A stretch of 26,930 nt of DNA. Origin: a virus. The position numbers and the translations under genes are program-made. This document shows, piece after piece, positions 1-26,930 of this stretch. The notes under the pieces were generated by a model, which worked only from the letters and a program-made list of their open reading frames with translations, made no database searches and was not told the origin of the DNA. The DNA lies in IMG/VR virus record IMGVR_UViG_3300028129_000052, positions 1 to 26,930 of that record; one strand, given 5' to 3'. How positions within the stretch are numbered: position 1 is the first letter of the stretch; each line of letters begins with the position of its first letter.

Positions 1-1502
1 GTCAACTGTTCTGCTGTATTCTCAAGCATAGCTTTTAAGTTAATCAACTGTTGAACAGAGTTAGATAAAGTAAAGTCAATTTGTTGGAACTGATTAAATC
101 CACCAACTTGTTGACCTTCCTGTTTAGTATTGATTGGAATAACACCTGAGTTTTTTGCATGGAAAAATACATCATCCAATGAAACACCGTTTGGTTTCTG
201 AGACGTATCGTAAACAACAGCTTTACCACCACTACGAGCAAGTGTTAACTCTATGTGATACATTACAATATTATATAGTATTTGGATGTTTTTTAAACTA
301 TCAACTATACTTAAAGTTATACTATCGATATTATTTTTTATAACACCAACATAAGGTAATGGAGCTACAGCATAATTATCTTCTCTTCGTATTTGATTCG
401 GAACACTTCTTGCATTTACAATGATGTCATGCCCAATCATTACAGCTCCCCAAATATCTGTGTAAGCTTTTTTCTCTACATTATCTCCTGCTTTAATTTT
501 ATAGTCATCAGGAAGTATTTTTCTAAAAGGAACTTCAGGGTCAAATTTATTTTCACTTAATTTTACTTTAAGCATTTTAATTGACTTCCAATTTGATTGT
601 ATTACTCTAATCCTCATCGGAGAGTTAGCGTCTTCTTTGTAATAGAACTGAAAAGGTTGGTTAAACTTTTGTAAAGAGTCTCCACCTTCATATCTCATTT
701 TTTCTATAGCAACTACTTCAAGCTCTGTTAGATAATCTCCAAACTCATCAATGATTTCATTAATAGTTAAGAATCTTTCTTCAGCAACCCAGGAACTATC
801 CTGTAATGTTTCCGAATCAGAACTTATATCCCAAATTAAAGAACGAGGGTCAACTCTTCTTACAAATGGGTCTCCTTGCTTTACTGAACAATGATAAAAC
901 TCTTTTGAGTTAATACACATATCATAAAGACCTTTTTTGAAAACGTGCTGTAATTGATACTTGCTTATAAGATGTAGCAAACCAATAAATGTTAATTGCT
1001 CTACCTGCTCTCTTCCATTAAGCTTTAGGAACTTATCAATATCTTCAGGCATTTCCATACCCACATCTTCATCTTCAAATTCCATTCCGAGCTCTTGCTC
1101 CATCTCTCTTCGAATGTCTCTCATAAGCTTTTCAGCCACAAGAGCAACTTTCTTATCAAGCTTTTTTACAACAGCAGCTTCGTTTACAGCTTCTACAGTA
1201 AAATCTAAAGGTTGAGACATGAACTCACCAACCAATAAATCAATCTTTGGAGCGATTATAGGATGGTTAACAAGTCTTGCAGGTGAACTTATACCATACG
1301 TGTTTGTAACGTATTCGAACTGCTTAGTATCAAATACACCGTTGTATAACATATAGTTTTCGTAATCTTTTTTACGTTCACGATTAAATTTAGTAGTGTA
1401 GCTTTGATAAGCTAACATAGCTAAAATATTTTGTTTACACCATTCTTTAGTCTTTTGACTATCAGGAATGTTTTGTTTTGGGAATACTGTTTGTGTCGTC
1501 AT
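1..1502 (-). CDS. Portal protein, partial (3' end beyond window)
   Basis: An uninterrupted reading frame of 500 codons runs off the left edge, starting MTTQTVFPKQNIPDSQ at an ATG that shares one base with the terminase stop (TAATG). It is rich in charged and aromatic residues. A stretch near residue 90 (LLVGEFMSQPLDFTVEA) resembles the nucleotide-and-membrane-free core of phage portals, where a conserved segment of this kind precedes a long acidic helix, and such a helix follows here (about residues 115-150). Family knowledge: the portal forms the dodecameric ring through which TerL pumps DNA. Its position directly downstream of TerL, in the same operon, is the main support. The C-terminal crown is not in the window. 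The call rests on context plus sequence character, not on a diagnostic motif. Confidence 0.72.
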   Translation of the reverse strand, partial: MTTQTVFPKQNIPDSQKTKEWCKQNILAMLAYQSYTTKFNRERKKDYENYMLYNGVFDTKQFEYVTNTYGISSPARLVNHPIIAPKIDLLVGEFMSQPLDFTVEAVNEAAVVKKLDKKVALVAEKLMRDIRREMEQELGMEFEDEDVGMEMPEDIDKFLKLNGREQVEQLTFIGLLHLISKYQLQHVFKKGLYDMCINSKEFYHCSVKQGDPFVRRVDPRSLIWDISSDSETLQDSSWVAEERFLTINEIIDEFGDYLTELEVVAIEKMRYEGGDSLQKFNQPFQFYYKEDANSPMRIRVIQSNWKSIKMLKVKLSENKFDPEVPFRKILPDDYKIKAGDNVEKKAYTDIWGAVMIGHDIIVNARSVPNQIRREDNYAVAPLPYVGVIKNNIDSITLSIVDSLKNIQILYNIVMYHIELTLARSGGKAVVYDTSQKPNGVSLDDVFFHAKNSGVIPINTKQEGQQVGGFNQFQQIDFTLSNSVQQLINLKAMLENTAEQL

Positions 1503-3373
1503 TATAAATTACCTAATAAACCTTTATTACCTGTTATGCCAAGTGGGTCATATTTACTCTTTTGGCTTTGAAAACTTTTATTGTTTGTTACAACCATCCT
1601 ACCGTTACTATCCATGCTAAAGGTAGGTAAAAAATATTCATTTTTAGCTGCAACATCTTCTGCTGCTATAACTCTTTGATTTGAATTATCTGCATCGTGC
1701 ATTAACACAATACCAAAAGCCATAGCCATATCGGTATTTCTTACTCCGAACTCTGCTAAATCTCTAAGCAAATCGTAGAAGTAAATACTCTCACTATGTT
1801 TTTTTATGTACTCATCAATCATTTCTATCAATAAATTCTTTTGATAAGATTTCATGTGAACACCATATTTATTCGATACCTTACTCCAAGGAGCTTCGGC
1901 ACTAATTGGTCTCTCTTTAAGGAACTTTGTTGCTTTCTGTTTTATAAACCAATCAAAGAACATCTCATCTGTGTACTCTACAAGAAGCTTAGCGTTGTAA
2001 TATGCTGCCAATTTTAAATTGTTTTCAAACCAAATATCTTTTGTATAAGGTCTATCAACATACATAGCTATAGGTAGATAAGTTTCTTCATCCATTGTAT
2101 GCCATCTTCTAAAAATTATAGCACATCCTTTAGAATCTGAACTCGGAGCGTCTGTCTGATAGTATGAATCGACAGCACCTATATCAAGATTCAAAATATC
2201 CTTCCTTGGTTCTTGCATTATTTGAACATCCCCTTCATCGTCAAGTATAAACTCAACTTCAAGCTTGTTTCTATTTTTCCATTCTAATCTTCCTCTACGA
2301 ATAAGACCTTGCATTTTTTTACTTGCAAGTATGCTCGCCATCTGAGTATTAATTTTTTCTAAATCAAAAGGAGATTTGTTAGATTGCATGAAAGCATCTT
2401 CAGGTTCAAGTGGATACTCTTGTAGATGTAAATAGTAGGCAGATTTATCTTTCCCTTTACGTAGCTTCGCTCTTCTCTCTTCGAAATGTTTCCTTGCTCC
2501 TGCCTCATCACTAATTCCTTTCTTGACATCAAAAAATCCATAAAGACCTTTACTTGCAGGAATGAAAAATTGTTTAAGATTGTACGTTTCATGTTCGTAC
2601 CACATCTTCATAAAGTCATCAGACTTATTCATTACGTTTGAAGTACCACCGACAATCGGTACACCGTATTGTACAGCACCATCTTTAAAACAAGGTTCTG
2701 AAGATATGTAAGCTCTAATAAGGTTTTTCGTTTCCCCTGCTTCTTCAAATATCATCATACCTAAACGCTCACCCCTGAAAGCATCAGGATTATCCATACT
2801 TCTAAAATGAATTATAGACTTAACCCCTTTCTCTACCCAAACACCATTCTCTTTCAGCTTGTAACCTGATTGCATCATAAGGTCATTATCTTTCAAATCC
2901 TTACGAAGTCTAAACTCAAGTGGTAGCTTATTCCAAGAGTTCAGTATTTTAGTCCTTACTGCTGTAACGTATGCAGGAGTAGCAGCACCAACACCAATTT
3001 CGTTGTGAGCGAAAAATGTCCATTCATACAAAGCAAGATTTGCATTCATATAAGAGAACCCTTTATCTCTCGCCTTTAAAACTATTAGACCTTTACCTTC
3101 TTTTTTACAGTCATATACTGCTTGAAAATACTCATGGTCTAAATCTCTATACCAAGGAGCTTGTAGTTTTTTTCTATTTGTGTTTTCATCACGAGCTAAT
3201 ATCTTACAGAAGTTTAAATAGAAATAATAAGCACCTGGAATATGTACACCACCTTGCGGTTTGTACCCATGAAGACACCTATCTATTTGTTTAGCCCAAT
3301 ACTGATTGTATTCTTTTGAGCCTTTTTTCAAATTAGGTATCCCTTCTCTTATTACAGGTGAATATTTTAACAT
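1502..3373 (-). CDS. Terminase large subunit (TerL)
   Basis: 623 residues, the usual length for the packaging motor ATPase-nuclease. The N-terminal ATPase has a deviant Walker A around residues 98-107 (VLKARDKGFS) and a hydrophobic Walker B at 205-211 ending in the acidic pair EE (MMIFEEAGE), followed by a coupling-motif-like VGGTSN near 241-246. The C-terminal RNase H-like nuclease shows its first acid at about D397 (LNLDIGAVDS), then LLVEYTDE, then NTDMAMAFGIVLMHD as the last acidic motif. Known role: translocates DNA into the prohead through the portal and cuts concatemers. The start ATG lies one base downstream of the preceding small gene's stop, so the two are probably translationally coupled. 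The early FYLNF segment (about residues 51-55) is shared, as I recall, with TerL of crAss-like and related Bacteroidetes phages; that placement is an inference. Confidence 0.9.
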   Translation of the reverse strand: MLKYSPVIREGIPNLKKGSKEYNQYWAKQIDRCLHGYKPQGGVHIPGAYYFYLNFCKILARDENTNRKKLQAPWYRDLDHEYFQAVYDCKKEGKGLIVLKARDKGFSYMNANLALYEWTFFAHNEIGVGAATPAYVTAVRTKILNSWNKLPLEFRLRKDLKDNDLMMQSGYKLKENGVWVEKGVKSIIHFRSMDNPDAFRGERLGMMIFEEAGETKNLIRAYISSEPCFKDGAVQYGVPIVGGTSNVMNKSDDFMKMWYEHETYNLKQFFIPASKGLYGFFDVKKGISDEAGARKHFEERRAKLRKGKDKSAYYLHLQEYPLEPEDAFMQSNKSPFDLEKINTQMASILASKKMQGLIRRGRLEWKNRNKLEVEFILDDEGDVQIMQEPRKDILNLDIGAVDSYYQTDAPSSDSKGCAIIFRRWHTMDEETYLPIAMYVDRPYTKDIWFENNLKLAAYYNAKLLVEYTDEMFFDWFIKQKATKFLKERPISAEAPWSKVSNKYGVHMKSYQKNLLIEMIDEYIKKHSESIYFYDLLRDLAEFGVRNTDMAMAFGIVLMHDADNSNQRVIAAEDVAAKNEYFLPTFSMDSNGRMVVTNNKSFQSQKSKYDPLGITGNKGLLGNL

Positions 3374-3374
3374 A

Positions 3375-3614
3375 TTAAATTCCGTTTCCGTAACCTCCGT
3401 TAGTTGTCTTTGCTCTTTTTGATGTTCTTTTTTTAGATGTAGGAACTAAACCTCCTTTTTTATAAGATATAGGAACTAAACCTCCTTTTTTATAAATAAT
3501 CTCAGTTTTAGGACTACCTCCACCTAATTCCTCAGTAGCCATTCTTTTAGCTTCCTGACGAGAATATCCTTCTTTCTTGAAAGCTCTTTTAGTTTGTCTA
3601 AATTCTTTGCTCAT
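3375..3614 (-). CDS. Small basic phage protein with 10-residue repeat
   Basis: 79 residues, strongly basic. The N-terminal part (MSKEFRQTKRAFKKEGYSRQ) looks helical. It is followed by a glycine-rich linker and two tandem copies of YKKGGLVPxS, then a Lys/Arg/Thr tail ending GGYGNGI. The repeat comes from a 30-bp tandem DNA duplication. It lies directly before TerL and its ATG overlaps the stop of the gene upstream (ATGA). A small terminase, DNA-binding or head-completion role is possible from position and charge, but no diagnostic motif is visible. Confidence 0.72.
   Translation of the reverse strand: MSKEFRQTKRAFKKEGYSRQEAKRMATEELGGGSPKTEIIYKKGGLVPISYKKGGLVPTSKKRTSKRAKTTNGGYGNGI
3435..3494. 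repeat. 30-bp tandem duplication within small basic gene
   Basis: Two adjacent 30-bp units (3435-3464 and 3465-3494) differ at one base. The period is exactly ten codons, so the duplication keeps the frame and gives the two YKKGGLVPxS units. On the coding strand each unit contains AAAAAAGGAGG, a strong Shine-Dalgarno-like string inside a gene. Confidence 0.95.
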
Positions 3615-3772
3615 TTTTTCACGCTATAATTAGGGTTAGAAAAAGCTTTATCATACGTGGACATTTGTCTATCGATAGTTTTAACCTTTCCGTACTTAAC
3701 TGTGTCTCCGTTTATGTTCTGTCTTACAGTAACATCAGGATTATCTCCTTTATTAGTTTTTTTCTGTGCCAT
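3611..3772 (-). CDS. Hypothetical 53-residue phage protein
   Basis: An ATG at 3772 opens 53 codons (MAQKKTNKGDNPDVTVRQ...) and stops at 3611, overlapping the next start by the ATGA arrangement. It follows the 173-residue gene after 5 bases. The protein is polar, Lys/Asn/Thr-rich and probably loosely structured. The close packing and coupling support a real gene. No family recognised. Confidence 0.65.
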   Translation of the reverse strand: MAQKKTNKGDNPDVTVRQNINGDTVKYGKVKTIDRQMSTYDKAFSNPNYSVKK

Positions 3773-3777
3773 AATAT

Positions 3778-4299
3778 TTATTCTAACATTTCCTCTAATA
3801 GAGATGCTTCTCCACCACCACGCATTTGGTCTTCCTCGTCTTTTTGAAGAATCATTTTTTTTATCTTCTCACGAGACTCTGTAATTTTTTCAAGACCTAT
3901 CATTACTCTTTGAAGCGATTCTGAGTTTTCAGATTTTATAGGCATATCCATAATATACTGATTGTATTCTGAAATCTTTTCCGTGTAAACATTGTACTGC
4001 TCCCTTAATGGGTCGTACTGTAATCGCTTGTATTTATCAATAGCTGTCTTTAGATGCTCGTTCTTCAATTCTTTAACCTTTGCTACAGGTTTACCAAAAA
4101 TATCATCACACAGCTCTTCTATTCGCTTTGACTCAATCATCTGTCTATACGGAGAAGAGTAATCACAAAGCAATACAACGTATCGAATAAACTTATCCCC
4201 AAGCTCTTCGTGTACTTTACGCAGCTCAGGAATAAGTCTAAAGGTGTCGTCTTGTAGGGTAACATCTCCATCTAATTCTATACTAAATAATTGTCTCAA
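3778..4299 (-). CDS. Hypothetical coiled-coil protein of packaging operon
   Basis: 173 residues, acidic, mostly helical by composition. An N-terminal segment (FSIELDGDVTLQDDTFRLIPE) is followed by long charged helices with heptad character (about residues 70-160) and an acidic C-terminus. The start appears to be TTG at 4299, immediately after the upstream stop TAA. The next in-frame ATG is about 55 codons in and would remove the ordered N-terminal part, so TTG is preferred. From position two genes before TerL it could be a small terminase or head-joining protein, but I see no helix-turn-helix and do not assign it. Confidence 0.72.
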   Translation of the reverse strand: MRQLFSIELDGDVTLQDDTFRLIPELRKVHEELGDKFIRYVVLLCDYSSPYRQMIESKRIEELCDDIFGKPVAKVKELKNEHLKTAIDKYKRLQYDPLREQYNVYTEKISEYNQYIMDMPIKSENSESLQRVMIGLEKITESREKIKKMILQKDEEDQMRGGGEASLLEEMLE

Positions 4300-4470
4300 T
4301 TATATTCCGTATTTACCATGAGATTTAACATCTTGCTTATCGACAGCATTTTTAGGTACGTGATTATACAAGTTACCTGAACCTGTTCCTGGCTTAATGC
4401 TTGATTCATGAACTGTTGAACCGTTCTTTTTACTACCTGTGAGCATAGCTCCTTTTTTTGCGTCTTTCAT
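4300..4470 (-). CDS. Hypothetical 56-residue protein
   Basis: ATG at 4470 opens 56 codons beginning MKDAKKGAMLTGSKK, ending in TAA at 4300 and abutting the TTG of the next gene. It is glycine, serine and lysine rich and probably flexible, without a hydrophobic core. The exact head-to-tail packing within the late operon supports it as a gene. Function unknown. Confidence 0.6.
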   Translation of the reverse strand: MKDAKKGAMLTGSKKNGSTVHESSIKPGTGSGNLYNHVPKNAVDKQDVKSHGKYGI

Positions 4471-4481
4471 AACTATATAAA

Positions 4482-4718
4482 TTAAATATTTCCAAATAAA
4501 TCATCTTCTACAAGCTCTAAACCTGCTCGACTCTTAAAATACAAATGTAAGTAAAATAATGGACTATCATTCCTAATAGCTATACTAAGCTTATGGTCTA
4601 ATATTTTAACTCCTAATCTGTTTAGTCTTGCAGCTTCTAAGGATAATGTTCTTATGAGAAGAAAAAAATCTTCGCAAAAATAATCCTGTTTGTAAACTTC
4701 ATCTGTTAACTTAACCAT
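4482..4718 (-). CDS. Hypothetical first gene of leftward operon
   Basis: 78 residues from the ATG at 4718 (MVKLTDEVYKQDYFCEDFFLL...). An earlier in-frame ATG at 4748 would add ten residues, but a Bacteroidetes -7 box (TAATTTTG, 4722-4729 on the minus strand) lies between the two, so transcription should begin at or next to the ATG at 4718 and the message would be leaderless. The protein has amphipathic helices and an acidic end (LVEDDLFGNI). As the promoter-proximal gene it may be a regulator or small packaging factor. No motif is decisive. Confidence 0.65.
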   Translation of the reverse strand: MVKLTDEVYKQDYFCEDFFLLIRTLSLEAARLNRLGVKILDHKLSIAIRNDSPLFYLHLYFKSRAGLELVEDDLFGNI

Positions 4719-4721
4719 ACT

Positions 4722-4729
4722 CAAAATTA
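4722..4729 (-). promoter_or_regulatory. -7 box of leftward operon
   Basis: On the minus strand TAATTTTG matches the Bacteroidetes -7 consensus TAnnTTTG exactly and ends three bases before the ATG at 4718. No TTTG at the usual -33 spacing was found; the nearest, 12 bases upstream, is too close. The run of T between them is unusual. The short distance to the ATG implies a leaderless transcript. Confidence 0.5.
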
Positions 4730-4748
4730 AAAAAAAATTTTCAAACAC

Positions 4749-4826
4749 TTGACTTTTAAAAAAATTTAGAATAACTTTACTCCGTAGTTTACTCCACTAT
4801 AGTAATCTGCACTATTACTTCACTAT
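4749..4826 (+). promoter_or_regulatory. Candidate rightward promoter with short operator-like repeats
   Basis: TTG at 4749-4751 and TAACTTTA at 4772-4779 are separated by 20 bases, the spacing expected for Bacteroidetes -33 and -7 elements; the -7 box deviates at its last base. Overlapping and following it are two copies of TTTACTCC (4776-4783, 4788-4795, 12 bp apart) and three of CACTAT (4795, 4810, 4821). The 12-bp period fits one helical face. These look like operators for a regulator of the divergent early/late switch. Inference only. Confidence 0.5.
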
Positions 4827-4837
4827 ATTCAACAGTT

Positions 4838-5173
4838 ATGTTTAACACTACGAGTGCTATTACTCTCGGTACTTCTTTAGAGAATACACGAGAGAATACT
4901 AAAGTAAAATATCCAATTTATTTTGCAGAGGTTACAGGGCGAATTATGGCTCAACCGAAAATTACGAAAGCAGGTAGAATGTCAAAGCCGAAAGAAATTT
5001 TTTTTAAGGAAAAAATAGTTTTAAAATGCCACCCTGGAACTCACAACCCTGTACATATTAGGTCTTATCACTTGAGTACAAAGTTCGGAAGTTTAAAAGA
5101 TAAGAATGTTGTTTACGATAAAATTGTTATATTGAACCCTGAAAGCAAAAATTACAGTTACGTTAAAGATTAA
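4838..5173 (+). CDS. Hypothetical early protein
   Basis: 111 residues, basic, first gene of the rightward early operon. The middle region alternates beta-prone and charged residues (VKYPIYFAEVTGRIMAQPKI). No catalytic motif or Cys cluster was seen. The ATG is chosen because it lies shortly after the candidate promoter and no upstream start fits. The first gene of an early phage operon is often a host-takeover factor, but nothing in the sequence shows that here. Confidence 0.72.
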   Translation: MFNTTSAITLGTSLENTRENTKVKYPIYFAEVTGRIMAQPKITKAGRMSKPKEIFFKEKIVLKCHPGTHNPVHIRSYHLSTKFGSLKDKNVVYDKIVILNPESKNYSYVKD

Positions 5174-5177
5174 GTTT

Positions 5178-5555
5178 ATGAATTATGTTAATGATTTACC
5201 ACAGTTGGTAAAGATTCCTGGAATGGAATACAAGGTTGGTATAGATGTCAACTATCACAAAGATACGGAATACTTCGGTTTTGCAGTTTTTGAGCAAGAC
5301 GGTAGAGGTTCACAACGTATTGTACAACAGCAAGTTATAAAAAACTCTGAACATAGAGTGGATGAATTTGCACAATCAATAGAAAATTTTTACGGTATAA
5401 AACTAAAACCATCTGAGGATGCTCCTTACATTACTCCTGACGATATAATGTTTTTAGAGAGTGGAGAAGAGATGATAACTACAACTCTCTCAGGTAAGCA
5501 ATATATTTCAGGTGGAGATGACGTTGAATACGCAAATGAAGTAGAAGATGAGTGA
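5178..5555 (+). CDS. Hypothetical acidic early protein
   Basis: 125 residues, acidic, starting MNYVNDLPQLVKIPGMEYKV, four bases after the preceding stop, and overlapping the next start by eight bases. A segment around residues 20-40 (GIDVNYHKDTEYFGFAVFEQ) suggests a beta sheet, and the C-terminus is Asp/Glu-rich, possibly a DNA-mimic-like tail. No family recognised. Confidence 0.72.
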   Translation: MNYVNDLPQLVKIPGMEYKVGIDVNYHKDTEYFGFAVFEQDGRGSQRIVQQQVIKNSEHRVDEFAQSIENFYGIKLKPSEDAPYITPDDIMFLESGEEMITTTLSGKQYISGGDDVEYANEVEDE

Positions 5556-5826
5556 TAAAATTAGAGTTCAAGGAAAGGAGTTCGGAGTAGCTTCTATAGT
5601 TTCAAAATTTAATTGGAATCAGCAAGTTTTTTTTCTTAAAGAAGTAAATATTATCGAAGGAAAGGTAATGGGTGTTAGAGGTGATAAAGTTGTAGGATAC
5701 GATTCAAGAAATATAGAGATAGGTGTAGTTGTTACTTCAGGAAATTTAGAAGCAGAATTTTGGATTTCGGAAGGAAATGTCTTTTCATCTAAAGATGACC
5801 TAATCAAAAAAATTACTAATGGATAA
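5548..5826 (+). CDS. Hypothetical beta-rich early protein
   Basis: 92 residues, starting MSDKIRVQGKEFGVASIVSK inside the end of the upstream gene. Alternating hydrophobic residues and glycine turns (NIIEGKVMGVRGDKVVGYDS) suggest a small all-beta or KOW/SH3-like barrel. This is only a fold guess. Function unknown. Confidence 0.7.
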   Translation: MSDKIRVQGKEFGVASIVSKFNWNQQVFFLKEVNIIEGKVMGVRGDKVVGYDSRNIEIGVVVTSGNLEAEFWISEGNVFSSKDDLIKKITNG

Positions 5827-5882
5827 GTTAAAAGCTCTTTGGAGTGTAATGAAGAAAATGTTATTAATCAAAACAAACAAAT

Positions 5883-6221
5883 ATGAGTGAACACGACAGA
5901 CCTGTGCAAACAGCAAGGCAGTCTAACAAGATGTTGGATGAGATGTTAAATACATTTAAGGAGTGTATGGAAATCGCAGAAAGAAAGAACCATGATTACG
6001 GTGGTGTAAAAGAAGACCCATTTGCTAACTTCAGGAACTCTACCATGGCAGGTGTTTCTGTAGAGAGAGGAATCTTAGTTAGGTTAGCCGATAAGATGTC
6101 AAGAATATCTACACTACTTGACAGAGACCCACGAGTTGTAGAAGAGTCGGTGAACGATACGTTGAATGACGCTATCAATTACCTGGCAATATTAAAAGCG
6201 TATAGAACTTTAAATAAATAG
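5883..6221 (+). CDS. Nmad1/DUF1599-like nucleotide-associated protein
   Basis: 112 residues, all-helical. The block KNHDYGGVKEDPFANF (about residues 35-50) followed by GILVRLADKMSRISTLL and a conserved NDTLNDAINYLAIL helix matches the phage family called nucleotide modification associated domain 1 (DUF1599), which is related in fold to MazG-type pyrophosphohydrolases. The acidic and Asn/Asp positions (KNHDYG, DK, NDAINY) fit a metal-dependent site. Family knowledge suggests a role in phage nucleotide metabolism or base modification; the substrate is not known. Start ATG is the first in frame and follows a short gap. Confidence 0.75.
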   Translation: MSEHDRPVQTARQSNKMLDEMLNTFKECMEIAERKNHDYGGVKEDPFANFRNSTMAGVSVERGILVRLADKMSRISTLLDRDPRVVEESVNDTLNDAINYLAILKAYRTLNK

Positions 6222-6223
6222 TC

Positions 6224-6337
6224 ATGAGTAAGTCAAGTGCAAAAAACAAGTTGGTAGTCCTTAAAGAATGGATGCACATTAACGGAATTAAACAAACTGT
6301 AAAAAAGAAATCAGAATGGATAACAGCAAGCAAATGA
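6224..6337 (+). CDS. Hypothetical 37-residue basic protein
   Basis: An ATG two bases after the previous stop opens 37 codons (MSKSSAKNKLVVLKEWMHIN...), ending in TGA that overlaps the ATG at 6334 (ATGA). It is highly basic with one amphipathic helix. The stop/start coupling and position support it. Function unknown. Confidence 0.55.
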   Translation: MSKSSAKNKLVVLKEWMHINGIKQTVKKKSEWITASK

Positions 6338-6786
6338 TTAGTTATATAGGGGTTAAAGCTATTAAGGCTACCCCTATGACAAGAAAAGAGTATTGTGATT
6401 ACAGAGGGTGGGAAGTTCCTTCTGATGAAGACCCAAATGAAGAGTTGTATTTAGTGGAGTATCCTGTTGATTCAGAGTCAAGACCAAATCATCCTAATCA
6501 TGATGGTTATGTATCAATGAGCCCTAAGCACGTTTTTGATAAGGCTTATATTCAAGTGGAAGGAATATCTCATATAGACCATGACCCAAACCAACCTGAG
6601 CATATGGCAAGAGTAGTTCTCGAAGCAAATGAATTAGGAATTAAAGTTGTAAAGCTGAGAGAGTTCTTTCTAACAGACATCTTTGTTCAGTTAGGTGGTG
6701 CAGAGCAGCAAAGAATGCTTAATCAGGAGAAAGCTATGACAGCTTATTGGATTATACTTAAAGAACGTATAGATGCAATCGGATAA
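6334..6786 (+). CDS. Two-domain phage protein (PMTRxEY domain plus helical crAss001_48-like C-terminus)
   Basis: 150 residues from the ATG at 6334, chosen over the ATG at 6316 because it forms an ATGA overlap with the small gene before it. The N-terminal 70 residues (YIGVKAIKATPMTRKEY, then YRGW, LYLVEYP, YVSMSPKHVFDKAY) match a domain common in tailed phages, as I recall it, of unknown function. After a linker, residues of about 90-150 form helices with the pattern RVxxExxELxxKxxKLxxFF...EQxxMLNQExAMxxYWxILKERI. This resembles a small phage helical domain seen in crAss-like phages (crAss001_48 type). Some similar small helical phage proteins bind nucleotides, but that is not shown here. Confidence 0.68.
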   Translation: MISYIGVKAIKATPMTRKEYCDYRGWEVPSDEDPNEELYLVEYPVDSESRPNHPNHDGYVSMSPKHVFDKAYIQVEGISHIDHDPNQPEHMARVVLEANELGIKVVKLREFFLTDIFVQLGGAEQQRMLNQEKAMTAYWIILKERIDAIG

Positions 6787-6994
6787 AGTTATAATTAAGC
6801 CCTCTAAGGAGCAATTAGGATTTATTAAGGAGTTATCTGCAGTTGTCAATTATGATGGCTGTAGATACGCTCATATACCCTACTTCTTTAAAGCCAACGG
6901 TGATGGCACTATAGAACTACTTAACTTCAATGATATACCTGAGAAGGTACAGAAGCAATTAGAGCACCTCTCACCACTCTTAAAAGTATTGTGA
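6773..6994 (+). CDS. Hypothetical 73-residue protein
   Basis: Starts MQSDKVIIKPSKEQLGFIKE inside the end of the upstream gene and ends at 6994. A helical N-terminal half is followed by NFNDIPEKVQKQLEHLSPLL. It is the last gene before the RNA-rich island and its transcript should stop at the terminator at 7092-7128. No motif recognised. Confidence 0.68.
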   Translation: MQSDKVIIKPSKEQLGFIKELSAVVNYDGCRYAHIPYFFKANGDGTIELLNFNDIPEKVQKQLEHLSPLLKVL

Positions 6995-7050
6995 TTAGTT
7001 GTCTCCACCGTGTGTAGCAAGTAGACTCAATCCCTAATAATCAGGTACTT

Positions 7051-7104
7051 AGAAAAACAACCCCACCCCTCTTCTTGTAGAAAAACAGCACCCCCTCTTC
7101 TGAC
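7051..7104 (+). repeat. Imperfect tandem repeat ahead of terminator
   Basis: Two adjacent units (7051-7078 and 7079-7104) share AGAAAAACA followed by a C-rich run and CCCCTCTTCT. Both contain the same left arm of the terminator stem, so the AGAGGGG arm at 7116-7122 could pair with either copy. Confidence 0.8.
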
Positions 7105-7128
7105 TCGCACTCGGTAGAGGGGTTTTTT
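7092..7128 (+). terminator. Rho-independent terminator of first early operon
   Basis: CCCCTCT (7092-7098) pairs perfectly with AGAGGGG (7116-7122) across a 17-nt loop, followed directly by six T (7123-7128). A second copy of the left arm at 7066-7072 could form a longer alternative hairpin. Confidence 0.88.
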
Positions 7129-7530
7129 GTACTAATTTTATGTATGTCAGCTCCCTGTGAAGACTATATTACGAAACCCCCGATGGGTTACTCTCAAGGG
7201 AAATGGGGGTCTCGAAGTGAGTTCGCTCCTCTCACTCAATATGGAACCACCTTTGGTGATTCATTCTGTGTGTTATAGTTAGTGGTTGTTACTCTCGTGC
7301 TACCTGTGGCTCGTGTTACGCTACCGCTCCACACTTCGCATCCTCTCCGTATTCACTTAGTCTTTAGTGCTACATCATTCACTACTGACTAACCGATTAC
7401 CGTGCTGTGTACTGCGTGCTTGAACTACCGTTCAGCACTCCGTTCCTCTCCGTAATCATCTGATATTATGCGTGTTGTGTGTCTGTGCTACACGTGTGAA
7501 TAGTCTCCGTAACTATTGGGATATTCACCG

Positions 7531-7540
7531 TTCACTATCA
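7531..7540 (+). repeat. TTCACTATCA repeat, copy 1
   Basis: Exact 10-mer inside the structured RNA; its last two bases join the 17-bp helix. Followed by ACACG rather than CG. Confidence 0.8.
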
Positions 7541-7563
7541 ACACGTATGGTATCATCTTTTAT

Positions 7564-7593
7564 AGAGTATTAGCGAGTGTCTAATGCTCTTTT
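7564..7593 (+). terminator. Hairpin with T-tract at 3' end of structured RNA
   Basis: AGAGTATTAG (7564-7573) pairs with CTAATGCTCT (7581-7590), ten pairs with one G-U, over a 7-nt loop, followed by TTTATTA. The T-run is short, so this may be a weak intrinsic terminator or a processing hairpin. Confidence 0.5.
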
Positions 7594-7668
7594 ATTAACT
7601 ACGTGGTATATGTGTATCACTTGCTCTCTAAAAGTCCTTGAGAGTTGACAAATAGGTATTGTATTGTT
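7594..7668 (+). promoter_or_regulatory. Structured leader of 80-residue gene
   Basis: Two short hairpins precede the ATG: GTGGTA/TATCAC (7603-7608/7615-7620) and CTCTC/GAGAG (7624-7628/7640-7644). The last 11 bases including the start codon (GTATTGTTATG, 7661-7671) recur exactly at the start of the gene at 8171, suggesting a shared translation signal. No -7 box was found. Confidence 0.4.
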
Positions 7669-7911
7669 ATGGGTAGATATATTCATAAGATTGATAGGCA
7701 TACTGTTGTTCATACCGCAACTATGCACGTTTCTAACGTTGGTAGCAATAGCACTTACGTTAGTAGGTATGATAAAGGTAGACTTATACATGAAGACATT
7801 ATGTCCTCTAATAGGCTTACTGAATACTTAGCCGACTTTGAACCGTTGGTTGGTATTCAAAACTCTTACATTCCTTCGGTTAAAGACGACGAGTTCGTTG
7901 ACTTGCCTTAG
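7669..7911 (+). CDS. Hypothetical 80-residue protein in RNA island
   Basis: ATG at 7669 opens 80 codons (MGRYIHKIDRHTVVHTATMH...). An in-frame TTG at 7645 would overlap a leader hairpin, so the ATG is preferred. It also shares its start context with the gene at 8171. The N-terminal half is His-rich and the C-terminal half acidic (YIPSVKDDEFVDLP). Codon choice leans to GGT, GTT, TAC and GAC, unlike the A-rich codons of most neighbours and like the gene at 8171. The balanced amino-acid content supports coding. Function unknown. Confidence 0.6.
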   Translation: MGRYIHKIDRHTVVHTATMHVSNVGSNSTYVSRYDKGRLIHEDIMSSNRLTEYLADFEPLVGIQNSYIPSVKDDEFVDLP

Positions 7912-7943
7912 TATGTATTGTCCGAAATGACATTAAACTACCC

Positions 7944-7995
7944 TCGATAAGGATTAGCACCTTATCCTGATGAGTCGCTTCGAAAGGGATGAAAC
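7944..7995 (+). ncRNA. Hammerhead-type self-cleaving ribozyme, degenerate stem III
   Basis: The order fits an open-stem-III (type III) hammerhead. U-C is at 7944-7945, with predicted cleavage after 7945. Stem I is GATAAGG/CCTTATC (7946-7952/7960-7966) with a 7-nt loop. The core CTGATGA is at 7967-7973. Stem II is 7974-7980/7984-7990, six pairs with a G-U closing pair and one G-G mismatch. GAA is at 7991-7993, and A7994 can pair with U7944. Every conserved core base is present. What is missing is stem III: C7995 faces C7943 and the next bases do not pair, so activity is doubtful unless a distant strand supplies stem III. It lies in the intergenic leader of the gene at 8171. Confidence 0.55.
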
Positions 7996-8170
7996 TGAGT
8001 TGTACTTGTAGCGAGTACCACCGATGACGAGATGTTGTCCGTGTCTAAACACTCAGCCATATATCTCTATCTTAGAGTTAGTCAGGATAGCTATTCACTA
8101 TCATTCAGAGTATTATGCCTTGTGTACTTTGTCTTACCTTCCAATTATCCAACAAGGTTTATGTATTGTT
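7996..8170 (+). promoter_or_regulatory. Structured 5' leader of gene at 8171
   Basis: After the ribozyme core come a GTACT/AGTAC hairpin (8002-8006/8014-8018), a CTCT/AGAG hairpin, and GATAG/CTATC (8086-8090/8098-8102), whose right arm is the start of a TTCACTATCA copy. The frame stays open upstream of 8171 but gives a Cys-rich, improbable extension, so this is read as untranslated. Confidence 0.4.
8094..8103 (+). repeat. TTCACTATCA repeat, copy 2
   Basis: Exact 10-mer in the leader of the gene at 8171; its CTATC pairs with GATAG just upstream. Confidence 0.8.
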
Positions 8171-8887
8171 ATGAAAACTAATGTTTCAAACGCTACAAGA
8201 TTTAACTCTAACAAATCAACTTCTTATAAAAGAGGTTCTAAGAGTATCATCAAAGAGATATACTCAGGTAGAGTTATCACTAAGTTACCGAAAGGTAGAG
8301 TTCAAGGAGAGTTCGCTTTCCTTAACTTAGCTCCTATTTCCAAAAGAAATGGTGATGCTAACGAGTTCAAGTATATCGCTACTTACTTCCACATCGGAAG
8401 CGAGTTAGACGAAATGTTGGTTCGTGATTACCTTGCAGGTAAAGATTTAGAGGTGATGTCAGGTAAATCTGCAGCAGCTAAGACTAACAACGAGTTAGTT
8501 CAAGCTCACCTTGAGGCTAAAGAAGCTATGTCTTCTAAGCTGTTCTATTCAGTATTTGACTTGAATATGAAGTCTCAATTCCACAAGGATTTCGATGACC
8601 AATTCTGTGTCTTCACTAAATCTTTTAACGGTAAGACTACTTCTCGTAATCTACTTGACATTCTTAGAATGTTTGACCAAATAGGTCATAATATTTCTGA
8701 AGAACAAATTGACTTATTCTACGACAGAGTAGATGCTTTAAGAGAAAAGGTATCTGACTTCCGTTCAGAAGAAGTAGTTACAGATTTCAACCTACTTGAT
8801 TTAGGTAAGCAAATCGTTGAAGTATTCCGTGGTATCAACGTGAATACGTATGCTAATGACGGTAACGTTAAGTTATTCGCTCTATAG
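8171..8887 (+). CDS. Hypothetical protein with distinct codon use
   Basis: 238 residues from the ATG at 8171 (MKTNVSNATRFNSNKSTSYK). A disordered basic N-terminus is followed by an alpha/beta middle (GEFAFLNLAPISKRNGDANE, YIATYFHIGSELDEMLVRDY) and a helical C-terminal half. Codons are rich in TTC, AAC, TAC, GGT and GTT, in contrast to most genes here, which may mean high expression or separate ancestry. It is framed by RNA elements on both sides: the ribozyme leader before it, and the tRNA-like element six bases after it. No family recognised. A role with the structured RNA is only suggested by position. Confidence 0.75.
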   Translation: MKTNVSNATRFNSNKSTSYKRGSKSIIKEIYSGRVITKLPKGRVQGEFAFLNLAPISKRNGDANEFKYIATYFHIGSELDEMLVRDYLAGKDLEVMSGKSAAAKTNNELVQAHLEAKEAMSSKLFYSVFDLNMKSQFHKDFDDQFCVFTKSFNGKTTSRNLLDILRMFDQIGHNISEEQIDLFYDRVDALREKVSDFRSEEVVTDFNLLDLGKQIVEVFRGINVNTYANDGNVKLFAL

Positions 8888-8892
8888 CATAT

Positions 8893-8946
8893 TAGGAAGT
8901 AATGGTTCACTATCACATAGTGGAGGGTTCGATTCCCTCGCTTCCT
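8893..8946 (+). ncRNA. 54-nt tRNA-like element lacking a D stem
   Basis: A 7-bp acceptor-like stem (8893-8899/8939-8945, ending in a T-G pair) encloses a D-region remnant with GG (8903-8904) but no D stem. Next is a hairpin with a 4-bp stem and 7-nt loop (8907-8921), then a perfect T arm: GAGGG, TTCGATT loop, CCCTC (8922-8938). The short hairpin loop ATCACAT has U at position 33, which would make CAC the anticodon. There is no variable loop, and CCA does not directly follow the discriminator C at 8946 (CCA occurs at 8950-8952). The design, with a GG-bearing D loop without a stem, recalls the tRNA-like domain of tmRNA or D-armless mitochondrial tRNAs. Not a normal tRNA. Confidence 0.6.
8905..8914 (+). 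repeat. TTCACTATCA repeat, copy 3
   Basis: Exact 10-mer forming the left half of the anticodon-like hairpin of the tRNA-like element. Confidence 0.8.
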
Positions 8947-8988
8947 CTAACCATCCGAGAAACTGTGTTCGGAGTACGATAAGTATCA

Positions 8989-9501
8989 ATGGCAGTAACA
9001 ATTATGAGACCAAGAATCTCAAGAAGTGTAGTTCGTGTTAATGTAAAACACGAGAGTACAAAAATGCAAACAGTTAAGAATGAGCTGTATGCAGAAAGAG
9101 CTGAGCTAATCAAGTCGCTTCAGCCAAAATTCCCTTTATGGGCTTGTATTGAACGAGCTTATGCCGAGGACAAGTATGGAGTTGATGCTAATCTTCCTAC
9201 TCACGAGTGGAAAGCATCTCTTAAATTAGCTAAAGCTGAACAAGCAAAAGCTGATAAATTCAAGAACATCAAAGACTTAATCAAAGCTGAAATGTCTAAA
9301 ATAGACAGTTTCTTTAGCGAGACTAAGTTCGATAAGTTCGGAAATAGTTGGTACTCTTACAGGTATCAAAACGAGTTTAGAATAGCATTCTATGACCATA
9401 AAGGTCGTAACAAAGCTGTGTCTAAATTCACAAACTTTGGGGATTATCAATCTTATGTCAAAGAGCAATTAACTGAGTATAAATATACTGAAAAACAATA
9501 A
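8989..9501 (+). CDS. Hypothetical basic helical protein
   Basis: 170 residues, Lys- and Ala-rich. The region from about residue 26 (MQTVKNELYAERAELIKSLQ) looks like a helical domain, followed by a beta segment (SYRYQNEFRIAFYDHKGRNK). The N-terminal 25 residues are Arg/Val-rich and could be an over-extension. A start at the ATG at 9064 would give 145 residues. The first ATG is kept because it lies shortly after the tRNA-like element and no stop intervenes. Function unknown. Confidence 0.68.
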   Translation: MAVTIMRPRISRSVVRVNVKHESTKMQTVKNELYAERAELIKSLQPKFPLWACIERAYAEDKYGVDANLPTHEWKASLKLAKAEQAKADKFKNIKDLIKAEMSKIDSFFSETKFDKFGNSWYSYRYQNEFRIAFYDHKGRNKAVSKFTNFGDYQSYVKEQLTEYKYTEKQ

Positions 9502-9504
9502 GTT

Positions 9505-9735
9505 ATGCAAATCAAAAAGACAGTATTTCCCGAAAAACCGTTGTTCGATTTCAACGAATGGAACAGCTATATTAGCAGTCAAACAAACAAAGTGCAAAGA
9601 ACTAACATTCAGACACAATTTGACGAAGAAGCTGTAAATCAAATCGAAGACCTAATGCAAATCGAAGCTTACGAGCAAGAGCAATTAGGTGCAGAATATT
9701 CTCACAGTTACTACGAAATGATTTGTAGAAAGTAA
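9505..9735 (+). CDS. Hypothetical 76-residue protein
   Basis: Starts three bases after the previous stop (MQIKKTVFPEKPLFDFNEWN) and is acidic and helical in its second half, ending YYEMICRK. It shares the early region with the preceding gene and is followed by a promoter-like -7 box. No family recognised. Confidence 0.65.
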   Translation: MQIKKTVFPEKPLFDFNEWNSYISSQTNKVQRTNIQTQFDEEAVNQIEDLMQIEAYEQEQLGAEYSHSYYEMICRK

Positions 9736-9757
9736 AAGAATATTTGACAAAATTAAG

Positions 9758-9806
9758 TATATTTGTATTCACTATCACGAGCAAAGGCTGAAGCCAAGCG
9801 AGTGAA
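9758..9806 (+). promoter_or_regulatory. -7 box and folded 5' leader of gene at 9820
   Basis: TATATTTG (9758-9765) matches the Bacteroidetes -7 consensus, although the nearest TTTG is only 11 bases upstream, too close for a -33 element. Transcription should start near 9770, so the RNA would open with the TTCACTATCACG motif. TTCACT (9768-9773) pairs with AGTGAA (9801-9806), and within it GGC/GCC closes a TGAA tetraloop (9786-9795). The leader hairpin ends 13 bases before the ATG. Confidence 0.5.
9768..9779 (+). repeat. TTCACTATCACG repeat, copy 4
   Basis: 12-base form, three bases after a -7 box; TTCACT pairs with AGTGAA at 9801-9806. Confidence 0.8.
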
Positions 9807-9819
9807 AACCAACAAGATT

Positions 9820-10074
9820 ATGGAAGCAAAACTATTAGAACACATCAAACTCGTAATGGAGTTAAAAGATGAGAGAGACGAAGCTGTAGAGCAGTTTCAA
9901 GTATTACGTTCAAAGCTCAAAGAATGCTATGGACTCCTCAGTACATCAGGAACGATTTGTTCCGCAATCAACAGAGATAGCCCTGAAGACCAAGACAGCA
10001 TAAAAAGTCTGTCTCAGATTCACTCAAGAGATATAGATAGGATGACCACAACAATATTAGACTTAAACTTATGA
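9820..10074 (+). CDS. Hypothetical coiled-coil protein
   Basis: 84 residues from the ATG at 9820 (MEAKLLEHIKLVMELKDERD). A TTG at 9763 in the same frame would overlap the -7 box, so it is rejected. The N-terminal half is a coiled coil with heptad leucines; the second half contains Cys and Asp/Ser-rich loops. Its stop overlaps the next ATG (ATGA). Function unknown. Confidence 0.65.
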   Translation: MEAKLLEHIKLVMELKDERDEAVEQFQVLRSKLKECYGLLSTSGTICSAINRDSPEDQDSIKSLSQIHSRDIDRMTTTILDLNL

Positions 10075-10238
10075 TTAGGATTAATATAACACAAGACGAC
10101 CTTGAACAACTACAGGCAGCGATGCCGACAGAAGGTCAAGAAGAAGTCTTTGAATGGTCAATACCTGCAAAAGACCCAACAGGAATGAATGTAGTAGTAA
10201 ACGTAATAATAACAGTAGGACAAGATGAGTATATATAA
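10071..10238 (+). CDS. Hypothetical 55-residue protein
   Basis: ATG in an ATGA overlap with the upstream stop opens 55 codons (MIRINITQDDLEQLQAAMPT). It is acidic and ends in a hydrophobic beta strand (NVVVNVIITVG). The next gene's ATG lies inside its end. Overlap on both sides supports it as a coupled gene. Function unknown. Confidence 0.6.
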   Translation: MIRINITQDDLEQLQAAMPTEGQEEVFEWSIPAKDPTGMNVVVNVIITVGQDEYI

Positions 10239-10536
10239 ATTAGCTGAAGAGCTTAAAATAAACGAAGGACATATTAAAACCCTAAAATTCATGTTCATAA
10301 GCCTTGAAAGAGAAGGTAAAGAAATCAATGATAAGATTGAAACAGGGAAAAATCTAATAACACTTGGTAGAGCGTTAAAAGACGACTTAAAAGAGTATTC
10401 AGAAGAAAAGAAAGTGCTTGAAGAGTTCATAGAAAGCACAAATAAATTCAAAAAGGAGGTCATAGAGCCTGCAAAAGAACTTCAGAAAATGTTCGAGCCG
10501 TTATTTAAACTCTTCGAGGAAAATGGGATGGATTAA
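10225..10536 (+). CDS. Hypothetical long coiled-coil protein
   Basis: 103 residues, Lys/Glu-rich, predicted helical almost end to end from its heptad pattern (LKEYSEEKKVLEEFIESTNK). It overlaps both neighbours (14 bases each side). It could be a scaffold-like or oligomerising early protein. No recognised family. Confidence 0.68.
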   Translation: MSIYKLAEELKINEGHIKTLKFMFISLEREGKEINDKIETGKNLITLGRALKDDLKEYSEEKKVLEEFIESTNKFKKEVIEPAKELQKMFEPLFKLFEENGMD

Positions 10537-10738
10537 ATATGACCAAGACAAAGACGCTACTACCTTAGAGGGTGGTAGCTATCTGTGTCGCCTTGAATAT
10601 CCTGATGGGAGAGTCAGGTATCGAGTTAAATCATTTTGCATTTTCGGTAGTGCAAATAAACGTGGATACTTCGCAACCAACGGAAGCAAGTATAAAGTAA
10701 CACACTATACCGAGATAGAAAAATTAAGTAACCAATAA
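10523..10738 (+). CDS. Hypothetical beta-rich 71-residue protein
   Basis: Starts MGWIKYDQDKDATTLEGGSY inside the end of the upstream gene. The alternating pattern SYLCRLEYPDGRVRYRVKSF suggests a small beta sheet, and DGRVRYRV looks like a turn-strand unit. Function unknown. Confidence 0.66.
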   Translation: MGWIKYDQDKDATTLEGGSYLCRLEYPDGRVRYRVKSFCIFGSANKRGYFATNGSKYKVTHYTEIEKLSNQ

Positions 10739-10751
10739 AAAACAAGATAAA

Positions 10752-11279
10752 ATGAGTGCATCAAGTAGAAATTATTTCAGACAAATGGAAGAAGAAATAG
10801 AAAATGGAGGTATGTCTTTAGCACAAGAAATGCAAGAGAGTAAAATGCATGCAGAAAGAATGGATGAGTTAAAGGAAAGAACTCAAAAAGAGTTTGAAGA
10901 ATGTGATTTAGTATTCACATACGGTACTCTAATGAGAGGATACGGTAACAACAGGCTATTAGAAGGAGCTTTCTTCAAAGGAGAAGCTGAAACAGTAGAA
11001 AAGTATATGCTAACAGCAAGTGGAATACCATTCGTGCATCCAAAACACAACAAAGTAGAAATCAAAGGAGAAGTATGGGAAGTGAGAACTCTAAGACAGT
11101 TCATACACTTAGACGCTCTTGAATCTCACCCTAATTGGTACAAAAGAGAAATCATAGAAGTTAGAGTCAAGAATAAAATTAAAAAAGCTTGGATTTATTT
11201 CAATGAAGACTCAGTAGGTACAGAAATACCAAGTGGAGATTACAGAGATTACAAACCAACATACACAAACTTTGATTAA
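10752..11279 (+). CDS. Gamma-glutamylcyclotransferase-like (AIG2/GGCT) protein
   Basis: 175 residues. A helical 50-residue extension precedes a GGCT fold. The nucleophile-binding loop YGTLMRGYGNN starts at about residue 57, the central strands include IKGEVWEV, and the likely catalytic Glu is at about 124 in LDALESHPNWYKRE, followed by a final strand KKAWIYF. Family knowledge: these enzymes cyclise gamma-glutamyl amines to release 5-oxoproline. In phage and bacterial neighbourhoods they occur beside amidoligases and class II glutamine amidotransferases, both of which are present downstream (12722 and 14457). The substrate is probably a gamma-glutamyl amide made or removed by that set, an inference. 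The N-terminal helix is unusual for the family. Confidence 0.8.
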   Translation: MSASSRNYFRQMEEEIENGGMSLAQEMQESKMHAERMDELKERTQKEFEECDLVFTYGTLMRGYGNNRLLEGAFFKGEAETVEKYMLTASGIPFVHPKHNKVEIKGEVWEVRTLRQFIHLDALESHPNWYKREIIEVRVKNKIKKAWIYFNEDSVGTEIPSGDYRDYKPTYTNFD

Positions 11280-11280
11280 T

Positions 11281-11448
11281 ATGCACGAGTTATCACATCT
11301 ATTAGGTACGTGTGGAGAGCCACACCCTTCATTGTTAATGAGTATTCCTGTATTAGGATACATAATCTACAAGGTAAAACAATACTTCCAAATAATTAAA
11401 GGATTTAAAAATGAACCCAATGGTTTATGTAGGAACAATAGAAAATAA
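11281..11448 (+). CDS. Small putative membrane protein
   Basis: 55 residues from the ATG at 11281, one base after the preceding stop (MHELSHLLGTCGEPHPSLLM...). A hydrophobic stretch of about 18 residues (LLMSIPVLGYIIYKV) could cross or lie in the inner membrane, followed by a basic tail. It overlaps the DnaA-like gene by 38 bases. The hydrophobic stretch is interrupted by a Pro and a Tyr, so membrane insertion is uncertain. Confidence 0.5.
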   Translation: MHELSHLLGTCGEPHPSLLMSIPVLGYIIYKVKQYFQIIKGFKNEPNGLCRNNRK

Positions 11449-11800
11449 AAAGAACATCAACGAGCACTATCTCTTACGTATAATAGAAAAAGTAACAGGA
11501 ATAACCGAAGAAGAAATGGTCGGTAAATCAAGAAGAAGAGAGTTCGTTGAGGCAAGATTTATATTCTTCTATTGCATGAGAAAATACAGCAAAGTAACTG
11601 TTAAGTCTATAGGAAATATGCTCAGAAAAGACCACTCATCAGTGATATATGGAGCAAACGAAATAATGAAAATTATAGAACAAAGCAGAACTTTAGCTAC
11701 TCAACTCAGGATAGTAGAAAAGTACATCCAACAAGGGAGTCTGAACCCATGTAAAGCAGAGACCGTTAAGAGTTACACGGATAAGAAGCTCAATAAATAA
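11411..11800 (+). CDS. Stand-alone DnaA domain IV-like DNA-binding protein
   Basis: 129 residues. From about residue 27 the sequence follows the DnaA C-terminal helix-turn-helix: GITEEEMVGKSRRREFVEAR, then FFYCMRKYSKVTVKSIGNML, then RKDHSSVIYGANEI (residues about 72-85), which matches the DnaA signature segment RDHSTVxxA that contacts the DnaA box. The AAA+ ATPase and N-terminal domains are absent, so it cannot unwind DNA itself. Phage proteins of this kind could mark the phage origin, occupy host DnaA boxes, or regulate transcription. The 3' part beyond residue 100 is basic. Its place before the DnaB helicase region fits a replication role. Confidence 0.8.
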   Translation: MNPMVYVGTIENKKNINEHYLLRIIEKVTGITEEEMVGKSRRREFVEARFIFFYCMRKYSKVTVKSIGNMLRKDHSSVIYGANEIMKIIEQSRTLATQLRIVEKYIQQGSLNPCKAETVKSYTDKKLNK

Positions 11801-11818
11801 TTTTTTAAACTAAGAACA

Positions 11819-12718
11819 ATGGAAAATCAATTCAACATCGAAACAGTAGAAACTTTAAACTTTAACAAGAAAACTACTGCAGCAATAAATTTAGAGACAT
11901 TAAGAAACACAATAGCAAGTCTTAATGTAGGTGGAACACTACCAAAGAATAGACCTGTAGCTCACCATGATTTCATTACATGGGTAAGCCAAGAGTTTGA
12001 AGATGCGTTACAAGTAGACGCAATCATAGAACCAATTCATATCTCAGCAAGGCACAGTCAAAGAATAAAGGTTGACCCTAATGAGTTTATCAACCCTAAA
12101 GACCCAATGCCTATCAACAGGCTACACGTACAGAGATTGGTAACTAAGATATATTCTCCTAACATAATAGAGGTAGGCGAAGAAAAAATATGTCCATCGA
12201 TAGCAATATCTTACAACGAAAAAGGTATTGAGATAGCATACGGTGCAAACGTGTGGGCTTGTGCAAACATGAACATCTTTGGAAAATCAAGATGGGCTAC
12301 GTATGGTAGAGATGGAATCAATTACGAGTCCATGAAAACTTTAATACAAGCTCAGCTTAATGATTGGGAACGTGCTTTCCAAAGAGATGTAAGCATAATA
12401 GAAAGACTTCAAGGAGCAGAATGTGATTTAGATAAACAACGATTAGAAGTAGCTAAGCTATTTGAGGTAGCAGTAAGAGCTAACACATTAAAAAGAAAAG
12501 AAACTGTTCTAAACACGACTCAATGTATTCAGTTGCAAGCAGAACTCTTAAAGAGAAGAGACAATGAGCAAGCTAATACATGGTGGGATTTCACCCAGGC
12601 AGGTACAGAAAACCTAAAGCCTACTAATGCAGACATGATTTCATTACATCCAACAATAGAATTATTCAATGATTGGGTATGTAAATCAGCTGAAATTGAT
12701 AACGCTATAATACTATAA
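11819..12718 (+). CDS. DUF932-like phage/plasmid protein
   Basis: 299 residues. The central segment ISYNEKGIEIAYGANVWACA followed by NMNIFGKSRWATYGRDGINY resembles the DUF932 family carried by phages and plasmids, where a strand-turn-strand (GxxVxVCxNL) is followed by a long helix. That helix is visible here (QAQLNDWERAFQRDVSIIER). An N-terminal HDFITWVSQEFEDAL segment and a C-terminal WWDFTQAGTENLKP segment are similar to the family as I recall it. Its function is not established. It lies between the DnaA-like gene and the amidoligase. Confidence 0.55.
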   Translation: MENQFNIETVETLNFNKKTTAAINLETLRNTIASLNVGGTLPKNRPVAHHDFITWVSQEFEDALQVDAIIEPIHISARHSQRIKVDPNEFINPKDPMPINRLHVQRLVTKIYSPNIIEVGEEKICPSIAISYNEKGIEIAYGANVWACANMNIFGKSRWATYGRDGINYESMKTLIQAQLNDWERAFQRDVSIIERLQGAECDLDKQRLEVAKLFEVAVRANTLKRKETVLNTTQCIQLQAELLKRRDNEQANTWWDFTQAGTENLKPTNADMISLHPTIELFNDWVCKSAEIDNAIIL

Positions 12719-12721
12719 GAT

Positions 12722-14065
12722 ATGCCAAGAATACAACGAGAATGTTGCACTAACTGTGGTGGTACAGTACAAGTCGAATTAATGATAACAAATGCACACA
12801 ATAGTAACAGGGTATGTCAACCCTGTGCTACTGTGCTGCTATTTGAATCAGCATTTGACCGTGAATGGTATCCTCGAACAATGAGGGTAAGAACAGATGA
12901 AGGATTCATGACAAGAGAGCAGAGAGATAATCTTAGTAGCTACTCATCATGTGTTATATGTGAAACAAGAGTTCATCAAGATAGATTAAGAAACGTAATG
13001 TTAAATGATGAGATACAACAAGCTTGTGGGTATTGCTCAGATAATTTAGCAACCTGTGATTCATGTTCAATTCCTCTTTATGAAGATTCTGAAAACATTG
13101 TTCATATAGGAGCATACACAAACGAAATAAGATGTAGAGAGTGTGCAGAGACAGACGAAGAACTGTATATGTGCGAAGAAGCAGAATGTGCTACGTATGT
13201 CAATCAAGAAATAGGAGAAACAGAAGATGGAGAGTATTTCTGTAGAAACCATGTTCCTCAATTAGAACCAATAAGAATATGGAACTACACATACACTCCT
13301 AATCTTAACTTCACATCAAACGCTGTAGATAACACAAGAGGAAAGTATTTCAACAGAGAGTTACCTTTTTACGGTATAGAAATAGAAGTTGATACTCCTG
13401 ACGGTATGCAACAAACAGCAGACAAATGCAGATTGATGGCTGCAGAAGACATATACTTAAAAAGAGATGCAAGTATAGACGGATTCGAAATTGTTACACA
13501 TCCTTCAACGTTCAGAGCACAAAAAGATTTGCCTTGGACTGATAGATTAAAGGAGCTAAAAAAGCATGGAGCAAGAGGGTATAACTCAGGTAAATGTGGA
13601 ATACATATACACGTTACAAAAGAAGCTTACAGCCCTATAGTGTGGTGGAAAATATTAATGTTTTCGTACAGATGTTCTTCTCAATGGAAAATGTTTGCAA
13701 GAAGAAATGGAAACTACAGATATTGTCCATACAGTTCTCCAACTCAGTACGAAAACTACAGCAGAAAAAAGACAATGTATCCTGAAGTGGAAGATAGGTA
13801 CAAGCATATAAACGTAACAGAACATACTGTAGAGTTTAGAATGTTTCGTTCAACTACTGACCATGATAGATTTTGGGCTACGTTAGAGTTTGTTTACTCT
13901 GCTATAGCATTCTGCGAGCAGCATGGATATTCATTCATGGTAAACAATAGTGCTACGGTAATATGGGATGAGTTTACTAAGTTCATTAAGAACCAAAACG
14001 AATGTCATACACTAAGAAAACACTTAAAGAAAAGAAACCTTTCAAGGGTAGGTATTAATAACTAA
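12722..14065 (+). CDS. Zinc-finger amidoligase (COOH-NH2 ligase, glutamine-synthetase-like)
   Basis: 447 residues in two parts. Residues 1-180 hold a dense series of CxxC pairs (CCTNCGG, CQPC, CVIC, CGYC, CDSC, CREC and CEEAEC, then a CRNH pair), likely treble-clef or RING-like zinc fingers for binding a protein or RNA target. From about 215, FYGIEIEVDTPDG gives the first strand with its metal-binding acids, GFEIVTHPSTF lies near 254, CGIHIHVTKEAY near 291, and TVEFRMFRSTTDHDRF near 370; these match the phage amidoligase family related to glutamine synthetase. Known family role: ATP-dependent joining of an amine to a carboxylate. Neighbours of GGCT and glutamine amidotransferase type support a peptide or amide modification set. 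The substrate is not known. Confidence 0.82.
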   Translation: MPRIQRECCTNCGGTVQVELMITNAHNSNRVCQPCATVLLFESAFDREWYPRTMRVRTDEGFMTREQRDNLSSYSSCVICETRVHQDRLRNVMLNDEIQQACGYCSDNLATCDSCSIPLYEDSENIVHIGAYTNEIRCRECAETDEELYMCEEAECATYVNQEIGETEDGEYFCRNHVPQLEPIRIWNYTYTPNLNFTSNAVDNTRGKYFNRELPFYGIEIEVDTPDGMQQTADKCRLMAAEDIYLKRDASIDGFEIVTHPSTFRAQKDLPWTDRLKELKKHGARGYNSGKCGIHIHVTKEAYSPIVWWKILMFSYRCSSQWKMFARRNGNYRYCPYSSPTQYENYSRKKTMYPEVEDRYKHINVTEHTVEFRMFRSTTDHDRFWATLEFVYSAIAFCEQHGYSFMVNNSATVIWDEFTKFIKNQNECHTLRKHLKKRNLSRVGINN

Positions 14066-14077
14066 AATTAATTAACG

Positions 14078-14302
14078 ATGAAAAATAAATTCACAATCGA
14101 CAAAGCAAGAAGTACAGATGACTTCGACAATATGTGTTTCCAACCTTCAGACGGTGGAGAATACGATGCTAAGACAGCGTTCTATATCCTTGAGAATGGA
14201 AGGGGAGGCAGCATGAGAAATGTAAAAACAGGTGTAAGCTTCATGGTAAGCTACAACTCAAGTAACAATCTTTGGGTAAGAAAACAGCTAAAGATTAAGT
14301 GA
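14078..14302 (+). CDS. Hypothetical 74-residue protein
   Basis: Starts MKNKFTIDKARSTDDFDNMC, 12 bases after the amidoligase stop. A mixed small domain with a glycine turn (LENGRGGSMRNVKTGVSFMV). It overlaps the next gene by GTGA. It may work with the amidoligase set by position only. No family recognised. Confidence 0.66.
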   Translation: MKNKFTIDKARSTDDFDNMCFQPSDGGEYDAKTAFYILENGRGGSMRNVKTGVSFMVSYNSSNNLWVRKQLKIK

Positions 14303-14451
14303 AATCAATAAGAGTTACTGAAGCAGACAGTATGCCTTTCGAAAGGTGGACAGCCTATATGTGGTGTATTTTAATAACCGAGGGATTAACAAAGACTCAC
14401 TACCTCTGCACAATAAAAGGAGAGAGTTGGATTAAACCTCACAACAAATAA
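14299..14451 (+). CDS. Hypothetical 50-residue protein, GTG start
   Basis: GTG at 14299 overlaps the preceding stop (GTGA) and opens 50 codons (MKSIRVTEADSMPFERWTAY...). It is rich in Trp and Thr. The coupling and close spacing to the next gene argue for it, although the start is not ATG. Confidence 0.5.
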   Translation: MKSIRVTEADSMPFERWTAYMWCILITEGLTKTHYLCTIKGESWIKPHNK

Positions 14452-14456
14452 AAATT

Positions 14457-15323
14457 ATGTGTTTAATTATAATAAAAGAAGTAGGAAAAGAATTAGTATC
14501 AAGAAAAATAATCAGCGAAGTATGGGAAAAGAATCCACACGGAGCAGGATTAATATACAAAAAGAAAGATGCCTCATCATACAAGATGATTAAAGGGCTA
14601 ATGACAGAAGATGATTTAACTTCTACAATAAAATCTTTAGGACTTACCAAAGATGATTGGATAGCATACCACTTACGTTGGGCTACATCAGGAGACATCG
14701 ACCAAAAGACTACGCACCCATTCGTTGTACATAACGACAAGGATATAATCAATACTCTTTCAGTCGAAAGGTCTGATAAGACCGTAATGGTAATGCACAA
14801 TGGAGTCATATACGACCTCAACGATAAGACAGCCAAAGAATCTGATACGCAACGTTTGATTAGCGAATACCTATCGAAGATTGCTTACAAGGAACTACTG
14901 TACAATGACGCAGTTAAATCTCTAATCGAAAAGTTTATCGACGGTAGTCGTTTACTAATCGTTCACGGTAGAGAAGGACACGTAACCTATGGTAAATGGC
15001 ACGAACACGAAGGATACATGATTAGCAAGCCTTACAAAGATGCTACTGTAAAGAAAGTAAGCAACAACTATAAGAGAAATCAAAAGTTCCTTGGGTTTGG
15101 TAATAGTTCACTATCACGCACTACAACTCAGTTCGACTTCCTATTCGACACCGAAGACGAAGACCCTAATCAGTTAGATATATTTCCAACCTCTTCGGTA
15201 GAAGATAGCATGAAGCTTTCTGAAGACTTCTGTAACTATTGCGGTATGTTCCGAGCATTAGTTCATGTTCCTGCCTACAATTCCGAAGTATGCTCACAAT
15301 GTATAAACGATTATCAATTATAA
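14457..15323 (+). CDS. Class II glutamine amidotransferase with C-terminal zinc ribbon
   Basis: 288 residues. Begins Met-Cys, so Cys2 would be the N-terminal nucleophile after Met removal, as in N-terminal nucleophile glutaminases. The family pattern is clear: NPHGAGLIY (26-34), HLRWATSGDID (72-82), THPF (86-89), HNGV (114-117) and SDTQ (129-132) are the expected substrate and oxyanion positions. Known reaction: removes ammonia from glutamine and channels it to a partner synthetase. The amidoligase at 12722 is the obvious candidate. A C-terminal extension carries a CxxC pair near 264 and a second near 280, a likely zinc ribbon. The second half of the gene uses more C-ending codons than the first, and a TTCACTATCACG copy lies inside it. 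Confidence 0.85.
   Translation: MCLIIIKEVGKELVSRKIISEVWEKNPHGAGLIYKKKDASSYKMIKGLMTEDDLTSTIKSLGLTKDDWIAYHLRWATSGDIDQKTTHPFVVHNDKDIINTLSVERSDKTVMVMHNGVIYDLNDKTAKESDTQRLISEYLSKIAYKELLYNDAVKSLIEKFIDGSRLLIVHGREGHVTYGKWHEHEGYMISKPYKDATVKKVSNNYKRNQKFLGFGNSSLSRTTTQFDFLFDTEDEDPNQLDIFPTSSVEDSMKLSEDFCNYCGMFRALVHVPAYNSEVCSQCINDYQL
15107..15118 (+). repeat. TTCACTATCACG repeat, copy 5
   Basis: 12-base form inside the glutamine amidotransferase gene, encoding Ser-Leu-Ser-Arg. Confidence 0.8.
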
Positions 15324-15335
15324 ACTGATGAAAAT

Positions 15336-15521
15336 ATGAATTTTAGAATGATAAGCGGAACTATTGACGGTGTTATTTATGTTAATGTGGCAAATGTTAA
15401 AATAGTGAAAAGTGGCGAGGAACAAGGTTTTTATTGTATTTATTTAGATGGCGATGTAATACCTTTTTCTGAAAAGAAAAAAAGAGATGAAGCCATTAGA
15501 GAATTAACGGGATATGTATAA
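15336..15521 (+). CDS. Hypothetical 61-residue protein
   Basis: Starts MNFRMISGTIDGVIYVNVAN with alternating beta-strand residues and ends in a helix (KKKRDEAIRELTGYV). This looks like a small beta-hairpin plus helix domain. It shows no motif. It lies 12 bases after the glutamine amidotransferase gene and just before the cassette-like stretch. Confidence 0.6.
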   Translation: MNFRMISGTIDGVIYVNVANVKIVKSGEEQGFYCIYLDGDVIPFSEKKKRDEAIRELTGYV

Positions 15522-15556
15522 TTTGTTTATAACGTTAAATATAAAAACAGTTAATT

Positions 15557-15715
15557 ATGGATTGGATAACAATAAAGTTGATGGAATACCAACTAAAAAA
15601 AGCAAAGAAACAACATAGTAAAGCAAGAGAAGATTTTGTAGAAGCCTCTTACTTTAGATTGATTGAAAGTTACAAAACTGCAATAATGTTCTTAAAAGCA
15701 AATAGTAATAATTAA
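15557..15715 (+). CDS. Hypothetical 52-residue helical protein, possible cassette gene
   Basis: ATG at 15557 opens 52 codons (MDWITIKLMEYQLKKAKKQH...), a single basic amphipathic helix region ending KANSNN. It lies between a TTTATAACGTT junction upstream and the attC-like hairpin downstream, the layout of an integron-type gene cassette. Function unknown. Confidence 0.58.
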   Translation: MDWITIKLMEYQLKKAKKQHSKAREDFVEASYFRLIESYKTAIMFLKANSNN

Positions 15716-15729
15716 TTGATTTTATATAT

Positions 15730-15805
15730 TGTTGTATGTCTTTTTTAATTGCATACAACATTGAAATAAGAAATCGTTTTAATGTTTCTTATGGAATGTT
15801 ATACG
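15730..15805 (+). repeat. Inverted-repeat stretch resembling an attC site
   Basis: Two nested inverted repeats follow the 52-residue gene. First, TGTTGTATG (15730-15738) pairs with CATACAACA (15752-15760). Second, ATAAGAAA (15766-15773) pairs with TTTCTTAT (15785-15792), flanked by CATACAAC (15752-15759) and GTTATACG (15798-15805), which also pair at six of eight positions. The whole 15752-15805 hairpin has AAC and GTT at the ends of its outer boxes and mismatched bulges, as in attC recombination sites. It does not match the strict GTTRRRY core, so a terminator or regulatory hairpin remains possible. Confidence 0.45.
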
Positions 15806-15829
15806 TTATTTTAATAATTAAATAAAACA

Positions 15830-16057
15830 ATGAATAAAGTAGAAAAAATAGACGGATATTATTTCAAATATGACTCAGAAAACAAATCGTATGAGTGTCG
15901 TGGAGAAGTGTGCTACGATGATGAGCACGATGAAGTACCTGAAGAAAATCTTTGGAAAGCAGCATTAAAGCTCGAACAAAAATTAAAAAACCAAGGCATA
16001 GAGGCTGAGGCAGAGCACTCTGAAAAAGGGTGGGTAGAAGTTTACATTTTAAATTAA
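15830..16057 (+). CDS. Hypothetical acidic 75-residue protein
   Basis: Starts MNKVEKIDGYYFKYDSENKS. A small mixed domain with a Cys pair and Glu-rich C-terminal helix (EAEAEHSEKGWVEVYILN). No family recognised. It follows the cassette-like stretch and precedes the helicase operon by four bases to the next gene. Confidence 0.66.
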   Translation: MNKVEKIDGYYFKYDSENKSYECRGEVCYDDEHDEVPEENLWKAALKLEQKLKNQGIEAEAEHSEKGWVEVYILN

Positions 16058-16061
16058 AATT

Positions 16062-16256
16062 ATGAGTGAAGAAAAAGTAATTATTGCCTATAAAGGTGGT
16101 AAATTTGAGACCCTGATTGGAAAAAAGTTAGCAATACTTCATCCAAGTCAAAGCACTATAGCTGTAACTCAAGACGGTTCAATAGTGTTCATAGGAAATA
16201 TTCAGGACTTGAGATATGTAAAAATAAAATCAAATAATAAAGAAGAAAAAGAATGA
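16062..16256 (+). CDS. Hypothetical 64-residue protein upstream of DnaB
   Basis: Starts MSEEKVIIAYKGGKFETLIG. Alternating strands (IIAYKGGKFET, STIAVTQDGSIVFIG) suggest a small beta barrel. Its stop overlaps the DnaB start by ATGA, so the two are probably coupled. No family recognised. Confidence 0.66.
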   Translation: MSEEKVIIAYKGGKFETLIGKKLAILHPSQSTIAVTQDGSIVFIGNIQDLRYVKIKSNNKEEKE

Positions 16257-17596
16257 TATACCACAGAGAATCAGAAGAAGCTGTATTGGGAACTATAATT
16301 TCTCACAAAGACTCTATATTCCGAATAGCAGATATGCTTCCTGAAGACTCTTTCTATGATGAGTTTAATCAATTCATATACAAATGCTGTTTAGAGTTGG
16401 CTAATAATTCCACAATAGATTTAATCACGGTAGTAGAGAAAGCTATGTCTAAAAGAAAGACATTATCTATCGAACATCAGGGAACTAATATAGCTCACTC
16501 AGTAAGCATCTTGTCAGGAAAGATTGGCTCAGACATTAATCTTGAACACCATGCAGAGATACTCTTAAAGTACAGGACTATACGAAAGCTTTATACTATG
16601 GGTGGAGAAATCCAAAAGAACATAGATGAAGGAATGGATATAGACGAGATAATATCTTTAACTGCAGATGGATTCAACGATGCGACATCAAACAAAAGTA
16701 AGTCAGAAGTTTACATCAACGAAGGATTAAAAGAGTTCTACGAGAACCAAAACAAAGCGTTAGATTCAAAATTACTTCCGACTTTCATTAAAGAAATTGA
16801 TACCATCATTGGAGGGTTTGAATACTCAGACCTCATCATCATAGCAGGAGCAGCAAGTATGGGTAAGACATCTTTCATGCTGAAGTTGTTGCAAAATTTA
16901 ATTAACAACGACAGAAGCGTAGCTATATTCTCATTGGAGATGAGTAACAACCAACTCTTAACGAGACTAATAGCTATGGAGACGGAGATTGACATAAAAA
17001 GAATCAGATACAATGACTTAGATGAAACCGATTGGTCAAGAATAAACAAAGTCATAGGTCAATATGAAACAAAGAGGCTTGTAATGGATGGAGCAACAGT
17101 CAAATTAAATGACGTTCTCAACAAAATAAAAAAGCTAAAGATTAAAGACGACATTGACATAGTGTTTATCGATTACCTTCAGTTGGTTACTGACAGCAAT
17201 ACAAAAAGTTCAAGAGAGCAAGAGGTTGCACGTATAGCACGTTCACTAAAAAACATAGCCAAAGAACTTAACATTGTTGTAGTAGCCCTGAGTCAGCTAT
17301 CGAGAGCATTAACTCTAAGAGATAACAAGAGACCAATGCTTTCAGATTTAAGAGAGTCAGGAGAAATAGAGCAGGCTGCAGATACAATCATGTTTGCCTT
17401 CAGAGAAGAGTATTATACCATGGATAATCCAAGAGAAATTCAGGATGCTGAAATCATTATAGCTAAGGGAAGAAACGTAGGCTTAGGTGTAGCCCACCTT
17501 AAATTCAAGCCTGGAATAGTAAAGTTTATATCCCCTTCAGAAAATGGATTATTCGGTGAAGCATTAAGTAACGCAGACAACGATGAATTTTTCTAA
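16253..17596 (+). CDS. dnaB: Replicative DNA helicase, DnaB family
   Basis: 447 residues, close to the bacterial length. The N-terminal collar helix region (SEEAVLGTIISHKDSIFRIA) is followed by the RecA-like motor. Walker A (AGAASMGKTSFML) is at about residues 198-210, VAIFSLEMSNNQL is motif H1a, IDIVFIDYLQLVTD near 300 is Walker B, VVVALSQLSR is motif H3, and RESGEIEQAADTIM carries motif H4. The family unwinds the lagging-strand template as a hexamer. As a phage copy it would be loaded at the phage origin. Nearby DnaA domain IV-like and SSB-like genes complete a replication set. No truncation is seen. Confidence 0.93.
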   Translation: MIYHRESEEAVLGTIISHKDSIFRIADMLPEDSFYDEFNQFIYKCCLELANNSTIDLITVVEKAMSKRKTLSIEHQGTNIAHSVSILSGKIGSDINLEHHAEILLKYRTIRKLYTMGGEIQKNIDEGMDIDEIISLTADGFNDATSNKSKSEVYINEGLKEFYENQNKALDSKLLPTFIKEIDTIIGGFEYSDLIIIAGAASMGKTSFMLKLLQNLINNDRSVAIFSLEMSNNQLLTRLIAMETEIDIKRIRYNDLDETDWSRINKVIGQYETKRLVMDGATVKLNDVLNKIKKLKIKDDIDIVFIDYLQLVTDSNTKSSREQEVARIARSLKNIAKELNIVVVALSQLSRALTLRDNKRPMLSDLRESGEIEQAADTIMFAFREEYYTMDNPREIQDAEIIIAKGRNVGLGVAHLKFKPGIVKFISPSENGLFGEALSNADNDEFF

Positions 17597-17777
17597 GAGA
17601 GTACCGTACACTAAGGTTATAAATGAAACAGCCAAGGCTTCAGGAAAGAATAAGGATGTAGTTCGGATAATAATTAAACACTTCCTCAGAGGAGTGATGT
17701 ATCTGCCGAGTAAGTACCTGTCTTTCAAGGAGTATGGGTTGTTTCATATGTACCGAAAAAAACGGAAGAAAGAATAG
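17583..17777 (+). CDS. HU/IHF-like small DNA-binding protein
   Basis: 64 residues, basic, beginning inside the end of dnaB (14 bases). The pattern NFSKRVPYTKVINETAKASG then KNKDVVRIIIKHFLRGV resembles the helix-turn-helix base of HU/IHF, and LSFKEYGLFHMYRKK resembles the first strand (IxGFGxF). It is shorter than HU (about 90 residues), with the DNA-binding arm cut back. Likely nucleoid or origin binding. Confidence 0.5.
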   Translation: MNFSKRVPYTKVINETAKASGKNKDVVRIIIKHFLRGVMYLPSKYLSFKEYGLFHMYRKKRKKE

Positions 17778-17782
17778 TAATA

Positions 17783-17804
17783 GTAAAAATATTTTTTACC
17801 TTTG
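17783..17804 (+). promoter_or_regulatory. Promoter with overlapping palindromic operator
   Basis: TACCTTTG (17797-17804) matches the Bacteroidetes -7 consensus and ends four bases before the ATG at 17809, implying a leaderless message. A 17-base palindrome, GTAAAAA-TAT-TTTTTAC (17783-17799), overlaps its first bases and could be the site of a repressor, for example the XRE protein at 21724. No good -33 element is present. Confidence 0.5.
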
Positions 17805-17808
17805 TAAA

Positions 17809-18018
17809 ATGGAATATGAATCTATCAACGTAGAAATTCTGTCAACAGGAAAGGATAGTCCAACAGAAATCCTCAGTATAATAAAGAAAGCACATAATAG
17901 ATATGTCGAGCAGGGAGGAACTGTTGAATGCCTTAATATGTACAGACGTTTAGTATTAAAAGCACCGCTGAACGGTAAATCAAACAAGGGCTTTGTATTC
18001 AAATCATTTTTAAACTAA
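17809..18018 (+). CDS. Hypothetical 69-residue protein
   Basis: ATG at 17809 is chosen because the -7 box ends four bases before it. Starts MEYESINVEILSTGKDSPTE, mixed alpha/beta, basic C-terminus (KSNKGFVFKSFLN). First gene of the recombination operon. An earlier in-frame ATG at 17734 would cross the promoter. Function unknown. Confidence 0.65.
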   Translation: MEYESINVEILSTGKDSPTEILSIIKKAHNRYVEQGGTVECLNMYRRLVLKAPLNGKSNKGFVFKSFLN

Positions 18019-18031
18019 AAACAACAACAAG

Positions 18032-18424
18032 ATGACAAAAGGAGAACAACTTAAAGAACTTTACAACGATTGCGGATTAGTAAAGGAAGACGTGCACAAA
18101 CACGCTCACTACATTATTATAACAAGAACAGGTATCGAAAAGATACAATACGCTAAGAATATAGATGTAGTATTTGAAGTAGTATTATGCGAGATGAATT
18201 TTTGTGCTGTAAAAGCAATAGGAACTATGCAAGTAGGAGATAAAGTAGAACGTATAGAGACATACGGTTCAGCTTACCAAGCAACCTGTAATAACAAATA
18301 CTATCTTGAGATGGCTGAGAAAAGAGCACTCTCTCGTGTAGTATTAAAGATGACTAAAGCTTATAGCTTAGGTGTATTTGGTGAGGATGAAGCTGATGAT
18401 TTCAGAAATAGAAACCAACAATAA
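18032..18424 (+). CDS. Possible recombination-associated protein (AEKRALSR motif)
   Basis: 130 residues. The N-terminal half has LYNDCGLVKEDVHKHAHYII and ITRTGIEKIQYAKNI, followed by strands. The C-terminal segment YLEMAEKRALSRVVLKMTKA and GVFGEDEADDF recalls the helix of single-strand annealing and related phage recombination proteins. The length is short for a full Rad52/ERF-type annealing protein, so the assignment is uncertain. Position beside SSB-like, RusA-like and exonuclease genes supports a recombination role. Confidence 0.5.
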   Translation: MTKGEQLKELYNDCGLVKEDVHKHAHYIIITRTGIEKIQYAKNIDVVFEVVLCEMNFCAVKAIGTMQVGDKVERIETYGSAYQATCNNKYYLEMAEKRALSRVVLKMTKAYSLGVFGEDEADDFRNRNQQ

Positions 18425-18431
18425 TAACAAT

Positions 18432-18704
18432 ATGCATTTAGAAGCAGGAAACAACAGTTACGAAATTGTATCCTTCAATCGTTTAGGTACGAGCGAAGAG
18501 GTACAAATCGTACTGAACAGATGTGAAGAAATATCTGAAGGAACAATCTTAGTCTTCAAAGATAAAAATGGTGAAGAGGTACTTGGGTTAGTAAAAGAAA
18601 CAATTCGTAGCGATGATGACCTTTATCTATACGTAGAACCAAACCCAGGTAATCAGTTAAAAGTAAATAGTATTAATTCCATACAAGTATGGGGAAAAAT
18701 TTAA
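18432..18704 (+). CDS. Hypothetical 90-residue protein
   Basis: ATG at 18432 is chosen over earlier in-frame ATGs at 18372 and 18396 because those overlap the upstream gene by many codons. Starts MHLEAGNNSYEIVSFNRLGT, mostly beta, with VWGKI at the end. It lies between the AEKRALSR-motif gene and the SSB-like gene. Function unknown. Confidence 0.64.
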   Translation: MHLEAGNNSYEIVSFNRLGTSEEVQIVLNRCEEISEGTILVFKDKNGEEVLGLVKETIRSDDDLYLYVEPNPGNQLKVNSINSIQVWGKI

Positions 18705-18710
18705 GAAAAA

Positions 18711-19337
18711 ATGGATGATTTAGATTTCACACAAGACGTACAAACAACACAATACATCAAAAGAAAAGGTATATATCTTATCAAGGTGTTAGAGTTTGAA
18801 AATTCAAAACATAAAGAAGGGTATAACAAGACTCACTTCATTAAATTTAAAGTAGAAGATGAGGTAACAGGTCATAAAACGAACCTACTATTTTGGATGC
18901 CTAAGCAGGGGGAGTCTCCTGAAAGAACAGCACTAAAGAAAAAGTTAATCAAAGAGTTCCTTGAGAACCTTGGCTGTAACTTAGGTCAGATGAAAGGTGA
19001 TGACTTGTTAGCTTGCTCAGTAGGTAAGATGTGTAAAGTAGCTCTAAGAGAAAAAGAGCGTGTGTATTTTGGCAAACAAGATGGTAAGCCGATGATTATA
19101 ACTGAGATGGATTATTACTACTCAGGAAAACCTGACGCTACGCTAACAGCAAATGAAAGCAAAATGTTTCTACCTCTTACACCAACAATGAGAGCAGACT
19201 ATGAGGCTAAGTTAGCTGAATGGAAAAGAGAACATGAGCCTCAGACTCCACAAGGAAGTTCAGAAGACACAGTTCCTGCACACGGAACATTCAACAACTC
19301 ATCTTCAACAAATGACGATGATGATTTTCCGTTTTAG
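18711..19337 (+). CDS. Single-stranded DNA-binding protein-like
   Basis: 208 residues. The middle part looks like an OB fold: KGIYLIKVLEFENSKHKEGY, THFIKFKVEDEVTGHKTNLL and later MIITEMDYYYSG. A low-complexity Ser/Thr/Gly linker from about residue 165 leads to the acidic tip DDDDFPF, the signature by which SSB recruits partner proteins. Family knowledge: coats single-stranded DNA in replication and recombination. The fold is inferred from pattern; the acidic phenylalanine tail is the strongest evidence. Two hairpins lie immediately after the stop. Confidence 0.78.
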   Translation: MDDLDFTQDVQTTQYIKRKGIYLIKVLEFENSKHKEGYNKTHFIKFKVEDEVTGHKTNLLFWMPKQGESPERTALKKKLIKEFLENLGCNLGQMKGDDLLACSVGKMCKVALREKERVYFGKQDGKPMIITEMDYYYSGKPDATLTANESKMFLPLTPTMRADYEAKLAEWKREHEPQTPQGSSEDTVPAHGTFNNSSSTNDDDDFPF

Positions 19338-19400
19338 TTCACAAATAAGTGAATGTTAACCTATAAGTTTACTTCTTCCTTGCTTAGGTGAGGGAGAAGT
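19338..19400 (+). promoter_or_regulatory. Tandem hairpins between SSB-like and NinB-like genes
   Basis: A 5-bp hairpin (19338-19342/19349-19353) is followed by an 11-bp one (19371-19381/19390-19400, nine Watson-Crick and two G-U pairs) over an 8-nt loop. The 84-base gap is large for this operon. There is no T-tract, so they may act as an mRNA processing or stabilising element, or autoregulatory site. Confidence 0.5.
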
Positions 19401-19421
19401 TAATCTCTAAAATGTTTAAGA

Positions 19422-19880
19422 ATGAGTAAGTTTAAAGAATTAGTATTCAAAGCACAAGTAAATAACGGAAGGCTGCAGTTCTATGCACCTGATTATGTTA
19501 GTGGACTTCTAAATGAACAGAACAATAAAGATGTTTACGTAACGATAAAAGAGTTCAAACAAAAAAGAAGTATCGCTCAGAATAATTGGTACTACGGTGT
19601 AGCTATACCAATGATACAACACTTCCTGATGGAAACTCAGGGAGAAAAGTACACTAAGGAAGAAGTTAATCAATACCACCTCAATACAGTAATGAAACCT
19701 TCGCTCGAAACAAAAGCTATATTCGGAAAAGTATGTGTCATCTACGATATAAAACGTACAAGCGACATGAATACAACAGAGTTTATGGAGTTCAAAGAAA
19801 GTGTTCAAATGTATTGGGCAGGGTTTGATTTAATTATACCTGACCCTAATGATTCACAAGGTTTTACAGTTAACAATTAG
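19422..19880 (+). CDS. NinB-like recombination-associated protein
   Basis: 152 residues. The block KQKRSIAQNNWYYGVAIPMI (about residues 44-63), with RSxxQNxxYxGxxxP, matches the phage recombination protein family around lambda NinB and its relatives. The downstream helix and QMYWAGFDLIIPDPND end also fit. Family knowledge: NinB-type proteins are linked to phage recombination and bind DNA, with a role in annealing-type pathways. The surrounding SSB-like, RusA-like and RecE-like genes support it. Confidence 0.62.
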   Translation: MSKFKELVFKAQVNNGRLQFYAPDYVSGLLNEQNNKDVYVTIKEFKQKRSIAQNNWYYGVAIPMIQHFLMETQGEKYTKEEVNQYHLNTVMKPSLETKAIFGKVCVIYDIKRTSDMNTTEFMEFKESVQMYWAGFDLIIPDPNDSQGFTVNN

Positions 19881-19885
19881 AAATT

Positions 19886-20287
19886 ATGAATATAAGTGTA
19901 GAAGAACTAAACGACATAGCAATTAATTCAGGAGATAAAACTATCAAGATAACATCTAAGGATGGTTTATTAATAGTTAAATACTACGAGTCAGGAGAAT
20001 TATGTTCTCAAAGATTAATAGTTAAAGAACCTGAAAAACCGATAGGTAAAAAGGTTAGAATAGAATCTGAAATGACTTACAAAAAGAAAGTTTCTTACGA
20101 CATATATATACCTGAAACTATTCAAGATGAAGATGTATGCGAGTTCATAGAAAACAAGTTATCGTTAGAAGAAAGAACGAATGAAGAATCAAAGTTTGTA
20201 GACTATGAGTTCTCAGAATCATCATCAAGATATGATGTGTATGATAAAAATAATAAGATTGTGTACGGAGGACACTTATTGATTTGA
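19886..20287 (+). CDS. Hypothetical beta-rich protein
   Basis: 133 residues, acidic, starting MNISVEELNDIAINSGDKTI with strand-rich character (TIKITSKDGLLIVKYYESGE). A C-terminal VYDKNNKIVYGGHLLI strand pair ends it. It overlaps the resolvase start by TTGA. No family recognised. Confidence 0.66.
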   Translation: MNISVEELNDIAINSGDKTIKITSKDGLLIVKYYESGELCSQRLIVKEPEKPIGKKVRIESEMTYKKKVSYDIYIPETIQDEDVCEFIENKLSLEERTNEESKFVDYEFSESSSRYDVYDKNNKIVYGGHLLI

Positions 20288-20703
20288 TATTTATACCACA
20301 CAATACTTCTTCATCAAAAAATTCTAAGGAAATATTTGCTATGCCTGTAAAAGGAGCTCGTAAATGTCCTTCCTGTGGACACATGAAGAAGAGACCTATA
20401 TTGGTGAACAGTAAGACTACTCAGAAATACATTAAACTTACTGAAGATTATTTCAGGAAAAACGAAAAAGTATTTAAAGAAATGGTCAAGAGCTTAGAGC
20501 CACCATATAGAGTATCATTCGAGTTTATTAGAGATTCAAAGCGTAAGTTTGATTATATAAACGCAGCTCAAGTTGTTCAAGACTCAATGGTGAAACATGA
20601 GTGGATAGAAGATGACAACTGTGATTGGATTATACCTTCATACATACCGTACTCAGTAAACAAAGAAAATGCAGGAGTAATAATAAGAGTAATAGAACCA
20701 TGA
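20284..20703 (+). CDS. RusA-like Holliday junction resolvase
   Basis: 139 residues from a TTG at 20284. The ATG at 20341 would remove IPHNTSSSKNSKEIF, a segment typical of the N-terminus in Bacteroidetes-phage RusA relatives, so TTG is preferred. It overlaps the upstream stop as TTGA. Core motifs are VNSKTTQKYIK, PPYRVSFEFIRDSKRK, FDYINAAQVVQDSMVKH and IEDDNCDWIIP, which supply the conserved metal-binding acids D-x-x-N and DD. A CPSCG pair near residue 28 may bind zinc and is not seen in lambda RusA. Known role: resolves four-way DNA junctions. Confidence 0.8.
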   Translation: MIFIPHNTSSSKNSKEIFAMPVKGARKCPSCGHMKKRPILVNSKTTQKYIKLTEDYFRKNEKVFKEMVKSLEPPYRVSFEFIRDSKRKFDYINAAQVVQDSMVKHEWIEDDNCDWIIPSYIPYSVNKENAGVIIRVIEP

Positions 20704-20888
20704 GTCCAATAAGATTAGTAAGAGAAAGAGCAAGAAAGCTAAGAGATAGACGTTCACCATTCGCTGATGACGCAGATAGATTTATCGAGTCAATGTATTT
20801 AGATATTGAAGAAGGTAAGCCTAAAGACTTAGCAGCTCAAGATTGCATGAATAATATAGATGAATTATTAAATAGTTATAACCAATAA
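20700..20888 (+). CDS. Hypothetical small helical protein
   Basis: 62 residues from the ATG at 20700, which overlaps the resolvase stop (ATGA); an earlier in-frame ATG lies inside the resolvase. Starts MSPIRLVRERARKLRDRRSP, an arginine-rich helix, followed by FADDADRFIESMYLDIEEGK. Unknown; could assist the resolvase or exonuclease by position. Confidence 0.62.
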   Translation: MSPIRLVRERARKLRDRRSPFADDADRFIESMYLDIEEGKPKDLAAQDCMNNIDELLNSYNQ

Positions 20889-20902
20889 AAAAAACAAACA
20901 AG

Positions 20903-21727
20903 ATGAAACCAATTATTTTCAACGGAGTAAAAGAAAGCAAATCATTAGAAGGAATGTCATTAATTAACGATGACAATTACTATGATGACAGAACATACAT
21001 TACCAACTCAATGTTAGGTAAATTAAAAGAGTCGCCTCAAACATTACAAGACTATCTTGCAGGAGGCTCAGGAGAATCAACGAGTGCTTTATCTATGGGA
21101 GACGCTTTGCACAAGGGTATGCTTGAACCTGAAAAGTATAAAACAATGGTGGCTACATGGTCAGAAAGAGATTTTCCTGCACAAGGAAAAACTTTAAGGA
21201 CAAAAGAAAACAAAGAGTGGCTATACTTATTCAAACAAAGAAACCCTGGGAAATGCATCTTAAAAGAATCAGAGTGGATGGATGTAGAGAATATGCTCGC
21301 ATCACTAAAGAGTAAACCTGAAGCTATGAGTTGGTTAGACAACGCTGTGTATGAGCAGATAAGTTTAGCTTATATCAACGGTGTAGCTATGAAATCTAAA
21401 GGAGATATACTACGTAACGATGAATGGTTGGTAGATATAAAATCAACAAGTAATATCTCTTTAGAAGACTTTAAAGACTCATGCGAAAAATACGGATACT
21501 ACAGACAAGCTGCTATGTATTGCAAGATGTTCAACAAAAAGAAATTTGGATTCCTTGTAGTAGAAAAGAAAGCACCATACAAAGTAGCATTCTATGAAGT
21601 GTCTGAAGAAAAGATGCAGCAGGGTTGGAAAGAATGCGAAGACCTGATTGAACAATATAAATATTATTTCTTAGACGACCCTATCTCTATGAGAGTTGAA
21701 GAGTCTATACTAAAAGGTGTACTATGA
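20903..21727 (+). CDS. RecE-type exonuclease (PD-(D/E)XK fold)
   Basis: 274 residues. The conserved GDALHKGMLEPEKYK (about residue 66) opens the fold. KSKGDILRNDEWLVDIKST (about 163-181) supplies the catalytic D...D-x-K, and YGYYRQAAMYCKMF gives the Q/Y motif. These match the exodeoxyribonuclease VIII/RecE-like PDDEXK family of phages. Family knowledge: 5'-to-3' digestion of double-stranded DNA to expose a strand for an annealing protein, normally encoded nearby (the gene at 18032 or NinB-like gene may be the partner). Its stop overlaps the regulator gene. Confidence 0.85.
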   Translation: MKPIIFNGVKESKSLEGMSLINDDNYYDDRTYITNSMLGKLKESPQTLQDYLAGGSGESTSALSMGDALHKGMLEPEKYKTMVATWSERDFPAQGKTLRTKENKEWLYLFKQRNPGKCILKESEWMDVENMLASLKSKPEAMSWLDNAVYEQISLAYINGVAMKSKGDILRNDEWLVDIKSTSNISLEDFKDSCEKYGYYRQAAMYCKMFNKKKFGFLVVEKKAPYKVAFYEVSEEKMQQGWKECEDLIEQYKYYFLDDPISMRVEESILKGVL

Positions 21728-21945
21728 TAATTAAATATGATTTAAAAAAGTTTATTAAGGACAAAGGTCTAAGTCAAACGCACCTTGCTAAAAAGGTAGG
21801 TGTAAGTAAACAGTTATTTGGCTACTATTTAAAGAGAGGAGACTTATCATTATCAATGATAGATATTCTTTCTAAAGAATTAAATATATCAGTAGGTAAG
21901 ATAACATCCGAGATTAGTAAAAAGTACGTTAAAACAAAGATATGA
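21724..21945 (+). CDS. XRE/Cro-type helix-turn-helix regulator
   Basis: 73 residues. The segment IKDKGLSQTHLAKKVGVSKQ, then LFGYYLKRGDLSLSMIDILS, has the classical HTH_3 pattern (LSQxxLAxxxGVSxxxxxxYxxG). The ATG overlaps the exonuclease stop (ATGA). A small Cro-like repressor could bind the palindrome at 17783-17799 or other operators. The C-terminus is basic. Confidence 0.85.
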   Translation: MIIKYDLKKFIKDKGLSQTHLAKKVGVSKQLFGYYLKRGDLSLSMIDILSKELNISVGKITSEISKKYVKTKI

Positions 21946-21951
21946 GCACAA

Positions 21952-22812
21952 ATGATTGAAAAAATAAATAGAAAAAGTTTAATCATTAGACCTTCAGGTA
22001 GAAGTTCAGACTTTATTTCTCCAAGCTTTGGGTACGGTTGTTTATATGACTGTACCTATTGCTACATGAAAAGACATAAACCAACAGGGTTAACAATAGC
22101 AGATAGAGCAAGTGTAACAGATATACTAACAGAGATAAACTCTCATGCAGCTTTTTCTACAATAGAGAAGCCAAATCAAACACATAGTAAATACATTACA
22201 TACGACATCAGCTGTAACGAAGACTTTGCGTTACACCATAAGCAACATGATTGGAAAAGAATATTTGATTTCTTTAAGAACCATGACAAAATAATGGGAA
22301 CGTTAGCAACTAAATATATACCATTAAATTTTTTAGAATACAACCCTGAAGGTAAAATAAGAATAAGGTTTAGTCTAATGCCACAAAGTATATCAGATAA
22401 GTTAGAACCTAACACAACAAAAATCATTGACAGAATTAAAGCTGTTGATGCTTTTATTGAAGCAGGATATGATGTACATTTAAACTTTAGTCCTGTAGTT
22501 TATTATGACGAATGGTTGCAAGACTATGAAGAGTTGTTTGATATGTGCGACCAATACATAGATTATAAAAGTCAAGTATTAGCAGAAGTTATATTCTTGA
22601 CACACAATGAAAACAAACATAAATACAACTTAGAAAATAATAAACCAGGAGAAGAATTAATATGGAAACCACACTTACAAGAGAGTAAAGTATCTGAGTA
22701 TGGGGGAGAAAATATAAGGTATGCTGTTAATTTTAAATCTCAATGGATAAACAAATGGAGAGCATTACATGACAGGATAATACCTTGGAATACAATACGT
22801 TATATATTTTAA
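21952..22812 (+). CDS. Radical SAM protein, spore photoproduct lyase-like
   Basis: 286 residues. The cluster motif CxxxCxxC is at Cys30, Cys34 and Cys37 (FGYGCLYDCTYCYMKRH), the binding site for a 4Fe-4S cluster used with S-adenosylmethionine. The surrounding sequence, including a preceding PSFGYG, then YITYDISCNEDFALH, MGTLATKYIPLNFLEYNPEG and FSLMPQSISDKLEP, resembles the spore photoproduct lyase and Rv2578c-type group. Phage members are known to me only by sequence; they may repair UV thymine adducts in phage DNA or act on another nucleic acid. No additional conserved Cys near the end was found. It is the last gene before the terminator at 22837. Confidence 0.78.
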   Translation: MIEKINRKSLIIRPSGRSSDFISPSFGYGCLYDCTYCYMKRHKPTGLTIADRASVTDILTEINSHAAFSTIEKPNQTHSKYITYDISCNEDFALHHKQHDWKRIFDFFKNHDKIMGTLATKYIPLNFLEYNPEGKIRIRFSLMPQSISDKLEPNTTKIIDRIKAVDAFIEAGYDVHLNFSPVVYYDEWLQDYEELFDMCDQYIDYKSQVLAEVIFLTHNENKHKYNLENNKPGEELIWKPHLQESKVSEYGGENIRYAVNFKSQWINKWRALHDRIIPWNTIRYIF

Positions 22813-22836
22813 ATAAAAAAAACAAAGATGATTAAA

Positions 22837-22872
22837 AAAAGGAGATAGACTATTTCAGCCTTATCTCCTTTT
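22837..22872 (+). terminator. Intrinsic terminator after radical SAM gene
   Basis: AAAAGGAGATA (22837-22847) pairs perfectly with TATCTCCTTTT (22862-22872) over a 14-nt loop. The T-run lies in the stem end, and the A-run on the other side suggests it could work in both directions. A weaker CCATC/GATGG hairpin follows at about 22888. Confidence 0.8.
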
Positions 22873-22935
22873 AAACTATGAACCTTCCATCCAACAAGAT
22901 GGTCAAATATAATAATAATTTTTAAATAGATTCAA

Positions 22936-23475
22936 ATGGATTACAAAAAATATAGAGAAGAAGCACAAAGAACTTTCGCTAAGGTATCATACTTACAAGC
23001 TGAAAGCTTTAAAGAACTTGATGAACTTCATTGTGTTATAGGTATCGTTACTGAGATAGACGAGCTTAAATTAGCTCAGAAGCTTAAAGACACAGTAAAT
23101 GTTATAGAAGAAATAGGAGATGCTTATTGGTATGTAGCAAACCTTGAAAGAATAAGAGGAGTAAAGTTAGAGTATCTTCAAACAAGAATAGGAACTCAAT
23201 CTATACATAACCTAAACACACAAGCGATAGAACTCCTTGACCTTTACAAAAAGAAAGTGTTTTACAAATCAACAAAACATGAAGAGGCTATCGATAAAAA
23301 GATTCAAGATGTAAAAAGTTTTCTTCACGATGTATGTAACGCATACGCAATAGACCCTTCGGAGTGCATGAGCATTAACATAAACAAACTGAAGGTCAGG
23401 TATCCTGAAAAGTTTACAACAGATAACGCATTAAATAGAGATTTAGATTCAGAACGTAAAGAGTTAGAGAAATGA
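22936..23475 (+). CDS. MazG-like nucleotide pyrophosphohydrolase
   Basis: 179 residues, helical. The catalytic layout E-x-x-E then E-x-x-D is seen as GIVTEIDELKLAQKL and VIEEIGDAYWYVANLERI (about residues 36-75), and the typical tail ININKLKVRYPEKFTTDNAL then RDLDSERKELE matches MazG-type phage proteins. Known reaction: hydrolysis of nucleoside triphosphates to monophosphates and pyrophosphate. In phages this may shape nucleotide pools or oppose alarmone-type signals. First gene after the terminator; its stop overlaps the next start (ATGA). Confidence 0.82.
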   Translation: MDYKKYREEAQRTFAKVSYLQAESFKELDELHCVIGIVTEIDELKLAQKLKDTVNVIEEIGDAYWYVANLERIRGVKLEYLQTRIGTQSIHNLNTQAIELLDLYKKKVFYKSTKHEEAIDKKIQDVKSFLHDVCNAYAIDPSECMSININKLKVRYPEKFTTDNALNRDLDSERKELEK

Positions 23476-23828
23476 TAACAAACCATGAAGAAGAAACGTA
23501 TGAGCTAACATACGATGAACTTAAATTAGCTAAGCAGCTTATACCTGCATTTGAATTAAGAACAAAAGAAAATCCAATCATAGCTTCAGAAATAGTTAGA
23601 AGAGTAAACCTAACTATGAGTATTCCTTTTAAATTCTCAGACGTAAGGCTAAGAAAGATTGTGAACTACTACAGAGTACATTCAATCCTTCCTATTATGT
23701 CGTGCTCAAAAGGATACTATGTATCAAGAGATGAGGAAGAAATAAAGACAATGATGGTCTCTCTTCAGGAGAGAGCTAACTCAATACAAAGATGTGTTGA
23801 CGGATTAAATAATTTTTTAAATAGATAA
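23472..23828 (+). CDS. Possible winged-helix phage protein
   Basis: 118 residues, starting in an ATGA overlap. Helix pattern IIASEIVRRVNLTMSIPFKF, then LRKIVNYYRVHSILPIMSCS and a strand GYYVSRDEEEI, looks like a winged helix with a following long helix (VSLQERANSIQRCVDGLNNF). This would be DNA binding, but the family is not recognised. Confidence 0.55.
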   Translation: MITNHEEETYELTYDELKLAKQLIPAFELRTKENPIIASEIVRRVNLTMSIPFKFSDVRLRKIVNYYRVHSILPIMSCSKGYYVSRDEEEIKTMMVSLQERANSIQRCVDGLNNFLNR

Positions 23829-23829
23829 A

Positions 23830-23964
23830 ATGAGTAGAATGAATAAGATTAAAGTAATAGATGTAAAGATTCTTTTAAGAAAAAAGAGACAAAGAAAATT
23901 GGTAGCAAACCAATACATCAAGCACGTAAATAAATTGTATTTAGAAACTAACGATGGGAACTAA
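23830..23964 (+). CDS. Hypothetical 44-residue basic protein
   Basis: ATG at 23830 opens 44 codons (MSRMNKIKVIDVKILLRKKR...) and ends in TAA sharing bases with the next ATG (TAATG). Highly basic with one amphipathic helix. The tight coupling to both neighbours supports it. Function unknown. Confidence 0.55.
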   Translation: MSRMNKIKVIDVKILLRKKRQRKLVANQYIKHVNKLYLETNDGN

Positions 23965-24326
23965 TGACTAAGTTAAGACAGACTGTAAACAGAAGCAGCT
24001 CTAAGTATTTAACCTTCTCGGAAGCTGTAATAAAATTAAAAGAAGGGAAGAGATTGCAGCGAAAGTTTTGGATAGGAAAAGGTAACTACATATACTTAGA
24101 AGAGGGAGCTATATCTCGCTACGATAAATTTGCAGACAAGGCTCAAATCCAGGGAATACCTGCAAAGCTTTTTATAAAATATCAGGAAGGTGTTGAAACA
24201 ACAATGCCTTATCTTATATTCAGAGATACCTGCGGAAGCTTTACGTTTGGATGGAGTCCAACAGCAGCAGATATATTCGCAGAAGATTGGTGTATAATGA
24301 CTAAAGAAGAGTCGCAAATTGATTAG
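23964..24326 (+). CDS. Tad2-like (DUF2829) anti-Thoeris protein
   Basis: 120 residues. After a short basic leader, residues 16-45 read LTFSEAVIKLKEGKRLQRKF and WIGKGNYIYL, and 81-109 read MPYLIFRDTCGSFTFGWSPT and AADIFAEDW. This matches the DUF2829/Tad2 pattern (FGEAL..LKxGKKVxRxGWNGKGMYL, then W.PSxxDxLAEDW). Known: Tad2 homologues form tetramers that sequester cyclic nucleotide signals such as 1''-3' gcADPR and so block Thoeris (some also take cyclic dinucleotides). The insert between residues 50 and 80 is somewhat longer than in short homologues. The gene sits in an accessory cluster of small proteins, typical for anti-defence genes. Actual ligand unknown. Confidence 0.82.
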   Translation: MTKLRQTVNRSSSKYLTFSEAVIKLKEGKRLQRKFWIGKGNYIYLEEGAISRYDKFADKAQIQGIPAKLFIKYQEGVETTMPYLIFRDTCGSFTFGWSPTAADIFAEDWCIMTKEESQID

Positions 24327-24328
24327 AC

Positions 24329-24538
24329 ATGAAGTTAAATAGAAAACAAAGAAGAGAGTTAGACAGAAATAAAAAAAGACTGTTCGACAAGTTAGTATGT
24401 TTTTTCTGTGGAGGAAAGAACATGGAGATAGGTAAAGGAGAAGGAGACTACTGTAACGATTGCAACGAGAAGACACGAGCAGTAGAGGAAAAGTTTTACA
24501 ATGAAATTAATAAAGGGTATGAGCAGGAGAGCAAGTAG
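24329..24538 (+). CDS. Zinc-ribbon micro-protein
   Basis: 69 residues. A basic N-terminal helix (MKLNRKQRRELDRNKKRLFD) is followed by CFFCGG and CNDC pairs (about residues 24-45), a likely zinc ribbon. The C-terminal helix is acidic. Two bases follow the Tad2-like stop. Possibly DNA or RNA binding. No family name assigned. Confidence 0.66.
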   Translation: MKLNRKQRRELDRNKKRLFDKLVCFFCGGKNMEIGKGEGDYCNDCNEKTRAVEEKFYNEINKGYEQESK

Positions 24539-24620
24539 AACAGCAAGAGAAGCTTTTTATATAAGTTGTACAGCGTTAGTGTTATCTTTGTTATCGATAA
24601 CATTAATTTTACTGAGATGA
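24519..24620 (+). CDS. Small single-span membrane protein
   Basis: 33 residues starting MSRRASRTAREAFYISCTAL, with a hydrophobic span from about residue 13 to 31 (FYISCTALVLSLLSITLILL) after an arginine-rich end, which predicts the N-terminus on the cytoplasmic side. It overlaps the zinc-ribbon gene by 20 bases and the next ATG as ATGA. Role unknown; membrane micro-proteins of phages include lysis-timing and exclusion factors. Confidence 0.5.
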   Translation: MSRRASRTAREAFYISCTALVLSLLSITLILLR

Positions 24621-24862
24621 CTAAGAAAACGAATAAAATCAACATGGACAAGGTAATGGTTAAAGACTGTTTCGAGAGAGTCATAGGAGCTTACGTAAGA
24701 GAAGAAGAAAAAGAAGACTTCCTTGACGACATAATGATAACATTCGAAAGCTTACACGAGTCTTATAGAGATAGGATTCGTGATGAAATAGATTTTATAG
24801 AAAGCAAGTCAGAAGGATGGGATGTCCTTCTTGACATTATGAACCTCTTAAAAAATATGTAA
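24617..24862 (+). CDS. Hypothetical acidic helical protein
   Basis: 81 residues from the ATG at 24617, coupled to the micro-protein stop. Starts MTKKTNKINMDKVMVKDCFE and continues with acidic helices (REEEKEDFLDDIMITFESLH). The stop overlaps the HNH gene ATG (TAATG). Possibly an Acr-like or sponge-type small acidic protein, but there is no motif to say so. Confidence 0.6.
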   Translation: MTKKTNKINMDKVMVKDCFERVIGAYVREEEKEDFLDDIMITFESLHESYRDRIRDEIDFIESKSEGWDVLLDIMNLLKNM

Positions 24863-25251
24863 TGAAGAAACACACCAAGATATACTTAGATTTTTTCGGA
24901 TACGGAGAGCAAGACTTTATACCGTGCGAGAACTGTGGTCAAAGAGCTGTGGATGTTCATCACATAGACCCAAGAGGAATGGGTGGAGACCCAACAGGAA
25001 GTAAGGACAGGATTGATAACCTTGTAGGGTTGTGTCGTAACTGTCATAACAAAGCAGAAAAATTAAATAAATTTAACGAAATGATTAAAGAAAAACATCT
25101 GAGAAGAATAACGCTATGGCACAACACTCACTTCATAATACTCTTAATAGGAATGCTTATCCTGAGTAGTTGCGTATCCTCAAGAGAAGTGTATGACACA
25201 TACTCAAGAGGTGGGCATCCTCCAGGTAAATCTAAATACAAAGGAAAATGA
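24862..25251 (+). CDS. HNH domain fused to lipoprotein-like tail
   Basis: 129 residues. The N-terminal 70 read as an HNH endonuclease core: CENCGQ (zinc pair), VDVHHIDPRGMGG with the catalytic His pair, then DNLVGLCRNCHNKAE. From about residue 74 the same frame continues MIKEKHLRRITLWHNTHFII, LLIGMLILSSC, a hydrophobic span with the lipobox LSSC, and ends in a basic tail (GGHPPGKSKYKGK). A second initiation at the ATG at 25081 would give a 55-residue lipoprotein. Either a fusion or two overlapping products from one frame, which is unusual. Confidence 0.72.
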   Translation: MKKHTKIYLDFFGYGEQDFIPCENCGQRAVDVHHIDPRGMGGDPTGSKDRIDNLVGLCRNCHNKAEKLNKFNEMIKEKHLRRITLWHNTHFIILLIGMLILSSCVSSREVYDTYSRGGHPPGKSKYKGK

Positions 25252-25463
25252 ATAAAGAAGAAATGCAAAAATGCAAAGATTCGCCTGTTTATTTCTACAA
25301 CAAATATTTAAGAAAAGAAGGACAGAAAGAATTAACTGAAGCTGAATATGAAAACTTTGTTAAACAGGTGGAGTATCGACGGAATATGCCATTGAAACTA
25401 CGAAGCCACTATAAAGACAGACCGCTTACTCCTAAACAATGTTATATTAATAAAAAGAAATAG
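25248..25463 (+). CDS. Hypothetical 71-residue protein
   Basis: Starts MNKEEMQKCKDSPVYFYNKY in an ATGA overlap with the HNH gene. Basic, helical, aromatic-rich N-terminus (SPVYFYNKYLRKEG). The pattern recalls small phage proteins of unknown role. Stop lies one base before the next ATG. Confidence 0.62.
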   Translation: MNKEEMQKCKDSPVYFYNKYLRKEGQKELTEAEYENFVKQVEYRRNMPLKLRSHYKDRPLTPKQCYINKKK

Positions 25464-25464
25464 T

Positions 25465-25992
25465 ATGAAAGAACAAAAAGTCAACAAGGAAGACACTATT
25501 CGATTAGTGAGGATAGCAACCAAATGCTCTGATTGTCTTACAGATTACGACACAATAACAGACCTGATAAAAGAAGGAGAATCTAAGTACATTAAGCACG
25601 AGCTAAAAAAAGAGCTACCTCTATTCGGAGAGTACATAGATACATTCAGTAAAAGATTCATAGGAGCATTAGCTGAAGCAAACGAAGAAACAACAATAGA
25701 CATATCCAAAAAGTTCACGGACTTCAATCGAAAGATATTTGTAATCAACGAAGAGATGACAGCACTATGCCTATCATACGCAAAAGCAAAAAGCATTCTT
25801 AACGATATAGAAGAAATGGAATACAGCGATGTGTACTTAGATTACCTAAAGGTAAGGTGCAAAGCATACACTAAGATAGTAAAAGGTAAATACTACAGCG
25901 TAATGCAACTAAAAGACAAAGGTGGATACTCAGTAGAAGACATCATAAAAGGTTTAGACGTTCTTGGAAAGTCTATCAGGCACGAAGAGTAG
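25465..25992 (+). CDS. Hypothetical helical protein
   Basis: 175 residues, helical, Lys/Glu-rich. Starts MKEQKVNKEDTIRLVRIATK with a CSDC pair near residue 21-24, continuing as amphipathic helices (LFGEYIDTFSKRFIGALAEA) and ending LDVLGKSIRHEE. Last gene of the rightward transcript before the convergent left-going genes. Unknown function. Confidence 0.66.
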   Translation: MKEQKVNKEDTIRLVRIATKCSDCLTDYDTITDLIKEGESKYIKHELKKELPLFGEYIDTFSKRFIGALAEANEETTIDISKKFTDFNRKIFVINEEMTALCLSYAKAKSILNDIEEMEYSDVYLDYLKVRCKAYTKIVKGKYYSVMQLKDKGGYSVEDIIKGLDVLGKSIRHEE

Positions 25993-26001
25993 AATAGAAG
26001 G

Positions 26002-26013
26002 TTCACTATCACG
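26002..26013 (+). repeat. TTCACTATCACG repeat, copy 6
   Basis: 12-base form between the convergent genes ending at 25992 and 26031, followed by CACCGAGCGAAGCGAGG. Confidence 0.8.
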
Positions 26014-26030
26014 CACCGAGCGAAGCGAGG

Positions 26031-26255
26031 TTACTCACACATAGAGTTAACTTTCCTCACGGTTTCAATTAAATCCACAAGGGTATCTCTTTTCATGTCA
26101 ACAATAATATACTTTTCAGTTGAGTTGAAATAAATGACAGATTGGAGGTATCCTTTTTCTCCTTTCCATCTTCTTATATAATTAATGTTACTTGTATTTA
26201 TTAAGTAACTTTCCTTTCTCTCGTCTCTTCCGAGCACAGGTACATCTATAAACAT
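26031..26255 (-). CDS. Hypothetical 74-residue protein
   Basis: Minus-strand gene starting MFIDVPVLGRDERKESYLIN, beta-rich (NTSNINYIRRWKGEKGYLQS, VIYFNSTEKYIIVDMKRDTL) with a C-terminal helix. It follows the membrane-anchored gene after five bases and is convergent with the early transcript. Unknown. Confidence 0.64.
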   Translation of the reverse strand: MFIDVPVLGRDERKESYLINTSNINYIRRWKGEKGYLQSVIYFNSTEKYIIVDMKRDTLVDLIETVRKVNSMCE

Positions 26256-26260
26256 AATCT

Positions 26261-26842
26261 TTATCTTTTAAAATTAATAATCTTTACCACTCCTATGTTA
26301 TACGACTTATCAAGTAATCCGTATCTAAAGCTGTAGGAGTAACCACTTTTAGAGTTTAACTGTATCTTTGGAGAAAGGTTGAATAAGTTTTGGTTTCCAC
26401 CGACCTCGAATCCTATTCCGAATTTAGTCTTAGGTTCATTAATAGTCTTTCTAATCTTCACCGTATCAATCCTTGTAATGTATTTAGGAAACTTTGGAAT
26501 GTAACTTATACCCTGATTTACTATAACACCCTTAGCATAAGAAGTAATCGTTCCTGAAATCAAGCTGTCATCAATCTTAGTTTCATATTTGTTCAAAGAG
26601 ATATAACTACCGTTGCTGTCTTCTACTATAACCTCTGTAGGAGCTTCCAAGTAGAGAGTGTCATGGATAGTTTCCTTAAATGTTACGTAAATAGTGTCGT
26701 TTATTCCTTGTATAACTTCCGTTATAACTTCAGGATTTTTCTCAACACACATCTTAGTTGTTCGACCACATTCGTTTAATAGGAATATACAGCCGATTAG
26801 AGCCACTATTACTAAAGATTTAATATTTTCTATGTTAATCAT
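26261..26842 (-). CDS. Membrane-anchored protein with beta-barrel-like end
   Basis: 193 residues. The N-terminus has a hydrophobic span (LVIVALIGCIFLLNECG, about residues 10-26) that may be a signal anchor or lipoprotein signal. The middle is strand-rich with a repeated VI/VE pattern (EVITEVIQGINDTIYVTF), and the end (GIGFEVGGNQNLFNLSPKIQ, GYSYSFRYGLLDKSYNIGVV) resembles the last strands of an outer-membrane beta sheet. Proteins of this design occur near lysis genes in Bacteroidetes phages, so a spanin-like role is possible but not shown. Confidence 0.6.
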   Translation of the reverse strand: MINIENIKSLVIVALIGCIFLLNECGRTTKMCVEKNPEVITEVIQGINDTIYVTFKETIHDTLYLEAPTEVIVEDSNGSYISLNKYETKIDDSLISGTITSYAKGVIVNQGISYIPKFPKYITRIDTVKIRKTINEPKTKFGIGFEVGGNQNLFNLSPKIQLNSKSGYSYSFRYGLLDKSYNIGVVKIINFKR

Positions 26843-26864
26843 TTTTTGTTAGCCTTATAGAGCC

Positions 26865-26930
26865 TTAAAACTCCTCATCTTTTTTGTTATCAAAATAATG
26901 CCCATAAACCCTACCTAATACAGCAGTTCC
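26865..26930 (-). CDS. Partial minus-strand gene, C-terminal end only
   Basis: The last 21 codons (ending GHYFDNKKDEEF) run into the right edge. No start is present. Only 22 bases separate its stop from the next gene, so they form one operon. A lysis enzyme would fit position; the fragment is too short to judge. Confidence 0.5.
   Translation of the reverse strand, partial: GTAVLGRVYGHYFDNKKDEEF

Follow-up and report, generated by a model that had tools for sequence, protein, structure and literature searches.

The window analysed here, the whole 26,930-base stretch of IMG/VR record IMGVR_UViG_3300028129_000052, is recorded as a linear viral sequence. The terminase large subunit that it encodes matches phrog_6681 and is 22–29% identical to the terminases of Crassvirales and Flavobacterium phages, and ORF 6316–6786 carries a crAss001_48 domain; to judge by these protein matches, the window represents part of a crAss-like phage that is probably environmental. 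Terminase-side genes run leftward from 4748 and small genes rightward from 4838. At the 3′ side of the small rightward operon, about 4 kb from the large terminase gene, the tightly packed window opens into its longest internal gap without a plausible gene (6995–7668, 674 nt). The element under study lies within this gap, and its features and immediate neighbors are as follows.

6773–6994: last ORF of the upstream operon
7092–7131, + strand: upstream terminator-like hairpin, an inverted repeat (7092–7103/7111–7122; CCCCTCTTCTGA/TCGGTAGAGGGG) followed by T6 (TTTTTTG)
7156–7594, + strand: candidate structured noncoding RNA of ~440 nt, from the lack of a convincing frame, the fold z score and a 5′ domain homologous in contig L039
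7156–7171, + strand: conserved 5′ sequence TGTGRAGACTATATTA, identical at 15 of 16 positions in L039 and throughout in contig L034
7176–7210, + strand: helices P1 (7176–7182/7204–7210) and P1a (7184–7187/7193–7196), the same minimum-energy fold in the window and in L039
7304–7355, + strand: first copy of a duplicated module, ending in TCCTCTCCGTATTCA, from local alignment to the second copy
7357–7392, + strand: hairpin between the module copies, mean pair probability 0.97
7405–7458, + strand: second copy of the module, hairpin GUGC(U)UGAAC-UACC-GUUCAGCAC followed by UCCUCUCCGUAAUCA, from local alignment; hairpin z −3.8
7461–7555, + strand: 3′ domain closed by a 17-bp helix, with the third TCTCCGTA (7504–7511) inside; fold z −4.5, 0/200 shuffles
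7564–7594, + strand: intrinsic terminator closing the element (10-bp stem, 7-nt loop, then TTTATT), from a terminator scan
7669–7911 and 8171–8887: ORFs downstream of the element, without a recognised family

The two downstream ORFs bear an identical 12-nt leader, TGTATTGTTATG, directly before the ATG; ORF 8171, which begins about 580 nt past the element, follows no comparable element directly. Both are the most T-biased ORFs of the window at four-fold codon sites (T fraction 0.79 for 7669–7911 and 0.68 for 8171–8887, against about 0.06–0.59 elsewhere), a bias resembling that of highly expressed genes. A protein search found no relatives of the 8171–8887 product.

Several other features of the window deserve mention. 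Two 21-nt direct repeats (TAGAAAAACA.C.CCCC...) lie at 7050–7098, just 5′ of the upstream terminator-like hairpin, and are present in L005 too. Genes resembling gamma-glutamyl cyclotransferase (10752–11279), amidoligase (12722–14065) and, weakly, glutamine amidotransferase (14457–15323) lie near one another and possibly form a glutamyl or peptide modification set. At 21952–22812, this crAss-like phage encodes a radical SAM protein that matches spore photoproduct lyase (PF20903).

Within the element, no ORF of at least 50 aa was found on the + strand. Crassvirales can reassign stop codons, and TAG and TGA were therefore read as sense too; no convincing protein frame emerged from 6995–7668 under the standard code or with TAG/TGA read through, which upholds the lack of a good reading frame reported in the first-pass annotation. 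The frames opened by read-through cross terminators, vary by code and resemble no protein, and a protein made in this way was rejected. For frame conservation, the comparison with L039 reaches 60 nt.

The hairpin at 7092–7131 looks like the terminator of the previous operon, parting the element from ORF 6773–6994; this reading is our own, the hairpin being absent from the output of a simple terminator scan. The closing terminator at 7564–7594 has a pair probability of 0.92 in the single-sequence ensemble. The element is better bounded at about 7156–7594, from the upstream hairpin to its own terminator: the span annotated earlier, 7172–7593, agrees with the terminator at its 3′ end and had been clipped at its 5′ end, where the conserved start lies near 7156. 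A scan for promoters between 7131 and 7564 returned no match, a result that is uninformative for a Bacteroidota phage.

Fold and duplicated module

The + strand of 7135–7600 folds to −130.7 kcal/mol against −110.0 in dinucleotide shuffles, with none of 100 shuffles as low (z −3.9); the complementary strand has a strong fold as well (z −3.1). The fold z score is −5.4 (0/200 shuffles) for the sub-domain 7342–7402, which takes in the hairpin between the module copies, and −3.8 for the hairpin 7415–7460, which has a pair probability of 1.00. The 17-bp closing helix described at first pass is present at 7461–7477/7539–7555, comprising 14 Watson-Crick and 3 G-U pairs that average a probability of 0.99 in the single-sequence ensemble. 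P1 reaches a mean pair probability of only 0.59 in the full-length ensemble. Of the nine or more helices counted earlier, only those of the 5′ region (7176–7210) have comparative support, the exact number hinging on the single-sequence model; past nucleotide 60, the modelled fold comes from a single sequence.

The + strand carries TCTCCGTA at 7344–7351, 7447–7454 and 7504–7511. This three-fold repeat, correctly placed in the first-pass annotation, is above chance, the window containing five copies over both strands together where shuffles contain a mean of 0.5 and a maximum of 3. The similar contexts previously marked at 7318–7357 and 7424–7460 are real and longer than had been noted: 7304–7355 and 7405–7458 align with a score of 42 over about 52 nt, the shuffle mean being 22.5 and none of 200 shuffles reaching 42, which backs the suggestion of a duplicated module within the RNA. 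Read from their sequences, both copies contain a hairpin GUGN...NCAC around a UACC loop. They differ at the fourth pair, U-A against C-G, and at the second pair counted from the loop, G-C against A-U; copy 2 has three further pairs that are unformed in copy 1. The copy-1 hairpin folds only in isolation, its probability being near zero in the full-length ensemble. The duplicated unit is a hairpin plus a UCCUCUCCGUA segment; two modules are clear, and a third, carrying UCUCCGUA, is possible.

Relatives and compensatory changes in the 5′ domain

A scan with the window terminase yielded seven contigs. One of these, L039, encodes a terminase 67% identical to that of the window and ends inside the element: the terminal blastn match, at the very end of the contig, covers window 7156–7188, the first 60 nt of its element align with window 7156–7211, and blastn gave no alignment upstream of 7156. 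Contig L034 stops 24 nt into the element, its last 184 nt being ~97% identical to the window, and the first 10 nt of TGTGRAGACTATATTA are the last 10 nt of contig L038. The three contigs come from different metagenomes, and their ends inside the conserved start would be assembly breaks at a sequence common to coexisting genomes.

Folded separately, the window and L039 each form a 7-bp helix around a 4-bp helix at the same offsets, with TGTGGAGACTATATTATGTAATGCCCTATAGGTCTTCCTAAATCGGAAGGGCAT in L039 in place of TGTGAAGACTATATTACGAAACCCCCGATGGGTTACTCTCAAGGGAAATGGGGGT in the window. All 11 pairs of P1 and P1a are standard in both sequences, both sides having changed in four pairs and one side in one. 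From the window to L039, the four double changes are C-G to U-A, C-G to G-C, G-U to U-A, and G-C to A-U; were the nine substitutions at paired sites placed randomly, all pairs would survive with a P of about 1.5e-4. This count rests on a structural alignment that places a one-base length difference in the apical loop, backed by the two independent folds, and an automatic sequence alignment places the difference in the stem instead. Retention of 11 of 11 pairs, four of them with double changes, shows that the 5′ domain is conserved as a structure, most likely as RNA. In L039 the window G-U pairs 7182–7204 and 7186–7194 are exchanged for U-A and G-C, a pattern that speaks for pairing in RNA and not in DNA. 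Covarying pairs were thus found in the homologue alignment only in P1 and P1a, where they make up 4 of 11 pairs in L039, and the comparative evidence spans about 60 of 440 nt. Together with the fold statistics, the duplication test and the terminator, the four double compensatory changes in the sole homologue recovered back the earlier proposal of a large structured phage RNA.

One full-length sequence of the element is known, and no full-length homologue was found. Searching IMG/VR and genome contigs for the 5′ signature TGTGRAGACTATATTANG returned only L034, L039 and unrelated sequences, mostly coding-looking, and no real homologues of the signature were present in the species genomes scanned. 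A covariance model of the 5′ domain, R1, finds the window, L039 and the truncated L034, its other matches among the relatives being at chance level. R1 gave no credible match in nine INPHARED Crassvirales and relatives plus four other viral contigs, nor in 396 Bacteroidota genomes, where the sole weak match (25.1 bits) fell in a genome already matched by TGTGRAGACTATATTANG. Blastn of the element against phages gave chance-level matches only. Three spaced copies of TCTCCGTA were sought in IMG/VR as well; the 17 stretches returned were all repetitive (mostly TCCGT-type simple repeats, with one CRISPR-like array) and were rejected. The neighboring proteins 8171–8887 and 12722–14065 retrieved no relatives as queries; with 6316–6786 and TerL as queries, the contigs stop at or before the element, those of L039, L034 and L038 reaching 60, 24 and 10 nt into it. 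The missing part of the element was absent from the far ends of the relatives' contigs.

Relation to known large RNAs and competing readings

ROOL RNAs are very highly expressed. GOLLD and ROOL are ornate, large RNAs of phages and prophages, of no known function and often located near tRNA islands (PMC12286853). The described ROOL has a length of 659 nt, while many GOLLD members exceed 800 nt, share a universally conserved 3′ region and assemble into a homo-oligomeric nanocage (PMC12286853). The first-pass annotation had likened the layout and neighborhood of the element to these RNAs while claiming no sequence identity, a caution that was right: the element matches no Rfam family at the gathering score, and a restricted search of 7140–7600 (461 nt) with E up to 10 gave no GOLLD, ROOL or OLE match, the few weak matches in restricted searches belonging to unrelated families. 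A relation to GOLLD or ROOL is thus not borne out by covariance search. The likeness in neighborhood holds loosely, in that the element is phage-borne and a tRNA-like element without a D arm lies about 1.3 kb downstream (8893–8947), although ARAGORN calls no tRNA.

With both families the element shares the character of a large structured phage noncoding RNA. At about 440 nt it is shorter than ROOL, to which no relation in sequence or fold is demonstrable, and than GOLLD, which often exceeds 800 nt; GOLLD is conserved in its 3′ region, whereas conservation of the element lies so far in the 5′ domain, the only part compared. That the element is a divergent member of either family, as its size, structure, phage host and tRNA-like neighbor might suggest, is, with these lengths and search results, extremely improbable. 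Because the model test failed for both, we file the element under neither; the most fitting name for it is a candidate new class, broadly of the GOLLD and ROOL kind but not a member of those families.

The element could instead act in cis as a leader or attenuator, in which the RNA structure would sense something and the terminator at 7564–7594 would set read-through into ORF 7669–7911, perhaps also into 8171–8887. Like phage leader and attenuator RNAs, it places a structured RNA and then a terminator upstream of a gene, and both following ORFs have the strong codon bias of a highly expressed style. However, the same 12-nt leader precedes ORF 8171, where no such element stands directly upstream, and with a leader of their own both ORFs seem to be started independently of the element, which weakens this reading. 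A leader common to two following ORFs, a length of about 440 nt and a duplicated module set the element apart from phage leaders, the latter two being large for an attenuator, and no known riboswitch was matched in Rfam. A perfect 10-nt complement does connect the P1a region (7190–7199, ACTCTCAAGG) with 7636–7645, 23 nt before the start codon of ORF 7669, but a single such match is close to what chance would yield in 1.2 kb. On balance, we consider a leader unlikely.

Less probable again is a DNA-level site, be it a genome end, packaging site or origin, with hairpins acting on DNA. Three relatives' contigs end within the conserved start, L038 after 10 nt, L034 after 24 nt and L039 after 60 nt, and the large terminase gene is about 4 kb away, all of which would suit such a site; against it, the window contig continues straight through, the ends fall at differing bases, as expected of assembly breaks at a sequence common to coexisting phages, and the exchange of G-U for U-A and G-C fits RNA, as does the terminator. 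Neutral intergenic or decayed coding sequence with a chance fold, which most of the element being without a homologue for comparison would allow, we hold to be highly improbable given the compensatory changes, the fold and duplication statistics, the terminator, and a gap of this length in so tightly packed a window; for the 5′ domain, it is refuted by the compensatory changes in L039.

The best explanation, which we judge probable, is that the segment is a + strand phage gene whose product is a stand-alone structured noncoding RNA about 440 nt long. Transcription would start somewhere from 7131, where the upstream terminator-like hairpin ends, to 7156, yielding a transcript separate from both neighboring operons, and the RNA would act in trans. 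The repeated hairpin plus UCCUCUCCGUA modules would be two or three copies of a single putative site at which a protein or RNA partner binds, with the 17-bp helix and the conserved 5′ domain keeping them together, and during infection the RNA would serve as a scaffold or decoy. Multivalent binding is suggested by the two clear modules and a possible third, which would give one partner several sites; a multivalent scaffold or decoy is the likeliest mechanism, although we offer it tentatively and as a guess. Counting against exposure of the binding sites, the TCTCCGTA copies are predicted to be only 40–50% unpaired in the single-sequence full-length ensemble. It is possible, if somewhat short of probable, that the element represents a new class among the large noncoding RNAs of phages, so far from one environmental crAss-like lineage, in which a conserved 5′ domain, two or three hairpin/UCCUCUCCGUA modules and a long 3′ hairpin make up a multivalent scaffold or homo-oligomer acting in trans.

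New here are the comparative evidence for the 5′ domain, the better boundaries and the statistically supported duplication. If crAss-like phages do carry a further class unrelated to GOLLD and ROOL, large phage RNAs would have arisen more than once, and the element would offer a smaller, modular example for study, for which full-length homologues would make binding partners directly testable.

Other RNA-like features downstream

Beyond the element, the window contains further RNA-like features. At 7918–7940 lies TTGTCCGAAATGACATTAAACTA, a short non-coding motif common to unrelated phages. Its form TGTCCGAAATGACNNNAAACTA occurs in at least 119 stretches of IMG/VR, where we estimate that about 0.4 would be expected; these represent at least 59 contexts with nothing else in common. 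The motif often lies directly 3′ of a tRNA or tRNA-like end (Synechococcus and Lactobacillus phages) or of a terminator T-run, and frequently just 5′ of scaffold- or head-gene lookalikes; in the loci scanned, Rfam models leave it unmatched, and the sequence was not found in the literature searched. Adjoining it, 7940–7990 resembles a hammerhead ribozyme, ACCCUC^GAUAAGG-AUUAGCA-CCUUAUC-CUGAUGA-GUCGCUUC-GAAAGGGA. This stretch is unscored by Rfam models; it has the core letters, a 7-bp stem I, a 4-bp stem III and only one pair in stem II, and the hammerhead descriptor matches once in the window against 0.02 times per shuffle. The tRNA-like element at 8893–8947, about 55 nt long, combines a 7-bp acceptor, an anticodon-like hairpin and a T arm with a UUCGAUU loop, and gives a weak match to tRNA-Sec (17.8 bits).

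Follow-up and report, generated by a model that had tools for sequence, protein, structure and literature searches.

The tRNA-like domain of tmRNA (RF00023) has a stemless D loop, a T arm, and a 7-bp acceptor, as in the phage element described here, and MALAT1 mascRNA is another small tRNA-like fold. mascRNA is matured by the tRNA machinery, which gives an RNA 3' end (PMC12941219). In plant mitochondrial t-elements and in the mitochondrial tRNA punctuation model, tRNA-like sequences with no encoded CCA lie at gene ends, and cuts by RNase P and RNase Z define the ends of the mRNAs (PMC11658184, PMC8003010). RNase P binds the stacked T stem and acceptor and, like a ruler, measures off a fixed length that begins at the elbow (PMC4919913); a 12-bp acceptor-plus-T duplex is an efficient substrate of the Escherichia coli enzyme (PMC11221534); and RCCA can be a requirement for cleavage by the bacterial enzyme (PMC12710915). 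RNase P also cuts a number of phage RNAs and mRNAs, and the RNAs cut by the host enzyme include the C4 antisense RNA of P1/P7, bacteriophage M3 RNA, and T4 gene 32 mRNA (PMC11143913). Cluster K mycobacteriophages carry SAS/ESAS repeats upstream of genes, ESAS with inverted repeats, to which no function is assigned (PMC3203893).

The window analyzed here is the whole of a 26,930-base virus record (IMG/VR IMGVR_UViG_3300028129_000052). It encodes TerL and portal genes, and its TerL is closest to those of crAss-like phages of human feces, with 26 to 29% identity among the matches listed; other TerL matches include Flavobacterium and Bacteroides phages. A tRNA-like element lies between two genes on the + strand, and its parts and surroundings are as follows.

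8171 to 8887, + strand: upstream gene, with its stop codon TAG 6 nt 5' of the element and a longest ORF start at 8024 (sequence, ORF list).
8894 to 8946, + strand: three-arm tRNA-like element, D-stemless, 53 nt, with a 12-bp acceptor-plus-T stack (sequence, fold, shuffle control, class comparison).
8894 to 8900, + strand: 5' strand AGGAAGT of the acceptor-like stem, whose partner is GCTTCCT at 8940 to 8946 (sequence, fold).
8901 to 8907, + strand: D-like loop AATGGTT without a D stem, GG at 8904 and 8905 (sequence).
8908 to 8922, + strand: third arm, a 6-bp hairpin CACTAT-CAC-ATAGTG (fold, equivalent position in other three-arm members).
8923 to 8939, + strand: T arm GAGGG-TTCGATT-CCCTC with a 5-bp stem (sequence, fold, T-arm-only match to covariance model R1 at 17.9 bits).
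8954 to 8973, + strand: second small hairpin 3' of the element, 8954 to 8959 pairing with 8968 to 8973 (predicted fold).
8989 to 9501, + strand: downstream gene, with its ATG 42 nt 3' of the element (sequence, ORF list).

The initial annotation had described a D-stemless tRNA-like RNA that keeps the GG of the tertiary contact, and both the fold and the loop AATGGTT, which is the most frequent D-like loop in the class described below, agree with this. The perfect T arm and the seven-pair acceptor-like stem that it reported are likewise present in the predicted fold, with one acceptor pair being T-G. The fold that it placed at 8893 to 8946 stands, but not the length of 54 nt, because base 8893 is unpaired and the element is therefore 53 nt. 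The 54-nt version has a fold of -19.4 kcal/mol and a z of -3.2 against shuffles, and a 60-nt version has a z of -3.5, with 0 of 200 shuffles equally stable. When the window's 6 T-loop motif sites were kept and the remainder was shuffled 1,500 times, comparable structural matches arose 6 times (0.004 per window), none of them with a third hairpin, while the real window has 1, with the hairpin. The predicted fold of the window element is confirmed, and chance is a poor explanation for it. The 40 nt 3' of the element fold at -7.5 kcal/mol. Nothing supports gene status for a 63-aa mechanical ORF (8850 to 9041) that crosses the element in another frame.

ARAGORN finds 0 tRNAs and 0 tmRNAs in the window, and an Rfam 15 scan of the window, tmRNA RF00023 included, gives 0 matches at gathering score, by which membership in a known Rfam family was rejected. 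The initial annotation had placed the element at some distance from phage tRNAs, and we agree that it is not a tRNA gene: there is no D stem, the third-arm loop is 3 nt in the predicted fold compared with the 7-nt anticodon loop of a tRNA, and ARAGORN reports none. Its comparison with a tmRNA domain fares less well, since pair 3 is G-C and not the alanine-identity G3-U70, there is no messenger domain, and neither ARAGORN nor Rfam at gathering score detects a tmRNA. A permissive Rfam scan of five loci (L064, L080, L091, L027, and the window's own locus, L001) gives two ordinary tRNAs at gathering score; the remaining matches, among them two short ones to the 3' end of tmRNA at 13 to 16 bits, do not reach that score.

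The anticodon-like hairpin region overlaps a repeat, as had been noted before. TTCACTATCA has six exact copies in the window, all + (7531, 8094, 8906, 9768, 15107, and 26002), and the copy at 8906 overlaps the D-like loop and third arm of the element. It is the most frequent 10-mer in the window, and at least two of its copies are within predicted reading frames. Third-order Markov simulations gave some 10-mer with at least 6 copies in 4 of 100 runs; the examples displayed are A-rich, and TTCACTATCA is unusual for the window because it is not. The idea that the 10-mer is an integral part of the element is not supported: the eight other three-arm elements compared do not have it, and judged by these sequences the embedded 10-mer is no feature of the class. 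Immediately 5' of one TTCACTATCA copy, at window ~9740 to 9765, is TTG...TATATTTG, which we take to resemble a Bacteroidota-type promoter.

We scanned IMG/VR with the pattern AATGGTT, 8 to 24 bases, GGTTCGATTCC, which returned at least 119 stretches. The pattern sites concentrate at gaps of 8 to 9, and the flanks of these sites pair, which gives 12 bp for acceptor plus T, in most cases divided as 7+5, 6+6, or 5+7. The usual insertion is 10 to 11 nt with GG and no anticodon-like arm; a third arm is absent from most class elements and present in a minority that includes the window copy. A structural scanner applied to 121 records (the 119 stretches, the window, and L001) finds 112 matches, compared with 0.4 per shuffled pass in which the T-loop sites were kept. 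Among the 119 stretches listed, there are 110 matches representing 96 distinct elements, 47 that fit the search motif and 49 that do not. Sixty of these stretches have at least one element and 27 have at least two, and in 26 of the 27 all are on a single strand; the odd opposite-strand match (L041) is, by eye, an ordinary tRNA in appearance. When only the motifs were considered and pairing was ignored, 42 of 61 distinct gap-8/9 sites had pairing of at least 11 of 12, 8 had 9 to less than 11, and 11 had less. In place of NCCA, most tails read N-C-[A/U]-A (C74 in 96 of 121, C75 in 7 of 121), and immediately 5' of the stack the usual base is A (72 of 121).

A longer-gap scan (gap 12 to 17) returned 26 stretches in all of IMG/VR, and in the stretches newly fetched by both longer-gap scans, 93 of 135 sites are within ARAGORN tRNAs, and a few are further three-arm forms (e.g., L288). 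The first 50 kb of Giles, TM4, Bongo, and crAss001 contain no scanner match. The first 50 kb of phi38:1 contain two, and because both are within annotated ordinary tRNAs, the scanner has an ordinary-tRNA false-positive mode. ARAGORN, for its part, has tRNA-Phe predictions overlapping two-arm elements at L064:4138-4209(+) and at L032:11638-11709(-), which are likely to be a source of false phage tRNA annotation.

For the alignment, 44 two-arm elements were carried on from 57 rows, rows with a shifted insertion point being dropped. All 528 of 528 cells are paired, double changes are found in 11 of the 12 pairs, and the covariation score of these 44 elements, which were selected by pairing, is 1.092, compared with 0.194 for shuffled alignments and at most 0.222 for slid controls. 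Because the rows were chosen by pairing, the scanner shuffle and the motif-only count are the fairer tests. Stem letters vary freely, and the conserved letters are those of the elbow-forming loops. Covariance model R1, which represents the two-arm form only, was searched against 49 virus records at an E of 0.01 and has matches in 46, with up to 11 per record (11 in Indlulamithi [G036], 11 in Cuke [G011], 8 in G012, and 7 in G041). R1 copies of a record share one strand; the exception is G024, where a weak match covers the T arm only. No R1 match was obtained in three records (G021, G047, and G048), those of L051, L020, and L053, which have three-arm or related forms, the elements of L051 and L020 being of the three-arm type. 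The existence of the class is strongly supported. No description of it was found in the open-access literature searched, and Rfam 15 gives no match at gathering score in the window scan. Organelles are known to punctuate mRNA with tRNA-like sequences, and a phage class of such stripped-down forms appears to be new.

The elements typically lie between genes. We compared 93 distinct two-arm elements with 515 controls, which are T-loop motifs without the structure. A stop codon is within -8 to +25 nt of 65/93 elements, compared with 65/515 controls; a start codon is within 100 nt of 66/93, compared with 147/515; and both are found for 49/93, compared with 32/515. Only 2/93 elements are inside a same-strand ORF of at least 100 aa, compared with 97/515 controls, while for opposite-strand ORFs (16/93 and 99/515) there is no difference. 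The median placement is 9 nt after the stop and 43 nt before the start. For 36% of 120 elements, the predicted fold of the 40 nt on the 3' side ranks in the top 5% relative to shuffles of that stretch, compared with 13% for upstream controls.

Two of the loci belong to cultured phages, L091 being Mycobacterium phage Indlulamithi and L036 being Cuke, which has Fowlmouth and MrMiyagi as relatives. Indlulamithi has 13 elements, all +, at a relaxed score of 9.5, and they are intergenic by annotation except for one that overlaps an annotated start by 25 nt. The distance from stop to element is 5 to 17 nt for 12 of these 13 and 135 nt for the remaining one, and the elements are mostly 35 to 46 nt 5' of the next start. 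At a score of 9, Cuke has 13 elements, Fowlmouth 12, and MrMiyagi 12, again all +, with two matches each in Cuke and Fowlmouth being inside annotated genes. Among the gaps examined in these three phages, all of 55 nt or longer, 9/14, 8/15, and 10/15, respectively, hold an element, which is 27 of the 44, and several of the remaining gaps have near-miss forms by eye. In gap after gap, the stop codon is followed by the tRNA-like fold, then a small hairpin, a ribosome-binding site of the GAGGATGG type, and the ATG. Megablast aligned the Cuke query with Indlulamithi in a single place, 76 bases that contain an element and have no annotated gene beneath. Megablast searches for cultured relatives of L064, L104, L059, L027, L043, and L126 found none.

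The three-arm layout, in which the acceptor is followed by the GG loop, the hairpin, and the T arm, is found in Cuke, Fowlmouth, Indlulamithi, L020, L051, and L288. The predicted folds are mostly alike, with L288 and Indlulamithi 38972 deviating in the GG-loop region, and mycobacteriophage arrays mix three-arm and two-arm forms. The third arm forms 8/8 pairs in Cuke and again in Fowlmouth, and it covaries between the two: by eye, two pairs differ at both positions and one differs at a single position. In GTDB genomes, the motif occurs in 56 stretches and structural matches in 16, in contigs titled Dysgonomonas, Lachnospiraceae, Brachyspira, Corynebacterium, Amycolatopsis, and others, titles that for MAGs may reflect mis-binning. 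The Dysgonomonas contig has a Mu-like region by PHROG matches. An R1 search of the L126 genome, scoring at most 150 candidates per genome, gave no match, though the scanner has a match there. In L165, a Lachnospiraceae MAG contig of 6,997 bases, nine elements are on one strand between short genes, and the seven L165 proteins tested have no PHROG match. As a separate observation, tmRNA tRNA-like domains without a messenger domain are found at L102:7355-7426(+), L009:1249-1330(-), and L114:3665-3746(-). Rfam tmRNA matches them end to end over 72 to 82 nt at 66.7, 61.7, and 61.7 bits, respectively (gathering score, 47); by eye they have G3-U70, and ARAGORN finds none of them. The L102 domain is between a stop and a start codon, a slot like that of the tRNA-like elements.

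The window element has the 12-bp acceptor-plus-T stack of the class (7+5 pairs) and a T loop, TTCGATT, of the form TTCRANN; the GG-bearing D-like loop at 8901 to 8907 opens the 5'-side insertion; and the element is on the same strand as the flanking genes, 6 nt after the stop and 42 nt before the start. Its tail, CTAA, lacks C74, a frequent but nondefining class trait (96/121). A full-length R1 match was not obtained in the window, which matches in the T arm only (17.9 bits, E of 0.0135). The 26,930-base fragment has a single copy, as do many other records. Based on this comparison, it looks like a three-arm copy of a phage intergenic mini-tRNA-like class.

A TerL search gave seven relatives of the window, but their contigs do not reach the element locus: none of them resembles the window in sequence beyond ~7,200, and neither the motif GGTTCRAYTCC nor the window's DnaB and upstream-gene proteins are found in these contigs, which do not span the locus. 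Window ~7000 to 8170 is a long ORF-poor stretch, perhaps an assembly break or a repeat; the two closest relatives are similar to the window up to about 7,021 and 7,179, where their contigs end. A DnaB search gave one fragment with an identical protein, and searches with the upstream-gene protein and with the amidoligase-like gene gave none. The amidoligase-like gene (12722 to 14065) and a gamma-glutamyl cyclotransferase-like gene (10752 to 11279) are near each other in the window.

Compared with known systems, the phage elements resemble t-elements and tRNA punctuation in being tRNA-like sequences at gene ends with no encoded CCA, and they would share cleavage as well. However, t-elements are organellar and homologous to whole tRNAs, while the phage elements have no D stem, mostly no anticodon-like arm, and are arrayed with different stems. 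MALAT1 mascRNA is mammalian and from a single locus, unlike the phage class. Minihelix RNase P substrates (pATSer type, MD1) have the 12-bp acceptor-plus-T stack in common with the phage elements (PMC11221534), but these are laboratory constructs; the phage elements have in addition a D-like GG loop and in most cases an NC[A/U]A end. The C4, M3, and T4 gene 32 substrates are named as single RNAs and not as a repeated intergenic family in the relevant part of that account (PMC11143913). Identity with cluster K SAS/ESAS was rejected, since the repeat architecture in the published description consulted is different (ESAS has 17-bp inverted repeats, mostly with a 4- to 13-bp spacer [PMC3203893]), and TM4 is among the phages without a scanner match in the first 50 kb.

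We think it probable that the elements are minimal RNase P signals, perhaps RNase Z signals as well, that punctuate polycistronic phage mRNA. Each element lies, in the mRNA sense, after the stop codon of one gene and ahead of the region where ribosomes bind for the next, with its GG-bearing D-like loop and TTCGATT-type T loop presenting a predicted tRNA elbow on the 12-bp stack. Host RNase P would clamp the elbow, measure 12 bp, and cut at the 5' end of the stack, and RNase Z or another nuclease would probably cut 3' of it. A polycistronic transcript would thereby be converted into shorter mRNAs, with new ends just after the stop and, for the next mRNA, just before the small 5' hairpin and ribosome-binding site; the third arm would be an optional elaboration. 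The fold, its covariation, the placement between genes, the use of one strand, and the recurrence are shown by the sequences; this cleavage, the enzymes involved, and the effect on expression are inferred. The conserved parts of the elements, the elbow loops and the fixed 12-bp stack, are what tRNA 5' processing requires. The suggestion in the initial annotation of a processing signal for the preceding mRNA fits both the position and the class, if such cleavage occurs. Several findings count against this reading: the tail is mostly not NCCA, the base before the stack is mostly A, the window has CTAA and a single copy in 27 kb, and no orthologue of that copy was seen, the contigs of the seven TerL relatives lacking the motif GGTTCRAYTCC but also missing the locus. 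Bacterial RNase P leaders usually have U before the cleavage stack, where the class mostly has A. Since the tail lacks CCA and RCCA can matter, the case for RNase P is weakened, while the N-C-[A/U]-A tail with C75 nearly absent fits an RNase Z-permissive, nonchargeable end.

One alternative, which we consider unlikely but worth weighing, is that the elements protect mRNA ends that RNase P does not make. A nuclease would cut downstream, the tRNA-like fold, perhaps CCA-tailed, would block 3' exonucleases on the upstream mRNA, and the small hairpin would guard the 5' end of the next. The stop codon directly 5' of the fold and the hairpin-prone stretch directly 3' of it are consistent with this, as is the absence from the tail of CCA, the primary RNase Z antideterminant (PMC4919913). 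However, a plain hairpin would be enough to block an exonuclease, and a 12-bp stack with an elbow would not be needed.

It is still less probable that the elements act in translation, either as an insulator that separates terminating and initiating ribosomes or as the binding site of a tRNA-binding factor that tunes initiation. The typical site between stop and ribosome-binding region would suit such a role, but what is conserved is the elbow-forming loops, with stem sequences that vary freely, and we know of no such factor. We give equally little weight to the idea that the window copy itself lies outside the class, having arisen as a fold by chance or through the decay of a tRNA. Its single copy, the lack of orthologues seen (the relatives' contigs miss the locus), the missing C74, and the T-arm-only R1 match would favor this; against it are the low rate of matches in shuffled windows, none with the hairpin, and a D-like loop and T loop identical to those of the class on a 12-bp stack, in a placement (6/42 nt) close to the class medians (9/43). 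A separate RNA acting as a decoy for host nucleases that target tRNAs, as the initial annotation had considered, or for defense systems would draw on tRNA mimicry and on the dosage that arrays would supply, but it is highly improbable, because most members have no anticodon-like arm and the arrayed copies follow gene boundaries and not an RNA gene cluster.

Returning to mRNA punctuation by RNase P, we consider the chances to be about even that stripped-down tRNA/tmRNA folds serve as a general punctuation code, adopted independently by phages across several bacterial phyla, in which RNase P, and possibly RNase Z, divides operons gene by gene as a counterpart of mitochondrial tRNA punctuation. 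If so, a core host ribozyme would shape the operons of many phages, and many phage intergenic gaps would hold functional RNA that is lacking in Rfam 15 and missed or misread by tRNA finders. The elements would also make it possible to compare naturally occurring minimal substrates of RNase P across several phyla, and the cultured Mycobacterium smegmatis phages would allow a direct test.

Follow-up and report, generated by a model that had tools for sequence, protein, structure and literature searches.

That phages carry cassettes for amide chemistry is not a new idea. A fuller cassette than the one studied here goes back to Iyer et al. 2009 (as cited in later work) and then appears in the phage literature (available text of PMC5498523, PMC3890496 and PMC11945000), and modification of the host peptidoglycan by this cassette is predicted in the available portions of PMC5498523, PMC10580990, PMC11318856 and PMC11945000. 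The locus analyzed here lies in a 26,930-nucleotide stretch of viral DNA (the window) and is a minimal variant of the 'peptidoglycan modification' cassette of LUZ24, RIO-1 and phiEco32. As in the LUZ24-like, RIO-1-like and phiEco32 cassettes (loci L008, L089 and L090), a gamma-glutamyl cyclotransferase (GGCT), a class II glutamine amidotransferase (GATase) and an Amidoligase_2 enzyme are found in the phage replication region, and both in the window and in its relatives the three genes fall in a single cluster there (Table 1). We consider it an even bet (probability about 0.5) that they constitute one gamma-glutamyl/amide chemistry module, a minimal version of the known phage cassette, working by the mechanism proposed below.

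Table 1. Genes of the amidoligase block and its downstream neighbor in the window
Feature	Coordinates	Strand	Length	Remarks
GGCT, gamma-glutamyl cyclotransferase (GGCT/AIG2 fold)	10752..11279	+	175 aa	
DnaA C-terminal (HTH) domain protein, stand-alone	11411..11800	+	129 aa	PF08299, 1.4e-15
299-aa protein, possibly DUF3871/DUF932-like (weak)	11819..12718	+	299 aa	
GS-like amidoligase (Amidoligase_2)	12722..14065	+	447 aa	PF12224; phrog_16683
Small ORF between amidoligase and GATase	14078..14302	+	74 aa	No confident family
Small ORF between amidoligase and GATase	14299..14451	+	50 aa	GTG start
Class II glutamine amidotransferase (glutaminase) domain, stand-alone	14457..15323	+	288 aa	No synthase domain
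DnaB replicative helicase	16253..17596	+		PF03796, 3.8e-82

The GGCT, labeled GGCT-like in a preliminary description of this region, is borne out by a match to PF06094 above the curated cut-off (1.1e-22; 81.3 bits against 22.8) and by a match to phrog_2520, 'gamma-glutamyl cyclotransferase' (1.3e-28). Its best solved relative is human GGACT (3jub; 3.2e-6). The GGACT residue Glu82, which the sequence of a related entry, 3jud, gives as Gln, is aligned to Glu124 of the window protein. This residue is invariant across seven aligned sequences, as are Y57, G58 and L60 of the YGxL motif, and on the strength of the alignment is a candidate for the catalytic residue. The protein carries an N-terminal extension of about 50 residues and is predicted to release 5-oxoproline from gamma-glutamyl substrates.

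The amidoligase likewise passes its family cut-off (PF12224; 1.2e-7, 32.3 bits against 22), as do the amidoligases of the relatives, and matches phrog_16683 at 1.9e-28, in agreement with the enzyme first proposed at this position. The catalytic part, at about residues 216-400, contains GxExE, DxSxxGxE, HxH and ExR motifs together with R328 and N364, and G218, E220, E222, D249, S251, E256, H295, H297, R328, N364, E371 and R373 are invariant across six diverse phages. The ExE, E, H, R and ExR residues occupy what we take to be the GS active-site positions, and the predicted activity is ATP-dependent amide bond formation. The zinc-finger region previously described at the N-terminus is present as Cys motifs: about residues 9-177 form a CxxC-rich zinc-ribbon region with six invariant pairs (C9/C12, C32/C35, C77/C80, C102/C105, C112/C115 and C138/C141).

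The GATase scores below the cut-off of the Pfam GATase_6 profile (0.0039; 17.6 bits against 27) and far below that of the GlmS-type model PRK00331 (1.5e-4; 20.3 against 381). We read these scores as divergence, because the catalytic motifs are intact. Cys2, HLRWAT, HNG and SDT are all present, with the R-W-x-T, HNG and DT motifs at R74/W75/T77, H114/N115/G116 and D130/T131. Five relatives keep Cys2, R74, W75, T77, H87, N115, G116 and D130 without exception, and the MC start, which places the nucleophilic Cys directly after the initiating Met, is invariant in all aligned members. A single HMM, furthermore, retrieves this GATase together with phage GATases that pass the cut-off (for example that of L008; GATase_6, 2.4e-26). 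Judged by its motifs and by homology to these passing members, the protein is a class II (Ntn) GATase, and the original identification holds although the profile score is sub-cut-off. It ends in a zinc ribbon of its own (C259/C262/C279/C282). Extensions with Cys pairs are a general feature of these amidoligases, CxxC pairs being found in the N-extensions of 78/104 of them and in the C-extensions of 49/102 GATases, against 3% of other ORFs. The zinc-finger region had been taken to suggest a bound macromolecule; the Cys motifs are real, but ribbons are no proof of a macromolecular ligand.

The block sits immediately upstream of DnaB, a kept neighbor that lies outside the module, and of other replication genes. 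The DnaA_C gene probably has a replication role and is likewise outside the amide module; its homologues lie between the GGCT and the 299-aa gene in three relatives (L009, L010 and L012). The label 'DUF932-like' formerly given to the 299-aa protein is at best a weak guess, as the profile search returned no family match for the window protein, PF06067 (DUF932) included, and the best relative reaches only 3e-5 against DUF3871 and 1e-3 against DUF932 (19.1 bits; cut-off 23), both sub-cut-off. The predicted structure model of the window protein has a pLDDT of 78.8. The gene lies directly upstream of the amidoligase in 4/4 relatives (L009-L012), and we considered its product as an obligate fourth component. 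We rejected this because homologues in the viral contig scan are confined to those four relatives; the protein forms no top neighbor cluster elsewhere. Both small ORFs are missing from the relatives, in which the GATase directly follows the amidoligase, and it is doubtful that the shorter is a real gene.

A DNA-level search among known phages gave no match to the window, and single-protein scans of viral contigs gave none either, the survey of these contigs needing alignments as queries. Four uncultured IMG/VR phages (L009-L012) share the gene order and protein family set of the window, with 30-46% identity in the amidoligase and 33-56% in the GATase, and differ in that their GATase touches the amidoligase whereas two small ORFs intervene in the window. 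The order GGCT, DnaA_C, 299-aa gene, amidoligase, GATase, DnaB is complete in L009, L010 and L012, with the GGCT at the same place in each; the contig of L011 begins inside the block. The co-occurrence of the three enzyme genes in related phages, on which the preliminary description had staked its proposal, is therefore found. Outside this phage lineage, the DnaA_C and 299-aa genes are not kept as neighbors.

More widely, the amidoligase and GATase are a near-obligate pair. A GATase lies near the amidoligase, mostly touching it, in 72/80 amidoligase-seeded phage loci, and an amidoligase is present in 32/36 GATase-seeded viral loci, compared with a pair partner in 2/77 loci of a control survey anchored on DnaB (Fisher p = 1e-32 and 2e-21, respectively). 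When amidoligases are clustered at 50% identity, 51 of the 54 clusters have a GATase within 1.2 kb. The pairing is not absolute, since C. difficile phages of one group have an amidoligase but no GATase close by, and no amidoligase-GATase fusion occurs in the viral or bacterial loci surveyed. Bacterial amidoligase loci, mostly from Clostridia, share the pair (GATase nearby in 78/80, usually adjacent) and differ from the window in having no GGCT and, often, a serine-recombinase-like gene downstream. Amidoligases of the family are also found on plasmid-classed records.

Such a distribution invites the reading that the pair belongs to mobile elements and serves takeover or counter-defense, its zinc ribbons steering it to a host protein or nucleic-acid-bound complex that it amidates covalently. 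The occurrence of the pair in many phages, on plasmid-classed records and in bacterial loci beside recombinase-like genes, the ribbons on both partners and the position among replication genes are all consistent with this. We nevertheless think it unlikely, as PADLOC finds no match to a known defense system and the neighborhoods hold no conserved substrate gene; nor do the neighbor clusters of the viral and bacterial loci include a small peptide that is conserved next to the pair and might be its substrate.

The GGCT is an optional part: the majority of amidoligase/GATase pairs occur without it. It is present in 5/80 amidoligase-seeded viral loci, and so not enriched relative to the control (5/77), and in 11/36 GATase-seeded and 0/80 bacterial loci. 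It might then be a gene widespread in phages that is found near the module by coincidence, the module consisting of amidoligase and GATase only; the control loci with a GGCT mostly have no amidoligase, and in the window 1.4 kb and two unrelated genes separate the GGCT from the amidoligase. Chance proximity is, however, distinctly improbable. The GGCT is enriched in the GATase-seeded loci (p = 0.001) and is still so after removal of the window's four relatives (8/32, p = 0.02), its order is conserved in three relatives, and the LUZ24-like and Zobellviridae cassettes also include it. Above all, five phage contigs (L126, L128, L129, MW202828 and C75C1) encode GATase::GGCT as one polypeptide, with an amidoligase upstream in 3/3 contigs that have enough upstream sequence. 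We call the link of GGCT with the pair real because of these independent fusions, which are stronger evidence than was available to the preliminary description. The fusion phages resemble the window in encoding all three enzymes within about 3 kb, in those contigs whose flank is long enough, and, in 4/5, in the C-terminal zinc ribbon; they differ in the fusion itself and in a divergent amidoligase without the zinc-ribbon extension. The GGCT tree does not resolve a shared origin of the fused and split forms: its grouping of the fused domains with the GGCT of the window has a support of only 0.52, and IQ-TREE shows no such clade. The three-enzyme link as first proposed stands in the relatives and the fusions, but not as a general rule.

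From the family memberships, intact predicted active-site residues, fixed pairing and fusions seen in these sequences, we infer a scheme of ammonia transfer, zinc-ribbon docking and a role for the GGCT. The GATase would split glutamine by its N-terminal cysteine and, as it lacks a synthase domain, would hand the ammonia on to its constant partner, the GS-like amidoligase. Using ATP, the amidoligase would couple ammonia to a carboxylate group in a peptide or protein. The ribbons at its N-terminus and at the C-terminus of the GATase would dock the two enzymes together or bind them to their target. As an optional third part, the GGCT would release gamma-glutamyl groups as 5-oxoproline, so that gamma-glutamyl-amide products could be reversed or trimmed. 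The amide/gamma-glutamyl theme originally suggested for the region is supported; the reaction order given with it (ammonia supply, amide bond formation, gamma-glutamyl removal) came from family knowledge and did not gain support. The target may tentatively be a protein or, equally tentatively, a cell-wall peptide; a small metabolite is a fainter possibility, and a nucleotide or DNA is improbable.

Alternatively, all three enzymes might recycle glutamate and amines from small gamma-glutamyl compounds for phage growth, as an auxiliary metabolic module. In such a module the GATase would work as a gamma-glutamyl hydrolase, like yeast Dug3. Both GGCTs and class II GATases cleave gamma-glutamyl bonds, the two are fused in five phages, and a contribution to nitrogen use has been reported for a phage carrying enzymes of these kinds, although the available text of PMC10945688 describes no test of any single gene. 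Scavenging also accounts neither for the zinc ribbons nor for the pattern of partners, in which the GATase nearly always accompanies the ligase and a GGCT does so only sometimes, and we regard it as unlikely.

The published reading for phiEco32, RIO-1 and LUZ24-like phages is that the enzymes amidate or cross-link peptidoglycan stem peptides, blocking superinfection or hydrolases. It is favored by the naming of the fuller cassette, which has the same enzyme kinds, as a peptidoglycan modification cassette (PMC5498523 and PMC11945000, available text) and is repeated for phiEco32 in the corresponding parts of PMC10580990 and PMC11318856. These claims are, however, predictions from earlier comparative genomics (Iyer 2009 and Hardies 2013, as cited), and no changed wall is shown in the available text. 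Moreover, searches whose positive controls worked found no match to the COOH-NH2 ligase or the LUZ24-type ATP-grasp ligase in the window record, which is a fragment, or in the 65 kb of L010, and cytoplasmic-type zinc-ribbon proteins would be odd for a wall substrate. For the window lineage we therefore hold a cell-wall role to be a minority possibility.

Returning to the amide module that we favor, a more far-reaching form of it, to which we give little credence, is that the pair acts in infected cells as a mobile-element machine for tagging or amidating proteins. Matched zinc ribbons would dock it on a protein of the host or on a nucleic-acid complex, and the GGCT, in some phages part of the GATase polypeptide, would be the eraser. 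Such writer-plus-eraser covalent modification, a conjecture of the same low standing, would not belong to the phage takeover enzymes known so far. Very different bacteria are hosts to phages and mobile elements that retain this one small pair of enzymes, and in some phages the optional GGCT is fused on. A long-standing prediction, that phages carry out an amide modification, thereby becomes open to test with two or three small proteins, where the full cassette has seven genes. Should the pair act on the wall or on a protein of the host, this would be a covalent takeover or exclusion mechanism common to mobile elements.

Three features seem to have been little noticed so far: that the amidoligase and GATase almost always occur as a pair, that their zinc ribbons match, and that GATase::GGCT fusions exist. 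Among described phages, an amidoligase directly followed by a stand-alone class II GATase is also found in the Marvin-like mycobacteriophage pair (Tesla gp108/gp109) and in the OM43 phage MEP402 (gp06/gp07), and both amidoligases have Cys pairs in their N-terminal part. These amidoligases are 22-29% identical to that of the window, and the flanks examined are without a GGCT. Relative to the LUZ24/RIO-1/phiEco32 cassette, with which it shares all three enzymes, the window lineage is set apart by doing without the COOH-NH2 ligase and LUZ24-type ATP-grasp ligase, by an amidoligase that bears zinc ribbons and by a shorter GATase of another subgroup.

The three enzyme genes that a preliminary description had recognized in the window, encoding a gamma-glutamyl cyclotransferase (GGCT), a GS-like amidoligase of the Amidoligase_2 family and a class II glutamine amidotransferase (GATase), are real, as seen from profile matches for the GGCT and amidoligase and from class II motifs for the GATase. 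The GATase carries the class II signature, namely a cysteine directly after Met1 and the motifs HLRWATSG, HNG and SDT, and its key residues are invariant across five related sequences. Glu124 of the GGCT, the likely catalytic residue, aligns with Glu82 of human GGACT. The DUF932-like label given to the gene for a 299-residue protein was not sustained: the gene itself has no family match, and one relative alone resembles DUF3871/DUF932, weakly.

Scanning viral contigs with an amidoligase alignment yielded 80 loci, four of which (L009-L012) belong to true, uncultured relatives of the window phage: apart from the amidoligase and GATase, they have DnaB and a number of replication genes in common with it, in an unchanged order. 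The order in L009, L010 and L012 is GGCT, DnaA C-terminal domain protein, 299-residue protein, amidoligase, GATase, DnaB; the contig of L011 begins just upstream of the 299-residue protein gene. Co-occurrence in related phages, whose absence would have counted against the proposal of the preliminary description, is thus present. The two small ORFs that separate the amidoligase from the GATase in the window are absent from the relatives, whose amidoligase and GATase genes adjoin or overlap each other. The stand-alone DnaA domain, a DNA-binding domain found near the amide module in this phage group, may mark a replication origin or regulate DnaB loading.

Coordinates of features in the window and in loci with GATase::GGCT fusions
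Feature	Sequence	Coordinates	Strand	Remark
Terminase large subunit	window		minus	
DnaB helicase, SSB-like protein, RusA-like resolvase, exonuclease	window		plus	long block after terminase gene
Region of higher G+C	window	about 6995-8165		
GGCT	window	10752-11279		PF06094 1.1e-22, over Pfam cut-off
Stand-alone DnaA C-terminal domain	window	11411-11800	plus	
299-residue protein	window	11819-12718		
Amidoligase	window	12722-14065		over PF12224 cut-off
GATase	window	14457-15323		Pfam 0.0039, below cut-off
Radical-SAM protein	window	21952-22812	plus	PF20903 7e-23
GATase::GGCT fusion	L126	4104-5195		
GATase::GGCT fusion	L128	8001-9092		
GATase::GGCT fusion	L129	2454-3524		
GATase::GGCT fusion	L300	7001-8218		
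GATase::GGCT fusion	L301	7001-7897		
DnaA-like small gene	L300	10326-10628		

The window comprises 26,930 bases with a G+C content of about 34%, and a DNA-level search of the named phages returned no relative. A Shine-Dalgarno-like sequence precedes only 2 of its 37 plus-strand start codons, a scarcity resembling that of Bacteroidota phages, and a relative of the 299-residue protein gene has one weak family match, to a Bacteroides domain family; together these features point to a putative Bacteroidota host. The DnaB of a separate record, L131 (IMGVR_UViG_3300024359_000136), is identical to that of the window, and the two are therefore nearly the same phage. Close to a skew change lies a ~1.1 kb region of higher G+C (0.42) without a convincing ORF, an Rfam match or strong repeats, which is perhaps an origin or regulatory region. 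The radical-SAM protein resembles spore photoproduct lyase, which is unexpected because the host of this phage may not sporulate, and possibly serves in DNA repair or modification; its gene is conserved in L009 and L012, and L011 has it in part.

Profile HMMs made from the window and relative proteins were run over all loci. A GATase was found on the same strand in 72 of the 80 amidoligase-seeded viral loci, at a median distance of ~4 bases. Seven of the eight loci without GATase are closely similar and C. difficile-phage-like, and in the other the contig ends. The amidoligases of C. difficile-type phages (L026-L031, L053, L003), the main exception to the pairing, lack zinc ribbons as well as a nearby GATase. 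Reciprocally, 32 of 36 GATase-seeded loci contain the amidoligase. Among DnaB-seeded control loci, which are shorter on average than those surveyed, 2 of 77 have the pair, again as adjacent genes (Fisher p about 1e-32 for amidoligase-seeded and 2e-21 for GATase-seeded loci). When the amidoligases are clustered at 50% identity, 51 of the 54 clusters show the pairing, as do 78 of 80 loci from bacterial genomes, mostly Clostridia. Since loci were ranked by how closely they resemble the window protein, all these counts describe this amidoligase branch rather than the whole family. A serine-recombinase/invertase-like gene lies beside the pair in 49 of these 80 bacterial loci (L220-L299), which suggests that the bacterial pair is housed in mobile elements.

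Both partners bear cysteine-pair extensions. The zinc-finger-type N-terminal region previously noted in the amidoligase is borne out by several invariant CxxC pairs within the first 180 residues of the window protein and its relatives, and the corresponding GATases end in an invariant CxxC..CxxC. Of 104 amidoligases, 78 carry at least two CxxC in the N-extension and 2 carry them in the catalytic part; 49 of 102 GATases have them in the C-extension, compared with 3% of other ORFs (n=500). Judged by the motif, these ribbons probably bind metal, and the match between the two partners suggests that the enzymes may dock, either onto one another or onto a shared target.

Class II GATase domains usually hand ammonia to a synthase partner, as in GlmS, PurF and AsnB. 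Since the GATase domain here stands alone and its fixed neighbor is a GS-like ligase, the simplest reading of the sequences is that the amidoligase would be the synthase partner and ammonia the amine. The GATase would supply ammonia to the amidoligase, which would form an amide on a carboxylate of a peptide or protein, and the GGCT would clear gamma-glutamyl products by cyclization.

The GGCT is an optional member, given its presence in 5 of 80 amidoligase-seeded, 11 of 36 GATase-seeded, 5 of 77 control and 0 of 80 bacterial loci. In L126, L128 and L129 a single protein comprises an N-terminal GATase domain, a GGCT domain (Pfam GGACT 5e-22 to 1e-21 each) and a C-terminal Cys-pair ribbon, the latter being usual in these fusions. 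The same fusion is also present in the complete phage genomes MW202828 and C75C1 (together loci L300 and L301), both of which annotate the protein merely as gamma-glutamyl cyclotransferase. Wherever the flank suffices, an amidoligase lies upstream: in L128 (E 1.4e-7), MW202828 (E 1.6e-13) and C75C1 (E 2e-24). Those of L128 and MW202828 are divergent, the former having no match to PF12224. DnaA-like small genes occur near the fusions of L128 and L300. All three enzymes are also encoded in LUZ24-like and Zobellviridae phages, in a single run of genes. As the trio recurs in three different arrangements (separate genes, neighbors within a long cassette, and fusion), we read the enzymes as functionally linked. 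A GGCT tree did not resolve a joint branch of the window GGCT and the fused domains.

The cassette of LUZ24/RIO-1/phiEco32-like phages contains the same three kinds of enzyme as the window together with two further ligases, one COOH-NH2 and one ATP-grasp; its naming for peptidoglycan modification reportedly goes back to Iyer et al. 2009. Later papers term it a peptidoglycan modification cassette (PMC5498523; PMC11945000) or give its gene list (PMC3890496), and the cell-wall role is a prediction in the passages cited. Related sets are described in other reports, with an amidoligase and GATase pair in OM43 phages (PMC10580990) and a GATase, amidoligase, GGCT and glutathione-synthase-like gene in a Planctomycetes phage (PMC10945688). 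Both the COOH-NH2 ligase and the LUZ24-type ATP-grasp ligase were absent from the window lineage records searched, while positive controls matched; the window module is therefore a reduced form of the already described LUZ24/RIO-1/phiEco32 cassette type.
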